The notes below the pieces were generated by a model that saw only the letters and a program-made list of their open reading frames with translations, was not told where the DNA came from and did not search any database. A stretch of DNA of 64,000 nucleotides from Streptomyces albus subsp. albus (GTDB lineage: Bacteria > Actinomycetota > Actinomycetes > Streptomycetales > Streptomycetaceae). Below, piece by piece: positions 1-64,000 of this stretch (within the stretch, counting starts at the first letter, position 1; the number at the start of each line of letters is the position of its first letter). Made by a program: the position numbers and the translations under genes. The stretch is taken from contig NZ_JOID01000002.1 in the NCBI RefSeq assembly GCF_000719865.1, forward strand, positions 124,001 to 188,000, written 5' to 3'.

Positions 1-292
1 GGGCGCCCAGGTCGTGCGCGAGGGCCAGGAGCCCGTGCAGCTCGTCGACGACCGTCTCGTCGTCACCGGGGGCCGCGACGCGGGTGTAGCCGGCCGCGCT
101 GAGGACGCGCACCCCGGCGTCCTGGAAGCGGCGCACGGTCTCCTTGCGGACCTCGGCGCCCACTCCGGGGTGCACGGGCTCGTCGGGGTGGACGCGCAGC
201 TCCACACCGTGGAAGCCGTTGTCCGCGGCGAGCCGCGCCACCTCGGAGATCTCCATGCCGGGGACACCGAGGGTCGAGAAGGCGAGTTGCAC
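1..292 (-). CDS. Sugar phosphate isomerase/epimerase, C-terminus cut off by window edge
   Basis: Only the first 97 codons are inside the window. The start is GTG at 292-290, with an AGGAG Shine-Dalgarno about eight bases upstream. The translation begins with a TIM-barrel first strand (QLAFSTLGVPGMEISEVARL), followed by GFHGVELRVHPDEP and a second strand VLSAAGYTRV. This is the usual opening of xylose-isomerase-like sugar phosphate isomerases/epimerases, which interconvert keto and aldo sugars or sugar acids at a metal centre. It is transcribed away from the LacI gene at 504-1559 and lies on the same strand downstream of it, so it may share the LacI transcript. It resembles in fold, though not closely in sequence, the isomerase at 5307-6137. 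The substrate cannot be inferred. Confidence 0.8.
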   Translation of the reverse strand, partial: MQLAFSTLGVPGMEISEVARLAADNGFHGVELRVHPDEPVHPGVGAEVRKETVRRFQDAGVRVLSAAGYTRVAAPGDDETVVDELHGLLALAHDLGA

Positions 293-503
293 GGGGGCTC
301 CTGGGGCGTGTCGGTCGGGTGGGTCCTGCCGGCGCCGCGCGGGGCGGGCGCCGGACGGCCGTCTGGGTCCGTACCGCCACCCCTGCCGGGTTCGCACGGA
401 CACAAGCCGAGTGCCCGGAGTCGGCGCGGACATGCCGGACGGTCCCGCACGGGCCTGTCCCGGACGAGGGCCGGCGCGGTGGCCCCCGGGCCACCCGGCC
501 CGG

Positions 504-1559
504 TCAGCGCGGCGGGGCGGTGGAGGCGCGGACCATGAGCTCCGCCCGGACGGTGGCCACGCCACCGGGCGGTGCCGTCTCGCGGTCCATCGCCAGCCGC
601 CCCGCGCGGGCCCCGGCGTCCTGGAGCGGCAGCCGTACGGTCGTCAGCGCGGGGACGGCGTCCGCGCTGAAGGGGAGGTCGTCGAAGCCGGCCACGGAGA
701 CGTCCTCCGGGATGCGCAGCCCCCGGTCGCGGAGGGCGGCGAAGGCGCCGAGGGCGATGGTGTCGTTCGCGGCGACGACGGCTGTCATCGCGGGCTCCCT
801 GCGCAGCAGTTCGAGGGTGGCGTCGTAGCCGGAGGCGCGGTCGAAGGAACCGTGCACGGTCAGCCGCTCCGCGCCCTCGGTGAGCCCGGCGGCGGCGAGG
901 GCCGCGCGGTGGCCCTCCAGCCGGTGCCGGGTGGTGGTCCGGTCCGGCGGCCCGGTGACGTACCCGATGCGGCGGTGGCCCAGGGCGAGCAGGTGTTCGG
1001 TCAGCCGCTGGGCGCCGCCCCGGTTGTCGAAGGCCAGGGTGGTGACGGCCGGCTCGCCGTCCCCGCTGTGCGGCAGCGGCGGCCGGCCGCAGAGGACGAC
1101 GCGGGTGCCGGCGGCGGTCAGCCGGCCGAGCTTGGCCGCCACGGCGGCGGCGTGGTCCGCGCCCTCCGCGGCGCCGCCGGTGACGACCACGGCGGCGGCC
1201 CGCTGGCGCTGGAGCAGGGTGAGGTAGGTGAGTTCCCGCTCCGGGGAGCCGCCGGTGTTGCAGACGACGGCCAGCTTCCCCCCGCCCCCGGGGAGACCGG
1301 CGATCTCCGACTGCACGGCCCCCGCGATGATCCCGAAGAACGGGTCGGCGATGTCGTTGACGAGGATGCCGACCAGGTCGGAGGTGGCCGCGGCGAGGGC
1401 GCTGGCCGGCCCGTTCACCACGTAGTCCAGCTCGTTCACCGCCCGCAGCACCCGCGCCCGGGTGGCCTCGGAGACCGGATAGTTGCCGCTGAGCACCCTG
1501 GAGACCGTGGCCGAGGAGACCTTGGCGTGCGCCGCCACATCCGCCAGAGTCACTGCCAT
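504..1559 (-). CDS. LacI-family transcriptional repressor
   Basis: The protein has 351 residues, normal for the family. Residues 1-50 form the LacI HTH and hinge (LADVAAHAKVSSATVSRVLS, then ARVLRAVNELDYVVNGPASAL). Residues 60-340 form the periplasmic-binding-protein-like effector domain, with the usual GILVNDIADPFFGII, DNRGGAQRLTEHLLALGHRR and SVAGFDDLPFS segments. An upstream in-frame start at 1619 exists, but ATG 1559 is preferred because GGAGG lies directly in front and the HTH then starts at residue 4, as in homologues. It is divergent from the DUF6807 gene. Two candidate operators with the classic GAAAGCGCTTTC core lie at 1714-1725 and 2891-2902, so it very likely controls the surrounding sugar genes. 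The effector is unknown. Confidence 0.93.
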   Translation of the reverse strand: MAVTLADVAAHAKVSSATVSRVLSGNYPVSEATRARVLRAVNELDYVVNGPASALAAATSDLVGILVNDIADPFFGIIAGAVQSEIAGLPGGGGKLAVVCNTGGSPERELTYLTLLQRQRAAAVVVTGGAAEGADHAAAVAAKLGRLTAAGTRVVLCGRPPLPHSGDGEPAVTTLAFDNRGGAQRLTEHLLALGHRRIGYVTGPPDRTTTRHRLEGHRAALAAAGLTEGAERLTVHGSFDRASGYDATLELLRREPAMTAVVAANDTIALGAFAALRDRGLRIPEDVSVAGFDDLPFSADAVPALTTVRLPLQDAGARAGRLAMDRETAPPGGVATVRAELMVRASTAPPR

Positions 1560-1674
1560 CTGTTCCTCCGTGTCGCCGCCGGACGGTGCGGGACCTCCCA
1601 TCCGATCCCCCCCGGGCATGCTCTCACCCGCACGGCGCGCGGAGCACCCGGCCGGTGGATTGCCGACCGCAGTC

Positions 1675-1704
1675 TTGTCGACGCCTGTGCGCTCTGCCTA
1701 GGGT
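1675..1704 (+). promoter_or_regulatory. Candidate promoter of the DUF6807 gene
   Basis: TTGTCG (1675-1680) and TAGGGT (1699-1704) are separated by 18 bases and resemble the vegetative Streptomyces -35/-10 pattern. The LacI operator starts ten bases after the -10 box. The same geometry recurs in front of the oxidoreductase operon (boxes at 2854-2859 and 2877-2882, operator at 2891). Confidence 0.5.
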
Positions 1705-1713
1705 CCCTCTCGC

Positions 1714-1725
1714 GAAAGCGCTTTC
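1714..1725. promoter_or_regulatory. LacI-type operator 1 (perfect 12-bp palindrome)
   Basis: GAAAGCGCTTTC is a perfect palindrome with the central CG typical of LacI/GalR operators. It lies between the divergent LacI (504-1559) and DUF6807 (1810-2745) genes, just downstream of a candidate -10 box, where a bound repressor would block initiation. A second copy of the core is at 2891-2902. Confidence 0.8.
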
Positions 1726-1809
1726 CCGAACACCCTTTCCGCCGCGTCGGTCCCGCCGCCTCCGTCCCCAGCCCCGCCGGCCACCCTCGGCATCACACCC
1801 CGGAGAACG

Positions 1810-2745
1810 ATGAGCGCTCCCCTCACCGTCACCCACGTCCACGGCGAACGGATCTCCGTCGTCTGCGATGACGTCGAACTGATGGCCTACGTCTACCGCC
1901 CCGACCCGGAGCCGTACGAGTCGCGCAAGCCGTACGCCCACCCGCTGCGCACCCTGGCCGGGCACACCGTCACCGGCTACCGGCCCAACGACCACCGCTG
2001 GCACAAGGGGCTCCAGCTGACCGCCAGCCATCTCTCCCACCAGAACTTCTGGGGCGGCAACTCCTACATCCACGGCCGGGGTTACCAGCGGATCCCCGAA
2101 CGGGTCGGCTCCATGCGGCACGACGGCTTCGACCGGATCGGGGCGGACGGCGGCCGGATGTCCTTCACCGAGCGGCTGACCTGGGTCGCGCACGGGGGAG
2201 AGGAGTGGGTGCGGGAATCGCGGACCGTCTCCGCCCACTCCGCCGACCCGGAGGCGGGCTGCTGGGCGCTGGACTGGTCGTCCCGGCTCACCAACATCCG
2301 CGCGGAGCCACTGGAGTTCGGGTCCCCGACCACGGCCGGCCGCGAGATGGCCGGCTACACCGGTCTGCACTGGCGCGGCCCGCGCGACCTCACCGGCGGC
2401 GACGTCCTCGGCCCCGGCGGGCGCGGAGGGCCGGGGGAGGCCGGGGCCGCCGACATGATGGGCACTCGCGCGCCGTGGCTGGCCTTCACCGGGGAGCGCG
2501 ACGGTGTCGACGCGCGCAGCACGGTGGTCTTCGCGCACGCGCCGGAGAACGACCGGGCGATCCACGCCTCGCACTGGTTCGTCCGCTCCGAGCCGGCCCC
2601 GAGCGTCGCCTTCTCCTGGGCGTTCTTCGAGGAGTTCGGCCTGCCGCCGGGCGAGAGCTTCGGCTACCGCTACCGGCTGCTGATCGCCGACGGGGCGTGG
2701 GACCGGGACCGCATCGGGGAGCGCCTGGCGGTGCTGGACTGGTGA
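1810..2745 (+). CDS. DUF6807 (PmoA-like) family protein
   Basis: This 311-residue soluble protein has the DUF6807/PmoA-like layout. An N-terminal segment carries YVYRPDPEPYESRKPYAHPL, then HTVTGYRPNDHRWHKGLQL and NFWGGNSYIHGRGYQRIP; later segments include TAGREMAGYTGLHW and the terminal ASHWFVRSEPAPSVAFSWAF. These histidine-rich motifs (HPL, DHRWHKG, HWF) are characteristic of the family, often annotated as methane oxygenase PmoA although it has nothing to do with methane oxidation. Homologues usually sit in carbohydrate utilisation clusters beside Gfo/Idh/MocA oxidoreductases, as here. No signal peptide is visible. Biochemical function is unknown; a sugar-binding or sugar-modifying role is inferred from context. 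It is probably LacI-regulated through the operator at 1714-1725. Confidence 0.85.
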   Translation: MSAPLTVTHVHGERISVVCDDVELMAYVYRPDPEPYESRKPYAHPLRTLAGHTVTGYRPNDHRWHKGLQLTASHLSHQNFWGGNSYIHGRGYQRIPERVGSMRHDGFDRIGADGGRMSFTERLTWVAHGGEEWVRESRTVSAHSADPEAGCWALDWSSRLTNIRAEPLEFGSPTTAGREMAGYTGLHWRGPRDLTGGDVLGPGGRGGPGEAGAADMMGTRAPWLAFTGERDGVDARSTVVFAHAPENDRAIHASHWFVRSEPAPSVAFSWAFFEEFGLPPGESFGYRYRLLIADGAWDRDRIGERLAVLDW

Positions 2746-2853
2746 ACGGGCGCGGACCGCGGGGTGGTCCGCCGGGGCTCCGTCGACTGAGCGGAGGCGC
2801 GAACGGAGACGCGAACGAGCGTCCGGTTGAGGTGAGGCGTCCCGTCGGCCGAC

Positions 2854-2882
2854 TTGTGAGGACCGTCCGGGCCGGTTAGCGT
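2854..2882 (+). promoter_or_regulatory. Candidate promoter of the oxidoreductase-DUF993-isomerase operon
   Basis: TTGTGA (2854-2859) and TAGCGT (2877-2882) are spaced by 17 bases. The LacI-type half-palindrome at 2891-2902 covers the expected transcription start, matching the arrangement at 1675-1725. Confidence 0.5.
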
Positions 2883-2890
2883 CATACGTA

Positions 2891-2902
2891 GAAAGCGCTT
2901 GC
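2891..2902. promoter_or_regulatory. LacI-type operator 2
   Basis: GAAAGCGCTTGC shares ten consecutive bases and 11 of 12 positions overall with the perfect palindrome at 1714-1725. It lies nine bases downstream of a candidate -10 box and about 80 bases upstream of the oxidoreductase start. It is the expected site through which the neighbouring LacI protein would control the 2984-6137 operon. Confidence 0.7.
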
Positions 2903-2983
2903 TGTCATTCCCGTGCCGCGTGACTCCGCACGGGGGCGGGCCGCGCGGGGCGGTGGGGCAGGGGTGGGAGAGGGGACGGTCGA

Positions 2984-4135
2984 GTGACACGCACGACGGT
3001 ACGCATCGCCATGAACGGGGTGACCGGCCGGATGGGCTACCGGCAGCACCTCCTGCGCTCGGTGCTCGCCCTCCGCGAGCAGGGCGGCCTGGCCGTGGAC
3101 GACGGGACGGTCATCTGGCCGGAACCCGTGCTCGTCGGCCGCCGCGAGCACGCCCTGCGGGCCATCGCCGAGCGGCACGGCCTCGAGCACTGGACCACCG
3201 ACCTCGACGGCGTCCTCGCCGACCCGGCCACCGACGTCTACTTCGACGCCCAGATCACCTCCGCCCGCGAGGCGGCCGTGCGGAAGGCGATCGCCGCCGG
3301 CAAGCACGTCTACTGCGAGAAGCCGGCCGCCGGGGACCTCGGCGGCGCCCTGGAGCTGGCGCGGCTCGCGCGGGACGCCGGGATCAAGCACGGCGTCGTC
3401 CAGGACAAGATCTTCCTCCCCGGCCTGCGCAAGCTGAAGCGGCTGGTTGACGGCGGCTTCTTCGGCGAGATCCTGTCCGTCCGCGGCGAGTTCGGCTACT
3501 GGGTGTTCGAGGGCGACTGGCAGCCCGCGCAGCGCCCCTCCTGGAACTACCGCGCGCAGGACGGCGGCGGCATCGTCACGGACATGTTCCCGCACTGGGA
3601 GTACGTCCTGCACGAGCTGTTCGGCCCCGTGCGCAGCGTGCAGGCCGAGGTCGTCACCCACGTCCCGCGCCGCTGGGACGAGCGCGGCAAGCCCTACGAG
3701 GCGACGGCCGACGACGCCGCGTACGGCATCTTCCGCCTCGCCGGCGGCGCCGTGGCGCAGATCAACTCCTCCTGGGCGGTGCGCGTCCACCGCGACGAGC
3801 TGGTCGAGTTCCAGGTCGACGGCACGGAGGGCTCGGCCGTCGCCGGGCTGCGCGGCTGCCGCGCGCAGCACCGCTCGGCCACCCCGAAACCCGTGTGGAA
3901 CCCGGACCTGCCGGTGACCGAGTCCTTCCGCGCGCAGTGGCAGGAGGTGCCGGACAACGAGGAGTTCGACAACGGCTTCAAGGCCCAGTGGGAGCTGTTC
4001 CTGCGCCATGTGGTGCTGGACGAGCCCTGGAGCTGGGACCTCCTCGCCGGGGCCCGCGGTGTGCAGCTCGCCGAACTCGGGCTGCGGTCGGCGGCCGAGG
4101 GCCGCCGCCTCGACGTGCCGGAGCTGACGCTGTGA
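2984..4135 (+). CDS. Gfo/Idh/MocA-family NAD(P)-dependent sugar oxidoreductase
   Basis: The protein has 383 residues. The N-terminal Rossmann fold contains NGVTGRMG (a GxxGxxG variant), followed by the family hallmark CEKPAA at about residues 110-115. The C-terminal alpha/beta substrate domain includes FGYWVFEGDW, GGGIVTDMFPHWEYVL and SSWAVRVHRDELVEFQVDG; the GGGIVTDMFPHW segment holds the His/Asp positions expected near the substrate. Members oxidise or reduce a hydroxyl of sugars, inositols or sugar acids with NAD(P). The start is GTG 2984 behind a purine-rich GGGGACGG. It is the first gene of an operon: its stop overlaps the GTG of the DUF993 gene by four bases. Regulation by the LacI repressor through 2891-2902 is likely. 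The substrate cannot be read from sequence. Confidence 0.9.
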   Translation: MTRTTVRIAMNGVTGRMGYRQHLLRSVLALREQGGLAVDDGTVIWPEPVLVGRREHALRAIAERHGLEHWTTDLDGVLADPATDVYFDAQITSAREAAVRKAIAAGKHVYCEKPAAGDLGGALELARLARDAGIKHGVVQDKIFLPGLRKLKRLVDGGFFGEILSVRGEFGYWVFEGDWQPAQRPSWNYRAQDGGGIVTDMFPHWEYVLHELFGPVRSVQAEVVTHVPRRWDERGKPYEATADDAAYGIFRLAGGAVAQINSSWAVRVHRDELVEFQVDGTEGSAVAGLRGCRAQHRSATPKPVWNPDLPVTESFRAQWQEVPDNEEFDNGFKAQWELFLRHVVLDEPWSWDLLAGARGVQLAELGLRSAAEGRRLDVPELTL

Positions 4136-5310
4136 CCCTCCGCCTGCCCGCCGCCGGGGGCGCGCTCCGGGCGTACGAGCCCCGCCGCGAGCCCGCCCCC
4201 GCCGTGCTCGCGCGGGGCGCGCGGAGCCCAAAGGAGGCCCCGCGGTCCCGTACCGTCCACGCCGCCGCCCATGTCGTCGCCGACCCCTTCGCGGACAGCG
4301 CGCCGGACGGGCCGGCCGCCGTCGACTGGGAGACCACCCTCGCCTTCCGGCGCCACCTCTGGTCGCACGGCCTCGGGGTCGCCGAGGCGATGGACACCGC
4401 GCAGCGCGGCATGGGTCTGGACTGGCCGCGCGCCGCCGAGCTGATCCGCCGCTCCGCCGCCGAGGCGCGGGCCGCGGGCGGCCGGATCGTCTGCGGAGCG
4501 GGCACCGACCAGCTCACCGGACCGGGCGCGGGACTCGCCGCCGTGCGCGCCGCGTACGAGGAACAGCTCGCGCTGGTCGAGGAGTCGGGCGCGCGGGCCG
4601 TGCTGATGGCGTCCCGCGCCCTGGCGGCCGCCGCGCGCGGACCGGAGGACTATCTGGAGCTCTACGGGCATCTGCTGCGGCAGGCGCGGGAGCCGGTGAT
4701 CCTGCACTGGCTCGGCCCCATGTTCGACCCGGCGTTGGAGGGTTACTGGGGCAGCACGGACCTGGACGCCGCGACGGACACGTTCCTCGACGTGATCCGG
4801 GCCCACCCGGACAGGGTGGACGGGGTGAAGGTCTCCCTGCTCGACGCCGGGCGCGAGACCGCCCTGCGCCGGCGGCTGCCGGACGGGGTCCGCTGCTACA
4901 CCGGCGACGACTTCCACTACCCCGAGCTCATCGCGGGGGACGAACACGGCTTCAGCCACGCGCTGCTGGGCGTCTTCGACCCGATCGGCCCGCTGGCCGC
5001 CGAGGCGGTGCGCGTCCTCGACACGGGGGACACCGGCGGCTTCCGCGCCCTCCTCGACCCCACCGTCCCCCTCGCGCGGCACCTCTTCGCCGCTCCGACC
5101 CGCTATTACAAGACGGGTGTGGTCCTGCTGGCCTGGCTCGCGGGCCACCAGGCGCACTTCACGATGGTCGGCGGCCTCCAGTCCGCCCGCTCGCTGCCGC
5201 ACCTGGCCCGGGCGTACGAACTGGCCGACGGGCTCGGCCTGTTCCCGGACCCGGAGCTGGCGGAGCGGCGGATGCGCACCCTCCTCACCCTCCACGGAGT
5301 CGCCCCGTGA
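4132..5310 (+). CDS. DUF993 family protein (dihydrodipicolinate synthase-like TIM barrel)
   Basis: The 392-residue protein matches the DUF993 family, a class I aldolase-like TIM barrel related to DapA/N-acetylneuraminate lyase. Typical segments are DWETTLAFRRHLWSHGLGVA, GGRIVCGAGTDQL, VILHWLGPMFDP, VDGVKVSLLDAG and RYYKTGVVLLAWLAGHQAHF. VDGVKVSLLD carries a lysine where DapA-type enzymes form a Schiff base, so an aldolase or retro-aldol reaction is plausible but not shown. The start is GTG 4132, giving a GTGA overlap with the upstream stop; a longer in-frame extension to 3895 would overlap that gene by 240 bases and is rejected. Its stop overlaps the next start in the same way, so the three genes are translationally coupled. 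Confidence 0.88.
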   Translation: MTLRLPAAGGALRAYEPRREPAPAVLARGARSPKEAPRSRTVHAAAHVVADPFADSAPDGPAAVDWETTLAFRRHLWSHGLGVAEAMDTAQRGMGLDWPRAAELIRRSAAEARAAGGRIVCGAGTDQLTGPGAGLAAVRAAYEEQLALVEESGARAVLMASRALAAAARGPEDYLELYGHLLRQAREPVILHWLGPMFDPALEGYWGSTDLDAATDTFLDVIRAHPDRVDGVKVSLLDAGRETALRRRLPDGVRCYTGDDFHYPELIAGDEHGFSHALLGVFDPIGPLAAEAVRVLDTGDTGGFRALLDPTVPLARHLFAAPTRYYKTGVVLLAWLAGHQAHFTMVGGLQSARSLPHLARAYELADGLGLFPDPELAERRMRTLLTLHGVAP

Positions 5311-6137
5311 ACGGGCTCGACCGGTTCAGCCTCAACCAGGAGACCATCCGGCAGTGGTCACTCCCCGAACTCGCCAAGGGGTGCGCCGAGGCCGGCGTAC
5401 GGCGCGTGGGGCTGTGGCGCGCGCCGGTGCAGGCGTACGGAGTGGAGCGCGCGGCGCGGCTGATGCGCGAGGCCGGGCTGTCCGTCAGCAGCCTGTGCCG
5501 GGGCGGCTTCCTCACCGCCACCGACCCGGCGGAACGGGCCGCGGCGCTCGCCGACAACCGCGCCGCCGTGGACGAGGCCGCCGCCCTGGGCACCGGCACC
5601 CTCGTCCTGGTGTGCGGCGGGCTGCCGGAGGGGAGCCGCGATCTGCGCGCGGCACGGGAACGGATCGCCGACGCCCTGGCCGAACTGGTGCCCTACGCGG
5701 CCGAACGCGGGGTCCGGCCGGCCATCGAACCCCTGCACCCGATGTTCGCCTCCGACCGGTGCGTGGTCTCCACCCTGGCGCAGGCCCTCGACCTGGCCGA
5801 GCGCTTCCCCGCCGACCGGATGGGCGTCGTGGTGGACACGTACCACCTGTGGTGGGACGACACCGTGCCCGAACTGATCGGCCGCGCGGGCGCGTCGGGC
5901 CGCATCGCCGCCTTCCAGCTCGCCGACTGGGTGACCCCGCTCCCCGAGGGCGTGCTGCTGGGGCGCGGCCAACTCGGCGACGGCTGCGTCGATCTGCGCG
6001 GATTCCGCGAACAGGTCGACGCGGCGGGCTACGGCGGACCGGTGGAGGTGGAGATCTTCAACCCCGCCCTGTGGGCGCGCGACGGCGCGGACGTGCTGGC
6101 GGAGACCACGGAACGGTACCGACGGCTGGTGGCGTGA
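5307..6137 (+). CDS. Sugar phosphate isomerase/epimerase (xylose isomerase-like TIM barrel)
   Basis: The 276-residue protein has a complete AP-endonuclease-2/xylose-isomerase-type TIM barrel. FSLNQETIRQWSLPELAKGC opens strand 1; GVRPAIEPLHPMF carries a metal-ligand Glu, GVVVDTYHLWW a metal-binding Asp/His pair, and GGPVEVEIFNP the last metal-ligand Glu. Such enzymes isomerise keto sugars, inososes or sugar acids. Its GTG start overlaps the DUF993 stop by four bases, making it the third gene of the LacI-controlled operon. Oxidation by 2984-4135, isomerisation here and C-C cleavage by the DUF993 protein would form a short sugar-degradation route; this order is inference. Confidence 0.88.
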   Translation: MNGLDRFSLNQETIRQWSLPELAKGCAEAGVRRVGLWRAPVQAYGVERAARLMREAGLSVSSLCRGGFLTATDPAERAAALADNRAAVDEAAALGTGTLVLVCGGLPEGSRDLRAARERIADALAELVPYAAERGVRPAIEPLHPMFASDRCVVSTLAQALDLAERFPADRMGVVVDTYHLWWDDTVPELIGRAGASGRIAAFQLADWVTPLPEGVLLGRGQLGDGCVDLRGFREQVDAAGYGGPVEVEIFNPALWARDGADVLAETTERYRRLVA

Positions 6138-6166
6138 CGGCCGGTGCCGGCGCGCCGTCCGGGTTC

Positions 6167-6193
6167 GCGGCCGCGGTCCGGCCGGACGGCCGC
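6167..6193 (+). terminator. GC-rich hairpin after the sugar operon
   Basis: A 12-bp perfect palindrome (6176-6187) is flanked by GCGGCC (6167-6172) and GGCCGC (6188-6193), giving a long stem with a three-base bulge, 30 bases after the isomerase stop. There is no U-tract, as is usual for Streptomyces terminators. Confidence 0.45.
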
Positions 6194-6348
6194 GGATGAC
6201 GGCCGCGGCTCACGGATGCGGGTGACGGGTCGTCAACCTCCGCGCGGGGCGACACCGTCGTCGGGAGGGATCTTCCTGGCTCCGGCTGGGTACAGCAGGT
6301 AGCGGACCGATCGCACAGCGCGACGGTGTTCGGAAAGGTGCCACCTGC

Positions 6349-6903
6349 ATGACCGAGACAAGCGACCGGACCGGCGGCGTAGAGAACCGTTTCCCGCGCC
6401 ACCCCCGCAGCGTGGGGCGGGCCCGCGCCGCCCTGCGGAGCCAGCTGTCGGCCTGGGGTGTGGAAGGGGACGCGGCGGACAACGCGGAATTGCTGATCTC
6501 CGAACTGATGACCAATGCCGTGCGGCACGCGCGGGTTCCGCACGGACGGGAGATCGAGGCACGCTTCGCGCTGACCGGGCGCCTGCTGCGGCTGGAGGTC
6601 TCGGACGCGAGCGAGCGGCTGCCCGTACCCGCGCAGGCGGGAGCCGAGGCGGAGGGCGGCCGGGGGCTGGCGCTGGTGGCGGCGCTGTCGCACGACTGGG
6701 GCATCCGGCCCCGCGAGGGCGTCGGCAAGTGCGTCTGGGCGCTGCTCGAACTGGCGGGCGGCCCCCGGCCGTCAGCCGTGACGGCCTCCGTGCCGGTAAC
6801 TGTGCCGGCGTCCGTTCGAGCGGTCTCCCCGGCCCCGGCCTCGTCCGCCGCCACGACCGCGACCACGACCGCGGACGCCGGTACCGGAAGCCGGAGTTGC
6901 TAG
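6349..6903 (+). CDS. RsbW-like ATP-binding protein (HATPase_c_2)
   Basis: The 184-residue protein has a GHKL ATPase fold. The N-box is ELLISELMTNAVRHAR (residues 46-61), the G1-like strand is LLRLEVSDASERLPV, and the glycine-rich lid is GGRGLALVAALSHDWGI, followed by GKCVWALL. This is the anti-sigma-factor/serine kinase-like ATPase type that is hugely expanded in Streptomyces, where members act as anti-sigma switches or partner STAS antagonists. No STAS or sigma gene is adjacent, so a target cannot be named. The last 45 residues are a low-complexity Ala/Thr/Ser/Pro tail outside the domain. Its stop shares the bases CTAG (6900-6903) with the stop of the convergent small gene. Confidence 0.85.
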   Translation: MTETSDRTGGVENRFPRHPRSVGRARAALRSQLSAWGVEGDAADNAELLISELMTNAVRHARVPHGREIEARFALTGRLLRLEVSDASERLPVPAQAGAEAEGGRGLALVAALSHDWGIRPREGVGKCVWALLELAGGPRPSAVTASVPVTVPASVRAVSPAPASSAATTATTTADAGTGSRSC

Positions 6904-7046
6904 TGCCGCTTGCCCCGCCGCTTGGCCAGGGCGGCCGCCGCGATGGGGAGCCCGGTGTTGATGGCGCGGTTGACCTTGGCGGTGGGAATGCCGGTCTTCT
7001 TGGAGACGGCCCGGGCCACGGGATCGGTGATCTTTCGGAGAAACAT
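6900..7046 (-). CDS. Small basic protein of 48 residues, function unknown
   Basis: The sequence is short, basic and well formed: FLRKITDPVARAVSKKTGIP, then a Lys/Arg/Asn-containing linker, an Ala-rich hydrophobic helix (GLPIAAAALA) and a KRRGKRH tail. Two adjacent ATGs are available (7049, 7046). The GGAGG just upstream gives a five-base spacing only for the second, so 7046 is preferred. A longer in-frame extension to 7313 has a poor composition and overlaps a palindrome, so it is rejected. The gene converges on the RsbW-like gene with overlapping stop codons. I do not recognise the family. A membrane-peripheral or nucleic-acid-binding role would fit its charge but is only a guess. Confidence 0.6.
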   Translation of the reverse strand: MFLRKITDPVARAVSKKTGIPTAKVNRAINTGLPIAAAALAKRRGKRH

Positions 7047-7049
7047 CAT

Positions 7050-7399
7050 GTCCTCCACGGTACGTCCGGCGGCCGCGATGGGCATATGGGCAGCTCGCGG
7101 CGGGTGCGCGGGGGCGCGGAAGCGGGCGCGGGGGGCCGCGGGAAAGAAAAGAGGAATACTTATGAGTAGCCGTGCAACCCTTTCCGGGTTCCGGCTGTCG
7201 TACTCGGTGTCGGGCTTCCCGGGGGGAGATCTGGGGGGATTTTCAGGGGGGACCGTCGTGGGGGGACCCGAGGGTGCCCGGTCCGCGGACCGGGCACCCT
7301 CGATACCGTTCACGGGCCTATCCCGTCCGCATCCCGGGCACGCCGGTCACGGCCGGCGCTCCGTCATCCTCGCCCGGCAGCGCTTGTCCGGCAGCCTCG
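7050..7399. other. Intergenic region between the small basic gene and ribokinase
   Basis: No supported gene lies here. It holds an unusually A/T-rich patch at about 7141-7175, a likely place for the leftward promoter of the small basic gene, and the long perfect palindrome at 7269-7302. Confidence 0.5.
7269..7302 (-). terminator. Perfect 34-bp palindrome downstream of ribokinase
   Basis: The 17-base left arm (7269-7285) is the exact reverse complement of the right arm (7286-7302), with no spacer at DNA level. As RNA it would form a very stable hairpin about 100 bases after the rbsK stop. It most likely ends the leftward ribokinase transcript and insulates the small gene. There is no U-tract. 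Confidence 0.55.
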
Positions 7400-8362
7400 T
7401 CAGCCCTCGTCCGGGGGCACGGCGTCCGGCGGTGCGTCGTCGAGCGGAGCCCCGGGCAGTACGGCGAGATCCGCGGCCCGCGGGAAGGAACTCTGCGCCC
7501 CGGCGCGCGTGCAGGCGGCGGAGCCGACCCGTACCGCGTACCGCACGGCGGCCTCCAGGCCGTCACCGGCGCTGAGCCGCCAGGCCAGGGCGCCGGTGAA
7601 GGCGTCACCCGCCCCGGTGGTGTCCACCACCGCCACCCGCGGCGCGGGCACCGGCACCACGCCGTTCCGGTCGGCGGCCAGCGCCCCGGCCGCGCCCAGC
7701 GTGACCACCACCGAACGCGGCCCGCGGGAGAGCAGCGCGGAGGCCCAGACGGCCGGCTCGTCCGCCTCGGCGGCCGGGTGGCCGGAGAGCAGGGCCAGCG
7801 CCTCGTGCTCGTTGACGACCAGCGGATCGCAGGCCGCGAGCACCTGCGGCGGCAACGGGGCGGGAGGCGACGCGTTGAGCACCAGCCGGGCGCCGGGCGC
7901 GCGGGACCGCACGGCCTCCGCCACCACCGCCATCGGAATCTCCAGTTGCGCCGAGACGACCCGGGCGGAGGCCAGCAGACTGCCGGCGGCCCGGATGTCC
8001 TCGGGCGCCAGGCGGGCGTTGGCGCCGGGGGAGACGATGATGCTGTTGTCGCCGGCCCTGTCCACCGTGATGACCGCGACGCCCGTCGGCCCCTCGCCGA
8101 CGAGCACGCCCACCGTGTCGACCCCCGCCGCGCGCTGCGCGTCGAGCAGCAGTCGCCCGTAGGCGTCGCCGCCGACCCGGGCCAGCAGGGCGGTGCGCGC
8201 TCCGAGGCGCGCCGCGGCGACGGCCTGGTTGGCGCCCTTGCCGCCGGGGTGGACGGCCAGGTCGGAGCCGAGCACCGTCTCCCCCGCCCTCGGGCGCCGG
8301 TCGACTCCGATCACGAGATCGGCGTTGGCCGAGCCCACGACCAGCAGGTCGTAGCCAAGCAT
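7400..8362 (-). CDS. rbsK: Ribokinase (PfkB family)
   Basis: The 320-residue protein has both PfkB signatures. GGKGANQAVAAARLG lies near residues 41-55 and DTTGAGDAFTGALAWRL carries the catalytic Asp of the GAGD motif. The N-terminal VVGSANADLVIGVDRRPRAG and PLVVNEHEALALLSG segments are those of ribokinases rather than fructokinases. The reaction is ATP plus ribose (or deoxyribose) to ribose 5-phosphate in the cytosol. It stands alone, without an rbs transporter or a LacI gene next to it. The start is ATG 8362 behind GAGGGGGT. The last 20 residues are an Asp/Pro-rich tail not part of the fold. Confidence 0.9.
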   Translation of the reverse strand: MLGYDLLVVGSANADLVIGVDRRPRAGETVLGSDLAVHPGGKGANQAVAAARLGARTALLARVGGDAYGRLLLDAQRAAGVDTVGVLVGEGPTGVAVITVDRAGDNSIIVSPGANARLAPEDIRAAGSLLASARVVSAQLEIPMAVVAEAVRSRAPGARLVLNASPPAPLPPQVLAACDPLVVNEHEALALLSGHPAAEADEPAVWASALLSRGPRSVVVTLGAAGALAADRNGVVPVPAPRVAVVDTTGAGDAFTGALAWRLSAGDGLEAAVRYAVRVGSAACTRAGAQSSFPRAADLAVLPGAPLDDAPPDAVPPDEG

Positions 8363-8583
8363 GTGGTGTTACCCCCTCTGCCGGAGGCCGTCCGGGCGGG
8401 TGGGACGGCGGTGGTCCGCGGCCCGTGGGCCGCCGGTACGGCCAGCTTGGCCCATTCCGGGGGTGGTTGGGGGCAAGTCGCCGGGAACGGGCGCGTTCCG
8501 CGCCGTCCGGGCGCGTCCGGCGGGTCGTCCCGGGTTGTCCACAGGCCGCCCGCGGTGTCGGCGGTCGGCGGTACCGTCGCGGC

Positions 8584-10794
8584 ATGGCGCAACTGTCGGT
8601 GCTCGAGGGGGTCCTGGAGCGGATCACCTACGCGAACGAGGAGAACGGCTACACGGTCGCCCGGGTCGACACCGGCCGCGGCGCGGGCGATCTGCTGACG
8701 GTCGTCGGTTCCCTGCTCGGCGCGCAGCCCGGCGAGTCACTGCGGATGGAGGGCCGCTGGGGCTCCCACCCGCAGTACGGCAAGCAGTTCACCGTCGAGA
8801 ACTACACCACCGTGCTCCCCGCCACCGTCCAGGGCATCCGCCGCTATCTGGGCTCCGGCCTGATCAAGGGGATCGGTCCGCGGATCGCCGAGCGGATCGT
8901 CGACCACTTCGGGATCGACACCCTCGACGTCATCGAGAAGGAGCCCGGCCGTCTGATCGAGGTGCCGGGGCTCGGCCCCAAGCGCACCAAGCTGATCGGG
9001 GCCGCCTGGGAGGAGCAGAAGGCGATCAAGGAGGTGATGGTCTTCCTCCAGGGGGTCGGCGTCTCCACCTCCATCGCGGTGCGGATCTACAAGAAGTACG
9101 GCGACGCCTCGATCTCCGTGGTGCGCAATCAGCCCTACCGGCTCGCGGCCGACGTCTGGGGCATCGGCTTCCTGACCGCCGACCGCATCGCCCAGGCCGT
9201 GGGGATACCGCACGACAGCCCGGACCGGGTCAAGGCCGGGCTCCAGTACGCCCTGTCGCAGTCCTCCGACCAGGGCCACTGCTACCTCCCCGAGGAGCAG
9301 CTCATCTCGGACGCGGTGAAGCTGCTCCAGGTCGACACCGGGCTCGTCATCGACTGCCTGGGGGAGCTGGCGGGCGAGGAGGAGGGCGTCGTCCGGCAGA
9401 CCGTGCCGGGTCCGGAGGACGGGCAGCCGGTGTCGGCGGTCTATCTGGTCCCGTTCCACCGGGCCGAGATCTCCCTGGCCGGCCAGGTGCTGCGGCTGCT
9501 GCGCACCGGAGAGGACCGAATGCCGGCCTTCCGCGGCGTCGACTGGGAGAAGGCGCTGGCCTGGCTGGGGAAGCGGACGGGGGCACAGCTCGCCCCCGAG
9601 CAGGAGCAGGCGGTGCGGCTGGCGCTGACGGAGAAGGTCGCGGTGCTGACGGGCGGCCCCGGCTGCGGCAAGTCCTTCACCGTGCGGTCCGTGGTGGAGC
9701 TGGCCCGGGCGAAGCGGGCCAAGGTGCTGCTGGCGGCACCGACCGGCCGGGCGGCGAAGCGGCTGTCGGAGCTGACCGGCGCCGAGGCGTCCACGGTGCA
9801 CCGGCTGCTGGAGCTGAGACCGGGCGGGGACGCCGCCTACGACCGGGACCGGCCGCTGGACGCCGATCTGGTCGTCGTCGACGAGGCGTCGATGCTGGAT
9901 CTGCTGCTGGCCAACAAGCTGGTCAAGGCGGTGCCGCCGGGCGCGCACCTGCTGATGGTGGGCGATGTGGACCAGCTGCCCTCGGTGGGGGCGGGGGAGG
10001 TGCTGCGGGATCTGCTCGCCCCGGACAGTCCGGTGCCGGCGGTGCGGCTGACGAGGATCTTCCGGCAGGCGCAGCAGTCGGGGGTGGTGACCAACGCCCA
10101 CCGCATCAACTCCGGCGTCCCGCCGATCACCCACGGCCTGCCCGACTTCTTCCTCTTCCCCGAGGAGGACGCGGAGGAGGCGGGCCGGCTCACCGTCGAC
10201 GTGGTGGCCCGCCGCATCCCGGCGAAGTTCGGGCTGGACCCGCGCCGGGACGTCCAGGTGCTCACGCCGATGCACCGCGGCCCGGCGGGGGCCGGCGCGC
10301 TCAACGGCCTCCTCCAGCAGGCCGTCACCCCGGCCCGTCCCGATCTGCCGGAGCGGCGCTTCGGCGGCCGGATCTTCCGGGTCGGCGACAAGGTCACCCA
10401 GATCCGCAACAACTACGAGAAGGGGGAGAACGGCGTCTTCAACGGCACGGTCGGCGTGGTCACCTCCCTCAGCCAGGACGACCAGCGGCTCACCGTCCGC
10501 ACCGACGAGGACGAGGAGGTCCCCTACGACTTCGACGAGCTGGACGAGCTGGCGCACGCCTACGCCGTGACGATCCACCGCTCACAGGGCAGCGAGTACC
10601 CGGCCGTGGTCGTCCCGGTGACGACGAGCGCCTGGATGATGCTCCAGCGCAATCTGCTCTATACCGCGGTGACCCGAGCCAAGAGACTGGTCGTGCTGGT
10701 CGGCTCCCGGCGGGCGCTGGGCCAGGCGGTCCGTACCGTCTCGGCCGGCCGGCGCTGCACGGCGCTGGACCACCGGCTCAGCGGCGCGATCTGA
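8584..10794 (+). CDS. recD2: RecD2-type SF1B DNA helicase
   Basis: The 736-residue protein follows the RecD2 layout. An N-terminal OB-like domain (QLSVLEGVLERITYANEENG) is followed by helix-hairpin-helix repeats (GIGPRIAERIVDHF; EVPGLGPKRTKLI). The SF1B motor has Walker A TGGPGCGKSFT, Walker B VVVDEASMLD, GDVDQLPSVG, the RIFRQ motif and the C-terminal YAVTIHRSQGSEYP and LLYTAVTRAKRLVVLVG. It is a 5'-3' helicase for DNA repair and replication not tied to RecBC. The start is ATG 8584; an extension to 8425 gives 53 Arg-rich residues with no domain match. A TACCGT box ends six bases before the ATG and there is no Shine-Dalgarno, so the mRNA may be leaderless. Confidence 0.92.
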   Translation: MAQLSVLEGVLERITYANEENGYTVARVDTGRGAGDLLTVVGSLLGAQPGESLRMEGRWGSHPQYGKQFTVENYTTVLPATVQGIRRYLGSGLIKGIGPRIAERIVDHFGIDTLDVIEKEPGRLIEVPGLGPKRTKLIGAAWEEQKAIKEVMVFLQGVGVSTSIAVRIYKKYGDASISVVRNQPYRLAADVWGIGFLTADRIAQAVGIPHDSPDRVKAGLQYALSQSSDQGHCYLPEEQLISDAVKLLQVDTGLVIDCLGELAGEEEGVVRQTVPGPEDGQPVSAVYLVPFHRAEISLAGQVLRLLRTGEDRMPAFRGVDWEKALAWLGKRTGAQLAPEQEQAVRLALTEKVAVLTGGPGCGKSFTVRSVVELARAKRAKVLLAAPTGRAAKRLSELTGAEASTVHRLLELRPGGDAAYDRDRPLDADLVVVDEASMLDLLLANKLVKAVPPGAHLLMVGDVDQLPSVGAGEVLRDLLAPDSPVPAVRLTRIFRQAQQSGVVTNAHRINSGVPPITHGLPDFFLFPEEDAEEAGRLTVDVVARRIPAKFGLDPRRDVQVLTPMHRGPAGAGALNGLLQQAVTPARPDLPERRFGGRIFRVGDKVTQIRNNYEKGENGVFNGTVGVVTSLSQDDQRLTVRTDEDEEVPYDFDELDELAHAYAVTIHRSQGSEYPAVVVPVTTSAWMMLQRNLLYTAVTRAKRLVVLVGSRRALGQAVRTVSAGRRCTALDHRLSGAI

Positions 10795-10973
10795 ATCCCG
10801 GCCCCCGCCTTTCGCGGGCGCGCGCGGAGGAGCAGGATGGGCCCGCACGCGGCACGCCGTGCCATTAATAGGCCTGACGGCCGACCCCGAGTGCACGGCT
10901 TCTGGCCATATGGGGGAAGGTAGAGGCAGTCAGGGCACCTCGAAGCAGAGGCACAACGTCGGTGAGGGATGAC

Positions 10974-12263
10974 GTGAGCGACAACTCAGTAGTACTGCGG
11001 TACGGGGACGGCGAATACCAGTTCCCCATTGCCGACAGCACTGTCGGCAACAAGGGCTTCGACATCGCGAAGCTCCGCAACCAAACCGGTCTGGTGACCC
11101 TGGACAGCGGTTACGGCAACACCGCGGCATATCAGTCGGCGATCACCTATCTCGACGGTGAGCAGGGCATCCTGCGCTACCGCGGTTACCCGATCGAGCA
11201 GCTCGCCGAGCACAGCACCTTCCTCGAGACCGCGTATCTGCTGATCAACGGTGAACTCCCGACGGGCGACCAGCTCGCCGGTTTCCAGAACGAGGTCACC
11301 CAGCACACGCTGCTGCACGAGGACGTCAAACGCTTCTACGACGGCTTCCCGCGCGACGCGCACCCGATGGCGATGCTGTCCTCCGTGGTCAGCGCGCTGT
11401 CCACGTTCTACCAGGACAGCCACAACCCGTTCCACCCGGAGCAGCGCCACCTCTCGACGATCCGGCTGCTGGCCAAGCTGCCCACGATCGCCGCGTACGC
11501 GTACAAGAAGTCGATCGGCCACCCGGTCGTCTACCCCAGCAACGATCTCGGCTATGTCGAGAACTTCCTGCGGATGACCTTCTCGGTGCCGGCCGCCGAG
11601 TACGAGCAGAACCCGGTCATGGTCAGCGCGCTGGAGAAGCTGCTGATCCTGCACGCCGACCACGAGCAGAACTGTTCGACGTCGACGGTGCGCCTCGTCG
11701 GCTCCTCGCAGGCCAACATGTTCGCCTCGATCTCGGCCGGCATCTGCGCGCTCTGGGGCCCGCTGCACGGCGGCGCCAACCAGTCGGTGCTGGAGATGCT
11801 GGAGGGGATCAAGAACTCCGGCGGCGACGTCGACACCTTCATCCGCAAGGTGAAGAACAAGGAAGACGGTGTGAAGCTCATGGGCTTCGGACACCGTGTC
11901 TACAAGAACTTCGACCCCCGGGCGAAGATCATCAAGGCCGCCGCGCACGACGTGCTCGCCTCCCTCGGCAAGTCCGACGAGCTGCTGGACATCGCGCTCA
12001 AGCTGGAGGAGCACGCGCTGGCCGACGACTACTTCGTCGAGCGCAAGCTCTACCCCAACGTGGACTTCTACACCGGTCTGATCTACCGGGCCATGGGCTT
12101 CCCGACCGAGATGTTCACCGTGCTCTTCGCGCTCGGCCGGCTGCCGGGCTGGATCGCCCAGTGGCACGAGATGATCAAGGAGCCGGGTTCCCGGATCGGC
12201 CGGCCGCGCCAGATCTACACGGGCGTCGTCGAGCGGGACTTCGTTCCGCTGGAGAAGCGCTGA
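10974..12263 (+). CDS. gltA: Citrate synthase (type II)
   Basis: The 429-residue protein is a full-length citrate synthase, condensing acetyl-CoA and oxaloacetate to citrate at the entry of the TCA cycle. Landmarks are GILRYRGYPIEQLAEHSTFL, DHEQNCSTSTVRLVGSS, GPLHGGANQSVLEML (catalytic His), VKLMGFGHRVYKNFDPRAK (catalytic His, CoA loop) and NVDFYTGLIYRAMGFP (catalytic Asp). An in-frame GTG at 10962 is possible, but GTG 10974 is preferred: GAGGG sits at normal spacing and the protein then begins SDNSVVLRYGDGEY like its homologues. It stands alone with a strong terminator at 12308-12347. Confidence 0.97.
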   Translation: MSDNSVVLRYGDGEYQFPIADSTVGNKGFDIAKLRNQTGLVTLDSGYGNTAAYQSAITYLDGEQGILRYRGYPIEQLAEHSTFLETAYLLINGELPTGDQLAGFQNEVTQHTLLHEDVKRFYDGFPRDAHPMAMLSSVVSALSTFYQDSHNPFHPEQRHLSTIRLLAKLPTIAAYAYKKSIGHPVVYPSNDLGYVENFLRMTFSVPAAEYEQNPVMVSALEKLLILHADHEQNCSTSTVRLVGSSQANMFASISAGICALWGPLHGGANQSVLEMLEGIKNSGGDVDTFIRKVKNKEDGVKLMGFGHRVYKNFDPRAKIIKAAAHDVLASLGKSDELLDIALKLEEHALADDYFVERKLYPNVDFYTGLIYRAMGFPTEMFTVLFALGRLPGWIAQWHEMIKEPGSRIGRPRQIYTGVVERDFVPLEKR

Positions 12264-12887
12264 CCACCTGCTGCTGACCGGACCCGGGGTATTCCGGGGC
12301 ACCGGTGACGGGGGGCCGCCCGCAGCCGTCGCGGGGCGGCCCCCCGTCCGTTGCGTACAGGGGCCCGTCCGCCCACAGGGGCTCGGGGCCGGACGATCGC
12401 GGTGTGCGCGCGGGCGCCGACCGGGTCCGGAAAAGGTGGAGAGCGCCCCGCGGCCGATCCCCCCACGGGTCGGCCGACGAAGCGCTCTCCAATCCCGGAT
12501 CGGATTCCCCCCACGGGATCCGGCCGGGGGTCTGCCCGCCGCGGAATCCCGCGGCCGGAAGCTTCGGCTCGTAGTGCTCTGTTAGATGCTTTTCAGTTGT
12601 CCTCGGTTGTCCGGCCGGAGCCGGTTACTGCCTGCCGGGACGAGCACGTACGGGAGGGCCGCTCAAAGCTCCCCGGGCACGCGCCCCGGCTCACATGACG
12701 GGTTCCGTCCCCCAAGACGGGTCCGTCAGGCGGATGCCGCACCCCGCCGGAGGTGTTGCATCGCACGGTTAGACTCACGACCCGCCCCAATGGTTACCCC
12801 CGAAGAATGTGATCTGGGTCTCATGCCATAAGGGGCCAATGAGGGCAAGGGCTCCGATAAGGAGATCCGGATCCCCGGGTGAGGGTC
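12264..12887. other. 624-bp convergent intergenic region
   Basis: It lies between the 3' ends of gltA and copA. It contains the gltA terminator (12308-12347), a nested hairpin (12438-12490) and a further hairpin (12495-12523); the last two share a 12-base loop element. The right half (about 12560-12880) is more A/T-rich than its surroundings, but I see no convincing ORF or RNA gene in it. Confidence 0.5.
12308..12347 (+). terminator. Terminator hairpin of gltA
   Basis: A 14-bp perfect stem (12308-12321 with 12334-12347) encloses a 12-base loop, 45 bases after the citrate synthase stop. It is very GC-rich and lacks a U-tract. It would also stop leftward read-through from copA. Confidence 0.75.
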
Positions 12888-15254
12888 TCATGCAGCATCT
12901 GGTGATGCTGTGAAGGAACGCAATCTCAGGCTGTTGGTGACGACGAAGACGGACGAGAAGGCCATCGCGGCCCCGGCGATCATCGGGCTGAGGAGTCCGG
13001 CCGCGGCGAGCGGCAGCGCCGCCACGTTGTAGCCGAAGGCCCAGAAGAGATTGCCCTTGATGGTGCCGAGGGTCCGGCGGGAGAGCCGGATCGCGTCCGC
13101 CGCCACCCGCGGATCACCGCGGACCAGGGTCAGATCGGCTGCCTCGATGGCCGCGTCCGTACCCGTGCCCATCGCCAGCCCCAGATCCGCCGCCGCCAGC
13201 GCCGCCGCGTCGTTGACCCCGTCGCCGACCATGGCGACCGTCCGGCCCTCTTCCTGGAGCCGCCGGACGACCGCCACCTTGTCCTGCGGCAGCACTCCGG
13301 CGATCACCTCGTCGATGCCGACGGCGCGCGCCACGGCCTCGGCCACCGTCTCGTGGTCCCCCGTCAGCAGGACGGGCGTGAGCCCCAGGGCTCGCAGTTC
13401 GGCGATGGCCCGGGCGCTGGTGTCCTTCACCGTGTCCGCGACCGTCAGCACCCCTATCGGCCTGCCGTCCGCGGTGACCGTGACGGCCGTGCGGCCGGCG
13501 GCCCCGGCGGCCTCCTGCGCCGCCGCGAGGGAGGCCGGCAGCGCGCCGTCGCCGTCCACGCCGTCGCCGGGCAGCGGTTCCCGGCCGACGAGCACGGTGC
13601 GGCCGTCGACCCGTCCGCGGACACCGAGGCCGGGGACGTTCTCGAAGTCCGCCACGGCGGGCAGGGGGCCGGTCCGCTCGGTGGCCCCGGCGGCCACGGC
13701 CCGGGCGATCGGGTGCTCCGAGGCGTTCTCCACCGCGCCCGCCAGGCGCAGCAGTTCCTCCTCGCTCACGCCCTCGGCCGGGACGGCCTCGTGCAGGGTC
13801 ATCCGCCCGGTGGTGACGGTGCCGGTCTTGTCGAGGACGACGGTGTCCACCCGCCGGGTGGACTCCAGCACCTCCGGCCCCTTGATGAGGATGCCGAGCT
13901 GGGCGCCGCGACCCGTACCGACCATGAGGGCCGTCGGGGTGGCCAGGCCCAGGGCACACGGGCAGGCGATGATCAGTACGGCGACGGCGGCCGTGAAGGC
14001 GGCGGTGACGTCACCGCTCACCAGCAGCCAGACGCCCAGGGTGCCGAGCGCGATCAGGATGACGACGGGAACGAAGACCGCGGAGATCCGGTCGGCGAGC
14101 CGCTGCACCGCAGCCTTGCCGCTCTGCGCCTCCTCGACCAGCGCCGCCATCCGGGCGAGCTGGGTGTCGGCGCCGACACGCGTGGCCTCGACGACCAGCC
14201 GGCCGCCCGCGTTGACCGTCGCCCCGGTCACGGCGTCGCCTGCGCTCACGTCCACCGGGACCGACTCGCCGGTCAGCATGGAGGCGTCCACGGCCGAACT
14301 GCCCTCCACCACCACGCCGTCGGTGGCGATCTTCTCGCCCGGGCGGACCACGAAACGGGTGCCGGCCGTGAGGCGGTCCGCCGGCATCCGCTCCTCGCGG
14401 CCGTCCGGGTGCAGCACGGCCACGTCCTTGGCGCCGAGCTCCAGCAGCGCCCGCAGGGCGGCGCCCGCACTGCGCTTGGAGCGGGCCTCCAGATAGCGGC
14501 CCAGCAGGATGAACGTGGTCACCCCGGCGGCCACTTCGAGGTAGATGGCGGAGGAGGCGTCCGCGCGGGAGACGGCGAAGCTGAACTCGTGCCGCATGCC
14601 GTGCATCCCGGCGTCGCCCAGGAACAGCGCCCAGAGCGACCAGCCGAAGGCGGCCAGGGTGCCGATCGACACCAGGGTGTCCATGGTGGCCGCGCCGTGC
14701 CGCAGGTTCGTCCAGGCGGCGCGGTGGAAGGGGAGGGCGCCCCAGACGATGACGGGGGCGGCGAGGGTGAGCGACAGCCACTGCCAGTTGTCGAACTGGA
14801 GGGCGGGCACCATCGCCATCAGCACCACAGGCACCGACAGCACGAGGGAGACGAGCAGGCGCTGGCGCAGGGCTTCCTGCTCGGCGCGGTGCCGGTCCGC
14901 CGCCCCGCCGGGGGACGGGACGCCGGCCCCGCTCGCGCCCGCGGGCAGCGGCTGGTCCGGCCGCGGCGTTGCCGGGCTTTCCGGTGCGGGGCGTGGTTCC
15001 GGCTTGCGCTCGGCGGTGTAGCCGGTCTTCTCGACGGTGGCGATGAGGTCGTCCACGGCGATGCCGCCGGCGAAGTCGATCCGCGCCTTCTCGGTGGCGA
15101 AGTTCACCGCGGCGGAGACGCCCTCCATCCGGTTGAGCTTCTTCTCGACGCGGGCCGCGCAGGAGGCGCAGGTCATACCGCCGATGGCGAGTTCGACCCG
15201 CTGCCGGGGCTCCTCGAGGGCTTCGGGCGGGGGCTGGGGTGCCGTACTGGTCAT
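12888..15254 (-). CDS. copA: Copper-translocating P-type ATPase
   Basis: The 788-residue protein is a P1B-type ATPase exporting Cu(I) across the cytoplasmic membrane. One N-terminal HMA domain carries GMTCASC (about residues 26-32), followed by a Pro/Ala-rich linker. Eight predicted helices include the ion site IIACPCALG in helix 6. The actuator motif is MLTGES, the phosphorylation site DKTGTVTTG, the nucleotide-binding HP motif SEHPIARA and the hinge [15 protein letters not shown]. The last helix has [15 protein letters not shown], typical of Cu(I) pumps. The start is ATG 15254; in-frame sequence further upstream to 15650 runs antisense over copZ and is rejected. It lies 89 bases downstream of copZ in one transcript, probably controlled at 15655-15671. 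Confidence 0.96.
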
Positions 15255-15343
15255 GAAGGTCTCCGGGAGGGGAGGGCCGGGCCGTGCGGGTCCGCGGTGG
15301 CGGAGCGGCACGGCCCGGCGCGGGAAGGGCGGCCGGGGCCCGG

Positions 15344-15559
15344 TCAGGCCCTGCCGGCCAGTTCGTAACCGGCCTCGTCGACGGCGGCGCGGACCGCGGC
15401 GTCGTCCAGCGGGGCCTCGGAGGTCACGGTGACCAGACCGGTGGCGGCGACGGCCTTGACGGAGCTGACGCCGTCGAGCGCGGACAGTTCCTCGGTCACC
15501 GCGCCCTCGCAGTGACCGCAGGTCATTCCGGTCACCCGGTATGTGACGGTGGCGCTCAT
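15344..15559 (-). CDS. copZ: Copper chaperone CopZ (HMA domain)
   Basis: The 71-residue protein is a single heavy-metal-associated domain with the metal-binding GMTCGHC motif (residues 11-17) and the beta-alpha-beta pattern of CopZ/Atx1 ([38 protein letters not shown]). It binds Cu(I) in the cytosol and passes it to CopA. The start is ATG 15559 with GAGGAG upstream. It is first in the copZ-copA unit, directly behind a TATGAT -10 box and a CsoR-like operator. No csoR gene is next to it. Confidence 0.94.
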
Positions 15560-15645
15560 GGTCTTCTCCTCGGTAGGGGTCTGCGGAGCGGGGCCGGCGA
15601 GGGGCGATCGCTTGCGATGCCCGCCGGATGCTCCATCGGAACTGC

Positions 15646-15674
15646 ATCATACCCTATACCCCTAGGGGGTAAGT
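15646..15674 (-). promoter_or_regulatory. copZA promoter with CsoR-like operator (15655-15671)
   Basis: Read leftward, a TATGAT -10 box (15651-15646) lies 17 bases from a weak ACTTAC -35 (15674-15669). The spacer holds TATACCCCTAGGGGGTA (forward 15655-15671), the C-run/TA/G-run pattern of CsoR operators. Repression between the boxes with release by Cu(I) is the expected mechanism. The A/T-rich promoter stands out clearly from its surroundings. Confidence 0.8.
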
Positions 15675-15856
15675 TCCCGAGGGATTCCCGCAGTCTCCTC
15701 AGGGTTTCTTGAGGCTTCTCGAGACTTCACGGGGCTGCCCGGCCCCTGGGGGTCCCCCGAGGTCCTGGGACCTCTGGGCACCCGGGGTCCCTGAGGCTTC
15801 TCCTGCCGGGAAGGGGCGGACGGATGGACGGTCGCACGGCCGCGCGCCGGCGGGGC

Positions 15857-16606
15857 TCAGGTGGCGGCGGGCGCCCCCGCGCCGACGACCGGGGCGAGAT
15901 AGCGGTGGAGCGCGGCCTTCAGTTCGGCGAAGTAGGCCTCGCGCTCCTCGCCCTCGTGGCTCATGGCCAGCTCCATCCCCGAGGTGAAGAAGACGAACGC
16001 CAGGGTGGCCGCGCGTTCGCACTGCCCCGCGGGCAGGCCGGGCGCGCGCAGGGCGATCAGCTCGGCCGTGCGGGCCCGGAAGACGCCGTCGAGCGCCTCG
16101 TGCTCGTCGGCGATGTCCTGGGGCAGTCCGGGGGCGTGCATCAGGGCGAGCGAGGCGGGGTTGCGGCGGATGAAGCCGATCAGCGGGTCGATGATCCGGT
16201 CCAGGGCCTCGGAGAGCGGGAGCATGGCGTTCTCCGAGGTGAAGACCTGGCCGTGGGCCTCGCGCATCCGGTGCAGCAGCCGGCCGCCGAGCTCGACGGC
16301 GATGGCCTCCTTGTTCGGGAAGAACTGATAGAGCGTGCCCGGGGAGACGCCCGCCTCGCGCGCGATCGCGTTGGTGCTGGCCCCGTCGTAGCCGTGGTCG
16401 CAGAAGACCCGGGCGGCCGCCTCCAGCAACTGCTCGATGCGGCGCTCCCCGCGGGCCTGGCGGCGCCGCGGCCTGGCCGCGGCCGGCGGCCGCTCCGCGC
16501 CGGGCCGCTCCGGGGGGCGGGCCCCGTCGCCCCGCTGCCCGGCGGGGGGCTCCTCGCCCGCTGCCCCCGGCCGGTTCCCCGGCGCCGTCGGCTGCTTCTC
16601 GGACAC
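15857..16606 (-). CDS. TetR/AcrR-family repressor
   Basis: The 249-residue protein has a disordered Pro/Ala/Arg-rich N-terminal extension of about 50 residues, then a TetR HTH (IEQLLEAAARVFCDHGYDGA, STNAIAREAGVSPGTLYQFF) and an alpha-helical effector domain ending in AFVFFTSGMELAM. GTG 16606 is chosen because GGGGAAG is correctly spaced. An in-frame TTG at 16651 would add 15 residues but has no Shine-Dalgarno and falls inside the operator. It is divergent from an MMPL exporter, with palindromes at 16651-16672 and 16682-16697 between them, so it probably represses both itself and the exporter. The ligand is unknown. Confidence 0.9.
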   Translation of the reverse strand: MSEKQPTAPGNRPGAAGEEPPAGQRGDGARPPERPGAERPPAAARPRRRQARGERRIEQLLEAAARVFCDHGYDGASTNAIAREAGVSPGTLYQFFPNKEAIAVELGGRLLHRMREAHGQVFTSENAMLPLSEALDRIIDPLIGFIRRNPASLALMHAPGLPQDIADEHEALDGVFRARTAELIALRAPGLPAGQCERAATLAFVFFTSGMELAMSHEGEEREAYFAELKAALHRYLAPVVGAGAPAAT

Positions 16607-16650
16607 GCGCGTCTTCCCCGGACTCTCTGCCTGTCTGGTGGCGGTTGACA

Positions 16651-16672
16651 AATGCGAGCGGTCACTCGCATT
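16651..16672. promoter_or_regulatory. TetR operator candidate A (8+6+8 palindrome)
   Basis: AATGCGAG and CTCGCATT form perfect arms around CGGTCA, in the divergent TetR/MMPL gap. The GCGAGCG...CTCGC core is repeated in the palindrome at 16682-16697, as expected for two sites of one repressor. Confidence 0.7.
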
Positions 16673-16681
16673 CTAAGGAAC

Positions 16682-16697
16682 GCGAGCGATCGCTCGC
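16682..16697. promoter_or_regulatory. TetR operator candidate B (perfect 16-bp palindrome)
   Basis: GCGAGCGATCGCTCGC is a perfect palindrome sharing its half-site with operator A, nine bases away. A third, unrelated palindrome follows at 16700-16718. Confidence 0.7.
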
Positions 16698-16699
16698 TT

Positions 16700-16718
16700 T
16701 TGCCAAGTCTATTGGCAA
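16700..16718. promoter_or_regulatory. Third palindrome in front of the MMPL gene
   Basis: TTGCCAA (16700-16706) and TTGGCAA (16712-16718) are perfect arms around GTCTA, 25 bases upstream of the exporter start. The half-site differs from the GCGAGCG sites, so it may bind a different regulator or simply overlap the promoter. Confidence 0.45.
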
Positions 16719-16742
16719 TCGGGGGAAGGGGACACCTGCGTC

Positions 16743-19058
16743 ATGTCTGCTGACAACGGCCGTACGGGCGGCTGGACCCGGCTCGTCACGGCCCGGCCGA
16801 GACTGTCCCTGCTGGTCGCCCTGGTCTTCACGGCCCTGGCCGTATTCGCGGGGAGCGGTGTCGCGGACCGCATGGGCAGCGGCGGCTTCGAGGCACCGGA
16901 CGCCGAGTCCACCGCCGCCACCGAGGCGCTCGACCGGCGCTTCCCCGCCTCCGGGCCCAATCTGCTCCTGCTCGTCGACGCCTCCGGGACCTCCGTGGAC
17001 GACCCGGCCGTCGCCGCGGAGGGCCGGAAACTCGCCGAGCGGCTGAGCGGGGAGAAGTCCGTCACCGGCGTCACCTCCTACTGGGCCACCCGCTCGCCCG
17101 GGCTGCGCGCCGAGGACGGCCGGCAGGCCCTGATCACCGCCCGGATCGAGGGCGACGAGAACACCGTGAACCGCACCCTGGAGCGGATCGCCCCCGGACT
17201 TCGCGGGGAGCACGGCCCCGTCGAGGTGTCGATCGGCGGCCGGGCCGCCCTGCAGAACGAACTGCAGACCACCGTCCAGGAGGACCTGCTCCGTGCCGAG
17301 CTGATCGCCCTGCCCGTCACCCTGGTGCTGCTGATCATCGTCTTCGGCAGCGCCGTCGCCGCCCTGCTCCCGCTGCTCATCGGGGTCGTCGCGATCCTGG
17401 GCACCAACGCGGTACTGCGCGGGCTCACCGAGCTCACCGACGTCTCCGTCTTCGCCCAGAACCTCACCACGGCGCTGGGCCTCGGGCTCGCCATCGACTA
17501 CGCCCTGTTCATCGTCCGGCGGTACCGGGAGGAGCTGGCCGGCGGCGCCGGACCCCGCCCCGCCATGGGCACGACCCTGCGCACCGCCGGGCGCACGGTC
17601 CTCTTCTCCGCGCTCACCGTCGCCGTCTCACTGGCCGCGATGCTGGTCTTCCCGCAGTACTTCCTGCGCTCCTTCGCCTACGCCGGCATCGCCGTGGTGC
17701 TGCTGGCCGCGCTGGCCGCCCTCTCCGTGCTGCCCGCCGCGCTCGTGCTGCTCGGCCACCGGGTGAACGCCCTGGACCTGCGCAGGCTGCTGCGCCGCGG
17801 CCGGCCCGCCGCACCCGACACCGGCGCGGGCTGGGCCCGTACCGGCCGGCTGGTGATGCGCCGGGCACCGTTCTTCGCGATCGGCACCACCGCCGTCCTG
17901 CTGCTGCTCGGAGCCCCCTTCGCCGGGGCGACGTTCGGCACCGTCGACGACCGCCAGCTCCACGCCACCGCCGAATCCCGCGTGGTTCAGGACCACTTGC
18001 GGGACGGCTTCCCGGGCACACCCGGCGGAGCGGTCGAGGTGCTGGCCGAGGGCGGCCCCTCGGCGCGGGAGCTGGACGAGTACAGCGCGCGGATCTCCCG
18101 GCTTCCCGACGTACTGCGGGTGGACGGGCCCACCGGGCAGTACGCCGACGGGGAGCGGGTCCGCGAACCGGGCCCCGCCGAGGCGGCGCGCACCGCCGGA
18201 AGCGCCGCCCAGATCAGCGTGCTGCCGCGCGGCGAGGCCGTGGACACCGCGAGCCAGGAGCTGGTGCGCGAGGTGCGGGCCGAGAACGGGAAGGCGCCGT
18301 TCGACGCCTCGGTCACCGGCACCGCCGCCGTCCTCGTCGACACCAAGGACGCCATAGCCGACCGGCTGCCCTGGGCACTGGCGATCATCGTGCTCACCAC
18401 ACTGCTGCTGGTCTTCCTCCTCACCGGCAGTGTGCTGATACCGGTCCAGGCCGTGGTGCTCAACGCCCTCAGCCTCACGGCGATGTTCGGCGCCCTGGTG
18501 TGGGTCTTCCAGGAGGGGCATCTCTCCGGGCTGCTGAACTTCACCGCCACGGGCGACATGGAGACCACGCTCCCCGTGCTGATGTTCTGTGTCGCCTTCG
18601 GCCTCTCCATGGACTACGGCGTCTTCCTGCTCTCCCGGATCAAGGAGGAGCACGACCGCAGCGGCGACCACCGGGGCGCGGTCGTCTTCGGACTCAGCCG
18701 TACCGGGGGGCTCATCACCGCCGCGGCGCTGATCCTCGCCGTGGTGATGATCGCCATCGGAGCCTCCCGGGTCACCAACACCAAGATGCTCGGCTTCGGT
18801 ATCGCCCTGGCCGTGCTGATGGACGCCATGGTGGTGCGCACCCTGCTGGTCCCGGCGGTCATGGCACTCACCGGCAAGGCCACTTGGTGGGCCCCGGGCC
18901 CGCTGCGCCGGCTGCACGCCCGCTTCGGCCTGAGCGAGGGGGAGAGCGCCGCTGCCGCCGGGGAGGTGGCAGGTGACGGGGGAGGAGAGGCCGTACCGGA
19001 CGCCCGGGGCACTGCCCGGCGTGCCCCGGCCGGTGCCGGGCCTTCCCGGACGCCGTAA
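16743..19058 (+). CDS. MMPL/RND-type membrane transporter
   Basis: The 771-residue protein has the duplicated MMPL architecture. TM1 (about 18-38) is followed by a large extracytoplasmic loop, then TM2-6 including GLAIDYALFIVRRYREE, a second loop, and TM8-12 including FGLSMDYGVFLLSRIKEE. The conserved Asp-Tyr pairs in TM4 and TM10 (IDYALF, MDYGVF) are the proton-relay positions of RND exporters. The length matches Streptomyces MMPL proteins that export lipids or small hydrophobic compounds. It is controlled, by position, by the divergent TetR gene. The last 60 residues are a soluble low-complexity tail. The substrate cannot be predicted. Confidence 0.92.
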   Translation: MSADNGRTGGWTRLVTARPRLSLLVALVFTALAVFAGSGVADRMGSGGFEAPDAESTAATEALDRRFPASGPNLLLLVDASGTSVDDPAVAAEGRKLAERLSGEKSVTGVTSYWATRSPGLRAEDGRQALITARIEGDENTVNRTLERIAPGLRGEHGPVEVSIGGRAALQNELQTTVQEDLLRAELIALPVTLVLLIIVFGSAVAALLPLLIGVVAILGTNAVLRGLTELTDVSVFAQNLTTALGLGLAIDYALFIVRRYREELAGGAGPRPAMGTTLRTAGRTVLFSALTVAVSLAAMLVFPQYFLRSFAYAGIAVVLLAALAALSVLPAALVLLGHRVNALDLRRLLRRGRPAAPDTGAGWARTGRLVMRRAPFFAIGTTAVLLLLGAPFAGATFGTVDDRQLHATAESRVVQDHLRDGFPGTPGGAVEVLAEGGPSARELDEYSARISRLPDVLRVDGPTGQYADGERVREPGPAEAARTAGSAAQISVLPRGEAVDTASQELVREVRAENGKAPFDASVTGTAAVLVDTKDAIADRLPWALAIIVLTTLLLVFLLTGSVLIPVQAVVLNALSLTAMFGALVWVFQEGHLSGLLNFTATGDMETTLPVLMFCVAFGLSMDYGVFLLSRIKEEHDRSGDHRGAVVFGLSRTGGLITAAALILAVVMIAIGASRVTNTKMLGFGIALAVLMDAMVVRTLLVPAVMALTGKATWWAPGPLRRLHARFGLSEGESAAAAGEVAGDGGGEAVPDARGTARRAPAGAGPSRTP

Positions 19059-19127
19059 CGGCCGGGCCCTCCGGGCTGCGTCACGTGGCGGCGTCGACCG
19101 CGCAGTCGACGCGGACCGATGAGCCGT

Positions 19128-19739
19128 TCACTCCGCCGCGCGGGCTGCCTTGATGAAGGAGACGATCAGCTCCGGGTCCTTGACCCCCCGGCTGCTCTCG
19201 ACCCCGCTGGACACGTCCACCCCCCAGGGCCCGGTGGCCCGGATCGCAGCGGTCACGTTGTGCTGGTCGAGCCCGCCGGCGAGCAGCCATTTCTCGCCGG
19301 GCGCGGTGAAGCGTTTCCGGGTCCAATCCCAGGGGACGCCGGCTCCGGGCACCGGGGCGTCGAGCAGGAGGAGGTCCTCCCCCATCGCGCCGCAGCGTGG
19401 CACCCGGTCACGGAACGCCGTGCCGCGGATCAGCGACCATCCACCCGTTTTGAGGGCATCGAAGTACGCTCGGTCCTCCCGCCCGTGGAGCTGTACCCCG
19501 CGGATCCCCGTGATGTTGGCGATGGAACGCACGTCCGGGAGTGGCTGGTTGCGGAAGACTCCGACAGTCAGGACCTCCTCCGGCACGCGCCGCGCCAGTC
19601 TGAGGGCGGTGGGGACGTCCACACGGCGGGGACTGTCCGCGAAGACGAATCCGATGGCGTCGCCGCCCGCCCGGACCGCCGTGTCCACGTCCTCCTCGGT
19701 CCGCAGACCGCACACCTTGACGAACAGTGGAGTCGCCAT
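19128..19739 (-). CDS. trpF: Phosphoribosylanthranilate isomerase
   Basis: The 203-residue TIM barrel has the TrpF signatures. FVKVCGLRTEEDVDTAVRAG includes the catalytic Cys of the KxCG motif, AIGFVFADSPRRV the phosphate/ring contacts, GVQLHGRED strand 4, LLLDAPVPGAG the catalytic Asp, and LAGGLDQHNV with GVDVSSGVESSRGVKD the phosphate loops. It converts N-(5-phosphoribosyl)anthranilate to CdRP. Streptomyces normally lack trpF and use the bifunctional PriA (HisA/TrpF) for this step, so a dedicated trpF here supports a special-purpose pathway. It is the last gene of the leftward cluster, 24 bases after the LysE gene. Confidence 0.93.
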   Translation of the reverse strand: MATPLFVKVCGLRTEEDVDTAVRAGGDAIGFVFADSPRRVDVPTALRLARRVPEEVLTVGVFRNQPLPDVRSIANITGIRGVQLHGREDRAYFDALKTGGWSLIRGTAFRDRVPRCGAMGEDLLLLDAPVPGAGVPWDWTRKRFTAPGEKWLLAGGLDQHNVTAAIRATGPWGVDVSSGVESSRGVKDPELIVSFIKAARAAE

Positions 19740-19763
19740 CCGGATCCCCCGATCTCCGTTATC

Positions 19764-20387
19764 TCACTTGCTGCTGGTAAAGGCGAGTTGGGCGCCGATG
19801 CCGACGAAGGCGGCGGCGAAGGTGCGGCGCATCCAGGTCAGTACCTTGGGACGCTTGATCACGTGGTCCCGGACGGCGGCGGCGAACAGCCCGTACAGGG
19901 CGAAGACGACAAAGGTCATCAGCATGAAGACCGCACTCAGTTCCAGCATGCGCGGCAGCGTGTTCGCCGCTTCGGCCGGCACGAACTGTGGCAGGAACGC
20001 GAGGAAGAAGATCGACAGCTTGGGGTTGAGGAAGTTGATCAGGATGGCCGTGCCCGTGACCCGGGCCGCCGACTGGGCTTCCGTCCCCTCCTCCGGTTCG
20101 CTCATCTTCAGCGTGCCGCGCTCGCGCAGGGTGCTCCAGGCCATGTAGAGGAGGTAGGCCACCCCGAGGTACTTGAAAGCCTGGAAGACGATCGCGCTGG
20201 TGTGCAGGATGGCGGCAAGCCCGGCAACCGCGGCGGCCAGGTGGGGAACGATTCCCAGGGTGCAGCCGAAAGCGGCCACGACACTCGTGCGGAAACCCCG
20301 GTAGAGCCCGGTGGCGATCGTGTAAAGGGCTCCGGTGCCGGGAGACACCACGATGACGAACGATGTGATCAGAAACTCGAGGCTCAT
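19764..20387 (-). CDS. LysE/RhtB-family amino acid exporter
   Basis: The 207-residue integral membrane protein has six predicted helices. The family signature SPGTGALYTIATGLYRGFRT lies after helix 1, and ILINFLNPKLSIFFLAFLPQF is in the middle; the NPK motif is typical of LysE/RhtB exporters. These proteins expel amino acids or their analogues by proton antiport. Its place between trpF and trpC suggests that it exports an amino-acid-like product of the cluster; that is inference. The start is ATG 20387. A gap of 82 bases separates it from trpC. Confidence 0.9.
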   Translation of the reverse strand: MSLEFLITSFVIVVSPGTGALYTIATGLYRGFRTSVVAAFGCTLGIVPHLAAAVAGLAAILHTSAIVFQAFKYLGVAYLLYMAWSTLRERGTLKMSEPEEGTEAQSAARVTGTAILINFLNPKLSIFFLAFLPQFVPAEAANTLPRMLELSAVFMLMTFVVFALYGLFAAAVRDHVIKRPKVLTWMRRTFAAAFVGIGAQLAFTSSK

Positions 20388-20470
20388 GGCTTCCGCTCCC
20401 AGTTGGCACGGATGACCGCCCCACCCCCGCGATGCTTCCGATCACCGGCCCGGGATGGCACGCCCGGTGG

Positions 20471-21328
20471 TCATCCGGTGATCTCTTCGCGGAATGGAGT
20501 GGGCCCGGTCTGGTCTATTGAGGCCACGTTACTGGTTCGGCCCGCCAGAAGGCCGCGCGTCGCGGATTCCAGGTCGGGAGCGCGCATCAGGCTCTCCCCG
20601 ATCAGGAACGCGCGGATGCCCACCCGCGCCAGACGGTCGAGATCCGGGGCGCCGCTGAGACCGCTCTCCCCGACGACCACCCGCCCGGCCGGGGCCTTCG
20701 GGGCCAGTGCTTCCCCGGTGCTCAGAGTGGTCTCGAAGGTCCGCAGGTCACGGTTGTTGATGCCCAGCAGCCGGGAGCGCAGGCGTGCCGCACGGAGCAT
20801 CTCGTGCTCGTCGTGTACCTCGACGAGCACGTCCATCCCCAGGTCGAGGGCGGTGCGCTCCAGTTCCTCGGCCGTCTCGTCGTCGACCGCCGACAGCATG
20901 AGCAGGACGCAGTCGGCTCCCCAGGCCCTGGCCTCGACGATCTGGTACGGGTCGAACATGAAGTCCTTGCGCAGCGCCGGCAGCGATGTCGCGGCGCGGG
21001 CCGCCGCCAGATGGTCGCGGGCGCCGTCGAAGGACGGGGTGTCGGTCAGTACCGACAGACAGGTGGCTCCTCCGGCCTCGTAGGCGCGGGCCAGGGCGGC
21101 CGGATCGAAGTCGGTACGGATGAGCCCTTTCGACGGACTCCGCTTCTTGATCTCGGCTATCAGGGCGTACTCGCCCCGGGCGATCCGCTTCTCCACGGCG
21201 GCCAGGAAGCCGCGCGGGGGCGGCGCGGCCTCCGCCTCGCGGCGCAGTGCCGCCGGCGGCACTGCCTTCTTGGCGGCGGCGATCTCCTCGCGTTTGTACG
21301 CCTCGATGCGGGTGAGCAGGTCGGTCAT
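20471..21328 (-). CDS. trpC: Indole-3-glycerol phosphate synthase
   Basis: The 285-residue protein is a complete IGPS TIM barrel. [12 protein letters not shown] holds the first catalytic lysine, [20 protein letters not shown] strand 3, [20 protein letters not shown] the second catalytic Lys, [14 protein letters not shown] the Asn/Asp segment, VVGESGLSG the catalytic Glu/Ser region and FLIGESLMR the phosphate site. It closes the pyrrole ring of CdRP to indole-3-glycerol phosphate. Its ATG overlaps the trpD stop (ATGA), so the two are translationally coupled. Streptomyces usually carry another trpC for primary metabolism; this one appears to be cluster-specific. Confidence 0.95.
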
Positions 21329-22356
21329 GCCGTTCTCCTGTCAGGAAGGTTCGAGACCGCGGTGAGCCGGTCGAGGCGTTCCCTGGCCTCGCCGGAGTCG
21401 ATGGACTTCTCCGCTGTCCGCACGCCGTCCGCCAGGTCCGCGGCATGCCCGGCGGCGACGAGGGCCGCCGCGGCGTTGAGGACCGACACGTTCCGGTAGC
21501 TGTTCCGCTCGCCGTCCAGGACCGCCAGCAGCGCGCGGGCATTCTCCGCCGCGTCACCCCCGCGGAGTTCCTCCGGGCGGCTGAGCGGGAGGCCCACCTC
21601 CTCGGGCGTGATCCGGAAGGTCCGTACGCTGCCGCCGCGCAGTTCGGTGATGGTGGTCGGGCCGGTGGTGGTGATTTCGTCGAGGCCGTCCGAGCCGTGG
21701 ACGACCAGCGCGCGGACCGAACCGAGTTCACCCAGCACCCGGGCCATCGGTTCGAGCCACCGGGGGGAGAAGACCCCCACGAGATGGTGGCGGACCCCGG
21801 CCGGATTGAGCAGGGGGCCCAGCAGGTTGAAGACGGTTCGCGTGGCCATTTCGACCCGGGTGGCGGCGACATGCTTGAGCGCCGGGTGGTGGGACGGGGC
21901 GAACATGAAGCCGATCCCGGCCTCCTGCAGGCACCGCTCGACTGCCGCGGGGTTCAGACCGGTGCGGACGCCGAGCGCGCCCAGGACATCGGCCGCGCCG
22001 GAGCGGGAGGACAGAGCCCGATTACCGTGCTTGGCCACCGGCACGCCGGCGCCGGCCACGATGAAAGCCGCGCAGGTGGAGATGTTGAAGGAGCCGGACT
22101 GGTCGCCTCCGGTGCCGACCACGTCGACCGCCTCCGCCGGGGCGGACACGCGGAGCATGCGGGAACGCAGCGTGGTGGCCGCCCCGGTGATCTCCTCCAC
22201 CGTCTCGCCCCGGACCCGGAGGGCCATCAGCAGGGCGCCCATCTGTGCGGAGGTCGCCTCGCCGGACATCATCTTGGCGAAGACGTGCGAGGACTCCTCG
22301 CGGGTCAGGGCGGCGCCCGTGGCCGTCTTGCCGAGCAGGGTTCTGAATCGTTCCAT
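21325..22356 (-). CDS. trpD: Anthranilate phosphoribosyltransferase
   Basis: The 343-residue protein has the helical N-domain ([20 protein letters not shown]) and the nucleoside-phosphorylase-like domain with [17 protein letters not shown] (PRPP loop), [21 protein letters not shown] (anthranilate site) and [14 protein letters not shown]. It transfers phosphoribose from PRPP to anthranilate. Two tandem ATGs are possible (22359, 22356); the GGAGG upstream fits the second better. The upstream flavoprotein stop is embedded in ATGATG, so translation is coupled. Cluster context suggests supply of phosphoribosylanthranilate, or of an analogue, to trpF and trpC. Confidence 0.95.
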
Positions 22357-24461
22357 CATGCCTCCGGTCGGATGCCGGCACGGGCGGGTGGCAGGGGCTG
22401 GTCCCAATCGAGTTCGACGTTCTCGCGCCGGTACGGCGTCCAGTCGGTGAGCCCGGTGTCGAGCGTGCGGGCGAACAGATGCCCGCTGTGCACCGCGGCG
22501 GCGATGATCCCGGGCCCCAAGCAGTCCCCGATGCGGACCACGCGGCGGACGCCAGCCGTCGTGAGGGCCTCTGGGTCGCTCGCTCGCAGTTCGTGGTAGA
22601 GGTTGTCGCGCGGCACCATGCCTGTGGCCAGGACGACGGCGTCGGCCGTGACCTCGGTCTCGCGTCCGGTGTAGACGCAGGCCAGTCGGGCTGCCCCCGG
22701 TTCCGTCCCGGCGAGGGAGGTCAGTGGGTGGACGGCCTCGCACAGTTCCAGCAGGCTCCGTGCGATGCGGCGCTGTTCAGCGGTGTACGTGGTGAAGGCC
22801 GAGACCAGGCTCTCCGGCGTCACGAAGGTGACCGAGCAGCCGTGTTGTACGAGGCGTTCGGCGAGAACACCGGCCATGTAGTAGTGGTCGTCGTCGAAGA
22901 CCACCACGCGCCCCGATGGCAGCCGGCCGTCCATGATGTCGTCCGGTGTGAACACCGGTATCCGGTCGAGGCCGGGGACGGGCGCGAGGTGATGGCGTCC
23001 GATGCCGTCCCGGCGCCACGTCGCGCCGGTGGCGACCGCCACCAAGGAGCATCCGGCCTCGCGGACGAGTTCGGGCGTGACCTCGTTGCCCGGCAGCACC
23101 TGCACGTTGCGCATGCCCCGCAGTTGCGTCACCCTCCAATCGCGGACCCGGGCGTAGGTCGCCAGCCCCGGTAATCGGCTCTCCCGGGTGACCCGTCCGC
23201 CCAGTTCGCGCCCGCGCTCCGCGAGGATCACGCTGTAGCCGCGCCGGCCGAGCGCCCGCGCCGCTTCCAGGCCGGCGGGCCCGGCCCCCGCGATGAGCAC
23301 GGTGTCGTCGGTGTCCTTCGCCTCGATCCGCTCGGGGTGCCAACCGCGCCGCCATTCCTCGCCGGTGGTGGGGTTCTGGGTGCAGCGGAAGGGCGCCCCG
23401 GCGCGGTCCCAGGCCACGCAGACATTGCAGCCGATGCATTCGCGGATGTCGTCGAACCGGCCTTCCTCGATCTTGCGCGGCAGGAAGGGGTCGGCGATCG
23501 ACGGGCGGGCGGCGCCGATGAAGTCGAGCGTGCCACCGCGGATCATGGAGACCATCGTGTCGGGCGAGGTGAACCGGCCGACTCCGACGACCGGCTTGCT
23601 GGTGACGCTCTTGACGAACTTGACGTACTGCTCCTGGTAGCCCTCGCCGCTGAAGCGGGCGGTCGCTCCGTCGTTGTCGAAGTTGCTCACGTTGACGTCC
23701 CACAGATCGGGGAGTTCCGCGAGCATCTCGATGGTGTCGTATCCCTCCCCGCCGGCGGTGATGCCGCGGTCGCCCAGCAGATCGTCGACGCTGAAGCGGA
23801 CCGCGACCGCGCAGGTGTCGCCGACCGCCTCCTTCGCGTCCTCGATCAGTTCGCGCAACAGCCGCGCGCGATTCTCGAGACTGCCGCCGTATTCGTCGGT
23901 CCGTTGGTTGCGGCGGCGGGACAGGAAGTTGACGGGCAGCGTCATGTCGTGGCCGGCGTAGACGTAGACGATGTCGAACCCGGCGCGCCGGGCGTTCACG
24001 ACGGCCGCGCGGTGCCAGCGGCGGAAGGCACGGATGTCGTCCTTGTCCATGGCACGCGCCGTGCCCGGGAAGATACCGCGGGTCGCCTCCACGCTCGCGG
24101 CGATGGGTACGGAGCGCGATTCGAGGTTGCTGACGTGAGCGCCGTTGTGCGCCAGTTCGACGCCGGCGAGCGCGCCGTGCTCGTGGATGAGGTCGGTGGC
24201 ACGCGCGAGCTGGGGGATGTCCTTGGCGTCCCAGAGGCGGAGTTCCCGCTGGTGGTTGCCGGAGTGGTGGATGTCGCACTGTTCTGTGCAGACGACCCCC
24301 CAGCCGCCCTCGGCCTTGATGCCGCGCATCGCGGCCACGGAACTGGGGAAGGCGCGTCCCATGCCGTTGCAGTGCGGTACTTGGTAGAAGCGGTTCTTCG
24401 CGGTGACCGGACCTATGCGGACCGGCTCGAACAGGACGTCGTAACGGTCGGGGCGGGACAT
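22356..24461 (-). CDS. Trimethylamine dehydrogenase-like Fe-S flavoprotein (OYE family)
   Basis: The 701-residue protein follows trimethylamine/dimethylamine dehydrogenase. An OYE-type FMN barrel (1-340) has RFYQVPHC; Cys31 matches the cysteine that forms 6-S-cysteinyl-FMN. A 4Fe-4S site follows (CIGCNVC plus a fourth Cys: 342, 345, 348, 360), then two Rossmann-type domains with [10 protein letters not shown] near 387. Tyr168 and His171 of the active site are kept. Two aromatic residues of the trimethylammonium bowl appear replaced (Gln61, and Asn/Asp near 260-264), so the substrate is probably not trimethylamine. A different amine, or an enone as in dienoyl-CoA reductases, is possible. The start is ATG 24461; an extension to 24569 lacks domain support. 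Confidence 0.85.
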
Positions 24462-24495
24462 GGTGGGCCCTCCGGCGTCGGGGTGGTGTCGTCGG

Positions 24496-25230
24496 CTATC
24501 GCGTGGTGCCCGCCGGCTGGGGAGCCGGGTAGCTGCGCGCGCCGAAGATCGCGCTGCCGACCCGCACATGGGTGGCCCCGTGCTCTATGGCGGTGGCGTA
24601 GTCACCGCTCATCCCCATGGACAGGCAGCCCAGACCGTTGCGCGCGGCGATCCTCCCCAGCAGGGTGAAGTGCGGCTCGGGGGGCTCGCCCACCGGCGGG
24701 ATGCACATCAGGCCCACCACGTCGAGACCGTGCTGCCCGCGGCAGATGTCCAGGAAGGCGTCCGCCTCATCGGCGAGGACGCCCGCCTTCTGCGGTTCGG
24801 CACCGGTGTTGACCTGGACGAACAGCCGGGGACGCAGGCCCTGCCGGGCACACTGCCGGGCCAGGGCCTCGCTCAGCGAGGTGCGGTCGACGGAGTGGAT
24901 GACGTCGAACACGGCGACGGCGTCCCGGGCCTTGTTGGTCTGCAGCGGTCCGATGAGGTGCAGTTCGACACCGGGGAACCGGCTCCGCAGAGGTGGCCAT
25001 TTCTCCTGGGCCTCCTGGACGCGGTTCTCACCGTAGACCCAGTGGTCCGCTTCGACGGTCCGGGCGAGCGTGTCCGCCGGAACCGTCTTCGAGGCGGCGA
25101 TCAGGGTGACGGAGCCGGGGTCACGCCCGGCCCGTGAACAGGCGGTGGCCATCTCCTCCCGCACCCGGCGCAGGCCACCGGCCGGGCCGGAGCGGGAGGA
25201 GGACGCGGACTCGTCATGGGAACTGCTCAC
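24496..25230 (-). CDS. YggS/PROSC-like PLP-binding protein (fold type III)
   Basis: The 244-residue protein has the alanine-racemase-like barrel of YggS/PLPBP. LIAASKTVPADTL carries the PLP lysine (Lys48), followed by VYGENRVQEAQEKW, LHLIGPLQTNKAR, LFVQVNTGAEPQKAG, GLMCIPPVG, LSMGMSGDYATAIEHGATHV and RVGSAIFGAR. These proteins usually bind PLP without a known catalytic reaction and influence PLP and amino acid homeostasis. The normal Streptomyces copy lies in the dcw/ftsZ region, so this one is likely a cluster paralogue. The start is GTG 25230 behind GAGGAGAG. An N-terminal Ser-rich stretch of about 15 residues is extra. Gaps to both neighbours are short (34 and 13 bases). Confidence 0.88.
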   Translation of the reverse strand: MSSSHDESASSSRSGPAGGLRRVREEMATACSRAGRDPGSVTLIAASKTVPADTLARTVEADHWVYGENRVQEAQEKWPPLRSRFPGVELHLIGPLQTNKARDAVAVFDVIHSVDRTSLSEALARQCARQGLRPRLFVQVNTGAEPQKAGVLADEADAFLDICRGQHGLDVVGLMCIPPVGEPPEPHFTLLGRIAARNGLGCLSMGMSGDYATAIEHGATHVRVGSAIFGARSYPAPQPAGTTR

Positions 25231-25243
25231 GCTTGTTCTCTCC

Positions 25244-25945
25244 TCAGGAGTATGAGAAGTCCAGCCGACGCCGGCCCGGACCGATCAGGGCCGATGTGGT
25301 GATACGGACTCCGAGCGCCGGCAGACCGGCCTTCAGCTCCGCTTCCAGCGAGATGAGGTCCTGTTCGGCCGAGGCGTGGTGGGCCTCGGCCACGATCAGC
25401 ACCCGGTCGCTCCCGGACGACACGACCGAGGTGGAGCTCTGGCGGTAGGTCCAGCGCCGGGAATGCGCGTTCCCGGCGCGGTCGGCGAAGACGATCTCGC
25501 CCGGCGCCGGGTGCTCGGTGTCACCCTGGAAGGTCACATAGGTCTCGGTCCCCTCGGCCGGGCGCACGGTGATGCCCTCGGAAACCCGCGCCACGTCGAA
25601 GGCCGCGATGGGGATCGCGGAGGCCATGGAGGCGAAGTTGAGGTAGTCGACCAGAGGGTGGAAGCTCGGCATGTCCTTGCTCTTGCGGTAACGCCGCAGC
25701 AGCGCCTCGGACGCGCACCGGTACTGCGTCGGTTTCAGCCCCATCTGGGAGAAGGCCTCACGCCACGCGGCGATCTCCGGCATCTCGGCCTCCGTCGTGC
25801 CCTGCTGCCGGCGGTCGGTCTCCGCGGCCAGTTTCTCCGTGCGCAGAGGGTCGCTCTCGGCTCCGAGAACCCCGTCCGTGGCGACCACCAGGGCCCGGAG
25901 GCCGGGGTGTGCGTCCCATACGGCATCCGCGTGGGTGAAGTACAT
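25244..25945 (-). CDS. B3/B4 tRNA-binding-domain protein (PheRS beta-like)
   Basis: The 233-residue protein matches free-standing B3/B4 domains, which resemble the editing domain of phenylalanyl-tRNA synthetase beta. The region CASEALLRRYRKSKDMPSFH, then PLVDYLNFASMASAIPIAAF, is the typical core; it is followed by a beta-rich segment (YVTFQGDTEHPAPGEIVFAD) and SSTSVVSSGSDRVLIVAEA. Such proteins may hydrolyse mischarged aminoacyl-tRNA or bind amino acids. In a cluster that seems to make or export an amino-acid-like compound, a self-protection (editing) or amino-acid-handling role is possible but unproven. The start is ATG 25945; the extension to 26293 runs over the spacer before pdxH and is rejected. 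Confidence 0.8.
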   Translation of the reverse strand: MYFTHADAVWDAHPGLRALVVATDGVLGAESDPLRTEKLAAETDRRQQGTTEAEMPEIAAWREAFSQMGLKPTQYRCASEALLRRYRKSKDMPSFHPLVDYLNFASMASAIPIAAFDVARVSEGITVRPAEGTETYVTFQGDTEHPAPGEIVFADRAGNAHSRRWTYRQSSTSVVSSGSDRVLIVAEAHHASAEQDLISLEAELKAGLPALGVRITTSALIGPGRRRLDFSYS

Positions 25946-26048
25946 GGTGCCTGTCCTTCTGCGTGGTGGGTGGATCCCGGGGCGCCGGGACCTCTCGGCC
26001 GGATCGGGCCGGGCTTGCGGGGCCCGGCCCGATCCGGAGCGAAAGGCC

Positions 26049-26684
26049 TCAGGGGAAAAGGTGACCCCGGTCCCAGACGCCCTCGGGCTTCGTCCTGTTG
26101 AAGACGAGCCGTTCGTGCAACCGGGACGGCCGGTCCGACCAGAACTCGATGGCGACGGGCCGTATCCGGTAGCCGGTCCAGTGTGGCGGCCGGGGTACGG
26201 CCCCCGTGCCGAAACGCGCGGTTTCGCGCCGGAACGCCTCCTCGAGTTCCGCGCGACCGGCCATCGGCTGGGACTGCCGGCTGGCCCAGGCACCGATCCT
26301 GCTTTCCCGGGGCCGGGACGCGAAGTAGGTGTCGGCCTCCGCCTCCGTGGCGAACTCGACCGGACCGCGGAAGCGGATCTGGCGGCGCACCGACTTCCAG
26401 TGCAGAGCGCCGGAGGCCTGCATGTTGGCGGCCAGTTCGGTCCCCTTGGCCGACTGGGTGTTGGTGAAGAAGACGAAGCCCTCGGGGCTGTGGTGTTTGA
26501 GCAGGACGATGCGGACGTCGGGCATCCCGTCGGCGTCCGCAGTCGCCAGGGCCATGGCGTTGGGGTCGTTGACCTCGGTGTCGGCGGCCTCGTCGAGCCA
26601 CTGGCGGAACAGGTCGAAGGGTTCGGTTTCCGGAGCCTGCCCGACCCGGGGTGCCGCAGGAGCGGCGCTGTGCTGGGACTGCAT
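26049..26684 (-). CDS. pdxH: Pyridoxamine 5'-phosphate oxidase (PdxH-like)
   Basis: The 211-residue protein shows the FMN-dependent split-barrel of PdxH. DPNAMALATADADGMPDVRI is followed by VLLKHHSPEGFVFFTNTQSA, QIRFRGPVEFA, SRIGAWASRQSQPM and the C-terminal PNP-oxidase dimerisation segment RIRPVAIEFWSDRPSRLHER, ending in the conserved W-(x)n-LFP (GHLFP). It oxidises PMP or PNP to PLP. Its presence between two PLP-fold proteins suggests local supply of PLP, or a re-purposed oxidase acting on a pathway intermediate. The start is ATG 26684. In-frame sequence up to 26891 has no homology and overlaps the decarboxylase gene. Confidence 0.9.
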   Translation of the reverse strand: MQSQHSAAPAAPRVGQAPETEPFDLFRQWLDEAADTEVNDPNAMALATADADGMPDVRIVLLKHHSPEGFVFFTNTQSAKGTELAANMQASGALHWKSVRRQIRFRGPVEFATEAEADTYFASRPRESRIGAWASRQSQPMAGRAELEEAFRRETARFGTGAVPRPPHWTGYRIRPVAIEFWSDRPSRLHERLVFNRTKPEGVWDRGHLFP

Positions 26685-26809
26685 GCGAATCTCCTTGTGG
26701 CGGCGGTGTGGCGGCGGTGGTGCCACGGTGCGGCGGCGGCCGACGGAGGACCGTGGCGGCGCGCCCGGCCGGTGCCCGGTGTTCAGGGAGCGCCGGGTGC
26801 CCGGTGGCT

Positions 26810-28087
26810 TCATGCCCCGTGCGTCGCGGCAGCCGGTTCCCTCAACGGCCGGGCCGGGAGTTCCCTCTTCTCCGCCAGGAGATTGCGCCACTTGTCGTGT
26901 TCGCCACCGGGCGAGGTGATCAGGTGGGGCGAGCCGTCGGCGGCCACCAGCACCTCGGCGGCCGGCGGAACGTTCAGGAACTCCATGTGCTGGGTGGCGC
27001 AGTAGGCGCCCACGTCGAGTATCGCCAGGTGGCCGTCGGCGCCGACGCCCTCGGGGACGAGGACGTCACCGGGGAGGATGTAGTCGTTACGCAGGATGGT
27101 GCGTCCGCGCAGGGCAGCGCTGGTGGTGACCGTGCTGGTGATCTCCTTCATGGAGGCGTCCAGGAAGGCGACGTTGTGGTTGCGGTCACGGAGCTGGGCC
27201 GACGGCATGAGCATGCGGCAGCCGTTCGTGACGAGGATGTTGGAGACCGGCGTGCTGATGACGTCGCGCTCCACGCTGAGCAGCAGGGCTCCGGTGTCGG
27301 CCAGGACGTCCCGGGCCGGCTCGAAAAGGAACTTCACGTGCTCCGGGATGTCCATCCGCTCGGCGGACTGCCGGATGCGGATGAAGTACTCCTGCCAGTC
27401 GAAGTGCTTCTCGGACTCCTCCCAGGCGTCATAGTCGAAGCCGTGTCCGCCGGCGAAGTTGACCGACTGGGCGGTGGGGAAGTGGCGCAGGTAGATGTCG
27501 AATACCTGCTCGACGATGCCGACCATGTCCTCCAGCGAGTTGCCGCTGCCGCAGTACACCTCCAGCCCTTCGAGATCGCGGCCGTACTGCTTGAGCAGTC
27601 GGACCAGCTCGTCGAGTTCGGCGTACTTGATTCCGGGCTTACCGGAATCAAGGCTGTCGATGCGGACGCTGATCGTCGGGGCGTTGGTCCGCAGCGCGTG
27701 GGCGACCTCGTCCAGACTGGCCAGGAAGACCGGGTGCCCGGTCGTGTCCCAGAAGTCGATCTCCTGGTCGGAGACATGGCCGGGGGAAACGATGAAACGG
27801 TCGAAACCGAAGCGGCGCAGGATGCGGTACTCGCTCGGCAACTGGACGAGCAGCCCTGTCCCCGGCATGTCTTTCAAGGGCTCCAGAACATGCGGATTGG
27901 AGTTCGGGAAAAACGGAATGTATAACTCGACCCGGCTGTCGAGGCCGCTTTCCACAGCCGCGGTCCTGATGCGGTCGAGGTTCTTTCGGAACTGCGCCTC
28001 GCTGTAAACGAAGACCGGCGTTCCGGCCTCCTCGGCGATGTGGGCGAGGTCGATGTTGTTGAGCCACGAATGAGTCAGTGCGGTCAT
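26810..28087 (-). CDS. LysA-fold decarboxylase homologue lacking the PLP lysine
   Basis: The 425-residue protein aligns over its whole length with fold III decarboxylases such as diaminopimelate decarboxylase. AGTPVFVYSEAQFRKNL opens the barrel; GGHGFDYD (213-220) is the glycine-loop counterpart, EPAR (256-259) the EPGR motif and ILDVGAYCATQHMEFLN the GAY segment. At the expected AxKAN site the sequence reads IPFFPNSN (57-64), so no lysine is available for a Schiff base. The CES motif is replaced by RND (333-335). It may be catalytically dead, lysine-independent or a binding protein. It is the first gene of the leftward cluster; the start is ATG 28087 behind GGAGGG. Confidence 0.82.
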   Translation of the reverse strand: MTALTHSWLNNIDLAHIAEEAGTPVFVYSEAQFRKNLDRIRTAAVESGLDSRVELYIPFFPNSNPHVLEPLKDMPGTGLLVQLPSEYRILRRFGFDRFIVSPGHVSDQEIDFWDTTGHPVFLASLDEVAHALRTNAPTISVRIDSLDSGKPGIKYAELDELVRLLKQYGRDLEGLEVYCGSGNSLEDMVGIVEQVFDIYLRHFPTAQSVNFAGGHGFDYDAWEESEKHFDWQEYFIRIRQSAERMDIPEHVKFLFEPARDVLADTGALLLSVERDVISTPVSNILVTNGCRMLMPSAQLRDRNHNVAFLDASMKEITSTVTTSAALRGRTILRNDYILPGDVLVPEGVGADGHLAILDVGAYCATQHMEFLNVPPAAEVLVAADGSPHLITSPGGEHDKWRNLLAEKRELPARPLREPAAATHGA

Positions 28088-28119
28088 GTGTGGACCCTCC
28101 ATGTCGCCCGCCAAGGCAT
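28084..28119 (-). CDS. Possible 11-codon leader peptide with two Trp codons
   Basis: Reading leftward from ATG 28119, the mini-ORF encodes MPWRATWRVHT and stops in an ATGA overlap with the decarboxylase start. Tryptophan makes up 2 of 11 residues, notable in front of an operon with trpD, trpC and trpF. Against a true attenuator, the Trp codons are not adjacent, there is no clear Shine-Dalgarno and no terminator-antiterminator pair is obvious. It is a candidate only. Confidence 0.2.
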   Translation of the reverse strand: MPWRATWRVHT

Positions 28120-28569
28120 GCGCGTACGGGACGCTGTCCACCGGATGAACGCCCGCTGACGGAACGGCGAAGCCGCCCCCGTTTACACGCACAGCCGAGT
28201 TGCGAGAGAAATCAGTGATGGGCTGGTGAAGCGGTCAAAGATTTACCAGCCGGTTTCTGCCGCCGCAAGCAGTGCTTGGGGGCGCGTGGCCGGATGTCGA
28301 CCACCGTGCGCCGGCCGTGCGCGGTGAAAGGCCTGGTGAGGGGCGGGTGCCGCAGAGAGCGGAAGTGGTGGGATATCGATTATGAATACCCGGTTCCGAT
28401 TCTCTGTCGGCCCTGTCTCAGAGAGTGGACACTTCTTGACGTTATTCGACGGAAGCTCTTTGCTTGCTTCTGCCGCCGGAGCGGCAAAAGCGGAAACCGG
28501 GAAACCGGTTGCCCGTGCCTGCCTTTCCGGTGTTGCCGGCCTGCTGCCTTCGGTGGTGGTGTCCGTCAT
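28088..28569. other. Regulatory gap upstream of the trp/PLP operon
   Basis: This 480-bp gap separates the leftward operon from the tRNA gene and has several A/T-richer patches. On the leftward strand TTGACC (about 28238-28233) and, 18 bases on, TGATTT form a candidate promoter, with the inverted repeat 28221-28251 around it. I found no supported gene; rightward ORFs from about 28276 are unconvincing. Confidence 0.5.
28221..28251. promoter_or_regulatory. Inverted repeat overlapping the candidate trp/PLP operon promoter
   Basis: GGCTGGT (28221-28227) and ACCAGCC (28245-28251) form seven-base arms, extending imperfectly to nine matches out of ten (GGCTGGTGAA / TTTACCAGCC). The repeat spans the leftward TTGACC box. 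It could be an operator for an unidentified regulator encoded elsewhere; no regulator gene lies in the operon. Confidence 0.45.
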
Positions 28570-28640
28570 GGCCGCGTGCCCGAGTGGTTAGGGAGCCGCC
28601 TGCAAAGCGGTTGACATCGGTTCGAATCCGGTCGCGGCCT
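28570..28640 (+). tRNA. tRNA-Cys (anticodon GCA)
   Basis: The 71-base gene folds into a standard cloverleaf. The acceptor stem is GGCCGCG (28570-28576) with CGCGGCC (28633-28639) and discriminator T. The anticodon loop CTGCAAA is closed by GCCGC/GCGGT, and the T arm is ATCGG-TTCGAAT-CCGGT. The anticodon GCA reads UGC/UGU cysteine codons. The 3' CCA is not encoded. Its layout resembles E. coli tRNA-Cys. Overlapping ORFs on both strands are spurious. Confidence 0.95.
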
Positions 28641-28789
28641 CGCGCAGAAGCCGGCCCGTCCCGTTCTCCCCTGTACCGGCGGGAGAACGGGACGGCCAGG
28701 ATGCGGACGGTTGAGCGGTTGACGCGGGGACGGCTGCGGGCTTGCCCGTGCCGCCTCCGCGGCGGCCCCCGGGGAATTCTCCGCGCGCT

Positions 28790-29794
28790 TCAGCGATAAA
28801 GGGCGGGCCGTGCCGCAAGGGTGACGGGCACGCGTCCCCCGCCGGACTGGGCCCGCACCGCGGCCTCGCAGACCGCGGCGGCCGCGTAGCCGTCCCAGGC
28901 GCTCGGGCCGGTGACGTCACCGCGGCGGGCCGCGTCCACCCACTGGCGCACCTCGCGGTCGTAGGCGTCCTCGAAGCGCACCACATAGTCCTGGGCGATC
29001 TCCCCGCCCCAGCGGCCCGCTGCCTGGGTCACCATGGCGTGCCCGTCGCCGATCCGCGCACTGCCCGCCTCGCACACGGCCTCGCACCGCACCTGATAGC
29101 CGAAACCGCAGTTGACGAAGATCTCCACATCGACCACCACACCGCCGTCCGTCTCGAACAGCACCAGCTGCGGCTCGCGCACCCCGCCGGAGCCGGGGCG
29201 GAGCACGGTCACCGCCGTGATCTCCTGCTCCAGCAGCCAGCGGGCGGCGTCGATCTCGTGCGCCACCGAGTCGGTGATCATCATCTGCTCGGTGAAGCCG
29301 GGCGGGCTGGCGACATTGCGGTGCCGGCAGTGCAGCATCCGCGGCCGGCCGAGCTCTCCCGCGGCGAGCAGTGCCTTGAGCCGCATGTACTCGGTGTCGT
29401 AACGGCGCATGAAGCCGACCTGCACCCGGCGCCGGCCGAGGGCGCTCTCGGCCCGCAGGACCCGCAGGGCGGAGGCGGCGTCCGGGGTGAGCGGCTTCTC
29501 GCAGAGCACCGGCAGGTCGTGTTCCAGGGCCGGCAGCAGTTGTTCCTCGTGGACCGGCCCCGGAGAGGCGATCAGCACCGCGCCGACGCCGTCGGAGGCC
29601 AGCGCGGCGGCCGGGTCGGTGTGGGCGGCGCAGCCGTCGATCCCGTCGGCGATCCGCTTGGCGCGCTCGGCGTCGGCATCGACGACGGCGGCGACCCGGG
29701 CGCCGCTGACGATCCGGTCCAGCCGCCGGATGTGGTCGGCGCCCATGCGTCCCGCGCCGATGACGGCGACGCCGAGTGTTTCCTGGTCAGTCAT
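28790..29794 (-). CDS. iolG: Inositol 2-dehydrogenase-like oxidoreductase
   Basis: The 334-residue Gfo/Idh/MocA protein has the Rossmann motif [18 protein letters not shown], the hallmark CEKPL near residue 98 and the catalytic segment [17 protein letters not shown], whose Asp/His pair matches the IolG pattern HDxD/H. The region [13 protein letters not shown] is also typical of myo-inositol and scyllo-inositol dehydrogenases. It would oxidise myo-inositol to 2-keto-myo-inositol (scyllo-inosose) with NAD+. The iolE-like gene lies 108 bases upstream on the same strand and iolCBD diverge from there, which supports the assignment. The start is ATG 29794 with GAAGGA upstream. Confidence 0.85.
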
Positions 29795-29902
29795 GGGTGT
29801 CCGTGTCCTTCGCCGGTCCGGCCCGGGCGGGCCGGTCGTTCGGGTGCCCCGGAGGGCTGTGCCGCCGGGCTGCCGGGCCGCCCGGGCCGCCCGGCCGCCG
29901 GG

Positions 29903-30850
29903 CTACCGGGCCCCGCAGCTCCGCAGGAATCCGCGGGTCCGTTCCGCGATCGGGAAGGGACGGTCCGGCTCGCACGGGTACATGTCCTGCTCGACGATGG
30001 CGAAGAGGTCGACGCCGAGCCCCTGCGCGGCGTCCAGCACCGGTTCGAGCGCCGGCACTCCGCAGGGCGGCTCGCACATCACGCCCTGGGCCACCGCGGG
30101 CCCGAACGGCACGCCCTCCGCGACCACCCGGGCGAGGATCTCCGGGTCCACCTGCTTGAGGTGGAGATAGCCGATCCGCTCCCCGTAGGTCTTGATGAGC
30201 CGCACGCTGTCGCCGCCGCAGTAGGCGTAGTGGCCGGTGTCCAGGCAGAGCCGGACCAGGGCGGGGTCGGTGGCGTCGAGGAAGCGGGTGACGTTCTCCT
30301 CGCCGTCGATGTGGGTGTCGGCGTGCGGGTGGACGACGATCTCCAGGCCGTAGCGGTCGCGGACCTCGCGGCCCAGCCGCTCCATACCGGTGGTGAGATC
30401 CCGCCACTGAGCGGCGGTCAGCTCCCGGTCCTCGATGATCTCGGCGGTCTTGTCGTCCCGCCAGAAGGAGGGGATGACCACCAGGTGCCCGGCGCCCATC
30501 GCCCGGGTCAGCTCGGCGACTTGGGAGACATGGGTCCAGGTGGCGTCCCATACGGCCGCACCGCGGTGCAGCGAGGTGAAGACGGTGCCGGCGGAGACCC
30601 GCAGGCCGCGGCGTTGCGTCTCCTCGCGCAACCGGGCGGGGTCGGTGGGGAGATAGCCGTAGGGGCCGAGTTCGATCCAGGAGTAGCCGGCGTCCGCCAC
30701 CTCGTCGAGGAAGCGCCGCCACGGCACCTGCCGGTCGTCCTCGGGGAACCACACGCCCCAGGAGTCGGGGGCGGAGCCGATCCGGAGCCGGTCGAGGGAG
30801 ACGGGGGAGGAGGGGGAGGGCGCGGTGGGGGCGGGGGGTCCTGCGGTCAT
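29903..30850 (-). CDS. iolE: Inosose dehydratase/isomerase-like TIM barrel (IolE/IolI type)
   Basis: The 315-residue protein begins with SAPDSWGVWFPEDDRQVPWR, an IolE-type opening. It continues with GLEIVVHPHADTHIDGEENV (metal ligands), RLCLDTGHYAYCGGD (metal-binding Asp/His), GYLHLKQVDPEI and DLFAIVEQDMYPCEP (last Glu). In myo-inositol catabolism IolE dehydrates scyllo-inosose to a trihydroxycyclohexanedione, the IolD substrate; the related IolI epimerises inososes. The neighbouring iolD makes the dehydratase role more likely. The start is ATG 30850 behind GAGGAGAG; the N-terminal 20 residues are a Pro/Ser/Ala-rich extension. The longer frame to 30985 crosses the operator region and is rejected. 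Confidence 0.83.
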   Translation of the reverse strand: MTAGPPAPTAPSPSSPVSLDRLRIGSAPDSWGVWFPEDDRQVPWRRFLDEVADAGYSWIELGPYGYLPTDPARLREETQRRGLRVSAGTVFTSLHRGAAVWDATWTHVSQVAELTRAMGAGHLVVIPSFWRDDKTAEIIEDRELTAAQWRDLTTGMERLGREVRDRYGLEIVVHPHADTHIDGEENVTRFLDATDPALVRLCLDTGHYAYCGGDSVRLIKTYGERIGYLHLKQVDPEILARVVAEGVPFGPAVAQGVMCEPPCGVPALEPVLDAAQGLGVDLFAIVEQDMYPCEPDRPFPIAERTRGFLRSCGAR

Positions 30851-30982
30851 CTGACGGCTCTCCTCTCGTCGGTCACCGGTGACCGGAGAAGGCGGTGTCT
30901 CCCGTGTTGGCGGGACGGGGGAAGGGCAGGGATGCCCGGTAGCTTCCTGCCCGGCACGACCGGAGTCAATGCCAGGTCCGGA

Positions 30983-30996
30983 CATACGGACGTATG
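30983..30996. promoter_or_regulatory. Palindrome in the divergent iol promoter region
   Basis: CATACG and CGTATG are perfect arms around GA, midway between the divergent iolE-like and iolC genes. TTGAC-type -35 boxes lie on the leftward strand on both sides. It is a candidate operator for an inositol repressor encoded elsewhere, since no regulator gene lies within the locus. Confidence 0.5.
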
Positions 30997-31094
30997 GTCA
31001 ATACTCCGCCGGGCCGGTCAGCATGTCAGGACAGGGACAGGACGGGGCACGGTCCGCGCCCGTGAGGGACCCGCGCCGAGCGGAGGGGAACACC

Positions 31095-32384
31095 ATGCCG
31101 GAACGCACCGAGCCGGAGGCCACCGGCACGCCGCCCGGCCCGGGCGGCGGCCCGTATGAGCTGATCACCATGGGACGGACCGGGGTGGACCTGTACCCGC
31201 TGCAGAGCGGGGCCGGGCTGGCGGAGGTGGAGACCTTCGGGAAGTTCCTCGGCGGCTCGGCCGCCAATGTCGCGGTCGCGACCGCCCGGCTGGGCCGGCG
31301 CACCGCCCTCGTCAGCCGTACCGGAGCCGATCCGTTCGGGGCGTACATCCACCGCGCGCTGCGGGAGTTCGGGGTGGACGACCGGTGGGTGACGGCCGTG
31401 CCCCGGCTGCCGACCCCGGTGACCTTCTGCGAGATCTTCCCGCCGGACCACTTCCCGCTCTACTTCTACCGGCAGCCGAAGGCACCGGATCTGGAGATCG
31501 CGGCCGGTGAACTGGACCTCGACGCGATCCGGGCCGCACGGGTGTTCTGGATGACCGGTACCGGGCTGTGCGAGGAGCCGAGCCGTTCGGCGACGCTGGC
31601 GGCCCTGGAGGCCCGCTCCGGCTCCGGGGCCCCGGGCTCCGGAACCCCGGCCGCGCGCGGCGGGGCTTCGCCCCCACGTCCGGACGGCCCGGGGGCGGGT
31701 CCGGAGGAGGGGGCGCGCCCGGCGGCCCGCGACGCGGCCGGCTCGGCCCGGATCGCCGACGGTGCGGTGGGGACCGGCGACGGTGCGGCCGGGAAGGCCG
31801 CCGGCGCGGCGGGGCGGACCGATGGCACGGCCGGGGCGGCCGGCGGCACGGCCACCGTCTTCGACCTCGACTGGCGCCCCATGTTCTGGCCCGCTCCCGC
31901 CGGCGACCCCGTCGGCGAACCCCCCGGCGCGCCCCGTGGAGAGAGCCCCGTCGCACGGGCGGCCCGCGCGGCCGCCGCGCGCCCCCACTACGCACGGGCC
32001 CTGGCGCACGCCACCGTCGCCGTCGGCAATCTCGACGAGTGCGAGGTCGCCACCGGGTGGCGGGAGCCGAAGGACTGCGCCCGCGCGCTGCTCGACGCCG
32101 GAGTGGAACTCGCCGTCGTCAAACAGGGGCCGCGCGGTGTACTGGCGATGCACCGGGACGGCACGACGGCCGAGGTGCCCCCGGTGCCCGTGGAGGTGGT
32201 CAACGGCCTCGGCGCGGGCGACGCGTTCGGCGGCTCGCTCTGTCACGGACTGCTCGCCGGCTGGGACCTGGAGCGCACCATGCGCCACGCCAACGCGGCC
32301 GGTGCGATCGTCGCCTCCCGGCTGGCGTGCTCCGCGGCGATGCCGACGGCCGCCGAGGTCGAAGCGGCCCTCACCGGCTCATGA
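31095..32384 (+). CDS. iolC: 5-dehydro-2-deoxygluconokinase (PfkB family) with low-complexity insert
   Basis: The 429-residue PfkB kinase is longer than the usual roughly 330. ITMGRTGVDLYPLQSGAGLA and FGKFLGGSAANVAVATARLG are diagnostic of IolC, as are FFPPDHFPLYFYRQPKAPDL-like residues (here EIFPPDHFPLYFYRQPKAPD) and the catalytic NGLGAGDAFGGSL. It phosphorylates 5-dehydro-2-deoxygluconate. The excess length is an insert at about residues 174-253 (31614-31853) made almost only of Gly, Ala, Pro, Arg, Thr and Asp, after which the domain resumes at VFDLDWRPMFW. The insert keeps frame and probably forms a disordered loop. The start is ATG 31095 behind GGAGGGG. It is first in iolC-iolB-iolD. Confidence 0.9.
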   Translation: MPERTEPEATGTPPGPGGGPYELITMGRTGVDLYPLQSGAGLAEVETFGKFLGGSAANVAVATARLGRRTALVSRTGADPFGAYIHRALREFGVDDRWVTAVPRLPTPVTFCEIFPPDHFPLYFYRQPKAPDLEIAAGELDLDAIRAARVFWMTGTGLCEEPSRSATLAALEARSGSGAPGSGTPAARGGASPPRPDGPGAGPEEGARPAARDAAGSARIADGAVGTGDGAAGKAAGAAGRTDGTAGAAGGTATVFDLDWRPMFWPAPAGDPVGEPPGAPRGESPVARAARAAAARPHYARALAHATVAVGNLDECEVATGWREPKDCARALLDAGVELAVVKQGPRGVLAMHRDGTTAEVPPVPVEVVNGLGAGDAFGGSLCHGLLAGWDLERTMRHANAAGAIVASRLACSAAMPTAAEVEAALTGS

Positions 32385-32472
32385 CGGGCCCCGCGCACGG
32401 CGCCGCGTCCGAGGCCGCCCCGGGTGTTCCGGTGTTCCGGCCATTCCGACCGCTTTCTGGGGAGACTCAACC

Positions 32473-33435
32473 ATGACGCCCGATCACCCCGATGAGCCCG
32501 GGCAGCCGGGGATCTCCGGCCGCCCCCGTCTGCACCTCCCGGCCGGGAGCGCGGCCACCGGCCCGTATACGACCGCCGTCGGACCGGAGCGGGCCGGCTG
32601 GGACTTCGCCGGTCTGCGCGTGCTCGATCTGCCGCCGGGGGGTTCCCACGGGTTCGACGCGGGCGGCAGCGAGTGGATCGTGCTGCCGCTCAGCGGCGGC
32701 TGCACCGTCGAGATCCTCACCGTCACCCCGGACGGGGAGAGCTTCGACGAGACGTTCGAACTGCACGGCCGGGACAGCGTGTTCAGCGGTGTCACCGACT
32801 TCGCCTATGTGCCCCGCGAGTCCTGGGCGCGCATCACGACGCCGACCGGCGGCCGCTTCGCGCTGCCCGGTGCCCGCTGTGGACGCCGGCTGCCCGCCCG
32901 CTACGGACCGGCCTCCGGCGTCGGCGTCGAACTGCGCGGCAGCGGCGCCTGCTCGCGCCAGGTGAACAACTTCGCCGCCGCCGGTGCCTTCGAGGCCGAC
33001 AAGCTGATCGCGGTGGAGGTGCTGACCCCCGGGGGCAACTGGTCGTCCCATCCGCCGCACAAGCACGACGAACGACTGCCCGGCCGGGAGTCGGCGCTGG
33101 AGGAGATCTACTACTTCGAGATCGCCGCCGCGCCCGGTGGCACGCCCGGCTTCGGCTATCAGCGGGTCAGCCCGTCCGGGACCGGCCGGGACAGCGACCT
33201 CCTCGCCGAGGTCCGCGGCGGCGACACCGTGCTCATCCCGGACGGCTGGCACGGCCCGTCCATCGCGGCACCGGGGCATGACATGTACTACCTCAACGTT
33301 ATGGCGGGACCGGCCGAGGAGCGGGCCTGGCTGATCACCGACCACCCGGACCACGCCTGGGTCCGCGCCACCTGGCCCGAGCAGCCCGTCGACCGCCGGC
33401 TACCGCTCTACCGGTCCCCGGGGGCGCCGTCGTGA
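32473..33435 (+). CDS. iolB: 5-deoxy-glucuronate isomerase
   Basis: The 320-residue bicupin matches IolB. The N-terminal cupin holds EWIVLPLSGGCTVEI and GRDSVFSGVTDFAYVPRE, and the C-terminal cupin WSSHPPHKHDE (metal-binding histidines), ALEEIYYFEI (Glu) and DTVLIPDGWHGPSIAAPGHD. It isomerises 5-deoxy-D-glucuronate to 5-dehydro-2-deoxy-D-gluconate, the IolC substrate. The start is ATG 32473, 88 bases after iolC. The frame is open much further upstream, but only as a shadow of iolC. Confidence 0.93.
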   Translation: MTPDHPDEPGQPGISGRPRLHLPAGSAATGPYTTAVGPERAGWDFAGLRVLDLPPGGSHGFDAGGSEWIVLPLSGGCTVEILTVTPDGESFDETFELHGRDSVFSGVTDFAYVPRESWARITTPTGGRFALPGARCGRRLPARYGPASGVGVELRGSGACSRQVNNFAAAGAFEADKLIAVEVLTPGGNWSSHPPHKHDERLPGRESALEEIYYFEIAAAPGGTPGFGYQRVSPSGTGRDSDLLAEVRGGDTVLIPDGWHGPSIAAPGHDMYYLNVMAGPAEERAWLITDHPDHAWVRATWPEQPVDRRLPLYRSPGAPS

Positions 33436-33585
33436 GCGCCGCGGCGCACCGCACAGGAAGCGCCGTCAACGCCGGCCCCGCCACGGGAACGGCCGCGGGC
33501 CTCGGCTCCGCGCGCCCCGGGATCCCGGGCGCCCCCGCTGCCCGGACCTCGTATCCGCCCCCTCGTCGTCCCGAGGAGACCACTC

Positions 33586-35538
33586 ATGAACACCGGCCCC
33601 GGCAGGGACAGGACCAGCGGCGGGGGCAGCACCCGCCGCCTCACCGTGGCGCAGGCCCTGATCGCCTTCCTCGCACGCCAGTTCACCGAACGCGACGGCG
33701 AGCGGCACCGCCTCATCCGCGCCTGCTGGGGCATCTTCGGCCACGGCAACGTCGCCGGTCTCGGCCAGGCGCTGCTGGAGACCGGCGCCGACCGCATGCC
33801 GTACCTCCAGGGCCGCAACGAGCAGGCCATGGTGCACGCCGCCGTGGCCCACGCCCGCCAGACCGCCCGGCTCTCCGCGCAGGCCGTCACCACCTCCATC
33901 GGCCCCGGCGCCACCAACCTCGTCACCGGCGCCGCCCTCGCCACCGTCAACCGGCTGCCCGTCCTGCTGCTCCCCGGCGACACCTTCGCCACCCGCCCCG
34001 CCGACCCGGTGCTCCAGCAGCTCGAAGTGGTGTCCGCCGGCGATGTGTCCGTCAACGACTGTCTGCGGCCGGTGTCCCGGTACTTCGACCGGGTGACGCG
34101 CCCGGAGGCGCTGATCCCCGCCGCGCTCCACGCCATGCGCGTGCTCGCCGACCCGGCGGAGACCGGCGCCGTCACCCTCGCCCTTCCGCAGGACGTGCAG
34201 GCGGAGGCGTACGACTGGCCGGAGGAGTTCTTCGCCGAGCGGGTGTGGCGCGTCCGCCGCCCCGCGCCCGACGCCGACGCCCTCGCCGAGGCGGCCGCCG
34301 TCCTGCGCGCCGCCCGCCGCCCGCTGATCGTCGCGGGCGGCGGCGTCCACCACAGCGAGGCCGAACAGGCGCTCGCCGCGTTCGCCGGTGCCACCGGCAT
34401 CCCCGTCGCCTCCACCCAGGCCGGCAAGGGCTCGCTCCGCCACGACCACCCGGCCGACGTCGGCGGCATCGGGCACACCGGCACGGCCACCGCCGACGAC
34501 CTCGGCCGGACGGCGGACGCGGTGCTGGGCGTGGGCACCCGCTGGAGCGACTTCACCACGGCCTCCGGCACCCTCTTCGCCGCACCCGGCGTCCGCTTCG
34601 TCAACCTCAACATCACCGCGTTCGACGGCCACAAGATGAGCGGCCTCCCCCTGGCCGCCGACGCCCGGGCGGGGCTCGACGCGCTGGCGGCCGCCCTCGC
34701 CGGCCATCGCGTCGAGCGCGCGTACGAGGAGGAGTACGGCCGCGCCAAGGCCCGCTGGGAGGAGCGCGTCGACCGCGCCCTCGCGGGGCGCGGCGATCCC
34801 GCCGCCCGCCCCACGCAGGCCCAGGTCATCGGCGCCCTCGACGCGCTGGCCGGGGACGAGGACATCGTCATCAACGCGGCCGGGTCCCTCCCCGGCGATC
34901 TGCACAAGCTGTGGCGGGCCCGCTCCCCGCGCCAATACCACGTCGAGTACGGCTACTCCTGCATGGGATACGAGATCCCGGCCGCCATCGGCGTGGCTCT
35001 GGCGGCGCCCGGCCGGCCCGTCTGGGCGCTGGTCGGCGACGGCACGTATCTGATGATGCCGACGGAGATCGTCACCGCCGTCCAGGAGGGGATCCCGGTC
35101 AAGCTGGTGCTGCTCCAGAACCACGGCTACGCCTCCATCGGCGGGCTCTCCGAGGCCACCGGCGCCGAACGCTTCGGCACCGCCTACCGCTTCCGGGCCG
35201 CCGACGGGAGCTACACGGGCGACCCGCTGCCCGTCGACCTCGCCGCCAACGCCGCCAGCCTCGGCATGGAGGTGCTGCGCGCGGGCACGGCGGGGGAGCT
35301 GCGGAAGGCGCTCGCGGCGGCGCGGGCGTGCGACCGGCCGGTCTGCGTCCATGTGGAGCTCGCGGCGGAGGCGGAGGCGGAGGCGGAGGTGCACGGCGGA
35401 ACGGGGGCGGAGGCCGGGGTGCCCGGCGCGCAGGCCTGGTGGGACGTACCGGTGGCCGGGACCGCCACCCGCCCCGCCGCCCGCAGGGCCCGGCAGGAGT
35501 ACGAGCGCCACGCGGCGGAGCGCCGGCGGTACCTGTGA
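33586..35538 (+). CDS. iolD: 3D-(3,5/4)-trihydroxycyclohexane-1,2-dione acylhydrolase
   Basis: The 650-residue protein is a ThDP-dependent enzyme with IolD landmarks. RLIRACWGIFGHGNVAGLGQ and GRNEQAMVHAAVAHA (the conserved Glu region) lie in the Pyr domain, followed by TTSIGPGATNLVTGAALATV. The PP domain has YGYSCMGYEIPAAIGVALAA and VWALVGDGTYLMMPTEIVTA (GDG motif), then LQNHGYASIGGLSEATGAER. It hydrolytically opens the cyclohexanedione ring to 5-deoxyglucuronate. The start is ATG 33586 with GAGGAGA upstream, 150 bases after iolB. A Glu/Ala-rich stretch near residue 595 is encoded by a short GCGGAG repeat (35366-35390). With iolC, B, E and G the ring-degradation steps are covered; iolA and iolJ are not in the window. 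Confidence 0.94.
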   Translation: MNTGPGRDRTSGGGSTRRLTVAQALIAFLARQFTERDGERHRLIRACWGIFGHGNVAGLGQALLETGADRMPYLQGRNEQAMVHAAVAHARQTARLSAQAVTTSIGPGATNLVTGAALATVNRLPVLLLPGDTFATRPADPVLQQLEVVSAGDVSVNDCLRPVSRYFDRVTRPEALIPAALHAMRVLADPAETGAVTLALPQDVQAEAYDWPEEFFAERVWRVRRPAPDADALAEAAAVLRAARRPLIVAGGGVHHSEAEQALAAFAGATGIPVASTQAGKGSLRHDHPADVGGIGHTGTATADDLGRTADAVLGVGTRWSDFTTASGTLFAAPGVRFVNLNITAFDGHKMSGLPLAADARAGLDALAAALAGHRVERAYEEEYGRAKARWEERVDRALAGRGDPAARPTQAQVIGALDALAGDEDIVINAAGSLPGDLHKLWRARSPRQYHVEYGYSCMGYEIPAAIGVALAAPGRPVWALVGDGTYLMMPTEIVTAVQEGIPVKLVLLQNHGYASIGGLSEATGAERFGTAYRFRAADGSYTGDPLPVDLAANAASLGMEVLRAGTAGELRKALAAARACDRPVCVHVELAAEAEAEAEVHGGTGAEAGVPGAQAWWDVPVAGTATRPAARRARQEYERHAAERRRYL

Positions 35539-36045
35539 CACGGCCGCGCCGGCCACGTCCGTGCCGGGGCCTCCGCCGGCGGACCGACGCGGTGGCCGCC
35601 CCGCCGGCGCGGACCCGGGCTGCTCGCGCAAGGCCTGAGACACCGGACCGCGCACGGCCCCCGGGAAGCGTCCGGCGCCCGCCACGGTCGGCCCCGGCGA
35701 CGCCCGCCGCCCGGGACGCATGCCCTCCCGTGCCGCGCCCCGCCCCCGCCTCCCGTGCCGAGGCAGCGGACAGGGCCCGGAGCCGCACGGATGCCGTACC
35801 GGCGCCTACGGATGGCGGGCCCGCGCCAGGGTGAATGCCCGGCCCCGCGCGGTGGATCGCCCGCTCAAGATCTCCCCAGCTCAGAGGCGGTGCGGCGGCC
35901 CGGTGCGCGGGGACGCCGCACCGGGCGGGCCGCGTGTCGGAACGCCTCGTGGCGCCGTTCAGCCGGAGCTAAAGGTGGCATGCTGGCGGCGGAGACCTCG
36001 CCGTCCCAAGCCCAAGGACCATGCCGATCTGGGGGGTTGACACCC
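35539..36045. other. 507-bp intergenic region after iolD
   Basis: It is extremely G/C-rich, open in several frames but without homology-like sequence, so probably non-coding. A hairpin with nine-base perfect arms (35899-35907 and 35917-35925) is the only clear structure; it could be a late terminator or part of the control region of the following HTH gene. Confidence 0.5.
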
Positions 36046-36387
36046 ATGCCATTCATGGCGCGTGGCGAGAACGCGACCGACGCGGCCGCCGCGAGGCTGG
36101 CGCGGCAGGCGGCGACCGCTCTGGCCGGCGAGCTGGCCGCCCGCGGACTCTCCCGTGCGGACCTGGCGCGGCTCATGGGCGTCAGCCCGGGCAGGGTCAG
36201 CCAGATCCTCTCCGGCGACGCCAACCTCACCGTCCGCTCCCTGGCCGGCGCCGCCGCCGCGATGGGCGCCTGTGCGGAGATCCGGTTCACCGATCCGCCG
36301 CGTCCGCAGAGCGCCCCGCGGTCGGAGGAGACCGGGGGAGGCGGCGCGTCAAGCCTGCGCGGTGGCGTCGTCCGGTCGCGGTTCTGA
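36046..36387 (+). CDS. Small XRE-family HTH protein
   Basis: The 113-residue protein has one Cro/C1-type HTH at about residues 30-75: LAARGLSRADLARLMGVSPG, RVSQILSGDANLTVRSLAGA. The spacing of the two helices and the Gln of the recognition helix fit the family. This layout is also found in antitoxins of HigA type, but no toxin gene is adjacent. The start is ATG 36046 behind GGGGGG; ATG 36055 is an alternative. The C-terminal 30 residues are low complexity. The end overlaps the convergent membrane protein gene by 39 bases. Confidence 0.75.
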   Translation: MPFMARGENATDAAAARLARQAATALAGELAARGLSRADLARLMGVSPGRVSQILSGDANLTVRSLAGAAAAMGACAEIRFTDPPRPQSAPRSEETGGGGASSLRGGVVRSRF

Positions 36388-37266
36388 CGCTCCCGCTCCC
36401 GGCGCCGTGCGCCTGCCCCGGCCGTCGAGAACCCGGCCGACCCGCCCGAACCACCGCAGGTGGGGTCGGCGCTGGGACGGCAGCGGAGCGTCCCGGCGGC
36501 CGCCGCCCGGCGCGGCGCCGTCCAGCAGGTCCAGCAGCCGCCGCCGGTCGGAGCGCCGGCCGAGGAGATAGGCCACCCGCAGCAGCAGCTTGCAGCCGTG
36601 CAGTGCCTCGCCCCAGGCGCGCAGGCTCTCCACCCGCTCCTCCCCGGCGCGGTCGCGGCGGGTTCCGGGAAGGTCGTCGCGGCCGGGCGGCCGGAGGCCC
36701 CCGCCGGTTCGGGTTCGGGAGTCGGTCTCGATGGCCTGCTGGAGTGCCGCTTCCGCCTCGGCGAACCGCTCGTCCGTCATCTTGCGGGCCGCCTTGTCCG
36801 GATGACGGGCCAGCAGGTGCAGCCGCACCGCGTGGACGAAGATCTGCAGTTGGTAGAGGTCCCGGATGCCGCTCACCATGGCGTCGCACCAGTCGGCGCA
36901 GTCCGTCTCCATCCGGGTTTCCAGCCGCTCCAGGAGATGCGTGGTGCCGAGGGTGAGGAAGGTCAGGAACGGCTTGGTGGTGTCCTGCTGCACGGCGGTC
37001 CGGCCGCGGCGCAGCACTCCGGCGCCGGTGGCCACTCCGACGGCGGCGGCCGGTACCTCCGCGAGCAGCGGGAGCAGGGCGATCACCAGCAGGGCGATCG
37101 CGGCCATGGCCCCGACCACGGCGGCCGACAGCAGACCGGACCGCCAGGTCCCGAGGAGCCGCCCCTTGCCGTGGTACTGCCGCACCAGGCAGATCCAGGC
37201 CACCAGCCCGCTCAGCCCGGCGGGCAGGGCCCACTCCGGGAGGAACGATGACGGAAACCAGCTCAT
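36349..37266 (-). CDS. Membrane protein of unknown function
   Basis: The 305-residue protein starts with two or three hydrophobic segments (WALPAGLSGLVAWICL; SGLLSAAVVGAMAAIALLVI; VPAAAVGVATGAGVL), followed by a soluble helical domain with FLTFLTLGTTHLLERLETRM, GIRDLYQLQIFVHAVRLHLL and a final Arg-rich, probably cytoplasmic tail. I do not recognise a family. ATG 37266 is preferred over GTG 37278, which adds only four residues; neither has a strong Shine-Dalgarno. It is convergent with the HTH gene and divergent from the hydrolase-ABC fusion, so it appears monocistronic. Confidence 0.65.
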   Translation of the reverse strand: MSWFPSSFLPEWALPAGLSGLVAWICLVRQYHGKGRLLGTWRSGLLSAAVVGAMAAIALLVIALLPLLAEVPAAAVGVATGAGVLRRGRTAVQQDTTKPFLTFLTLGTTHLLERLETRMETDCADWCDAMVSGIRDLYQLQIFVHAVRLHLLARHPDKAARKMTDERFAEAEAALQQAIETDSRTRTGGGLRPPGRDDLPGTRRDRAGEERVESLRAWGEALHGCKLLLRVAYLLGRRSDRRRLLDLLDGAAPGGGRRDAPLPSQRRPHLRWFGRVGRVLDGRGRRTAPGAGASEPRPDDATAQA

Positions 37267-37707
37267 GTGCGGCCCCACGGCTCTGCGGAGGACAACGGAA
37301 CCGGCACCCCGGGGCCGCTCGGCCGGGGATCTCCTCGGCCCGGCACCGGGCGGTCGTCGGCCGGGCCTTCCGAAGGGTGTCCCGGCCGCCGGGCTACCGC
37401 GGTGTGCCCGGGGGCGGTCTCGTCAGCCCACCGGAACCGGATGACAGTATCGTTTCGCTAAATTCCTCCCATCATGCACCTTTGGGTCGCTTTCGGCCGT
37501 CCAGCGACTGCGTGGCGCGGCCGCCGGAGAGACGAAGAGCGCCCTTTCCGCCCGAACGGACGTTCCCGTCCGGGTGGAGCGTGGACCGCGTGTACCGCGA
37601 CCGCTGTACGCCGCCTCCCGGATGTACGCCGCTGAGAGGGGATGGGAGGGGACGCGGGTCATACCGGGGGCAGGTGTGAAGCGGACAGCGCTGCGTAGGC
37701 TCAGGGC
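37267..37707. other. 441-bp divergent intergenic region
   Basis: It lies between the leftward membrane protein and the rightward hydrolase-ABC gene. An A/T-rich patch at about 37441-37486 is the best candidate for a promoter. A TAGGCT box (37695-37700) ends seven bases before the fusion gene ATG, consistent with a leaderless transcript. No gene is supported; ORFs in all rightward frames look spurious. Confidence 0.5.
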
Positions 37708-40617
37708 ATGGATTCTCGACAGTCCCGGACCCCCGGGCCGTTCAGGCTGCCCCGGCCCCTCCGGCCGCTCCGGTCACCCCGAGGCCGGGGGCGGCTGGCC
37801 GCCGGAGCGGTGGCGGTGGCCCTCGTCGCGGGCGCGGGCACCTGGGCCGCCGTCGCCGGCGAACCGGCCGCCGTGCAGCGCACGGACCGGTATCTGGCGA
37901 TGCCGGCCCCCGGCAGCGGCGCGGACGGCGACGGCGAGGGGGCCGCGGCCCGCCGCAGCGTGCGGATCGACACCTCCTTCTACACCTCCGGCCCCGCCTC
38001 CGAGCGGCGTCCCGCGGTGCTGCTCGCACACGGCTTCGGCGGCAGCAAGAAGGACCTGCACCAGCAGGCCGAGGGCCTTGCGCGGGAGGGTTACGCCGTC
38101 CTCACCTGGTCGGCGCGCGGCTTCGGGAAGTCCACCGGCCGGATCGGGCTCAACGACAAGGAGAACGAGGTCGCCGACGTGCGGCGGCTCGTGGACTGGC
38201 TGGCGCAGCGTCCCGAGGTGAAGCTCGACGCCGACGGCGACCCGCGCGTCGGCATCGCCGGAGCCTCGTACGGCGGCGCGATCTCGCTGCTGACGGCGGG
38301 CCACGACCGGCGCGTCGACGCCATCGCCGCCCAGAACACCTACTGGGACCTCTCCGAGGCGCTCTTCCCGGACGGCGTCTTCAAGAAGCTCTGGTCCGGC
38401 ATCTTCTTCACCACCGGCTCCACCCCCTTCCCCACCGACATGGGCCCGTCCCCCGAGGACGCGCCGGACGGCGGCGGAGCCGGCCAGGGCGCGGGCGGAA
38501 CGGGGGACACGGGCGCGACCGGCGGCGGGGGCGGCGGCGGGGGCCGGGCCCCCGAGGCGCCGTTCCAGCCGGAGCCGCTCACCGCGGACCGCTCCTGCGG
38601 GCGCTTCGAGACGGCGCTGTGCGAGATGTACGAACGGGTCGCCGTCGCCGGGAAGCCGGACGCGGAGGCCGAGAAGCTGCTGCGGGAGCGCAGCCCCGTC
38701 GCCGTCGGCGACCGCATCAAGGCCCCGACCCTCGTCCTCGGCGGGCAGGCCGACTCCCTCTTCCCGCTGAGCCACGCCGACGCCATGGCCCGCCAGATCA
38801 AGAAGAACGGCGCGCCCGTCTCCGTCGACTGGCTCGCGGGCGGCCACGACGGCGGCGACCAGGAGACCGAACGGGTCCGGCAGCGCGTCACGGCCTGGTT
38901 CGACCGGCACCTCAAGGGCGACGAGGAGGCGGACACCGGGGCCGCCTTCCGGGTCAGCCGCACCGGAGGCTTCGACTCCACCAACGGCCGGGTCCAGCTG
39001 AGCGGCGCCACCGGCGACCACTACCCCGGCCTCGACGGCGACAGGACCCGCACGGTCCGCCTCGCCGGACGCGAACAGACCGCGGCCAACCCGGCGGGCG
39101 GCACCCCCGCCGCCGTCTCCTCCGTGCCCGGCCTCTCCGGCGCGGCGGCCCAGCTGACGGCCTTCGGTGCCGGCGTGGCCCTGGACTTCCCCGGCCAGGC
39201 GGCGGCGTTCGACTCGGAACCGCTCACCTCCGCCGTCCGCGTCACCGGCGCCCCGACGGCCCGCGTGCGCGTCGCCTCCGACACGGACGACGCGGTGCTC
39301 TTCGCCAAGGTGTACGACGTGGGGCCCGGCGGCAGCCAGCTCCTGCCCTCCCAGCTCGTCGCGCCCATCCGGGTCGAGGGAGCGGGGGAGGACGGCGGCC
39401 GCACCGTCGAGCTGCGCCTCCCCGTCATCGACCACAAATTCGAGGCCGGGCACCGGATACGGCTCGTCCTCTCCGCCACCGACATGGGCTACGCCTCACC
39501 GCTGAAGCCCGCCGACTACCGCGTCTCCCTCGCGGACACCGGCCTGACCGTGCCCACCGCCCCCGGCTTGAAGAACGAGAACAGCGACCTGCCCGCCTGG
39601 GTCTGGGGCCTGCCGCTCGCGGGCGCCGCCCTCGGCGCCGTCCTGCTGCTCACCGGCCGCCGCCGCGTCACCACCCCCGCGCCCGCCCCGGCGCTCGCCG
39701 AGGTGCCGCTGCACATCACCGGCCTCGGCAAGCGCTACGCCAAATCGGCCGACCGGTACGCCGTCCAGGACCTCTCCTTCCGCGTCGAACGCGGCCAGGT
39801 CCTCGGCCTCCTCGGCCCGAACGGCGCCGGCAAGACCACCACGCTCCGGATGCTCATGGGGCTCATCACCCCCGACGCGGGCGAGATCCGCGTCTTCGGG
39901 CACGCGATCCGGCCCGGTGCGCCCGTGCTCTCCCGGGTCGGCGCGTTCGTCGAGGGCCCCGGCTTCCTGCCGCACCTCTCCGGCCGCGCCAACCTGGAGC
40001 TGTACTGGCAGGCCACCGGCCGCCCCGCCGACGAGGCGCACCTGGACGAGGCGCTGGAGATCGCCGGGCTCGGCGACGCCCTGGAGCGTGCCGTCCGGAC
40101 GTACTCCCAGGGCATGCGGCAGCGGCTCGCCATCGCCCAGGCCATGCTCGGCCTGCCGGACCTGCTGATCCTCGACGAACCGACCAACGGCCTCGACCCG
40201 CCACAGATCCGGGAGATGCGGAACGTGATGGTCCGCTACGCGGAGGGCGGCCGGACCGTGATCGTCTCCAGCCATCTGCTGGCCGAGGTCGAACAGACCT
40301 GCACGCATCTGGTCGTCATGGACCGGGGCCGGCTCGTCAGCGCCGGACCGGTCGCGGAGATCACCGGCTCGGGCGACACCCTGCTGGTGGGCGTCGCGGG
40401 CGGACCGGTGTCCGACGAGAGCGTGGACGCGGTGGCGGCCCTCAAGGGCGTGGACTCCGTGGTCCGCGCCGAGGAGGGGCTGCTGGTCCGGCTCGACGGC
40501 ATGACCGCCTCCCAGCTCCTGCCCGAACTCGTACGCCTCGGCATCCCCGTCGACCGGGTCGGCCCGCACCGCCGCCTGGAGGACGCCTTCCTGACCCTGA
40601 TCGGAGGTGCCGCATGA
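37708..40617 (+). CDS. Secreted-type alpha/beta hydrolase fused to an ABC transporter ATPase
   Basis: The 969-residue protein has an Arg-rich N-terminus and a TM segment (residues 30-50). An X-Pro dipeptidyl-peptidase/CocE-like hydrolase follows (about 85-620) with nucleophile motif GASYGG near 187, Asp in GGQADSLFP near 345 and His in GGHDGG near 378, then the CocE-type jelly-roll. A second TM helix near 630-650 (WVWGLPLAGAALGAVLLL) leads to a complete ABC ATPase with Walker A GPNGAGKTT (about 703), signature SQGMRQR (about 800), Walker B LLILDEP and switch SSHLLAEVE. The hydrolase therefore probably lies outside the membrane and the ATPase inside. Its stop overlaps the permease ATG (ATGA). 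A poly-Gly linker at 38479-38545 interrupts the hydrolase. Confidence 0.9.
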   Translation: MDSRQSRTPGPFRLPRPLRPLRSPRGRGRLAAGAVAVALVAGAGTWAAVAGEPAAVQRTDRYLAMPAPGSGADGDGEGAAARRSVRIDTSFYTSGPASERRPAVLLAHGFGGSKKDLHQQAEGLAREGYAVLTWSARGFGKSTGRIGLNDKENEVADVRRLVDWLAQRPEVKLDADGDPRVGIAGASYGGAISLLTAGHDRRVDAIAAQNTYWDLSEALFPDGVFKKLWSGIFFTTGSTPFPTDMGPSPEDAPDGGGAGQGAGGTGDTGATGGGGGGGGRAPEAPFQPEPLTADRSCGRFETALCEMYERVAVAGKPDAEAEKLLRERSPVAVGDRIKAPTLVLGGQADSLFPLSHADAMARQIKKNGAPVSVDWLAGGHDGGDQETERVRQRVTAWFDRHLKGDEEADTGAAFRVSRTGGFDSTNGRVQLSGATGDHYPGLDGDRTRTVRLAGREQTAANPAGGTPAAVSSVPGLSGAAAQLTAFGAGVALDFPGQAAAFDSEPLTSAVRVTGAPTARVRVASDTDDAVLFAKVYDVGPGGSQLLPSQLVAPIRVEGAGEDGGRTVELRLPVIDHKFEAGHRIRLVLSATDMGYASPLKPADYRVSLADTGLTVPTAPGLKNENSDLPAWVWGLPLAGAALGAVLLLTGRRRVTTPAPAPALAEVPLHITGLGKRYAKSADRYAVQDLSFRVERGQVLGLLGPNGAGKTTTLRMLMGLITPDAGEIRVFGHAIRPGAPVLSRVGAFVEGPGFLPHLSGRANLELYWQATGRPADEAHLDEALEIAGLGDALERAVRTYSQGMRQRLAIAQAMLGLPDLLILDEPTNGLDPPQIREMRNVMVRYAEGGRTVIVSSHLLAEVEQTCTHLVVMDRGRLVSAGPVAEITGSGDTLLVGVAGGPVSDESVDAVAALKGVDSVVRAEEGLLVRLDGMTASQLLPELVRLGIPVDRVGPHRRLEDAFLTLIGGAA

Positions 40618-41927
40618 CCGGCCCGACGGAACGACCCGCCGGCGGAATCCCGGACCCCGCGGCGGCGAACGGCACCGGTGACGGCGGCAGGCCGCCGGCT
40701 GGAGCGGCGAACGGCGATGGCGCCGGGGACGCCGGCAAGCCGCCGACCGGAGCAGTGAACGGCGGCGGCACGCCGCAGCCCGCCGCGCCGGAGAACGCCG
40801 GGCCCGGCCGCGCGGCGGTGAACGGCGACGGCACGCCGCCACACCCCGGAACGGCGAACGGCGCGACGCGCGCCGGGACGCCCAACTCCGGGGGGACGAA
40901 CTCCGGGAAGGCGAGCACCGGGGCGCCGAAGGCCGGTACGGCCAACGGTGCGATGGCGGCGAAGGGGACCAAGGCCGCGGCCACGGCCACCGGGGCGGCC
41001 GCCACCGCCACGGCGGAACGGCAGCCCGCCGCAACCCGCACCGCGGGAACCGGCGCCGCCCCGACCGGGGCCGCCGCCCCCGAGACGGCCCCCGGCTACC
41101 GCCCCCGCCACACCCTGCCCCTGCGGGTCGAGGCGGTACGGCAGCTGCGCCGCCGCCGGACGCTCGTCGTCTACGGCATCCTCGCCGCCCTGCCGTTCAT
41201 CCTCATCGCGGCCTTCGCCATCGGCGGCGACCCGGACGAGCGCGGCGGCAACGGCCGCATCTCCCTGATCGACACGGCCACCGCCTCCGGCCTCAACTTC
41301 GCCATGGCGTGCGTCTTCGTCTCGGCGGGCTTCCTGCTGGTGGTGCCGGTGGCGCTGTTCTGCGGGGACACGGTCGCGTCCGAGGCGAGCTGGTCGTCGC
41401 TGCGCTATCTGCTGGCGTCACCGGTGCCGCGCTCGCGCCTGCTGCTGAGCAAGCTCACCGTGGCCCTGCTGTTCAGCGCGGCCGCGATGATCCTGCTGCC
41501 GCTGGTCGGCCTGCTGGCGGGCACGGCGGCGTACGGCTGGGGCGGCCTGGAGCTGCCGACCGGGGGCTCGCTCGACCCGGGCACGGCGCTGGTCCGCCTG
41601 GGGATCGTCGTCGCGTTCGTCTTCGTCAGCCAACTGGTCACGGCCGGCCTGGCGTTCTGGCTCTCCACCGTCACGGACGCGCCGCTGGGCGCGGTGGGCG
41701 GCGCGGTCGGCCTAACCATCGTCGGCAACGTCCTCGACGCGGTGACGGCCCTCGGCGACTGGCGCCAGTTCCTGCCCGCGCACTGGCAGTTCGCCTGGGC
41801 CGACGCCCTCCAGCCCCAACTGGAGTGGGGCGGCATGGCCCGCGGCGCCGCCGTCTCCACGGCCTACGCCCTGGTTCTCTTCGCCCTGGCCTTCCGCCAC
41901 TTCCGCGCCAAGGACGTGGTGTCCTGA
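40614..41927 (+). CDS. ABC-2-type permease with long repetitive N-terminal region
   Basis: The 437-residue protein has about 160 low-complexity residues (Ala, Gly, Pro, Thr, Asn) in which AxNG motifs recur (AANG, AVNG, TANG), then a basic patch LRVEAVRQLRRRRTL and six membrane segments (from VVYGILAALPFILIAAFAIG to AYALVLFALAFRHF). SEASWSSLRYLLASPVPRSR with LLLSKL is characteristic of ABC-2 permeases. It pairs with the ATPase domain of the preceding fusion, with which it is translationally coupled. The transported substrate is unknown; a role in exporting, or resisting, a compound processed by the linked hydrolase is a guess. Confidence 0.87.
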   Translation: MTGPTERPAGGIPDPAAANGTGDGGRPPAGAANGDGAGDAGKPPTGAVNGGGTPQPAAPENAGPGRAAVNGDGTPPHPGTANGATRAGTPNSGGTNSGKASTGAPKAGTANGAMAAKGTKAAATATGAAATATAERQPAATRTAGTGAAPTGAAAPETAPGYRPRHTLPLRVEAVRQLRRRRTLVVYGILAALPFILIAAFAIGGDPDERGGNGRISLIDTATASGLNFAMACVFVSAGFLLVVPVALFCGDTVASEASWSSLRYLLASPVPRSRLLLSKLTVALLFSAAAMILLPLVGLLAGTAAYGWGGLELPTGGSLDPGTALVRLGIVVAFVFVSQLVTAGLAFWLSTVTDAPLGAVGGAVGLTIVGNVLDAVTALGDWRQFLPAHWQFAWADALQPQLEWGGMARGAAVSTAYALVLFALAFRHFRAKDVVS

Positions 41928-42249
41928 CGGGACCGGCGGGCCCGGCGGCCGGGCGGGCCGGGGAGGCTCTGGAGCCCGTGGGAGGAACAGGGGAACGCGG
42001 GCCGTCCGCGAGCCCTCCCCGGCTGCGCTCGACCCATGACGGAGCGCGTGCGGCAACGTCAGACCGACGGCGGCCCCGGCTACTTGGACGTCCCGCGCCA
42101 TGCGGCAGGGCGGTACCGGCTGAACGCTGAACGGTCCCCCGGCGGCATCCGCAGCGCTGCTCCGAGCAAGAATGCGGTCGCCATACCGTGTCTCCGCCCG
42201 GGCGATCGCCAGTCGGGCGGTGGCCTGAGCCCGGTGGAGGGTAACGATC
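41928..42249. other. 322-bp intergenic region
   Basis: This G/C-rich spacer lies between the ABC permease and the SUKH-like gene. Short open frames exist on both strands but none looks like protein. The GGAGGG just before 42250 is the Shine-Dalgarno of the next gene. No other signal is clear. Confidence 0.5.
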
Positions 42250-43482
42250 ATGTCCCTGACGACAGCGCATGACCGGCTCGTCGAGGTGTTCGGCGCCGAC
42301 GGCGTGGTCCGGGCGCCTGATGCCCCGGTCCCCCATGAGGAGTCCCGGCGCTGGCTAGCCGAAGTCGGCGTGCCGCGGCAAGCGGGTTCCATGCGGCTCG
42401 ACCCGGACCCGCCGGGTGGCCTGCGCACTGTCGCGTCACACTTCGCTCCCGGTGCCGAACTGCCGCCGGACGTCGCCGAGATGCTGGTGATCGGGGGAGT
42501 GGCGGACCCCGAGGAGCGGGACGCGGTGGCTTACGACCCGGACACGGCGCAGCGCAAGGTGCTGCTCGACCCGGTGAGCGGACGAGTGCACCTCGTGTGC
42601 TTCTTCGTCGAGGAGAACTCGGCCGGCTTGCTGGAGCTGCTGGCACCGGGCCTGTCGGTGCTGGTCGGTCTGTCCTCCGATGTCGAGGAGTTGCGCACCG
42701 AACGCGGCGAGTTCGCCCGCTTCGCCGGCCGTCACGGGCCGGAGGTGGTCGCCGAACTCACCCGGCTCATGCTGGACCGGATTCGGAGCCGCGATCCGGA
42801 ACTGCTGCGATGCGTCCGCGACGTCTCCCGGCTCTGGCATATCGAGGCACGGATACGGCCGCTCGCCAAGATCGCCGGGCCTGGCGAGGGTTTGCTGCTC
42901 GACCTGCCGGACGGCTTCCTGGCCGGGGCTTTCGGTACGGATGACGTGGTGTGCTTCCCGGACGAGGATGTTCCGGCGGTGCTCACTCACGAGCCGACCA
43001 GGCGCTTCCTCCGTGAACAGGGGCTGCCGCAGGACGCCGGGTGGTTCATGGCCCAGGACGAGGAGCGTCCCCTGAGGTCGCTGTGGGATCACTGGTTCGC
43101 GGATGACGACGCGGATCCGGATGAGGCACCGGAGAACGTCCACGAGCTGGTGGTGCTCGGAGACCTGATCGATGACATCGATCTGGTGGTCGAGGGGCCG
43201 ACCGGCCGCATCCTGGGCTGGTACGGGCCGGAGGCGATGCTGCGGGTGGTCAACACCGATGTGTCCGGACTCGCCTTCACCATCTGGCTGTGGCGCCAGG
43301 AGCAAGCACTCGACCGGGACGAGCGTCTCACCGATTCCTACGAGGAGCTGGCCACGACGATGACCGAGGTCCTTGCCCGCGTCGACCCGGCGGCGTGCGA
43401 ACCCACAGGCGCCGACGACGACTTCAGGTACTGGCCGGAAGTCTTCGCCGACGAGGGCGGAGGCGGACTCAGCGCGGACTGA
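42250..43482 (+). CDS. Protein with two SUKH-like (SUKH-4) domains
   Basis: The 410-residue soluble acidic protein is an internal duplication. The N-terminal copy (about 9-140) has DGVVRAPDAPVPHEESRRWL, AEVGVPRQAGSM, LRTV, LVIGG and a late SGLxxLL-like segment; the C-terminal copy (about 220-370) has DDVVCFPDEDVP, THEPTRRFLREQGLPQDAGW, LRSL, LVVLGDL and FTIWLWRQEQAL. Both follow the pattern of SUKH-4 immunity proteins, which neutralise polymorphic toxins. The domain call is from motif memory, not a search. No toxin gene is adjacent. The start is ATG 42250 behind GGAGGG. Orphan SUKH genes are common in Streptomyces, but a tandem fusion is less usual. Confidence 0.7.
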   Translation: MSLTTAHDRLVEVFGADGVVRAPDAPVPHEESRRWLAEVGVPRQAGSMRLDPDPPGGLRTVASHFAPGAELPPDVAEMLVIGGVADPEERDAVAYDPDTAQRKVLLDPVSGRVHLVCFFVEENSAGLLELLAPGLSVLVGLSSDVEELRTERGEFARFAGRHGPEVVAELTRLMLDRIRSRDPELLRCVRDVSRLWHIEARIRPLAKIAGPGEGLLLDLPDGFLAGAFGTDDVVCFPDEDVPAVLTHEPTRRFLREQGLPQDAGWFMAQDEERPLRSLWDHWFADDDADPDEAPENVHELVVLGDLIDDIDLVVEGPTGRILGWYGPEAMLRVVNTDVSGLAFTIWLWRQEQALDRDERLTDSYEELATTMTEVLARVDPAACEPTGADDDFRYWPEVFADEGGGGLSAD

Positions 43483-43648
43483 GGCCATCCGCGTGATCCG
43501 GGATCGCGCCCTCGCCGTTCTCGCGCCGTCTCGCCGGAGCCGACGCGGGGCCACGGCGGCATCGCCACCGGGATCCTGCCCGCGGACGCCTGGGAGCCGG
43601 CCGGGTGGGTGAGATGGCGTGGTGGGGGGTGCGGGTTGGTGTCCCCGG

Positions 43649-43873
43649 GGCATCACCGCCAACTCGGTGGCGCCCGGCATCATCGACACGGACCTCAACG
43701 CGGCCTGGCTGCGCGGCGATCCGCAGGCCCGGGCCCACGCGGGGTCCCTGGCGGCGCTGGGCCGGGTCGGTGAGCCGGACGACGTGGCCGGCGTCGTGGC
43801 CTTCCTCGCCTCCGACGACGCACGCCGGGTGACCGGCCGCGTGATCGACGCGACGGGTGGTGCCGGGCTGTGA
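43649..43873 (+). pseudogene. 3' fragment of an SDR-family oxidoreductase gene
   Basis: In one frame the translation GITANSVAPGIIDTDLNAAW, then GRVGEPDDVAGVVAFLASDD and VTGRVIDATGGAGL, is the C-terminal third of a short-chain dehydrogenase/reductase. The Rossmann N-terminus and the YxxxK active site are missing, and sequence upstream of 43649 changes abruptly to unrelated G/C-rich DNA. No proper start exists (nearest in-frame GTG 43619). It is therefore a truncated remnant. It ends at a stop immediately before a strong hairpin. Confidence 0.8.
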
Positions 43874-43929
43874 GCCCTTCCCCTCGGGCGGAAGCGCCGC
43901 GGGGGTGTGTTCCCGCCCGAGGGGGGCTC
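43872..43929. terminator. Hairpin after the SDR remnant
   Basis: CCCCTCGGGCGG (43880-43891) pairs with CCGCCCGAGGGG (43913-43924), and outer GAGCC pairs with GGCTC. It overlaps the SDR stop codon and probably served as its terminator. Confidence 0.6.
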
Positions 43930-43952
43930 GTCACCCGCGCTTGACCTGCCCC

Positions 43953-43989
43953 GCGGGCCCGCACCCCCCCCCGTGGAGTGCGGGCCCGC
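43953..43989 (-). terminator. Terminator hairpin of the lipoprotein gene
   Basis: Perfect 12-base arms (43953-43964 and 43978-43989) surround a 13-base C-rich loop, six bases beyond the leftward lipoprotein stop at 43995. It faces the hairpin at 43872-43929, so the two convergent units are well separated. Confidence 0.75.
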
Positions 43990-43994
43990 GCTCC

Positions 43995-44579
43995 TCACGG
44001 CCTGTAGACGGACTGCAGCTTGGCCACCCGGCCCTCTCCGTCGAAGCTGAGGTCGTACCCGACGCCCGCGGCGACCCCGGGATCCAGTCGCTTCAGCAGG
44101 GTGACGAACTCGGCCTGGGAGAACGGCAGGGGCTCGGCCTTGCTGACGCCCGCCGCGTCGGCGTCCCGGACCGGGGCCGTCAGCAGAACCCGGGCGTCCT
44201 TCGCCATGGTCACCGTGGTGAAGGCCCCGGTGCCGGGGGTGATCTCCCAGGTGTCGAACTGGGTGTTGACCTTCTTCCGGGCGGGCCGCACCGACAGACG
44301 GGTCAGTCCGTCCTCGGTCCAGCCCTTCTCGATCGTCACGAACTGTTTGGTTCCCGCCCACGGGGTCTTGCCGGCCGGCGTCCGCGTGTCCTTCGGCGCG
44401 TCGCCGCTGTTCGACGGGGTGGCCGTCCGGTCACCGCCGGGCTGGGCGGTGGCCGCCGGCGCGGCCGCGGTGGGACCCGCGGGTTCCTTGGCGTTCTCGC
44501 CGCATCCGGTCAGGAGAAGGGCGCCGGAGGCGACAAGGGTGAGCAGGCACTTGGTGGCCCTGCGGCGTGAGGCAGACAT
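43995..44579 (-). CDS. Putative lipoprotein
   Basis: The 194-residue protein has a type II signal peptide: basic SRRRATKCLL, a hydrophobic stretch and the lipobox LLTGC with the lipidated Cys near residue 26. A Thr/Ala/Pro linker follows, then a compact domain with KQFVTIEKGWTEDGLTRLSV, FDTWEITPG and a terminal LSFDGEGRVAKLQSVYRP. The terminal motif resembles the end of the upstream membrane protein (LDYDGEGRIQSLREAYWLTA), so the two extracytoplasmic domains are probably related. The start is ATG 44579, with GGGAG upstream. It is last in a sigma factor-membrane protein-lipoprotein series. Function is unknown. Confidence 0.8.
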   Translation of the reverse strand: MSASRRRATKCLLTLVASGALLLTGCGENAKEPAGPTAAAPAATAQPGGDRTATPSNSGDAPKDTRTPAGKTPWAGTKQFVTIEKGWTEDGLTRLSVRPARKKVNTQFDTWEITPGTGAFTTVTMAKDARVLLTAPVRDADAAGVSKAEPLPFSQAEFVTLLKRLDPGVAAGVGYDLSFDGEGRVAKLQSVYRP

Positions 44580-44688
44580 GGTCAACGTTCTCCCGGAACC
44601 GGTGTGGTTGGTTGCATGGTCTCTACGCCCTGCACCGACCTCCGGGTTGCATCCCGGCCGGCTTTTCTTCGGGGGCCTCTGCCGAAGC

Positions 44689-45288
44689 TCACCCGGCGGT
44701 CAGCCAGTACGCCTCCCGCAGCGACTGGATCCGGCCCTCGCCGTCGTAGTCGAGGGCGAACACCCACCGCGGCCCGCCCCGCAGCCGGTCCACCAGCTCC
44801 TCCAGCCGCATGTCCCCGGGCTTCCCCCCGGCAGCTTGCTCCACCTCGACCGGGGTCCGCGGCGGCAGGGTCACCTCGTGCACCACCCCGGTGGGTACGG
44901 CCTTCCCCCGCTCGGCGCGGAGTTGCCGCACGGTGACCCGGATCCCGTCCGCCCGCACCGTCGCGTCGTACACGTAGCCGACCTCGCTCGCGTATTCCTC
45001 ACCCGCGGCCGGCGTCGGGGGCACGAAGGGGGCGGCGCTGTGCGACGGCGTGGGCTTCGCGGCGCTCGGCCCGGGCCCGGTACCGGGCAGGACCAGCGAC
45101 ACACCTCCGACGGTGACGGCGGCGGTCAGCAGCACGCCGCCCGACATCTGTGCCACCCGCTTACGGCGCCGGCGCCGGTCACCGCGCACCCGGATCTCCT
45201 CCGCGGCCATCGGCACGGCGAACCGCCGGCCCTCCGCGGCGAGGCGGGCGAGGTGATCGTCCAAGCCGGTCTCGTCAACCATGCCCAT
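44689..45288 (-). CDS. Single-pass membrane protein downstream of sigma factor (candidate anti-sigma)
   Basis: The 199-residue protein has an N-terminal cytoplasmic segment of about 45 residues ending in RRRRRKRVAQ, one TM helix (GVLLTAAVTVGGVSLVL) and an extracytoplasmic domain after a Pro/Ala linker. Its start lies inside the last codons of the SigE-type sigma gene (14-base overlap), the normal place for an anti-sigma gene. It lacks the HxxxCxxC zinc motif of ZAS anti-sigma factors. The extracytoplasmic C-terminus LDYDGEGRIQSLREAYWLTA resembles that of the lipoprotein at 43995-44579. The start is ATG 45288 with GGAGGTGGAG directly upstream. The anti-sigma role is inferred from position only. 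Confidence 0.75.
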   Translation of the reverse strand: MGMVDETGLDDHLARLAAEGRRFAVPMAAEEIRVRGDRRRRRKRVAQMSGGVLLTAAVTVGGVSLVLPGTGPGPSAAKPTPSHSAAPFVPPTPAAGEEYASEVGYVYDATVRADGIRVTVRQLRAERGKAVPTGVVHEVTLPPRTPVEVEQAAGGKPGDMRLEELVDRLRGGPRWVFALDYDGEGRIQSLREAYWLTAG

Positions 45289-45799
45289 GCTCCACCTCCG
45301 GTACCCGGCCCGCCCGCGGATCCAGCTCGGTGCCGGCCAGTATCCGCGCCAGCGCGGCCCGGCCCCGGCTCAGCTGTGCCTTCACCGTACCGACGGGGCA
45401 GTTGGTCTCGGCGGCCACCTGCTTCACCTCCAGGTCGCACAGGTGGTGGAGCACGATGACCCGTCGCTGCGCCGCGGGGATCTGCCGCAGCGCCTGCACC
45501 AGCAGCACATGGTCGGTGTCCGGCGGCGGTACGTTCGGGGGCGGGCCCTGGCGCCGCGCGAAGGAGAGCGCGGTGCGCACGCGCCGCCACCGGCTGACGG
45601 CCAGCCGCCAGGCCACGGTACGCACCCATGCCTCGGGCGCACCGTCCCGGTCCAGCTCCGCCCGGTGCTCCCAGGCCCGGACGAAGGCTTCCTGAACGAC
45701 GTCCTGCGCCTCGGTACGGTCGCCGGTCATGGCGTACAGCTGACCGATGAGCCGCCCCACGCTCCCGGCATAAAAGGCGTCGAACGCTTGCTCGTCCAT
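45275..45799 (-). CDS. SigE-family ECF RNA polymerase sigma factor
   Basis: The 174-residue protein has region 2 (FDAFYAGSVGRLIGQLYAMT, then TEAQDVVQEAFVRAWEHR and APEAWVRTVAWRLA) and region 4 (RQIPAAQRRVIVLHHLCDLE, then VAAETNCPVGTVKAQLSRGR). These are the features of small ECF sigma factors of the SigE/SigM type common in Streptomyces. Start codon choice is uncertain: ATG 45799 begins MDEQAFDAFYAG as in homologues, while GTG 45847 would add 16 residues. The downstream membrane protein gene overlaps it, suggesting a sigma/anti-sigma unit. Confidence 0.88.
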   Translation of the reverse strand: MDEQAFDAFYAGSVGRLIGQLYAMTGDRTEAQDVVQEAFVRAWEHRAELDRDGAPEAWVRTVAWRLAVSRWRRVRTALSFARRQGPPPNVPPPDTDHVLLVQALRQIPAAQRRVIVLHHLCDLEVKQVAAETNCPVGTVKAQLSRGRAALARILAGTELDPRAGRVPEVEHGHG

Positions 45800-46011
45800 C
45801 CCCGCCCGCGATTCCCGGTGGCCGTACGTTTGTCCGGTCAAGCGCACGATGCCACCCGGTGGACTCGGGGCGCAAGGAAGCCCGTCACACCACGGGGACC
45901 TGCGACGACGGCAGCGGAGGCGTGATCACCGGCAGGCGCGGGTCCGACGCGGACGACTGCATCGCCCTCTGGCCCGGCCTGCTGGACTGCCCGCGGTGAG
46001 GCCGTCCCGCG

Positions 46012-46340
46012 CAGCTTCGTCCAGCAGCGGCCCTTCATGATCTGCAGTTCGCGATCGTCCACCCACGAGGACCAGTGGGGAGCGGAGAGTTCGCCGCCTC
46101 GCTCGCCCCGTGCTTCTTCCGCCTCGCTCAACGCTCCCTCGGTCTCCTTGGGCTGCCCGGCCTTGGCATGGGCCCACGCCCGGCGTTCGTGGAGCAGTGC
46201 CCGCACGCTCGACGGGGCGTCCCGCCCCGTTGCCTCGCAGGAAGCGGCAGCCGTGGCGACACCGGAAGCGCCGGAACTCACCTGCTGATGGGCGAGAAAC
46301 GCCGGCGAGTTGCCCGACGAGTGCCCGGTTCCCGGCTTCC
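46012..46340 (-). pseudogene. Remnant of an XRE-TPR transcriptional regulator
   Basis: Leftward translation of 46281-46012 gives SSVRALLHERRAWAHAKAGQ, SEAEEARGERGG, WSSWVDDRELQIMKGRCWTK, the usual end of Streptomyces XRE regulators with a TPR-like helical domain. A neighbouring piece (EAGNRALVGQL) continues it upstream in another frame. There is no HTH, no start and at least one frameshift, so this is a decayed fragment. The boundaries are approximate. Confidence 0.6.
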
Positions 46341-46430
46341 GTGGCCGCCCGGTGGGAGCTGGTCACGAACGCCGCGCGGCACGCCCGGATTCCGTCCGGC
46401 CGAGAGGTCGATCCGGTACGCACTGGTCGG
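46341..46430 (+). pseudogene. Remnant of an RsbW-like ATPase gene (N-box only)
   Basis: Rightward translation gives WELVTNAARHARIPSGREV, the N-box helix of an HATPase_c_2 protein such as that at 6349-6903 (SELMTNAVRHARVPHGREIE). Nothing recognisable precedes or follows in any frame. It directly abuts the XRE-TPR remnant on the other strand. Confidence 0.55.
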
Positions 46431-46484
46431 TGCCGGCCTGCGCGACGACTGCGGCACCGGGCCGGACAGATAGGCCGGCTCCGG

Positions 46485-46997
46485 TCAGTAGTAGCCCTTA
46501 CCGCCGTCCAGCAGTTCGCGGATGATGTCCATGTGGCCTGCGTGGCGGGCGGTTTCCTCGGTCATGTGGAGGAGCATCCAGCGCAGACTGGCCCGGGCCG
46601 AGGTGAAGTCGGGGTGGCGGCCGGTCTCGTCGAGGGAGTGGGCGGCGATGATTTCGTCCGAGTCCCTGCACTGCCGGTCGTAGTCGGCGAGGAGCTGGGC
46701 CAGGGGTATGCCCTCGGCCATCATGTCGGCGTCCTCCGGGTCCTCGGAGAACTGCGGCCCGTCGGCGGGGCGTCCGAGGAAGAGCACCTCGAACCAGGTC
46801 TGCTCGGTCCAGCGCAGATGGGAGACGATCCCCGCCATCGTCATCAGCGGGGAGGCCGGCAGAAGTGAGCGGTGGGCGTCGTCGTCCGACAGCCCCTCGC
46901 ACTTCATGTGGATGATCGCGCGCTGCATCTCGAACCAGCCGAGAAGCTGGGTCCGTTCGTCCGCCGAGAAGGGAGGTCGCTCACGAGGAGGAGTCAT
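46485..46997 (-). CDS. DinB/DUF664-family protein
   Basis: The 170-residue four-helix protein matches the DinB/DUF664 family. It opens with LLGWFEMQRAIIHMKCEGLS, carries GIVSHLRWTEQTWFEVLFLG (family His) and ends with LRWMLLHMTEETARHAGHMD, IIRELLDG, which provides the conserved histidine pair expected to bind a metal. Related proteins include mycothiol-dependent maleylpyruvate isomerases and bacillithiol transferases, so thiol-dependent detoxification is possible. The start is ATG 46997. There is no Shine-Dalgarno, and a TACCGT box (47011-47006) lies eight bases upstream, so it may be leaderless. Confidence 0.85.
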   Translation of the reverse strand: MTPPRERPPFSADERTQLLGWFEMQRAIIHMKCEGLSDDDAHRSLLPASPLMTMAGIVSHLRWTEQTWFEVLFLGRPADGPQFSEDPEDADMMAEGIPLAQLLADYDRQCRDSDEIIAAHSLDETGRHPDFTSARASLRWMLLHMTEETARHAGHMDIIRELLDGGKGYY

Positions 46998-47232
46998 GAG
47001 CGGCGACGGTACCCGGCGGCGGGTCGCCGCCGCATGAGGTTTTCCGCAAGCTTGCTCGAATGGTCTCCAGAAAAGTCAACCTACATCAGCGATAAATGCC
47101 GAATACGAGAATGGACATCAAGCAGCACAGGGCGCAGAGATCCCCAAACCATGACCTCGAAATGCTTCTTGAAATGCTTTCCCGTTCATGAATTTTCCGT
47201 TCTGATCTCCAACGCAGGCTGCATTCCATGGC

Positions 47233-47781
47233 CTACAAATTCCGCAGCAGGGGGTTCGACAGGATGCTGCCGACGCCGGAAAGCTCGACGAATGCGATCG
47301 CGCACATGGTTCTCTCGGAAATGTCGTCGGTCTCCCACCGGTGAATGCCTGAACGCCTGGCCCGGACAGTTCCGTTCTGGTCTTCCAGGGTCATCTGAAG
47401 CCCGCGCCGTCTGACCCCCAGCGACTCGCCTTCCGGGAAAACGAAGTCGATCGCTCTGCGTCTGGATCTGTATGAGCTTCGAGCTTTTACCCTGCATGGG
47501 GATCCACAGATAAGGGCGTCGATTCCGTCGCGTACCCGGCGGTTCACGTAGGCGGGTGCCGCGAGCGCGAAAAATGTCGCAATAATTGATTCGTTGAAAT
47601 GGATCTCCCAGTCCTCGTGTTTGTTGGCCAGGGATTCCGGGGTTCGTCCCGTCGAAGGGGATCGGATGAGCGACATTCTTCCGACGGGTGTTTCGACGTG
47701 GACGTGGCGTCGTCTCGTTGTCGCGGGATCTGCCCAGGTGGTGAGGGGAACATCCAGTGTGGGAGATATGAAAAATTTCAC
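47233..47781 (-). CDS. Hypothetical protein in a low-GC island
   Basis: This 182-residue protein is of unknown family. The start is GTG 47781, fixed by a four-base GTGA overlap with the stop of the upstream membrane protein. Visible parts are FFISPTLDVPLTTWADPATT, HFNESIIATFFALAAPAYV (a possible amphipathic or membrane-associated helix), a very basic stretch CRVKARSSYRSRRRAIDFVF and a C-terminus SERTMCAIAFVELSGVGSIL. Codon use is less G/C-biased than in neighbouring genes, with many A/T third positions, suggesting recent transfer. Function cannot be inferred. Confidence 0.6.
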   Translation of the reverse strand: MKFFISPTLDVPLTTWADPATTRRRHVHVETPVGRMSLIRSPSTGRTPESLANKHEDWEIHFNESIIATFFALAAPAYVNRRVRDGIDALICGSPCRVKARSSYRSRRRAIDFVFPEGESLGVRRRGLQMTLEDQNGTVRARRSGIHRWETDDISERTMCAIAFVELSGVGSILSNPLLRNL

Positions 47782-48266
47782 TGAGTGATTTCCCGTGTTT
47801 CGGGCAGGTGTTGTCCGAGTTGGATCGGTGCGTGGGAATCGCTCGTGTGGCAAGCGGTGCGGGAGTTCATCTCTTTTCGGTCGACCGCCAGGAGGATGAC
47901 GCCTACTGTGGTGACCAGGAAGCCGTAAGCGGTCATCACCTCGGCAAGGCGCTGGAGATGTGCTCCCCGTTCTGTTCCCGAGGTTCCGAGCGTGATTCCC
48001 GAAATTGAGAACAGGCATCCGATGAGCAGTGGTGTCGCTCGGTGGATCTTCCGGCTGGTACTGCCGTACCGCCGGCGCCTCACCCCGATCCACATGAGGA
48101 AGGGAGCCGCAACCAGCGGTATCCCTGCCGACTGCCATAGGGGGTCCAATGAGAGGGTGAGAGTCGTTGTGCCGCAGATCCATACCGATGCCAGGATCGC
48201 TGTGGCTGTGCCGGAGAACGACCTGATCGTGCTGTGCCCGGCGCGTTCCGTGGCGCGCAGCCTCAC
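47778..48266 (-). CDS. Small multi-pass membrane protein in a low-GC island
   Basis: The 162-residue protein has four hydrophobic segments: ILASVWICGTTTLTLSL, AGIPLVAAPFLMWIGV, ATPLLIGCLFSISGITLG and MTAYGFLVTTVGVILLAV. They are separated by short basic loops (RRRRYGSTSRKIHR) and followed by a soluble tail. The start is taken at GTG 48266, preceded by an AGGGGGTGAGG purine run; the frame stays open far upstream but there is antisense to the PucR gene. The gene overlaps the next (GTGA), forming a two-gene unit. I do not recognise the family. The composition is clearly lower in G/C than the rest of the window. Confidence 0.6.
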   Translation of the reverse strand: MRLRATERAGHSTIRSFSGTATAILASVWICGTTTLTLSLDPLWQSAGIPLVAAPFLMWIGVRRRRYGSTSRKIHRATPLLIGCLFSISGITLGTSGTERGAHLQRLAEVMTAYGFLVTTVGVILLAVDRKEMNSRTACHTSDSHAPIQLGQHLPETREITQ

Positions 48267-48475
48267 CCCCTCACCCCCTGTGTGGTGCCGAAGCCCTTTG
48301 ATGCTCGGCGTCGCCCCCGGATGCCTGTGGCCCTGGAGCGCCTTCCGCGGTCCACAGCGATGGAACCACTCGGGACGCGCTGACCGCCACCCCGTGGACG
48401 TGGAACGCCCTGTCGTTGTCCTGGTGGCCTCGCGGGTGGGGGCCGTCCGGCGCAAGCCGTTCCGGCGTCCAGGAG

Positions 48476-49588
48476 TCAGAGCTTCTGGACCGGCCAGTCC
48501 AGGAGGCGGGCGCCTATCACCGCTGTCTGGAGGGTATAGCGGTGCATCGGGTCGGACGGGTCCGAGCCGGTCAGTTCGTGGATGCGGGCCAGGCGGTAGG
48601 TGAGGGCGCGAACGCTGAGGGAGAGGCGGCGGGCCGTCTCCGCCGCCACGCAGCCCGCGTCGAAGTACGCGGAGAGGGTGCGCAGCATGGGCTCGGCGCC
48701 GCCGCGGGCCTTCTCCAGCGGGCCGAGCGTGGTGCGGACCAGGTCGGCCATCGCCTGCCGGTCGCGGCTCAGCACCGGGTACACCAGCAGGTCGGCGGCG
48801 CGCAGCAGGGGGCCCGGGAGGCCCATGCGGTCGGCCAGTTCGAGGGCGGTGAGCGCCTCCTCGTAGCTGTGGACGACGCCGCCCGGCCCGGGGTGGGAGC
48901 GGCCGACGGCCACCCGCTCCGTACTGCCGCCGCCCATGGCGACGTGGGCCTGCTTGGCGAAGTGGCGGACGACCTCCTCGTGGTTGCCCGGTGCCACCAG
49001 GACGATCCGGCCGTCCTTCGTCGTCAGCAGGATGCGCCGGTCCCCGAAGCGGGCGAGCAGGGCCGCCTCCACGCGGCGCGTCACCGGGTGGGTCTCGTCG
49101 TAGAGGTCGGGGCCGTCGGCGACGGCGACGGTGTGCTCGTGCGCGAGGCGCAGGCCGAGCCGTTCGGCGCGTTCCGCGAGGCGGCCGAGGTCGCTGCGGC
49201 CGTAGAGGAGGTCGTCGATGAACTCCCGGCGGGCCGCCTCCTCCTGGCGGACGGCGAGGCGCTGGGCGCGTTCGTAGCCCTCGGCGACGGCGTCGATGGT
49301 CTGCTGGGTGGCGGCCAGGACGCAGTCCACGACCGTGCTCAGTTCCCGGACGCCGTTCGCGGCGGCGGCGCCGGGCAGGGCGGACCACGTGGCGCGGGTC
49401 GCGTCGAGGTGCTCCGCGACCAGCCGGCGCAGCCCGTAGCCCCGTTCGGCGGCGCGTTCACCGGCCCGGCGCCGGGAGGCGAGTTCGTCGCGGGTGAGGC
49501 GGCGTCCGGTGGCGGAGACCTCGGCGAGTATCCCGGCGTAACCGGCCAGGAAGTCGTCCCGGTCCGGCTCTTCCTCCACGGGTGTCAC
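48476..49588 (-). CDS. PucR-family transcriptional regulator
   Basis: The 370-residue protein has an N-terminal helical region (DFLAGYAGILAEVSATGRRL), a GGDEF-like/RsbU-like middle region (GGGSTERVAVGRSHPGPGGV, SYEEALTALELADRMG) and the C-terminal PucR HTH_30: LRTLSAYFDAGCVAAETARR, SLSVRALTYRLARIHELTGS. PucR proteins control purine, amino acid or other catabolic genes. GTG 49588 is chosen because GAGGGGGG precedes it closely and the protein then starts near the homologous region. It is divergent from the YqiJ-like gene with a 233-base gap, but a link to the flotillin locus is not established. Confidence 0.85.
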   Translation of the reverse strand: MTPVEEEPDRDDFLAGYAGILAEVSATGRRLTRDELASRRRAGERAAERGYGLRRLVAEHLDATRATWSALPGAAAANGVRELSTVVDCVLAATQQTIDAVAEGYERAQRLAVRQEEAARREFIDDLLYGRSDLGRLAERAERLGLRLAHEHTVAVADGPDLYDETHPVTRRVEAALLARFGDRRILLTTKDGRIVLVAPGNHEEVVRHFAKQAHVAMGGGSTERVAVGRSHPGPGGVVHSYEEALTALELADRMGLPGPLLRAADLLVYPVLSRDRQAMADLVRTTLGPLEKARGGAEPMLRTLSAYFDAGCVAAETARRLSLSVRALTYRLARIHELTGSDPSDPMHRYTLQTAVIGARLLDWPVQKL

Positions 49589-49821
49589 AGGCCCCCCTCT
49601 GCTGTGCGTCCGGCGCACCGGTGTTCGCGGAGCGGTGGCTCCCCGGCATGGGATCAACCCTAAAGGTTGCCGGAAACCGGCAATGTGCCGGGTCCGGGTC
49701 GGCTGTCAGGATGGGTGCCACGGGGAAACGGGGGCTGCCCCGGTGCCGGACTCCGGAAGGGATCCGGCACCGGGGCTGTGCTTCCCCGCTGACGGTGCGC
49801 GGAGTGAGAGGACGGAACCCG

Positions 49822-50439
49822 GTGGCTGAATTCCTGGCGGCGGCAGTGGCCTTCCCGACCGTTCTGTTCAGCTCCGCGGTCATCGTCATCGCCGTCTTCT
49901 GGCTGCTGGTGGGGATCGGCACGGCCGAGCACGACATCTTCGACGGGGACGTGGACTCCGGGGCGCTGGGCCTCGGCGGGGTCCCGGTCGCGGTGGCCTT
50001 CTCCCTGCTGGTGCCGGTCGCCTGGCTCACCTGCCTCACCGGCACCGTCCTCCTGGACCGCACGGGCCTCGCCGGGCTCGGCCGCGGCGCCGCCTCCGTG
50101 GGGCTGCTGGTCGCGGCGCTGCTGCTCTCCTGGTGGGTGACCGCGCTGCTGGTGCGGCCGCTGCGCCGGGTCCTCGGCGCCGGGCCCGAGCCGTCGCGGC
50201 AGGACTTCGTCGGTCTCACCTGCACCATCCGCACCGGCTCCGTCGGACCCGGCTTCGGCCAGGCCGAGGTGGCCGCGCGGGACGGCTCCACCGCTCTCGT
50301 GCAGGTCCGGCAGACCGGCCGGGATCCCGGCCTCACCGCCGGGTCGACCGCGCTGCTCTACGCCTATGACGAGGAACGGGAGTTCTTCTGGGCCGCGCCG
50401 TACGATCCGGCGCTCGATCCCCGCAGTACGGCCGCCTGA
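49822..50439 (+). CDS. YqiJ/NfeD-like membrane protein (flotillin partner)
   Basis: The 205-residue protein has three TM segments (FPTVLFSSAVIVIAVFWLLV; VPVAVAFSLLVPVAWLTCLT; ASVGLLVAALLLSWWVTALL) and a C-terminal OB-fold-like domain (FVGLTCTIRTGSVGPGFGQA, EVAARDGSTALVQVRQTG). This is the arrangement of YqiJ/NfeD-type proteins. In many bacteria such a gene directly precedes a flotillin (yqiJ-yqiK), as here. It is expected to sit with the flotillin in membrane microdomains. The start is GTG 49822 with GAGAGGA upstream; the frame extends to 49582 without homology. Confidence 0.85.
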   Translation: MAEFLAAAVAFPTVLFSSAVIVIAVFWLLVGIGTAEHDIFDGDVDSGALGLGGVPVAVAFSLLVPVAWLTCLTGTVLLDRTGLAGLGRGAASVGLLVAALLLSWWVTALLVRPLRRVLGAGPEPSRQDFVGLTCTIRTGSVGPGFGQAEVAARDGSTALVQVRQTGRDPGLTAGSTALLYAYDEEREFFWAAPYDPALDPRSTAA

Positions 50440-50611
50440 CGGCCGTAGCGCGAACGCCGGTTCTCCGGCCCTGAGGCTCTGACCTCCGGGGCCCGCCCCG
50501 GCCTGTCCTCCTCCGCCCCGCCGGGAGCGCGTGCCGTGCCGGCCTCCGCCCCGGGCCGCCTCCCCCGCTTGTTCTTTCCGCTCACCTCATCTCTGCCGCA
50601 AGGGACTTCCG

Positions 50612-52681
50612 ATGGATGCCATCACCCTGGGCATCGGCGTGTTCATCGCCGTCGTGCTCCTCGTCGTCATCGCGCTCGTCTTCGTCATCAGCCGGCTGTT
50701 CCGCAAGGTGGAGCAGGGCAAGGCGCTGATCGTCTCGAAGATGCGCAAGGTCGACGTCACGTTCACCGGGCAGGTCGTGCTGCCCGTGCTCCACCGTGCC
50801 GAGATCATGGACATCTCGGTGAAGACCATCGAGATCGGCCGCACCGGCCGTGAGGGGCTGATCTGCCGGGACAACATCCGGGCCGACATCCGGATCTCGT
50901 TCTTCGTCCGCGTCAACAAGACCGTGGAGGACGTCATCAAGGTCGCCCAGGCGATCGGAACCGAACGCGCCAGCGATCGGGCGACGCTCCAGGAACTCTT
51001 CAACGCCAAGTTCTCCGAGGCGCTCAAGACCGTCGGCAAGCAGCTCGACTTCGCCGACCTCTACACCAAGCGGGACGAGTTCCGGGACCGGATCATCCAG
51101 GTCATCGGCACCGACCTCAACGGCTACAGCCTGGAGGACGCGGCCATCGACTACCTGGAGCAGACCCCGCTCCAGCAGCTCGACCCGGCCAACATCCTCG
51201 ACGCCCAGGGCATTCGCAAGATCACCGAGCTGACCGCCATCGAGCACGTCCGCACCAACGAGTTCCAGCGGCAGGAGGAGAAGGAGATCACCCGGCAGAA
51301 CGTGGACGCCCGGGAGGCCGTCCTCGAACTGGAGCGCCGGCAGGCGGACGCCGAGATCAAGCAGCGCCGGGAGATCGAGACCGTACGGGCCCGCGAGGAG
51401 GCCGAGACCGCCCGCGTCATGGAGGAGGAACGGCTGCGCTCCCAGGCCGCGTTCCTGCGCACCGAGGAGCAGCTCGGCGTCCAGCGGGAGAACCAGCAGC
51501 GCGAGGTGGAGGTCGCGGGCAAGAACCGCGAACGGGTCATCGCCATCGAGTCCGAGCGGATCGAGAAGGACCGGTTGCTGGAGGTCATCGCCCGGGAGCG
51601 GGAGACGCAGCTCACCCGGATCGCCGCCGAGAAGGAGGTCGAGGCGGAGAAGCGGGACATCGCCGAGGTGATCCGGGAGCGCGTCGCCGTCGACCGCACC
51701 GTCGCCGAGCAGGAGGAGAGCATCAAGCGGCTGCGCGCCGTCGAGGAGGCCGAGCGGGAGCGGCAGGCCCTCGTCATCGCCGCCGAGGCGCAGGCGCAGG
51801 AGAAGCTCGTCAAGGACATCAAGGCCGCCGAGGCCGCGGAGCAGGCCGCCGCGCACCGGGCCGCCGAGGAGCTGACCCTCGCCGAGGCCCGCCAGAAGAC
51901 GGCGGAGATGGACGCCCGCGCCAAGGCGCGCCTCGCCGAGGGCATCCAGGCGGAGGAGGCCGCGGCCGGGCTCGCCCGGGTGCAGGTGCGGGAGAAGGAG
52001 GCCGAGGCCATCGAGAAGACCGGGCTGGCCGAGGCGCAGGCCACCGAGGCGCGGCTGCGGGCCGAGGCGGAGGGGGCCCGGGCCAGGGCGCTGGCCGAGG
52101 CCGAGGCCATCGGCGGCAAGCTGAAGGCGGAGGCCGAGGGGCTCACCGAGAAGGCCGCGGCCATGGCGGCGCTCGACGCCGCGTCGCGGGAGCACGAGGA
52201 GTACCGGCTGCGGCTGGAGGCGGAGAAGGACATCCGGCTGGCCGGCCTGGAGACGCAGCGGCAGGTGGCCGAGGCCCAGGCGACGGTGCTGGCCACCGGC
52301 CTGGAGAGCGCGGACATCTCCATCGTCGGCGGCGAGAGCGCCTTCTTCGACCGGATCGCGGGCGCGGTCACGCTCGGCAAGAGCGTCGACGGGTTCGTGG
52401 CCAACTCCGGGACGGCGCGGGCGCTGGCCGGGCCGTGGCTGAACGGCGAGGCGTCCTTCACCGAGGACCTCACCCGCGTCCTGGGCTCGGTGGGCTCGGC
52501 CGACGTACGGGATCTGACGGTGTCGGCGCTGCTGATGAAGCTGATGAAGGCCGGTGGCGGCGAGGGCGCCCGGGCGGGCGGCCTCCGGGAACTCCTGGAC
52601 ACCGCCGAGCGGCTGGGCCTCGCGGACCTGCCGGTGGCCGGCCCCGCTCTGAACGGGGCGGGGACGAAGACCGCCGCGTAG
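50612..52681 (+). CDS. Flotillin/SPFH-family protein (YqiK-like)
   Basis: The 689-residue protein has one N-terminal TM helix (ITLGIGVFIAVVLLVVIALV). An SPFH/band-7 domain follows (about 35-220) with VSKMRKVDVTFTGQVVLPVL and GLICRDNIRADIRISFFVRV. A very long charged coiled coil (about 225-560), rich in Glu, Arg and Ala heptads with the EA-repeat pattern of flotillins (AEAEAIGGKLKAEAEG), leads to a C-terminal region with ISIVGGESAFFDRIAGAVTL. Flotillins scaffold membrane microdomains by oligomerising on the cytoplasmic face. The start is ATG 50612. It follows the YqiJ-like gene by 172 bases and precedes the DUF3686 ATPase, forming a three-gene locus. Confidence 0.94.
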   Translation: MDAITLGIGVFIAVVLLVVIALVFVISRLFRKVEQGKALIVSKMRKVDVTFTGQVVLPVLHRAEIMDISVKTIEIGRTGREGLICRDNIRADIRISFFVRVNKTVEDVIKVAQAIGTERASDRATLQELFNAKFSEALKTVGKQLDFADLYTKRDEFRDRIIQVIGTDLNGYSLEDAAIDYLEQTPLQQLDPANILDAQGIRKITELTAIEHVRTNEFQRQEEKEITRQNVDAREAVLELERRQADAEIKQRREIETVRAREEAETARVMEEERLRSQAAFLRTEEQLGVQRENQQREVEVAGKNRERVIAIESERIEKDRLLEVIARERETQLTRIAAEKEVEAEKRDIAEVIRERVAVDRTVAEQEESIKRLRAVEEAERERQALVIAAEAQAQEKLVKDIKAAEAAEQAAAHRAAEELTLAEARQKTAEMDARAKARLAEGIQAEEAAAGLARVQVREKEAEAIEKTGLAEAQATEARLRAEAEGARARALAEAEAIGGKLKAEAEGLTEKAAAMAALDAASREHEEYRLRLEAEKDIRLAGLETQRQVAEAQATVLATGLESADISIVGGESAFFDRIAGAVTLGKSVDGFVANSGTARALAGPWLNGEASFTEDLTRVLGSVGSADVRDLTVSALLMKLMKAGGGEGARAGGLRELLDTAERLGLADLPVAGPALNGAGTKTAA

Positions 52682-52688
52682 CGCGGCA

Positions 52689-52725
52689 CGGCGCGCGCCC
52701 CGGACGGGGGTCGGGGCGCGCGCCG
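52689..52725 (+). terminator. Terminator hairpin of the flotillin gene
   Basis: A 14-bp perfect stem (52689-52702 with 52712-52725) has a nine-base loop containing ACGGGGGT, starting eight bases after the flotillin stop. It is the first of three hairpins with this loop octamer. Confidence 0.75.
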
Positions 52726-52747
52726 GTCCCGGCCTGAGAGGGGGCGT

Positions 52748-52784
52748 GCACGGCGGGAGGCGACGGGGGTGTCGCCCGCCGTGC
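52748..52784. repeat. Second hairpin with the shared loop octamer
   Basis: Ten-base perfect arms (52748-52757 and 52775-52784) are extended inward by CGAC/GTCG after a three-base bulge. The octamer ACGGGGGT (52763-52770) spans the loop. The stem sequence is unrelated to those of the other two hairpins. Confidence 0.65.
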
Positions 52785-52866
52785 CGCCTGCTCAACGGGA
52801 CGGTGGATCCGCACGGTTGTCCGTTCGCGGGTCCGGCGCCGGGCGGTACTCCAAGTCCTCCCGGAA

Positions 52867-52905
52867 CGGTGGGCGGGGCACCACGGGGGTGTGCCCCGCC
52901 CACCG
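52867..52905. repeat. Third hairpin with the shared loop octamer
   Basis: A perfect 15-bp stem (52867-52881 with 52891-52905) encloses a nine-base loop containing ACGGGGGT (52883-52890). It lies about 250 bases before the start of the ATPase gene. Confidence 0.65.
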
Positions 52906-53153
52906 CCGGGGCGGAGATCGGCGCCGGCCCGGTGGCCGAGTCCCGGCCGGTGGCCCGCACGGGGCCGGTGACGGCGCACCGTCGGACGTGGCGGAACCGG
53001 CCCGGTGCAGGGGCCGGAGCCCGCCGGCGGTGGCGGGACCACACAGCGGAGCCCCGCACGGAATGTGCGGAAGGCGGCGGGTGCGGCCCCGCCGTGACGG
53101 AAGCAGGACCCGGCCGGGACGGACCGGCGGGTGGAACGGGCTGAGAGGTCGAT

Positions 53154-56100
53154 GTGGGCACGGAGCGGGAGCGGCGGCAGAGCGGCGCGGGTGGCGCGGG
53201 TGGCGCGGGTGGCGCCGGCGGCGCGACGGAAGCGGTGGACGCCGGCAAGGAAACGGCCGGCGCCCGGACGGAAGCCGTCGACGCCGGCACCCACGAGGTG
53301 CTGCGGGCCCGGCTCGCGGCGCAGGCCCGGGAGCTGGCGCGGCGTGCCGAGGCGCTCAACGAGCGGCGCGCGGCCGTCTTCGGCACCGGCGGGCTGCGGC
53401 TCCTCGGCACCGGGACGGTGCGCACCCGGCAGCCGGGGGTGGTCCGGGACGTCGTCGCGGTCGGCGGCCGGCTGCTGGTGGGCGCCAACACCGCCGCCGA
53501 CGGGGCCGTCCTCACGGCGTACGGGCTCGAACGGCACGGCGACGGCGGTGACGGCAGCCACGGCGGCGACGGCAGCGGCAGCGGTGACGCCGGCAGCAAC
53601 GGCAGCGGTGACGGCCACGGCGGCCACGGCGGCCGCAGCGGTGAGGCCGGCAGCGACGGCACAGGCGACGCCAGCGGTGACGGCCACGGCGGCCACGGCA
53701 GCGGCTTCGCCCTCGCCGAGCGGGACGCGGACCCGGTCCTGGACGACCCCGGCTTCGTACGGGAGTTCGCCGAGCTGCGCCGTTACTACCGTGACGCCGA
53801 ACTGCTGCGGCTCCGCCGGACCGGGGAGAAACTGCTCGCCGTCTTCCGCACCGGCCCCACCGACACCCGCGTACTGCGGTGGCGGCTGGCCGACGGCGGT
53901 ACGGCCGGCGGAACAGCGGACGGAACGGCCGAGTTCCTCGACGGGCGCGGCGACCGCGACGACACCGCCGAGCCCGCACACGACGTCACCTGGACCGAGG
54001 CCGGCCGCGAGGACCACGTCCTCGGCCGGCACCCGCACGTCCGCGTCACCGACGGCCTGTACGTGTCCTGCGTGGGCGGCGCCCTGGTGCTCAAGACGGC
54101 GGACGACACGGAGACCCCCGGCGGCATCCTGAGCGAGCCCGTCGACGAGCCGCTGCAGTCGCTCGCCGACGCGGCGGTGGCGCACGCCCGGGTCGGCCCG
54201 CTGGTGCTGCTGCGCGTCCGCCCGTACAAGGAGGAGACCGACCGGTACTACGTGTTCAACAGCACCACCGGGAGCGCGGTGCGCCTCGACGGCATCGGCG
54301 ACGCCTGCCGCCGCCTCCCCGGCGACGAGGGCATCGTCTTCCCCGGCGGCTACTGCCTGGCGACCGGCACCGTGCGGACGTTCGACGCCGCGGACACCTC
54401 CGGCCTGGCCTTCGAACGCACCGTGCGCTCCCCGAACGGCGAGGACGTGCTGTACGCGTTCCGGGACCGGGCGCGGGGCCGTGCGCTGCTGCTGTCGTAC
54501 AACGTCATCCGCAAGGAGGTCGCCCCTCCGCTGGCTTGCCGCGGCCACGCCCTGTTCGACGACGGCACCCTCGTCGTGCTGCGCGAGCGGGAGGACGACG
54601 AGGCCGCCCGCGTGCACCCGGTGCAGCTCTGGCACACCCCCTACACCTCCGACACCCACGCGGCGTCCCACCCGCCGGCCGGGGGCGGTGCGCTGGCCCG
54701 GATCGGCAACGCCGATCTGGTGGGCGGCATTTCCGCCTGCCTGGGCGTGGTGCGCGCCGTTGAGGACAGCGGCCCGGCCGCGGCCGTGTACCGCACCCTG
54801 GCCGAGTCCTGCGAGCGGGTCGCGGACCGGTACCACTGGCTGGCCGCCGGCGACTGCGGCGCGCTGCACGAGCCGCTGACCGCGCTGCGGGACACCGCCC
54901 GCCGGGCGCTCGGCGAGTTCGAGGCCGTCACCGCACTCAAGCGGCGGGCCGCCGAGGCGCTGGAGGAGACGGCGGAGCACATCGCCTCCGTGGTCCGCAG
55001 GGTGCGCGGCGAGTCCCCGGCGGACGCCGGCGAGTGGATCGCCCGGCTGACGGAGCTCCGCCGCTGCTGGGGCCGCCTCGAAAGCGTGCGCGAGCTGCGG
55101 TACGCGGACGGGGAGCGGATCACCGAGCTGGCCGCCGCGCTGGAGCACGATCTGGAGTCCGCCGGGCAGCGGGCCGTCGCCTTCCTCGGCCGCCCCGAGG
55201 CCTTCGCCGCCCAGCACGAGGAGACCGCCGCCCTGACGGACGCCGCCGACCGGGCCGGAACGGTCGCCGAGGCGGAGCCGCTCGGCGCCCGCCTGGACGC
55301 GCTTGCCGAGGACCTGCGCACCGTCACCGAGGTCGTCGGCGGCCTCGACATCGCCGACGCCACCGTCCGCACCGTCATCCTGGAACGGATCGCCGAGACC
55401 CTCGGCGGCGTCAACCGCGCCCGCGCCGTGCTCGCCGCCCGCCGCCGCGCACTGCTGGACCACGAGGGCCGGGCCGCCTACGCCGCCGAGTTCGCCCTCC
55501 TCGGCCAGGCCGCCACCGCCGCGCTGGCCGCCGCCTCCACCCCGGAGAGCTGCGAGGAGCAGCTCGCCGGACTGCTGCTGCGGATCGAACAGGCGCAGGC
55601 GCGGTTCGCCGCGTTCGACGACTTCACCGCCGAACTGGACGCCAAACGGGCCGAGGTGGAGGAGGCGTTCGCCGGCCGCGCCCAGAGCCTGCGGGACGCC
55701 CGCGCCCGGCACGCCGGACGGCTGGCGGACTCCGCGGGCCGCGTCCTCGACACCGTCCGCCGCCGCGCCGCCGCCCTGGACGGCCCGGAGGCCGTGCACA
55801 CCTTCTTCGCCACCGACCCCATGGCCGCCAGGGTGCGCGCCACCGCCGAGGAGCTGGACGGGCTCGGCGACACCGTACGCGCGGAGGAGCTGCGGGGCCG
55901 CCTCAAGGCCGCCCGCGAGGAGGCCGCCCGCGCGCAGCGCGACCGCGCCGACCTGTACGGCGACGGCGGCGGCACCATCCGCCTCGGCCGGCACCGCTTC
56001 GCGGTCACCACCCGGCCCGCCGGGCTCGCCCTGCTGCCGTCCGGCGACGGGATGTCCCTCGCGCTCACCGGCACGGACTACCGGGAGCCCGTCACCGACC

Positions 56101-58925
56101 CGGAGTTCGCGGCCACCCGGCCGTACTGGGGCCAGACGCTGCCCTCCGAGACCCCGGAGGTCTACCGCGCGGAGCACCTCGCCGCGACCGTCCTGCACAC
56201 GGAGGACGAGGACCGGCTGCGGAAGGCGGCCGCCGAGGAGGGCGGGCTGCTCGCGCTGGTGCGCGAGGCGGCCCACGCCGCGTACGACGAGGGCCACGAG
56301 CGCGGGGTCCACGACCACGACGCGGCCCTGCTGCTGGCCGCCCTGCTGCGGCTGCGCGCGGACGCCGGGCTGCTCCACCACGGCGGAGAGGCGCGCGCGG
56401 CGGCCCAGCTGTTCTGGGCGCACGGCACGACGCCGCGGGCCCGTACGGCCTGGGCGCGGCGGGCCGCGTCGCTGGCGCGCGCCCGGGCGGTGTTCGGGAG
56501 TGCGCCGGAGATCGGCGAACTGGTGGCCGAACTGGCCGCCGCCCTGGCCGCGTTCGAGGCGGAGAGCGGCGGCGCGGGGGCCGGCGTCGCGGTGGACGCG
56601 GAGCCGGGCACGGGGACGGACCGGATGCCGGGCAGGTCGACGGCCGGGGCGACGGCTGGGGTGACAGACGGAGGAGCGGCAACGGGCCCGGGCCCGGACG
56701 GGCCGCCGCCCGGCGGTGCGGCCGGGGCCCATGGGCCGGGACAGACACCGGGACCAGGTCAGGGACGGGCAGCGGGGCAGGGACAGCACCGCGGCCCGGC
56801 CGGCCGGGAGGTGGCGGGCCACCACCGGAGCGCCGCCGCGTACCTGTTCGAGGAACTGGCCGCGGAGCCGGACGGGTTCGTCAGCGGCCCCGGCGCCCGG
56901 CGGCTGACCGCCGCCTTCCGGGACTCGGCGGCCGGCCCGGGCTGCGCCGAGGACCTGGCCGCGCTCGGCGACGACCTCCCGGCCCGCCGTCAGCTCGCCG
57001 AGGCCTGGCTGCGCTCGCACGCCCGGGCCTCGGGCGGCGCGGCGGACGGCGATCTCGCCGAGGCGGTTGCCGCCGAGCTCTGCCCGGACCTGCCCCGCTA
57101 CCCGTGCGACGCCGCCACGGAGGTCACCGTCCACGGACTGCTGGGCGAGCACCCGCGCGTCGCCGGCGGCGCACTGCGGCTGCGGCTGGACGAATTCCTG
57201 GACCGCACGCGGAGGTTCCGCGAGGAGCGCGTGCCGGGCTTCCGTGCCTACCAGCGGCGGCGGACCGCCCTGGTGGCCCGCGAGCGGGCCCGGCTGCGGC
57301 TGGACGAGTTCCGGCCGAGGCCGCTGACCGGCTTCGTCCGCAGCCGGCTGATCGACGAGGTGTATCTGCCGCTCGTCGGCGACAACCTCGCCCAGCAGCT
57401 CGGCGCGGCGGGCGACGCCAAGCGCACCGACAGCAGCGGTCTGCTGCTTCTGCTCTCGCCGCCCGGCTACGGCAAGACCACGCTCATGGAGTACGTCGCC
57501 GACCGGCTCGGGCTGATGTTCGTCAAGATCGACGGACCGGCGCTCGGCCGCTCCGTCACCTCGCTCGACCCGGCACAGGCCCCCGACGCGACCGCGCGGC
57601 AGGAGGTCGAGAAGATCAACTTCGCGCTGGCGGCGGGCAACAACGTCCTGCTGTACCTGGACGACATCCAGCACACCTCACCCGAGCTGCTGCAGAAGTT
57701 CATCCCGCTCTGCGACGCCCAGCGCCGGATCGACGGGGTGCACGGCGGCCGGCCGCGCCGCTACGACCTGCGCGGCAAGCGCTTCGCGGTCTGCATGGCC
57801 GGCAATCCGTACACCGAGTCCGGGCAGCGCTTCCGGGTGCCGGACATGCTGGCGAACCGCGCAGACGTGTGGAACCTCGGCGATGTGCTCACCGGCCGGG
57901 AGGACGTCTTCGCGCTCAGCTTCGTCGAGAACGCGCTGACCGCCAACCCGGTGCTGGCCCCGCTCGCCGGCCGGGACCGCGCGGACCTCGAACTGCTCGT
58001 CCGGATCGCCGGCGGGGACGGCGGCGCACGGCCCGACCGGCTCGCCCACCCGTACCCGCCCGCCGAGCTGGAGCGGATCACGGCCGTGCTGCGGCTGCTG
58101 CTTGCGGCGCGCCGCACCGTCCTCGCCGTCAACGCCGCGTACATCGCCTCGGCCGCCCGGTCCGACGCCTCCCGCACCGAGCCGCCCTTCCGGCTCCAGG
58201 GCTCCTACCGCGACATGAACAAGCTGGCGGAGCGGATCGTCCCCGTGATGAACGGCGCCGAACTGGAGGCGCTGCTCGACGACCACTATGCGGCCGAGGC
58301 GCAGACCCTCCACGGCGAGGCGGAGTTCAACCTGCTGAAGCTGGCGGAACTGCGCGGCCGGCTCACCCCGGACCAGGAGGCCCGCCGCCGGGAGATCGTG
58401 GACGGCTATCTCCGGGACCGGGCGCTGGGCGGCGCCGGGCAGGACCCGCTGGCGCGGGCGGTGGGCGCCCTGGGGCTGCTGGCGGACCGGGTGGCGGCCG
58501 TGGAGGCGGCCATCACCCGCAGCGGCCGGCCGGGGACGCCCCCGGCTCCCGCGGCGGCGGTCGCTACGGCCCCGGCGGGGGCTTCCACGACGGCTCCGGC
58601 GCCGTCCGGACCGGGGGCATCCGCGGCGGCGTCAGCGGCGTTCGCGGGAGTGGCCGAAGAGGATCCGGTACGCGATCAGCAGGACCAGCGAACCGGCGAC
58701 GGCGGCCACCCACAGGGCCGGGTCGTAGAAGTCCTTGTCGATGGGGCGGTCCAGGTACTCGGAGGACAGCCAGCCGCCGATGAAGGCGCCGGCGATGCCG
58801 ATCAGGGTGGTGCCGAGGAGGCCGCCCGGGTCGCGTCCGGGCAGCAGAACCTTGGCCACCACTCCCGCGATCAGGCCGAGGACGATCCAACTGACGATGC
58901 TCATGGGCGAGTTCTCCCCGTGTGA
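53154..58925 (+). CDS. Giant DUF3686/AAA ATPase (annotated elsewhere as DNA repair ATPase)
   Basis: The 1923-residue protein has an N-terminal DUF3686-like beta-rich region (LGTGTVRTRQPGVVRDVVAV to PVQLWHTPYTSDTHAAS), long helical/coiled segments (about 560-950), a linker rich in Gly/Pro (1140-1220) and a C-terminal AAA module. That module has SPPGYGKTTLMEY (Walker A, about 1437), LLYLDDIQHTSPELLQKFIP (Walker B) and CMAGNPYTESGQRF. The start is GTG 53154 behind GAGAGG. A Gly/Asp/His/Ser insert (nt about 53535-53705) interrupts the N-region. The recognisable protein ends near residue 1790; the last 98 codons run antisense over the GlsB gene, so the native stop may have been lost. It lies next to flotillin and YqiJ-like genes, an association I recall for this family. 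Confidence 0.85.
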   Translation: MGTERERRQSGAGGAGGAGGAGGATEAVDAGKETAGARTEAVDAGTHEVLRARLAAQARELARRAEALNERRAAVFGTGGLRLLGTGTVRTRQPGVVRDVVAVGGRLLVGANTAADGAVLTAYGLERHGDGGDGSHGGDGSGSGDAGSNGSGDGHGGHGGRSGEAGSDGTGDASGDGHGGHGSGFALAERDADPVLDDPGFVREFAELRRYYRDAELLRLRRTGEKLLAVFRTGPTDTRVLRWRLADGGTAGGTADGTAEFLDGRGDRDDTAEPAHDVTWTEAGREDHVLGRHPHVRVTDGLYVSCVGGALVLKTADDTETPGGILSEPVDEPLQSLADAAVAHARVGPLVLLRVRPYKEETDRYYVFNSTTGSAVRLDGIGDACRRLPGDEGIVFPGGYCLATGTVRTFDAADTSGLAFERTVRSPNGEDVLYAFRDRARGRALLLSYNVIRKEVAPPLACRGHALFDDGTLVVLREREDDEAARVHPVQLWHTPYTSDTHAASHPPAGGGALARIGNADLVGGISACLGVVRAVEDSGPAAAVYRTLAESCERVADRYHWLAAGDCGALHEPLTALRDTARRALGEFEAVTALKRRAAEALEETAEHIASVVRRVRGESPADAGEWIARLTELRRCWGRLESVRELRYADGERITELAAALEHDLESAGQRAVAFLGRPEAFAAQHEETAALTDAADRAGTVAEAEPLGARLDALAEDLRTVTEVVGGLDIADATVRTVILERIAETLGGVNRARAVLAARRRALLDHEGRAAYAAEFALLGQAATAALAAASTPESCEEQLAGLLLRIEQAQARFAAFDDFTAELDAKRAEVEEAFAGRAQSLRDARARHAGRLADSAGRVLDTVRRRAAALDGPEAVHTFFATDPMAARVRATAEELDGLGDTVRAEELRGRLKAAREEAARAQRDRADLYGDGGGTIRLGRHRFAVTTRPAGLALLPSGDGMSLALTGTDYREPVTDPEFAATRPYWGQTLPSETPEVYRAEHLAATVLHTEDEDRLRKAAAEEGGLLALVREAAHAAYDEGHERGVHDHDAALLLAALLRLRADAGLLHHGGEARAAAQLFWAHGTTPRARTAWARRAASLARARAVFGSAPEIGELVAELAAALAAFEAESGGAGAGVAVDAEPGTGTDRMPGRSTAGATAGVTDGGAATGPGPDGPPPGGAAGAHGPGQTPGPGQGRAAGQGQHRGPAGREVAGHHRSAAAYLFEELAAEPDGFVSGPGARRLTAAFRDSAAGPGCAEDLAALGDDLPARRQLAEAWLRSHARASGGAADGDLAEAVAAELCPDLPRYPCDAATEVTVHGLLGEHPRVAGGALRLRLDEFLDRTRRFREERVPGFRAYQRRRTALVARERARLRLDEFRPRPLTGFVRSRLIDEVYLPLVGDNLAQQLGAAGDAKRTDSSGLLLLLSPPGYGKTTLMEYVADRLGLMFVKIDGPALGRSVTSLDPAQAPDATARQEVEKINFALAAGNNVLLYLDDIQHTSPELLQKFIPLCDAQRRIDGVHGGRPRRYDLRGKRFAVCMAGNPYTESGQRFRVPDMLANRADVWNLGDVLTGREDVFALSFVENALTANPVLAPLAGRDRADLELLVRIAGGDGGARPDRLAHPYPPAELERITAVLRLLLAARRTVLAVNAAYIASAARSDASRTEPPFRLQGSYRDMNKLAERIVPVMNGAELEALLDDHYAAEAQTLHGEAEFNLLKLAELRGRLTPDQEARRREIVDGYLRDRALGGAGQDPLARAVGALGLLADRVAAVEAAITRSGRPGTPPAPAAAVATAPAGASTTAPAPSGPGASAAASAAFAGVAEEDPVRDQQDQRTGDGGHPQGRVVEVLVDGAVQVLGGQPAADEGAGDADQGGAEEAARVASGQQNLGHHSRDQAEDDPTDDAHGRVLPV
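58632..58904 (-). CDS. GlsB/YeaQ/YmgE-family stress membrane protein
   Basis: The 90-residue protein has the transglycosylase-associated (GlsB/YeaQ) pattern. VSWIVLGLIAGVVAKVLLPG is the first helix, DPGGLLGTTLIGIAGAFIGG the glycine-rich second helix, and LWVAAVAGSLVLLIAYRILF the third; the tail is RERR. These small inner-membrane proteins are commonly induced by stress in high-GC actinobacteria. The start is ATG 58904 with GGGGAGA at good spacing. The gene lies entirely antisense within the 3' end of the ATPase reading frame. Its strong family match shows that this strand is the coding one here. Confidence 0.93.
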   Translation of the reverse strand: MSIVSWIVLGLIAGVVAKVLLPGRDPGGLLGTTLIGIAGAFIGGWLSSEYLDRPIDKDFYDPALWVAAVAGSLVLLIAYRILFGHSRERR

Positions 58926-59243
58926 TAGCGATATACGCGGCTGATCATCTCCGCGATGGCACGGTTGCGGACACTACAACGACGCTTCCGGTCGGCTTGC
59001 CGGTGCATCCGGTCAAGACCAGTGGGCAGCGGAGCAATTTCGGTTACGCATGGTGTTGGTTGATGACTCCGAGTAGTCTCAGTCCGGCACTGAAGGCAAG
59101 GAGCCCGTGCCGAACGCTGCGGATGTGAGGACGGGCGGGGCGCATCACCGCACCCGGCCACGCGGCCGTGCCCGTCCCCCGGACCCGGCGGCCGGTGCGG
59201 GGGCAGCGGCGGCCGGGCCGATGGAGGTCGAGGTGGCGAGGCC
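58926..59243. other. 318-bp intergenic region with mixed composition
   Basis: It lies between the divergent GlsB and RsbW-like genes and is A/T-richer at 58920-59080, where promoters for both are likely. A TAGTCT box at 59074-59079 could serve the rightward gene; no good -35 partner is visible. No ORF is supported. Confidence 0.5.
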
Positions 59244-59702
59244 ATGAGCGTGCGGACGGACGAACCACCGCGCGAACCCCGAGCGCCGCGCGCACCGTTG
59301 CTGGAGCTGTCCTTCGGCGGGGAGGACGTCCCCGGAATCCGGCATCGCGTCGGTGCGTGCGCGGAGGAGGCGGGCCTGCCGGAGCCGCGGCGCAGCGACT
59401 TCGTCCTCGCCGTCCACGAAGTGGCCTGCAACGCCGTCGAACACGGCGGGGGCAAGGGGCGTCTGGTCCTCGAACTCGCCGGCGGCATGCTCCACTGCCG
59501 GGTGAGTGACGAGGGCCCCGGCTTCACCGCGGACATCGTCCCGGCGGAGGCGCCCGGAGAGCCGGCGGGGGAGAGCGGCCGGGGCCTGTGGCTCTCCCGG
59601 CTGCTGACGGACCGTCTGGACATCGCACCGGGCGTGGTGGGCGTGGTGGTCACGCTCGTGATGGACCTGAGCGGCGGGGCGGCGGACGCGGACGGGCGGT
59701 GA
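59244..59702 (+). CDS. RsbW-like ATP-binding protein (HATPase_c_2)
   Basis: The 152-residue protein has a compact GHKL ATPase: N-box DFVLAVHEVACNAVEHGGGK, then GMLHCRVSDEGPGFTADIVP (G1, with the DEGPGF motif) and SGRGLWLSRLLTDRLDIAPG (G2/lid), with a final strand VVVTLVMDLSGG. The intact VSDEGPGF and GRGLWL motifs suggest real ATP binding. It belongs to the anti-sigma/serine-kinase-like group, and the N-box NAVEHG is of the type found in proteins that partner STAS or MEDS domains. No partner gene is adjacent. ATG 59244 is preceded by GGTGGCGAGG. Confidence 0.88.
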   Translation: MSVRTDEPPREPRAPRAPLLELSFGGEDVPGIRHRVGACAEEAGLPEPRRSDFVLAVHEVACNAVEHGGGKGRLVLELAGGMLHCRVSDEGPGFTADIVPAEAPGEPAGESGRGLWLSRLLTDRLDIAPGVVGVVVTLVMDLSGGAADADGR

Positions 59703-59970
59703 GCGCCGGGCCGTGCGCACCGGATCACGGCAACCCCCTGTCCCGGCTCTGCTTGTTGGCTTCGGCCGGCGCTCAAGTCGTGGGCAGGCTCGGGAAGCGG
59801 CTCGACTCCGGCGACGGGCACCGTCCACTCACGTCCGCCTGCCGGGGCCTGAGCCACACGTACCCGCCCATACGGTCCACCACGACGCCTACGCGGTTCT
59901 CCTGGACGTCTCGCGCGAGCGTCCCCACTTTCCCTGAGCTGCATGGGGAAGCGTGTGGTGGAGGTGAGGA

Positions 59971-61191
59971 TCAGTACGTGATGACCAAGCGGCCTGATGG
60001 CTTGTCGATGACGTGTCCGCCGGCCATCTTCTCGGCGGGAGTTCCCGCCGGGTAGGCGGTGATCGACGGCGGCAGGGTGCGGTCGTCGTCCCAGGCGCGC
60101 AGTTGCACGCCCAGTCGCTCGGCCAGTTCCTGGCCGGCCGGCCCGTACCCGGCGGCGCCCAGCCGATACCGCTTGCTGCCCTGAACGTCCACCGGTTCGA
60201 GAACCAGGTACGCCAGGGAGTCGCCTTCGACCAGGGCAGGGCTCAGAGCGGGGATGGCCGGGCGATGGAGGCCGGCGGCGCCGGCGAAGGCCTCGGGGCG
60301 GACGGTGATGCGGCAGGTCGCCGGATCCACTGCGCTGAGACGGAGCCAGATCCCGTCGAGGGGTTCGTCCGGTGCGACGGCTACGTTGGTCCACAGAAGG
60401 TGTTCCTTCGCCTCGGCCAGGCTTCTACGCAGGCTGAGCGTGTGGATGGGCTGGTCGGCGTCCCAGTACAGCTTGACCAGGCGGTCCTCGTCGACGTAGC
60501 CCTCACGTTCGCCGTCCTGGCCGATCATCGGCAGGAAGCCGCAGGTGGCCAGAGACTCCGAGCGCAGGCAATCGGCCTCGCGGACGAAGGCGATGCTGCG
60601 GGTCAGGCCGCGCCAGCGCAGCGGAAGTACCAGGCGGCCACCGACGGCCAGCTGATCCCACCAAGGTGCGGGCAGGTCCCATACGCCGACGGTGGCGATC
60701 AGCCGGTCGAACGGCGCGTGTTCGGGGGCTCCGAGGGCGCCGTCGCGCGTGAGGACCCGCACGTCGCTGAAGCCGGTCGCGTCGAGGCGCTGCCGCGCGT
60801 GGGCGGCGACGTCCTCGTGGTAGTCCAGCGTGGTGACGTTCCCGGTGGGGCCGGTGAGGTGTCGCATGAGCGCGGCGTTGTAGCCGGTGCCCGCGCCGGC
60901 TTCCAGAATGTTGTTGCCCGGCTGGATGTCCAGCTGGGCGAGCATGAAGAACACCACGTCGGGCTGTGAGGCGCAGCTGAGGGGCAGGGCGTCGGGGTCC
61001 GGGTTGTTCTTGATCGTTACGGCCTGGTTGGCGTAGGCCAGTCCCAGAGACGCCTGGGGAATGAAGTCGTGCCGGGGTACCGTGCGCATCGCGTCCTCGA
61101 CCCGGGCGTCGTAGAGGCCCGGGAGGCCGGCTTTCACGATCTGGTCGACCAGGCGGTTGCGCAGTTCCTGGGGAGTGCTGTGCTCAGTCAT
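59971..61191 (-). CDS. FxLD-system PCMT-like O-methyltransferase
   Basis: The 406-residue protein has an N-terminal protein-L-isoaspartate methyltransferase-like SAM domain: VEDAMRTVPRHDFIPQASLG, PDVVFFMLAQLDIQPGNNIL, EAGAGTGYNAALMRHLTG (SAM motif I) and LDYHEDVAAHARQRLDATGF. A roughly 180-residue C-terminal domain ends in the short motif GGHVIDKPSGRLVITY. This architecture is that of the FxLD-system methyltransferases, which sit beside lanthipeptide dehydratases. Related PCMT-like enzymes methylate an Asp of a modified class I lanthipeptide, leading to succinimide or isoaspartate. It lies downstream of LanC and LanB on the same strand with a 91-base gap. The start is ATG 61191. Confidence 0.9.
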   Translation of the reverse strand: MTEHSTPQELRNRLVDQIVKAGLPGLYDARVEDAMRTVPRHDFIPQASLGLAYANQAVTIKNNPDPDALPLSCASQPDVVFFMLAQLDIQPGNNILEAGAGTGYNAALMRHLTGPTGNVTTLDYHEDVAAHARQRLDATGFSDVRVLTRDGALGAPEHAPFDRLIATVGVWDLPAPWWDQLAVGGRLVLPLRWRGLTRSIAFVREADCLRSESLATCGFLPMIGQDGEREGYVDEDRLVKLYWDADQPIHTLSLRRSLAEAKEHLLWTNVAVAPDEPLDGIWLRLSAVDPATCRITVRPEAFAGAAGLHRPAIPALSPALVEGDSLAYLVLEPVDVQGSKRYRLGAAGYGPAGQELAERLGVQLRAWDDDRTLPPSITAYPAGTPAEKMAGGHVIDKPSGRLVITY

Positions 61192-61282
61192 ACATGTCCT
61201 TCCGGGAGCGCCCGGCTCTTCCTGGCGGAGTGCGGGCAGAGCTTAGCTGCGTCGTGGTGGTGGGACGTGGTGGTGAATCGGG

Positions 61283-62440
61283 TCAGCCGCTCAACAGCAG
61301 GCAGAGGTCCCAACTCCTCTCGGGCGTTGCGAGCTTGGAGTCGTCGAGGTGGACCAGGTCCAGTCCCGCGGTGCCCTCCATGAGCGTGGAGCGGGCCGGT
61401 GGGCCGTGCTCTTCGATGTGCGTCGTGAGCCCGGCCCAGAGTCTTGGGAGCAGGTCGGAGAGCTGTCCGTCCTTCTCGTCCTCGGCAGCACGTCGGGTCG
61501 CCTGTATGAGCCCCGACCACCCGTGGCACAAGGAAGCATCGGTAAGCAGGGCGAGCTGCTGCGGGTCCAGCAGACATCCGGCGAGTGCCTGCTCCGCGTG
61601 CTCCTGGAGCGCGGTGTCGCCGAGCGCGCGCCCGGCGAGCTGCAGCGCACGGGCGATCCCCGGAGTGCCGTAGCACCACGACGGTCGCTTGGGGCCCATG
61701 CGCGCGGTACTGCCGCGTCGCTGCTCCTGCAAGTCGATCCACTCCGGCCAGTGGGAGGAGCGCCCATTGCCGGTCCTCCAGTCGTCCAGCCACTGGCAGA
61801 CGCGAGTCATGGCGCGTTCCTGGCCGGGCACGGTGTAACCGCGCAAAGAGGAGGTGGCGAGAAGCGCAAGGGGCCCGGTGATGCCGTGGGCGAGACCGAA
61901 GTTGCCGTGCCCGCCTGCCGGCCACGCGGTCCCCGCTTCGCTGATGCTCCACCAGCCAGGCAGTGTCTGCCCGCCGATGGTGATGGGCTCGCAGAGCTGA
62001 ACGAGGTAGGACAGGATGCCGTGCAGCTCACCGGCGTTGCCCCGGCGCAGGTGGTAGACGCCGAAGCCGGCGAGTCCGCTGATCAGGTCGAACTCGGCCG
62101 TCTTCGCGGTCCGCCCGCTCTCCAGCCGGGCGCGGGCGGCTTCCAGCCGCGAGGTCGTCATGCGCCGTACATGGCCGTCGAGGACAGACTGGAGCCGCTC
62201 GGTGGAGGGGGTGTCCGTGAAGGTGAGGACGTAGGCGACTGCTGGGGCGCCCTCGTACAGGCCGAATTGCTCGGGGACCGCCATGATCGGTATACGGAAC
62301 ATGGATTCGGCGCATGCGCGCATCGCTTCCGTATCGCCCACGCCCACAAGCTCTTTGATCGCTTGTAAGAGGGTGATGCCGGCGGCTCCCGAGTAAAGCG
62401 ACTGCGGCCAGCCGGGCGCTGCCTGGGCCGTGGGGTTCAC
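61283..62440 (-). CDS. LanC-like lanthionine cyclase
   Basis: The 385-residue protein has the LanC alpha/alpha toroid with all three zinc-ligand motifs: GHGNFGLAHGITGPLALL, RPSWCYGTPGIARAL (Cys ligand) and ASLCHGWSGLIQA (Cys-His ligands). It catalyses Michael addition of Cys thiols to dehydroalanine/dehydrobutyrine, forming (methyl)lanthionine rings. Three in-frame starts exist (62467, 62458, 62440). GTG 62440 is preferred: GGAGG lies seven bases upstream and the codon overlaps the LanB stop as GTGA, implying translational coupling. It belongs to the FxLD-type cluster. Confidence 0.94.
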   Translation of the reverse strand: MNPTAQAAPGWPQSLYSGAAGITLLQAIKELVGVGDTEAMRACAESMFRIPIMAVPEQFGLYEGAPAVAYVLTFTDTPSTERLQSVLDGHVRRMTTSRLEAARARLESGRTAKTAEFDLISGLAGFGVYHLRRGNAGELHGILSYLVQLCEPITIGGQTLPGWWSISEAGTAWPAGGHGNFGLAHGITGPLALLATSSLRGYTVPGQERAMTRVCQWLDDWRTGNGRSSHWPEWIDLQEQRRGSTARMGPKRPSWCYGTPGIARALQLAGRALGDTALQEHAEQALAGCLLDPQQLALLTDASLCHGWSGLIQATRRAAEDEKDGQLSDLLPRLWAGLTTHIEEHGPPARSTLMEGTAGLDLVHLDDSKLATPERSWDLCLLLSG

Positions 62441-64000
62441 CGGTGTGCCTCCGACCATGCGAGGCACGCGATGGCAGTCTGGCGGGCGATGCGGCGGCAG
62501 GTGTTCTCGTCGTCGCGGTTGACGCCGCGCATCCGGTTGTGGTGCATGTGCAGCAGCGACTCCAGCACCGCATCAACGTCCATAGCGTCGTCCAGATGCT
62601 CGCGGTAGCGGGCGAGGGCCTCACCGCGGCGTTGCCACGCGTCGGCGAGGGCCGCGGACCAGCCGCGTGCGGTTGGGTTTCCGGCTCGGATGAGATCGAT
62701 GGCCTGGTCGGTCGCAGCGCGTCCAGCGGCGGCTGATACCGGGCGTTCGGCCAGCCGGCGCAGGCCCTCGTCATCACCGAGCAGGCCGCAAGCGATGTCG
62801 ACCATGCCGACGGCCGTGAGCGCGTGACCGTGGGCGCCTGAAGCTGTGGTGCCTGCGAGGGCCGTGACTGCGACGTACGAGTCGGCGACGAACACGGCCT
62901 CCGCGCGGGCCAAGGTGCGACCGCTGCCGTAACGGCCGATTTCGGGGGTGTAGGTGGTGAAGGCCAGGTCACTGATCAGGCCGCGGTTGTGCAGTGTCGC
63001 CGCCCAAGTGCCGATGGCCTCGGTGTAGGCGCTGCGCTGGCCGGCGCTCGCGGCGCGAACGCGGAGGCGGATGTGGTCCGCACCATGTGGGGTCCGATAT
63101 CGGATGAACCACCAGTCAGGGTGATCCTGCAGACGAGTGGCGAAGGTGGCCACGCCCTGGGCGAGCAGCTCGTCATGGAGATCGGGGTGTGCGTACAGCT
63201 GCACGTTCACCCAAGGCGCGGCGGCTGAGGCGGGGAGGGGGCCGAGCGTGCTGTTGCGCTGCACGGGCAGACGACCGGCGAGGGGATTGGGTGAGGGTGG
63301 CCGGGTGCTGGTCATGGGCACGGCCACCTCGTGAACACGGCCGCCGATCCAGCCGAATCCGTCCTCCGGCCGTGCCTCGGTGAGTACGGCCTGCCCGTTA
63401 CGGTCGAGGTGCTCCCGAAGGATTGCGGCATGTGCTGGCACGTCGAGCATCAGTCGGAGGGCACGGTCGTCGTCGCGTAGCTCGACGGGCCCCTGGCACT
63501 GCCACATCTTCCGCCAGGAGGTGAGGGCGTCCATCCACTGACCGCTGTTCTCCTTGGCAGGGGGAAGGCTGTCGGCGGACAGGTACCAGCGGGCCGGCGA
63601 CAGGATGGTCTTGTCGTAGCGCACGCGCGGCAAGAACGGCAGCCGCTCGGCTTGCGGACCCCAGTCGAACCCGGTCCAGGCGGGGCCGAAGGCCCGGGTC
63701 AGGTGGGCGAGGAAGCGGGCAAGGAGCGGCGGCTGCTTCTCCAGCGCCATCGCGTGGAAGACCTGCGGGTCAATGACCCGGCGGCGCGAACGGCTGACGA
63801 GGTACAGGCGGTTGGCCGTGGCGGTGACGGCGAGGTCGTCGACGTCGATGACCTCGACCTTCTCACCGGCGGGGCGATGTTCTCCCAGAGAGATCACGCG
63901 AGGCAGATACGCAGGGATACGCGCGACGTTCTCAATGTGGGCGTACAGACCCGGGAAGGAGAGCTGGGCAGTGAGCGCACCTCCGATAGTGGGCGGGACT
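62437..64000 (-). CDS. Class I lanthipeptide dehydratase LanB, C-terminal part (N-terminus outside window)
   Basis: About 520 codons are present and the frame is open to the window edge. The right part matches the end of the glutamylation domain (LSFPGLYAHIENVARIPAYL, PRVISLGEHRPAGEKVEVID, LARFLAHLTRAFGPAWTGFD, WGPQAERLPFLPRVRYD). After a Pro-rich linker comes the SpaB-C/thiopeptide-type elimination domain (APWVNVQLYAHPDLHDELLA, WFIRYRTPHGADHIRLRV, LISDLAFTTYTPEIGRYG). Full-length LanB uses glutamyl-tRNA to activate Ser/Thr of the precursor and then eliminates glutamate to give dehydro amino acids. An ATG/GTG-like codon at 63897 is internal and not the real start. A precursor gene is expected further right. 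Confidence 0.93.
   Translation of the reverse strand, partial: VPPTIGGALTAQLSFPGLYAHIENVARIPAYLPRVISLGEHRPAGEKVEVIDVDDLAVTATANRLYLVSRSRRRVIDPQVFHAMALEKQPPLLARFLAHLTRAFGPAWTGFDWGPQAERLPFLPRVRYDKTILSPARWYLSADSLPPAKENSGQWMDALTSWRKMWQCQGPVELRDDDRALRLMLDVPAHAAILREHLDRNGQAVLTEARPEDGFGWIGGRVHEVAVPMTSTRPPSPNPLAGRLPVQRNSTLGPLPASAAAPWVNVQLYAHPDLHDELLAQGVATFATRLQDHPDWWFIRYRTPHGADHIRLRVRAASAGQRSAYTEAIGTWAATLHNRGLISDLAFTTYTPEIGRYGSGRTLARAEAVFVADSYVAVTALAGTTASGAHGHALTAVGMVDIACGLLGDDEGLRRLAERPVSAAAGRAATDQAIDLIRAGNPTARGWSAALADAWQRRGEALARYREHLDDAMDVDAVLESLLHMHHNRMRGVNRDDENTCRRIARQTAIACLAWSEAHR

Follow-up and report, generated by a model that had tools for sequence, protein, structure and literature searches.

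Several described systems share individual features with the locus analysed here. CtdA, a stand-alone B3/B4 protein encoded in a canavanine-use operon, deacylates canavanyl-tRNA(Arg) (PMC10018355). Puromycin/cystocin-like clusters of Nocardiopsis and Xenorhabdus carry a tRNA-Cys gene at their end (PMC11641026). The amb cluster, another toxic amino-acid cluster, is served by a putative LysE-type exporter (PMC4357302). A literature search, with bioRxiv and most subscription journals outside its reach, returned no publication on the nine-gene cluster itself.

The window, i.e., the whole 64,000-nt stretch of Streptomyces albus DNA under analysis, contains nine minus-strand ORFs at positions 19128..28087, all intact with proper start and stop codons. 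They run in the order lysA-like, pdxH-like, B3/B4, yggS-like, hdh (the histamine/trimethylamine-dehydrogenase-family flavoprotein gene), trpD, trpC, exporter, and trpF, separated by 125, 103, 13, 34, -1, -4, 83, and 24 nt, with overlaps at hdh/trpD and trpD/trpC. The earlier note on this DNA had described nine leftward genes with short gaps and overlaps, which is what we find. A genome scan, based on two peptide patterns so that its absences are soft, yielded 23 loci, 11 of which hold the complete nine-gene set, all in further Streptomyces; such recurrence of the whole set makes the block more than a chance assembly. Five additional loci hold four to eight of the nine genes, the one with four (L021) lying at a contig edge, and a twelfth Streptomyces locus (L094) has eight genes and lacks trpF. 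Two genome comparisons, limited to four or five scored candidates per genome, likewise give soft absences. The full set stays together in different species, and between phyla seven or eight of its genes do; trpF is found at either end of the cluster depending on the species. The earlier note had looked to co-occurrence of the non-trp genes for support, and these genes do accompany trpD/trpC in two phyla. In the proteobacterial clusters, TrpC resembles its window counterpart less (49-57%) than the flavoprotein does (65%), and some of these clusters may have acquired a different TrpC. In one locus (L017), pdxH-like and trpD each read as two pieces.

The cluster very probably encodes a dedicated pathway. 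On balance, we favour a horizontally spread, self-contained route of specialised metabolism, with an amino-acid-like product against which the producer is protected. TrpD would couple PRPP with an anthranilate-type amino acid, TrpF would isomerise the product, and TrpC would close the ring; an intermediate of the indole-glycerol-phosphate type is fairly likely. A B6 module, consisting of the Lys-less LysA-like barrel, the PMP/PNP-oxidase-like PdxH and the YggS-like PLP carrier, may act with the amine dehydrogenase to convert this intermediate into the amino-acid part or to supply that part. There is no obvious enzyme among the remaining genes for turning an indole-glycerol-phosphate-type product into an amino acid, and this step would need either help from the primary TrpAB or a novel reaction. 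An amino-acid-like product that is exported is likely; it would leave through LysE, or through EamA, which takes the place of LysE in two loci, and the B3/B4 protein would remove it from mischarged tRNA. Specialised metabolism, export and B3/B4 protection, as anticipated by the earlier note, all fit the evidence. Azatryptophan and a PLP-ring-derived product were also considered, with no evidence for either. As a small operon conserved across phyla, the nine-gene set is a target for finding a new amino-acid antimetabolite.

A tRNA-Cys gene (anticodon GCA; 28570..28641, plus strand), which the earlier note did not mention, is an extra copy in this genome; it is divergent from the operon and lies 482 bp from the lysA-like start. 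Of 18 loci, eight (six Streptomyces and two alphaproteobacteria) have a tRNA-Cys gene next to the cluster, and the ten others (all six 5'-trpF-type Streptomyces, L010, Kineosporia, and two MAGs) have none nearby. In this respect the cluster resembles the puromycin/cystocin-like clusters; unlike those, none of its nine genes looks like a Pur6-type aminonucleoside synthetase, judged from their own assignments and from the description of Pur6 in PMC11641026. The tRNA gene could be a hitchhiker at an old insertion point, or a chance neighbour, with no role in a pathway otherwise as proposed above. Its presence at only 8 of the 18 loci would fit, as would the extra tRNA-Cys genes that occur elsewhere in Streptomyces with no cluster genes nearby and, in different surroundings, on rhodobacterial plasmids. 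Among the plasmid genes most like that of Roseibium, the five read in context have unrelated surroundings, although in L194 and L195 a LysE-family gene lies at a distance of 1.4 kb. Four observations speak against mere hitchhiking. The six Streptomyces have retained the tRNA gene despite a poorly conserved spacer to lysA-like; in the two alphaproteobacteria it directly follows pdxH-like on the same strand (by 10 nt in L021 and 134 nt in L026); in G000 it is an added copy besides the tRNA-Cys of a Gly-Cys-Val array; and the orientation does not fit an integrase site, since integrases usually act at the 3' side of a tRNA gene and the cluster is located on the 5' side here. Each of the six Streptomyces genomes with the linked gene yields a further tRNA-Cys match at another site, and five of these matches read as tRNA-Cys. 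For Roseibium, a scan of 1.88 Mb of ~6.1 Mb detected no second copy. We regard the hitchhiker explanation as unlikely, though worth keeping in view, and think it reasonably likely that the linked tRNA-Cys is functional.

The linkage suggests that tRNA-Cys is the tRNA involved, whether it falls victim to mischarging or donates activated cysteine. This hint conflicts with that from the trp genes, since a tryptophan-like product is not expected on tRNA-Cys. It is conceivable, though doubtful, that the tRNA is a working part of the pathway: cysteine or an analogue would be loaded by the host CysRS and changed while tethered, or transferred, with the Lys-less B6 barrel and its partners, and the B3/B4 protein would be the release enzyme. 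If so, an old PLP-fold family devoid of its Schiff-base lysine would build a small amino acid with a tRNA as carrier. The cluster would be the second setting, after the cystocin-like clusters, where a cluster-borne tRNA-Cys may signal tRNA-linked chemistry.

The first gene product (26810..28087, minus strand, 425 aa) matches LysA below the cut-off and no Pfam family above chance; its archaeal relatives carry PF02784. The earlier assignment to a LysA-fold PLP protein stands as to the fold (type III) and fails as to the PLP lysine, which is absent. Unlike diaminopimelate decarboxylase and BtrK, fold type III PLP decarboxylases, the family has Phe at the Schiff-base position in 179 of 179 readable members (184 aligned, 5 gapped), and two weak LysA-type matches kept as an outgroup have Lys there. 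The active-site His is replaced by Tyr, and the Cys and Glu of the CESGD motif by Ile/Val/Thr/Leu/Ser and Leu/Ile/Phe, respectively, while the presumed cradle residues are retained. The protein very likely works independently of a lysine, and the barrel probably holds PLP or PMP with no Schiff-base link. One member (P0028) is fused to a PdxH-like protein. Relatives also occur in different operons without trpD and with no B3/B4 match found (context B), which leaves room for a role of the family that is not specific to amino acids. In the tree, proteins from window-type (type-A) clusters do not form one clade and those of context B are nested among them. In context B, the genes next to these relatives include beta-RFAP-synthase-, PurC-, and PurH-like ones, a resemblance to the formycin and pyrazofurin C-nucleoside clusters (PMC8724604); such genes are absent from the window cluster. 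With a conserved family spanning bacteria and archaea, B6 chemistry that dispenses with the lysine can be tested directly in fold type III.

The motifs of the other B6-linked proteins and of the flavoprotein are conserved across 9 to 11 aligned rows. In the PdxH-like FMN oxidase (26049..26684, minus strand, 211 aa; PNPOx domain), Lys, Tyr-Phe-x-Ser/Thr-Arg, and Arg-Leu-His, which we take to be active-site residues of PNP/PMP oxidases, align in all 11 chosen rows. The YggS-like PLP-binding protein (24496..25230, minus strand, 244 aa; Ala_racemase_N domain) retains its PLP lysine. The flavoprotein (22356..24461, minus strand, 701 aa; Oxidored_FMN domain), previously called TMADH-like, does belong to that family, with histamine dehydrogenase (3k30) as the closer relative (720.6 bits vs 544.8 bits for TMADH). 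Like both enzymes, it keeps the PHCNG cysteine (9 of 9 chosen rows), presumably the 6-S-Cys-FMN cysteine, the CIGCN...C motif, which we take to be the four-Cys Fe-S motif, and the GH and D positions with their presumed roles; the four-Cys motif is complete in eight of nine chosen rows, with one Cys missing in Kineosporia (L022). Its genomic setting differs from theirs, and it has Phe or Met in place of a Trp that presumably forms part of the substrate bowl.

The B3/B4 protein (25244..25945, minus strand, 233 aa; B3_4 domain) scores highest, among proteins of solved structure, against CtdA (66.9 bits). Both are stand-alone proteins with an RRWxxRQ stretch, a kinship that makes ours a candidate CtdA-type tRNA deacylase, although it sits in a biosynthetic-looking operon. 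The exporter (19764..20387, minus strand, 207 aa) is a profile match to the LysE/RhtB family. The LysA-like, PdxH-like, and YggS-like proteins might instead serve self-protection, trapping adducts of an amino-acid product that attacks PLP enzymes and restoring PLP. Three B6-linked proteins in a single operon, a Lys to Phe change beside retained presumed cradle residues, intact PNPOx motifs, and an exporter and B3/B4 protein from families able to protect would all suit this explanation. We consider it improbable, because the LysA-like family also occurs in archaea and in the context B operons, which is odd for a resistance protein.

Returning to the favoured biosynthetic pathway, TrpD (21325..22359, start at 22359 or 22356; Glycos_transf_3), TrpF (19128..19739, 203 aa; PRAI), and TrpC (20471..21328, 285 aa; IGPS), all on the minus strand, are three consecutive enzymes of tryptophan biosynthesis. 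TrpC and TrpD exceed the NCBIfam cut-offs as normal enzymes, TrpF scores far above the PRAI cut-off, and the inspected TrpD and TrpC motifs are retained. The acceptor-side His of TrpD is missing in 8 of 17 copies; with the acceptor side relaxed, an anthranilate analogue may be the substrate. In further contrast to the tryptophan route, the nine-gene set has no trpE-type gene and no trpB, and its trp genes are joined to six unrelated ones. In line with the earlier note, which had listed them as missing here, trpE-type (chorismate_bind) and trpB matches lie outside the block, on other contigs, and the genome also holds a second trpC, a second trpD, and two HisA/PriA-type genes. A second supply module whose only effect is more indole-glycerol phosphate or tryptophan, to be exported or fed into a different pathway, would agree with the retained TrpC motifs, the exporter, and the placement of TrpF at either cluster end; we judge it very improbable, given the missing trpE-type gene and trpB, the TrpD His lost in 8 of 17 copies, and the putative tRNA deacylase and amine dehydrogenase, neither of which tryptophan requires. 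Primary tryptophan genes with chance neighbours, for which the normal TrpC and TrpD scores could be cited, are contradicted by the other genomic trp copies and the cross-phylum synteny and have practically no chance of being correct.

The earlier note had also treated a separate trpF as a sign of specialised metabolism. Against a background of 89 PRAI-bearing genomes among 343 of the genus, PRAI occurs in all eight type-A genomes examined and also in G000, G158, and G258, which favours the proposed pathway. The argument from trpF nevertheless proved weak: with that background a separate trpF is not rare, and seven such genes read in context have no trpC/trpD homologue within ~8 kb on either side (the window trpC and trpD queries are valid, while the own-genome trpB, trpC, and trpD queries were possibly out of frame), so the premise carries little alone. 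In the TrpF tree, orphan genes are nested among cluster genes. A PdxH-family gene adjoins trpF in L090, and a trpE-type gene lies ~5 kb from trpF in L092.

The minus-strand operon at 28087 to 19128 of the window is real, conserved and specialised, and no published description of it was found in full-text literature searches. Its nine genes, assigned to families with Pfam and NCBIfam, encode in transcription order a LysA-like protein (425 aa), a PdxH-like protein (211 aa), a B3/B4 protein (233 aa), a YggS-like protein (244 aa), a histamine-dehydrogenase-like flavoprotein (701 aa), TrpD (343 or 344 aa), TrpC (285 aa), LysE (207 aa) and TrpF (203 aa). Every reading frame is uninterrupted and has a normal start and stop codon, and the gaps from lysA-like to trpF are 125, 103, 13, 34, -1, -4, 83 and 24 nt. 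Neither flank is related to the operon: one carries genes for a heavy-metal ATPase and an MMPL transporter, the other a tRNA-Cys gene and one for a Gfo/Idh/MocA oxidoreductase. The specialised pathway proposed in the earlier note is upheld; its further suggestion of an exported amino-acid-like product with its own tRNA-level protection is probably right.

The operon is not primary metabolism, nor does it hold the only trpC/trpD set of its genome (6.94 Mb, 99.98% complete). Other contigs carry a second trpC, a second trpD and one trpB, together with three chorismate_bind (trpE-type) and two HisA/PriA-type genes; the only PRAI match is the window's trpF. A separate trpF had also been taken as a pointer to specialised metabolism, but it is not special by itself, since PRAI is present in 89 of 343 genomes of the genus. 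In the seven PRAI contexts read (L087-L093), no trpC or trpD homologue lies near the PRAI gene; one has an adjoining PdxH-family gene, and in another (L092) about 5 kb separate trpF from a trpE-type gene. PRAI occurs, inside or outside the cluster, in every genome searched that carries a locus of the window's type, with trpD/trpC and B3/B4 genes (8/8, plus the window's own genome, G158 and G258), and in the TrpF tree orphan trpF genes nest among cluster trpF genes.

Genome contigs were scanned with the LysA-like alignment by way of two peptide patterns, yielding 23 loci. The non-trp genes do co-occur with the trp genes elsewhere, which speaks against the chance neighbours that the earlier note named as refuting its claim. 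All nine stand together in 11 Streptomyces loci (L007-L017). In five of these trpF closes the cluster at its 3' end; in the other six it lies immediately upstream of lysA-like. Eight are found in both Kineosporia and Roseibium, where trpF is missing, and seven in each of two proteobacterial MAGs, where trpF is missing and an EamA transporter takes the place of LysE. A further Streptomyces locus (L094) has eight cluster genes, with PRAI genes elsewhere in the genome, and an Aureimonas locus ending at a contig edge shows trpC, lysA-like, pdxH-like and lysE. Loci of the window's type thus number 18 including the window, leaving out L095 and L096, second copies of L015 and L007. With four or five candidates scored per genome, the cluster is infrequent, being found in 4/343 genomes of the genus and in 1/396 of the phylum, the latter being the window's own. 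Because its presence is scattered over two phyla, we infer horizontal spread. In Streptomyces lilacinus (L017), pdxH-like and trpD (11609-12221, 15919-16898) are each split in two by frameshifts or assembly errors. LysA-like and/or cluster-type B3/B4 proteins also occur in Ralstonia solanacearum, Paraburkholderia hayleyella, Verminephrobacter and Chromobacterium (P0172, P0173, P0257, P0289, P0292, P0299).

Profile search and an AF2 model (pLDDT 90.1) relate the LysA-like fold to diaminopimelate decarboxylase and BtrK. The window protein has no Pfam match even at E = 1, save one at chance level; its archaeal relatives have PF02784. Our alignment holds 184 members, of which 120 are the best of 237 found in one search and 64 come from an archaeal query, with two weak LysA-type matches from the archaeal-query search as outgroup. 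The Schiff-base position is Phe in all 179 members with a letter there and Lys in both outgroup sequences. This change is common to the archaeal and candidate-phylum branch. The stacking His position is Tyr in 183/183, and the Cys and Glu of the CESGD motif are gone. Gly213, Gly214, Glu256, Arg259 and Tyr362, which would hold PLP as in LysA structures, are kept in 184/184. One homologue (P0028) is fused to PdxH, which links the LysA-like barrel to PMP/PNP oxidation. The archaeal branch (L028:3937-5172 and relatives within P0121-P0184) spans Pacearchaeota/Nanoarchaeota and candidate phyla, and its member P0164 is fused to a methyltransferase.

Among the other proteins, the PdxH-like one has true PNP oxidases as its nearest relatives (147 bits) and retains the motif residues, and the YggS-like one keeps its lysine. 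The TrpC motifs are kept. The His of the TrpD KHGNR motif, presumably an anthranilate contact, is present in 27/27 readable canonical actinobacterial copies (from 29 loci, the top scorers among 52 matches with the window's own left out; two off-pattern); the 17 cluster copies have nine His, six Gln and two Met. The nearest solved structure is histamine dehydrogenase for the flavoprotein and CtdA for the B3/B4 protein. CtdA's own target, according to PMC10018355, is canavanyl-tRNA(Arg), which it deacylates.

LysA-like relatives also lie in six operons without trpD or B3/B4 (L019, L024, L025, L027, L029, L065), in alphaproteobacteria and other hosts. They form a single clade nested among the rows from trpD/trpC-type loci, and they too lack the PLP lysine. 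The gene content of these operons differs from one to the next and draws on TrpF-like, beta-RFAP-synthase-type GHMP, PurH-like, PurC-like, amidohydrolase, Rieske and NMT1/THI5-like genes, L029 adding yggS-like and pdxH-like. Compared with the C-nucleoside clusters of PMC8724604, they look like C-nucleoside chemistry. L065:1-18959 belongs to the Mesorhizobium plasmid MesoLjLa4, and a second plasmid (L066) has a nearly identical stretch. In Amycolatopsis anabasis (L018:3423-11239), the relative lies near a divergent trpC-like gene and an asparagine-synthetase gene; genes for a DUF6545 protein and for an MFS transporter are also close by. Ribosylation of amino-aryl acids with PRPP may be the theme common to these contexts.

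The tRNA-Cys (GCA) diverges from the operon 482 bp off the lysA-like start. The same arrangement recurs in five more Streptomyces at 328-485 bp, the spacer being poorly conserved while the tRNA is kept. On the same strand, a tRNA-Cys follows pdxH-like by 10 nt in Aureimonas and by 134 nt in Roseibium. Such linkage is seen in 8/18 loci of the window's type and in 0/7 loci scanned of the type without trpD or B3/B4. All six Streptomyces carriers have a further match elsewhere in the genome, read as tRNA-Cys in five; in the window's genome it is part of a Gly-Cys-Val array. In the window's genome the linked gene is an added copy, and in the other Streptomyces carriers it probably is one too. It may be a hitchhiker, because other Streptomyces have further tRNA-Cys genes with no cluster genes nearby. 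Clusters of the puromycin-like kind in Nocardiopsis and Xenorhabdus are a published precedent, as they carry a tRNA-Cys; the cysteinyl compound cystocin is made by a Streptomyces whose cluster has this architecture (PMC11641026 for both). Directly behind the window's tRNA-Cys, a 20-nt inverted repeat (28651-28700; arms 90% complementary, 10 nt between) is possibly its terminator. Rhodobacterial plasmids (L192-L196) carry tRNA-Cys genes in other settings, near a HipA-family gene in L193 and L195 and near an MYG1 gene in L192 and L196; in L194 and L195 a LysE-family gene lies at a distance of 1.4 kb.
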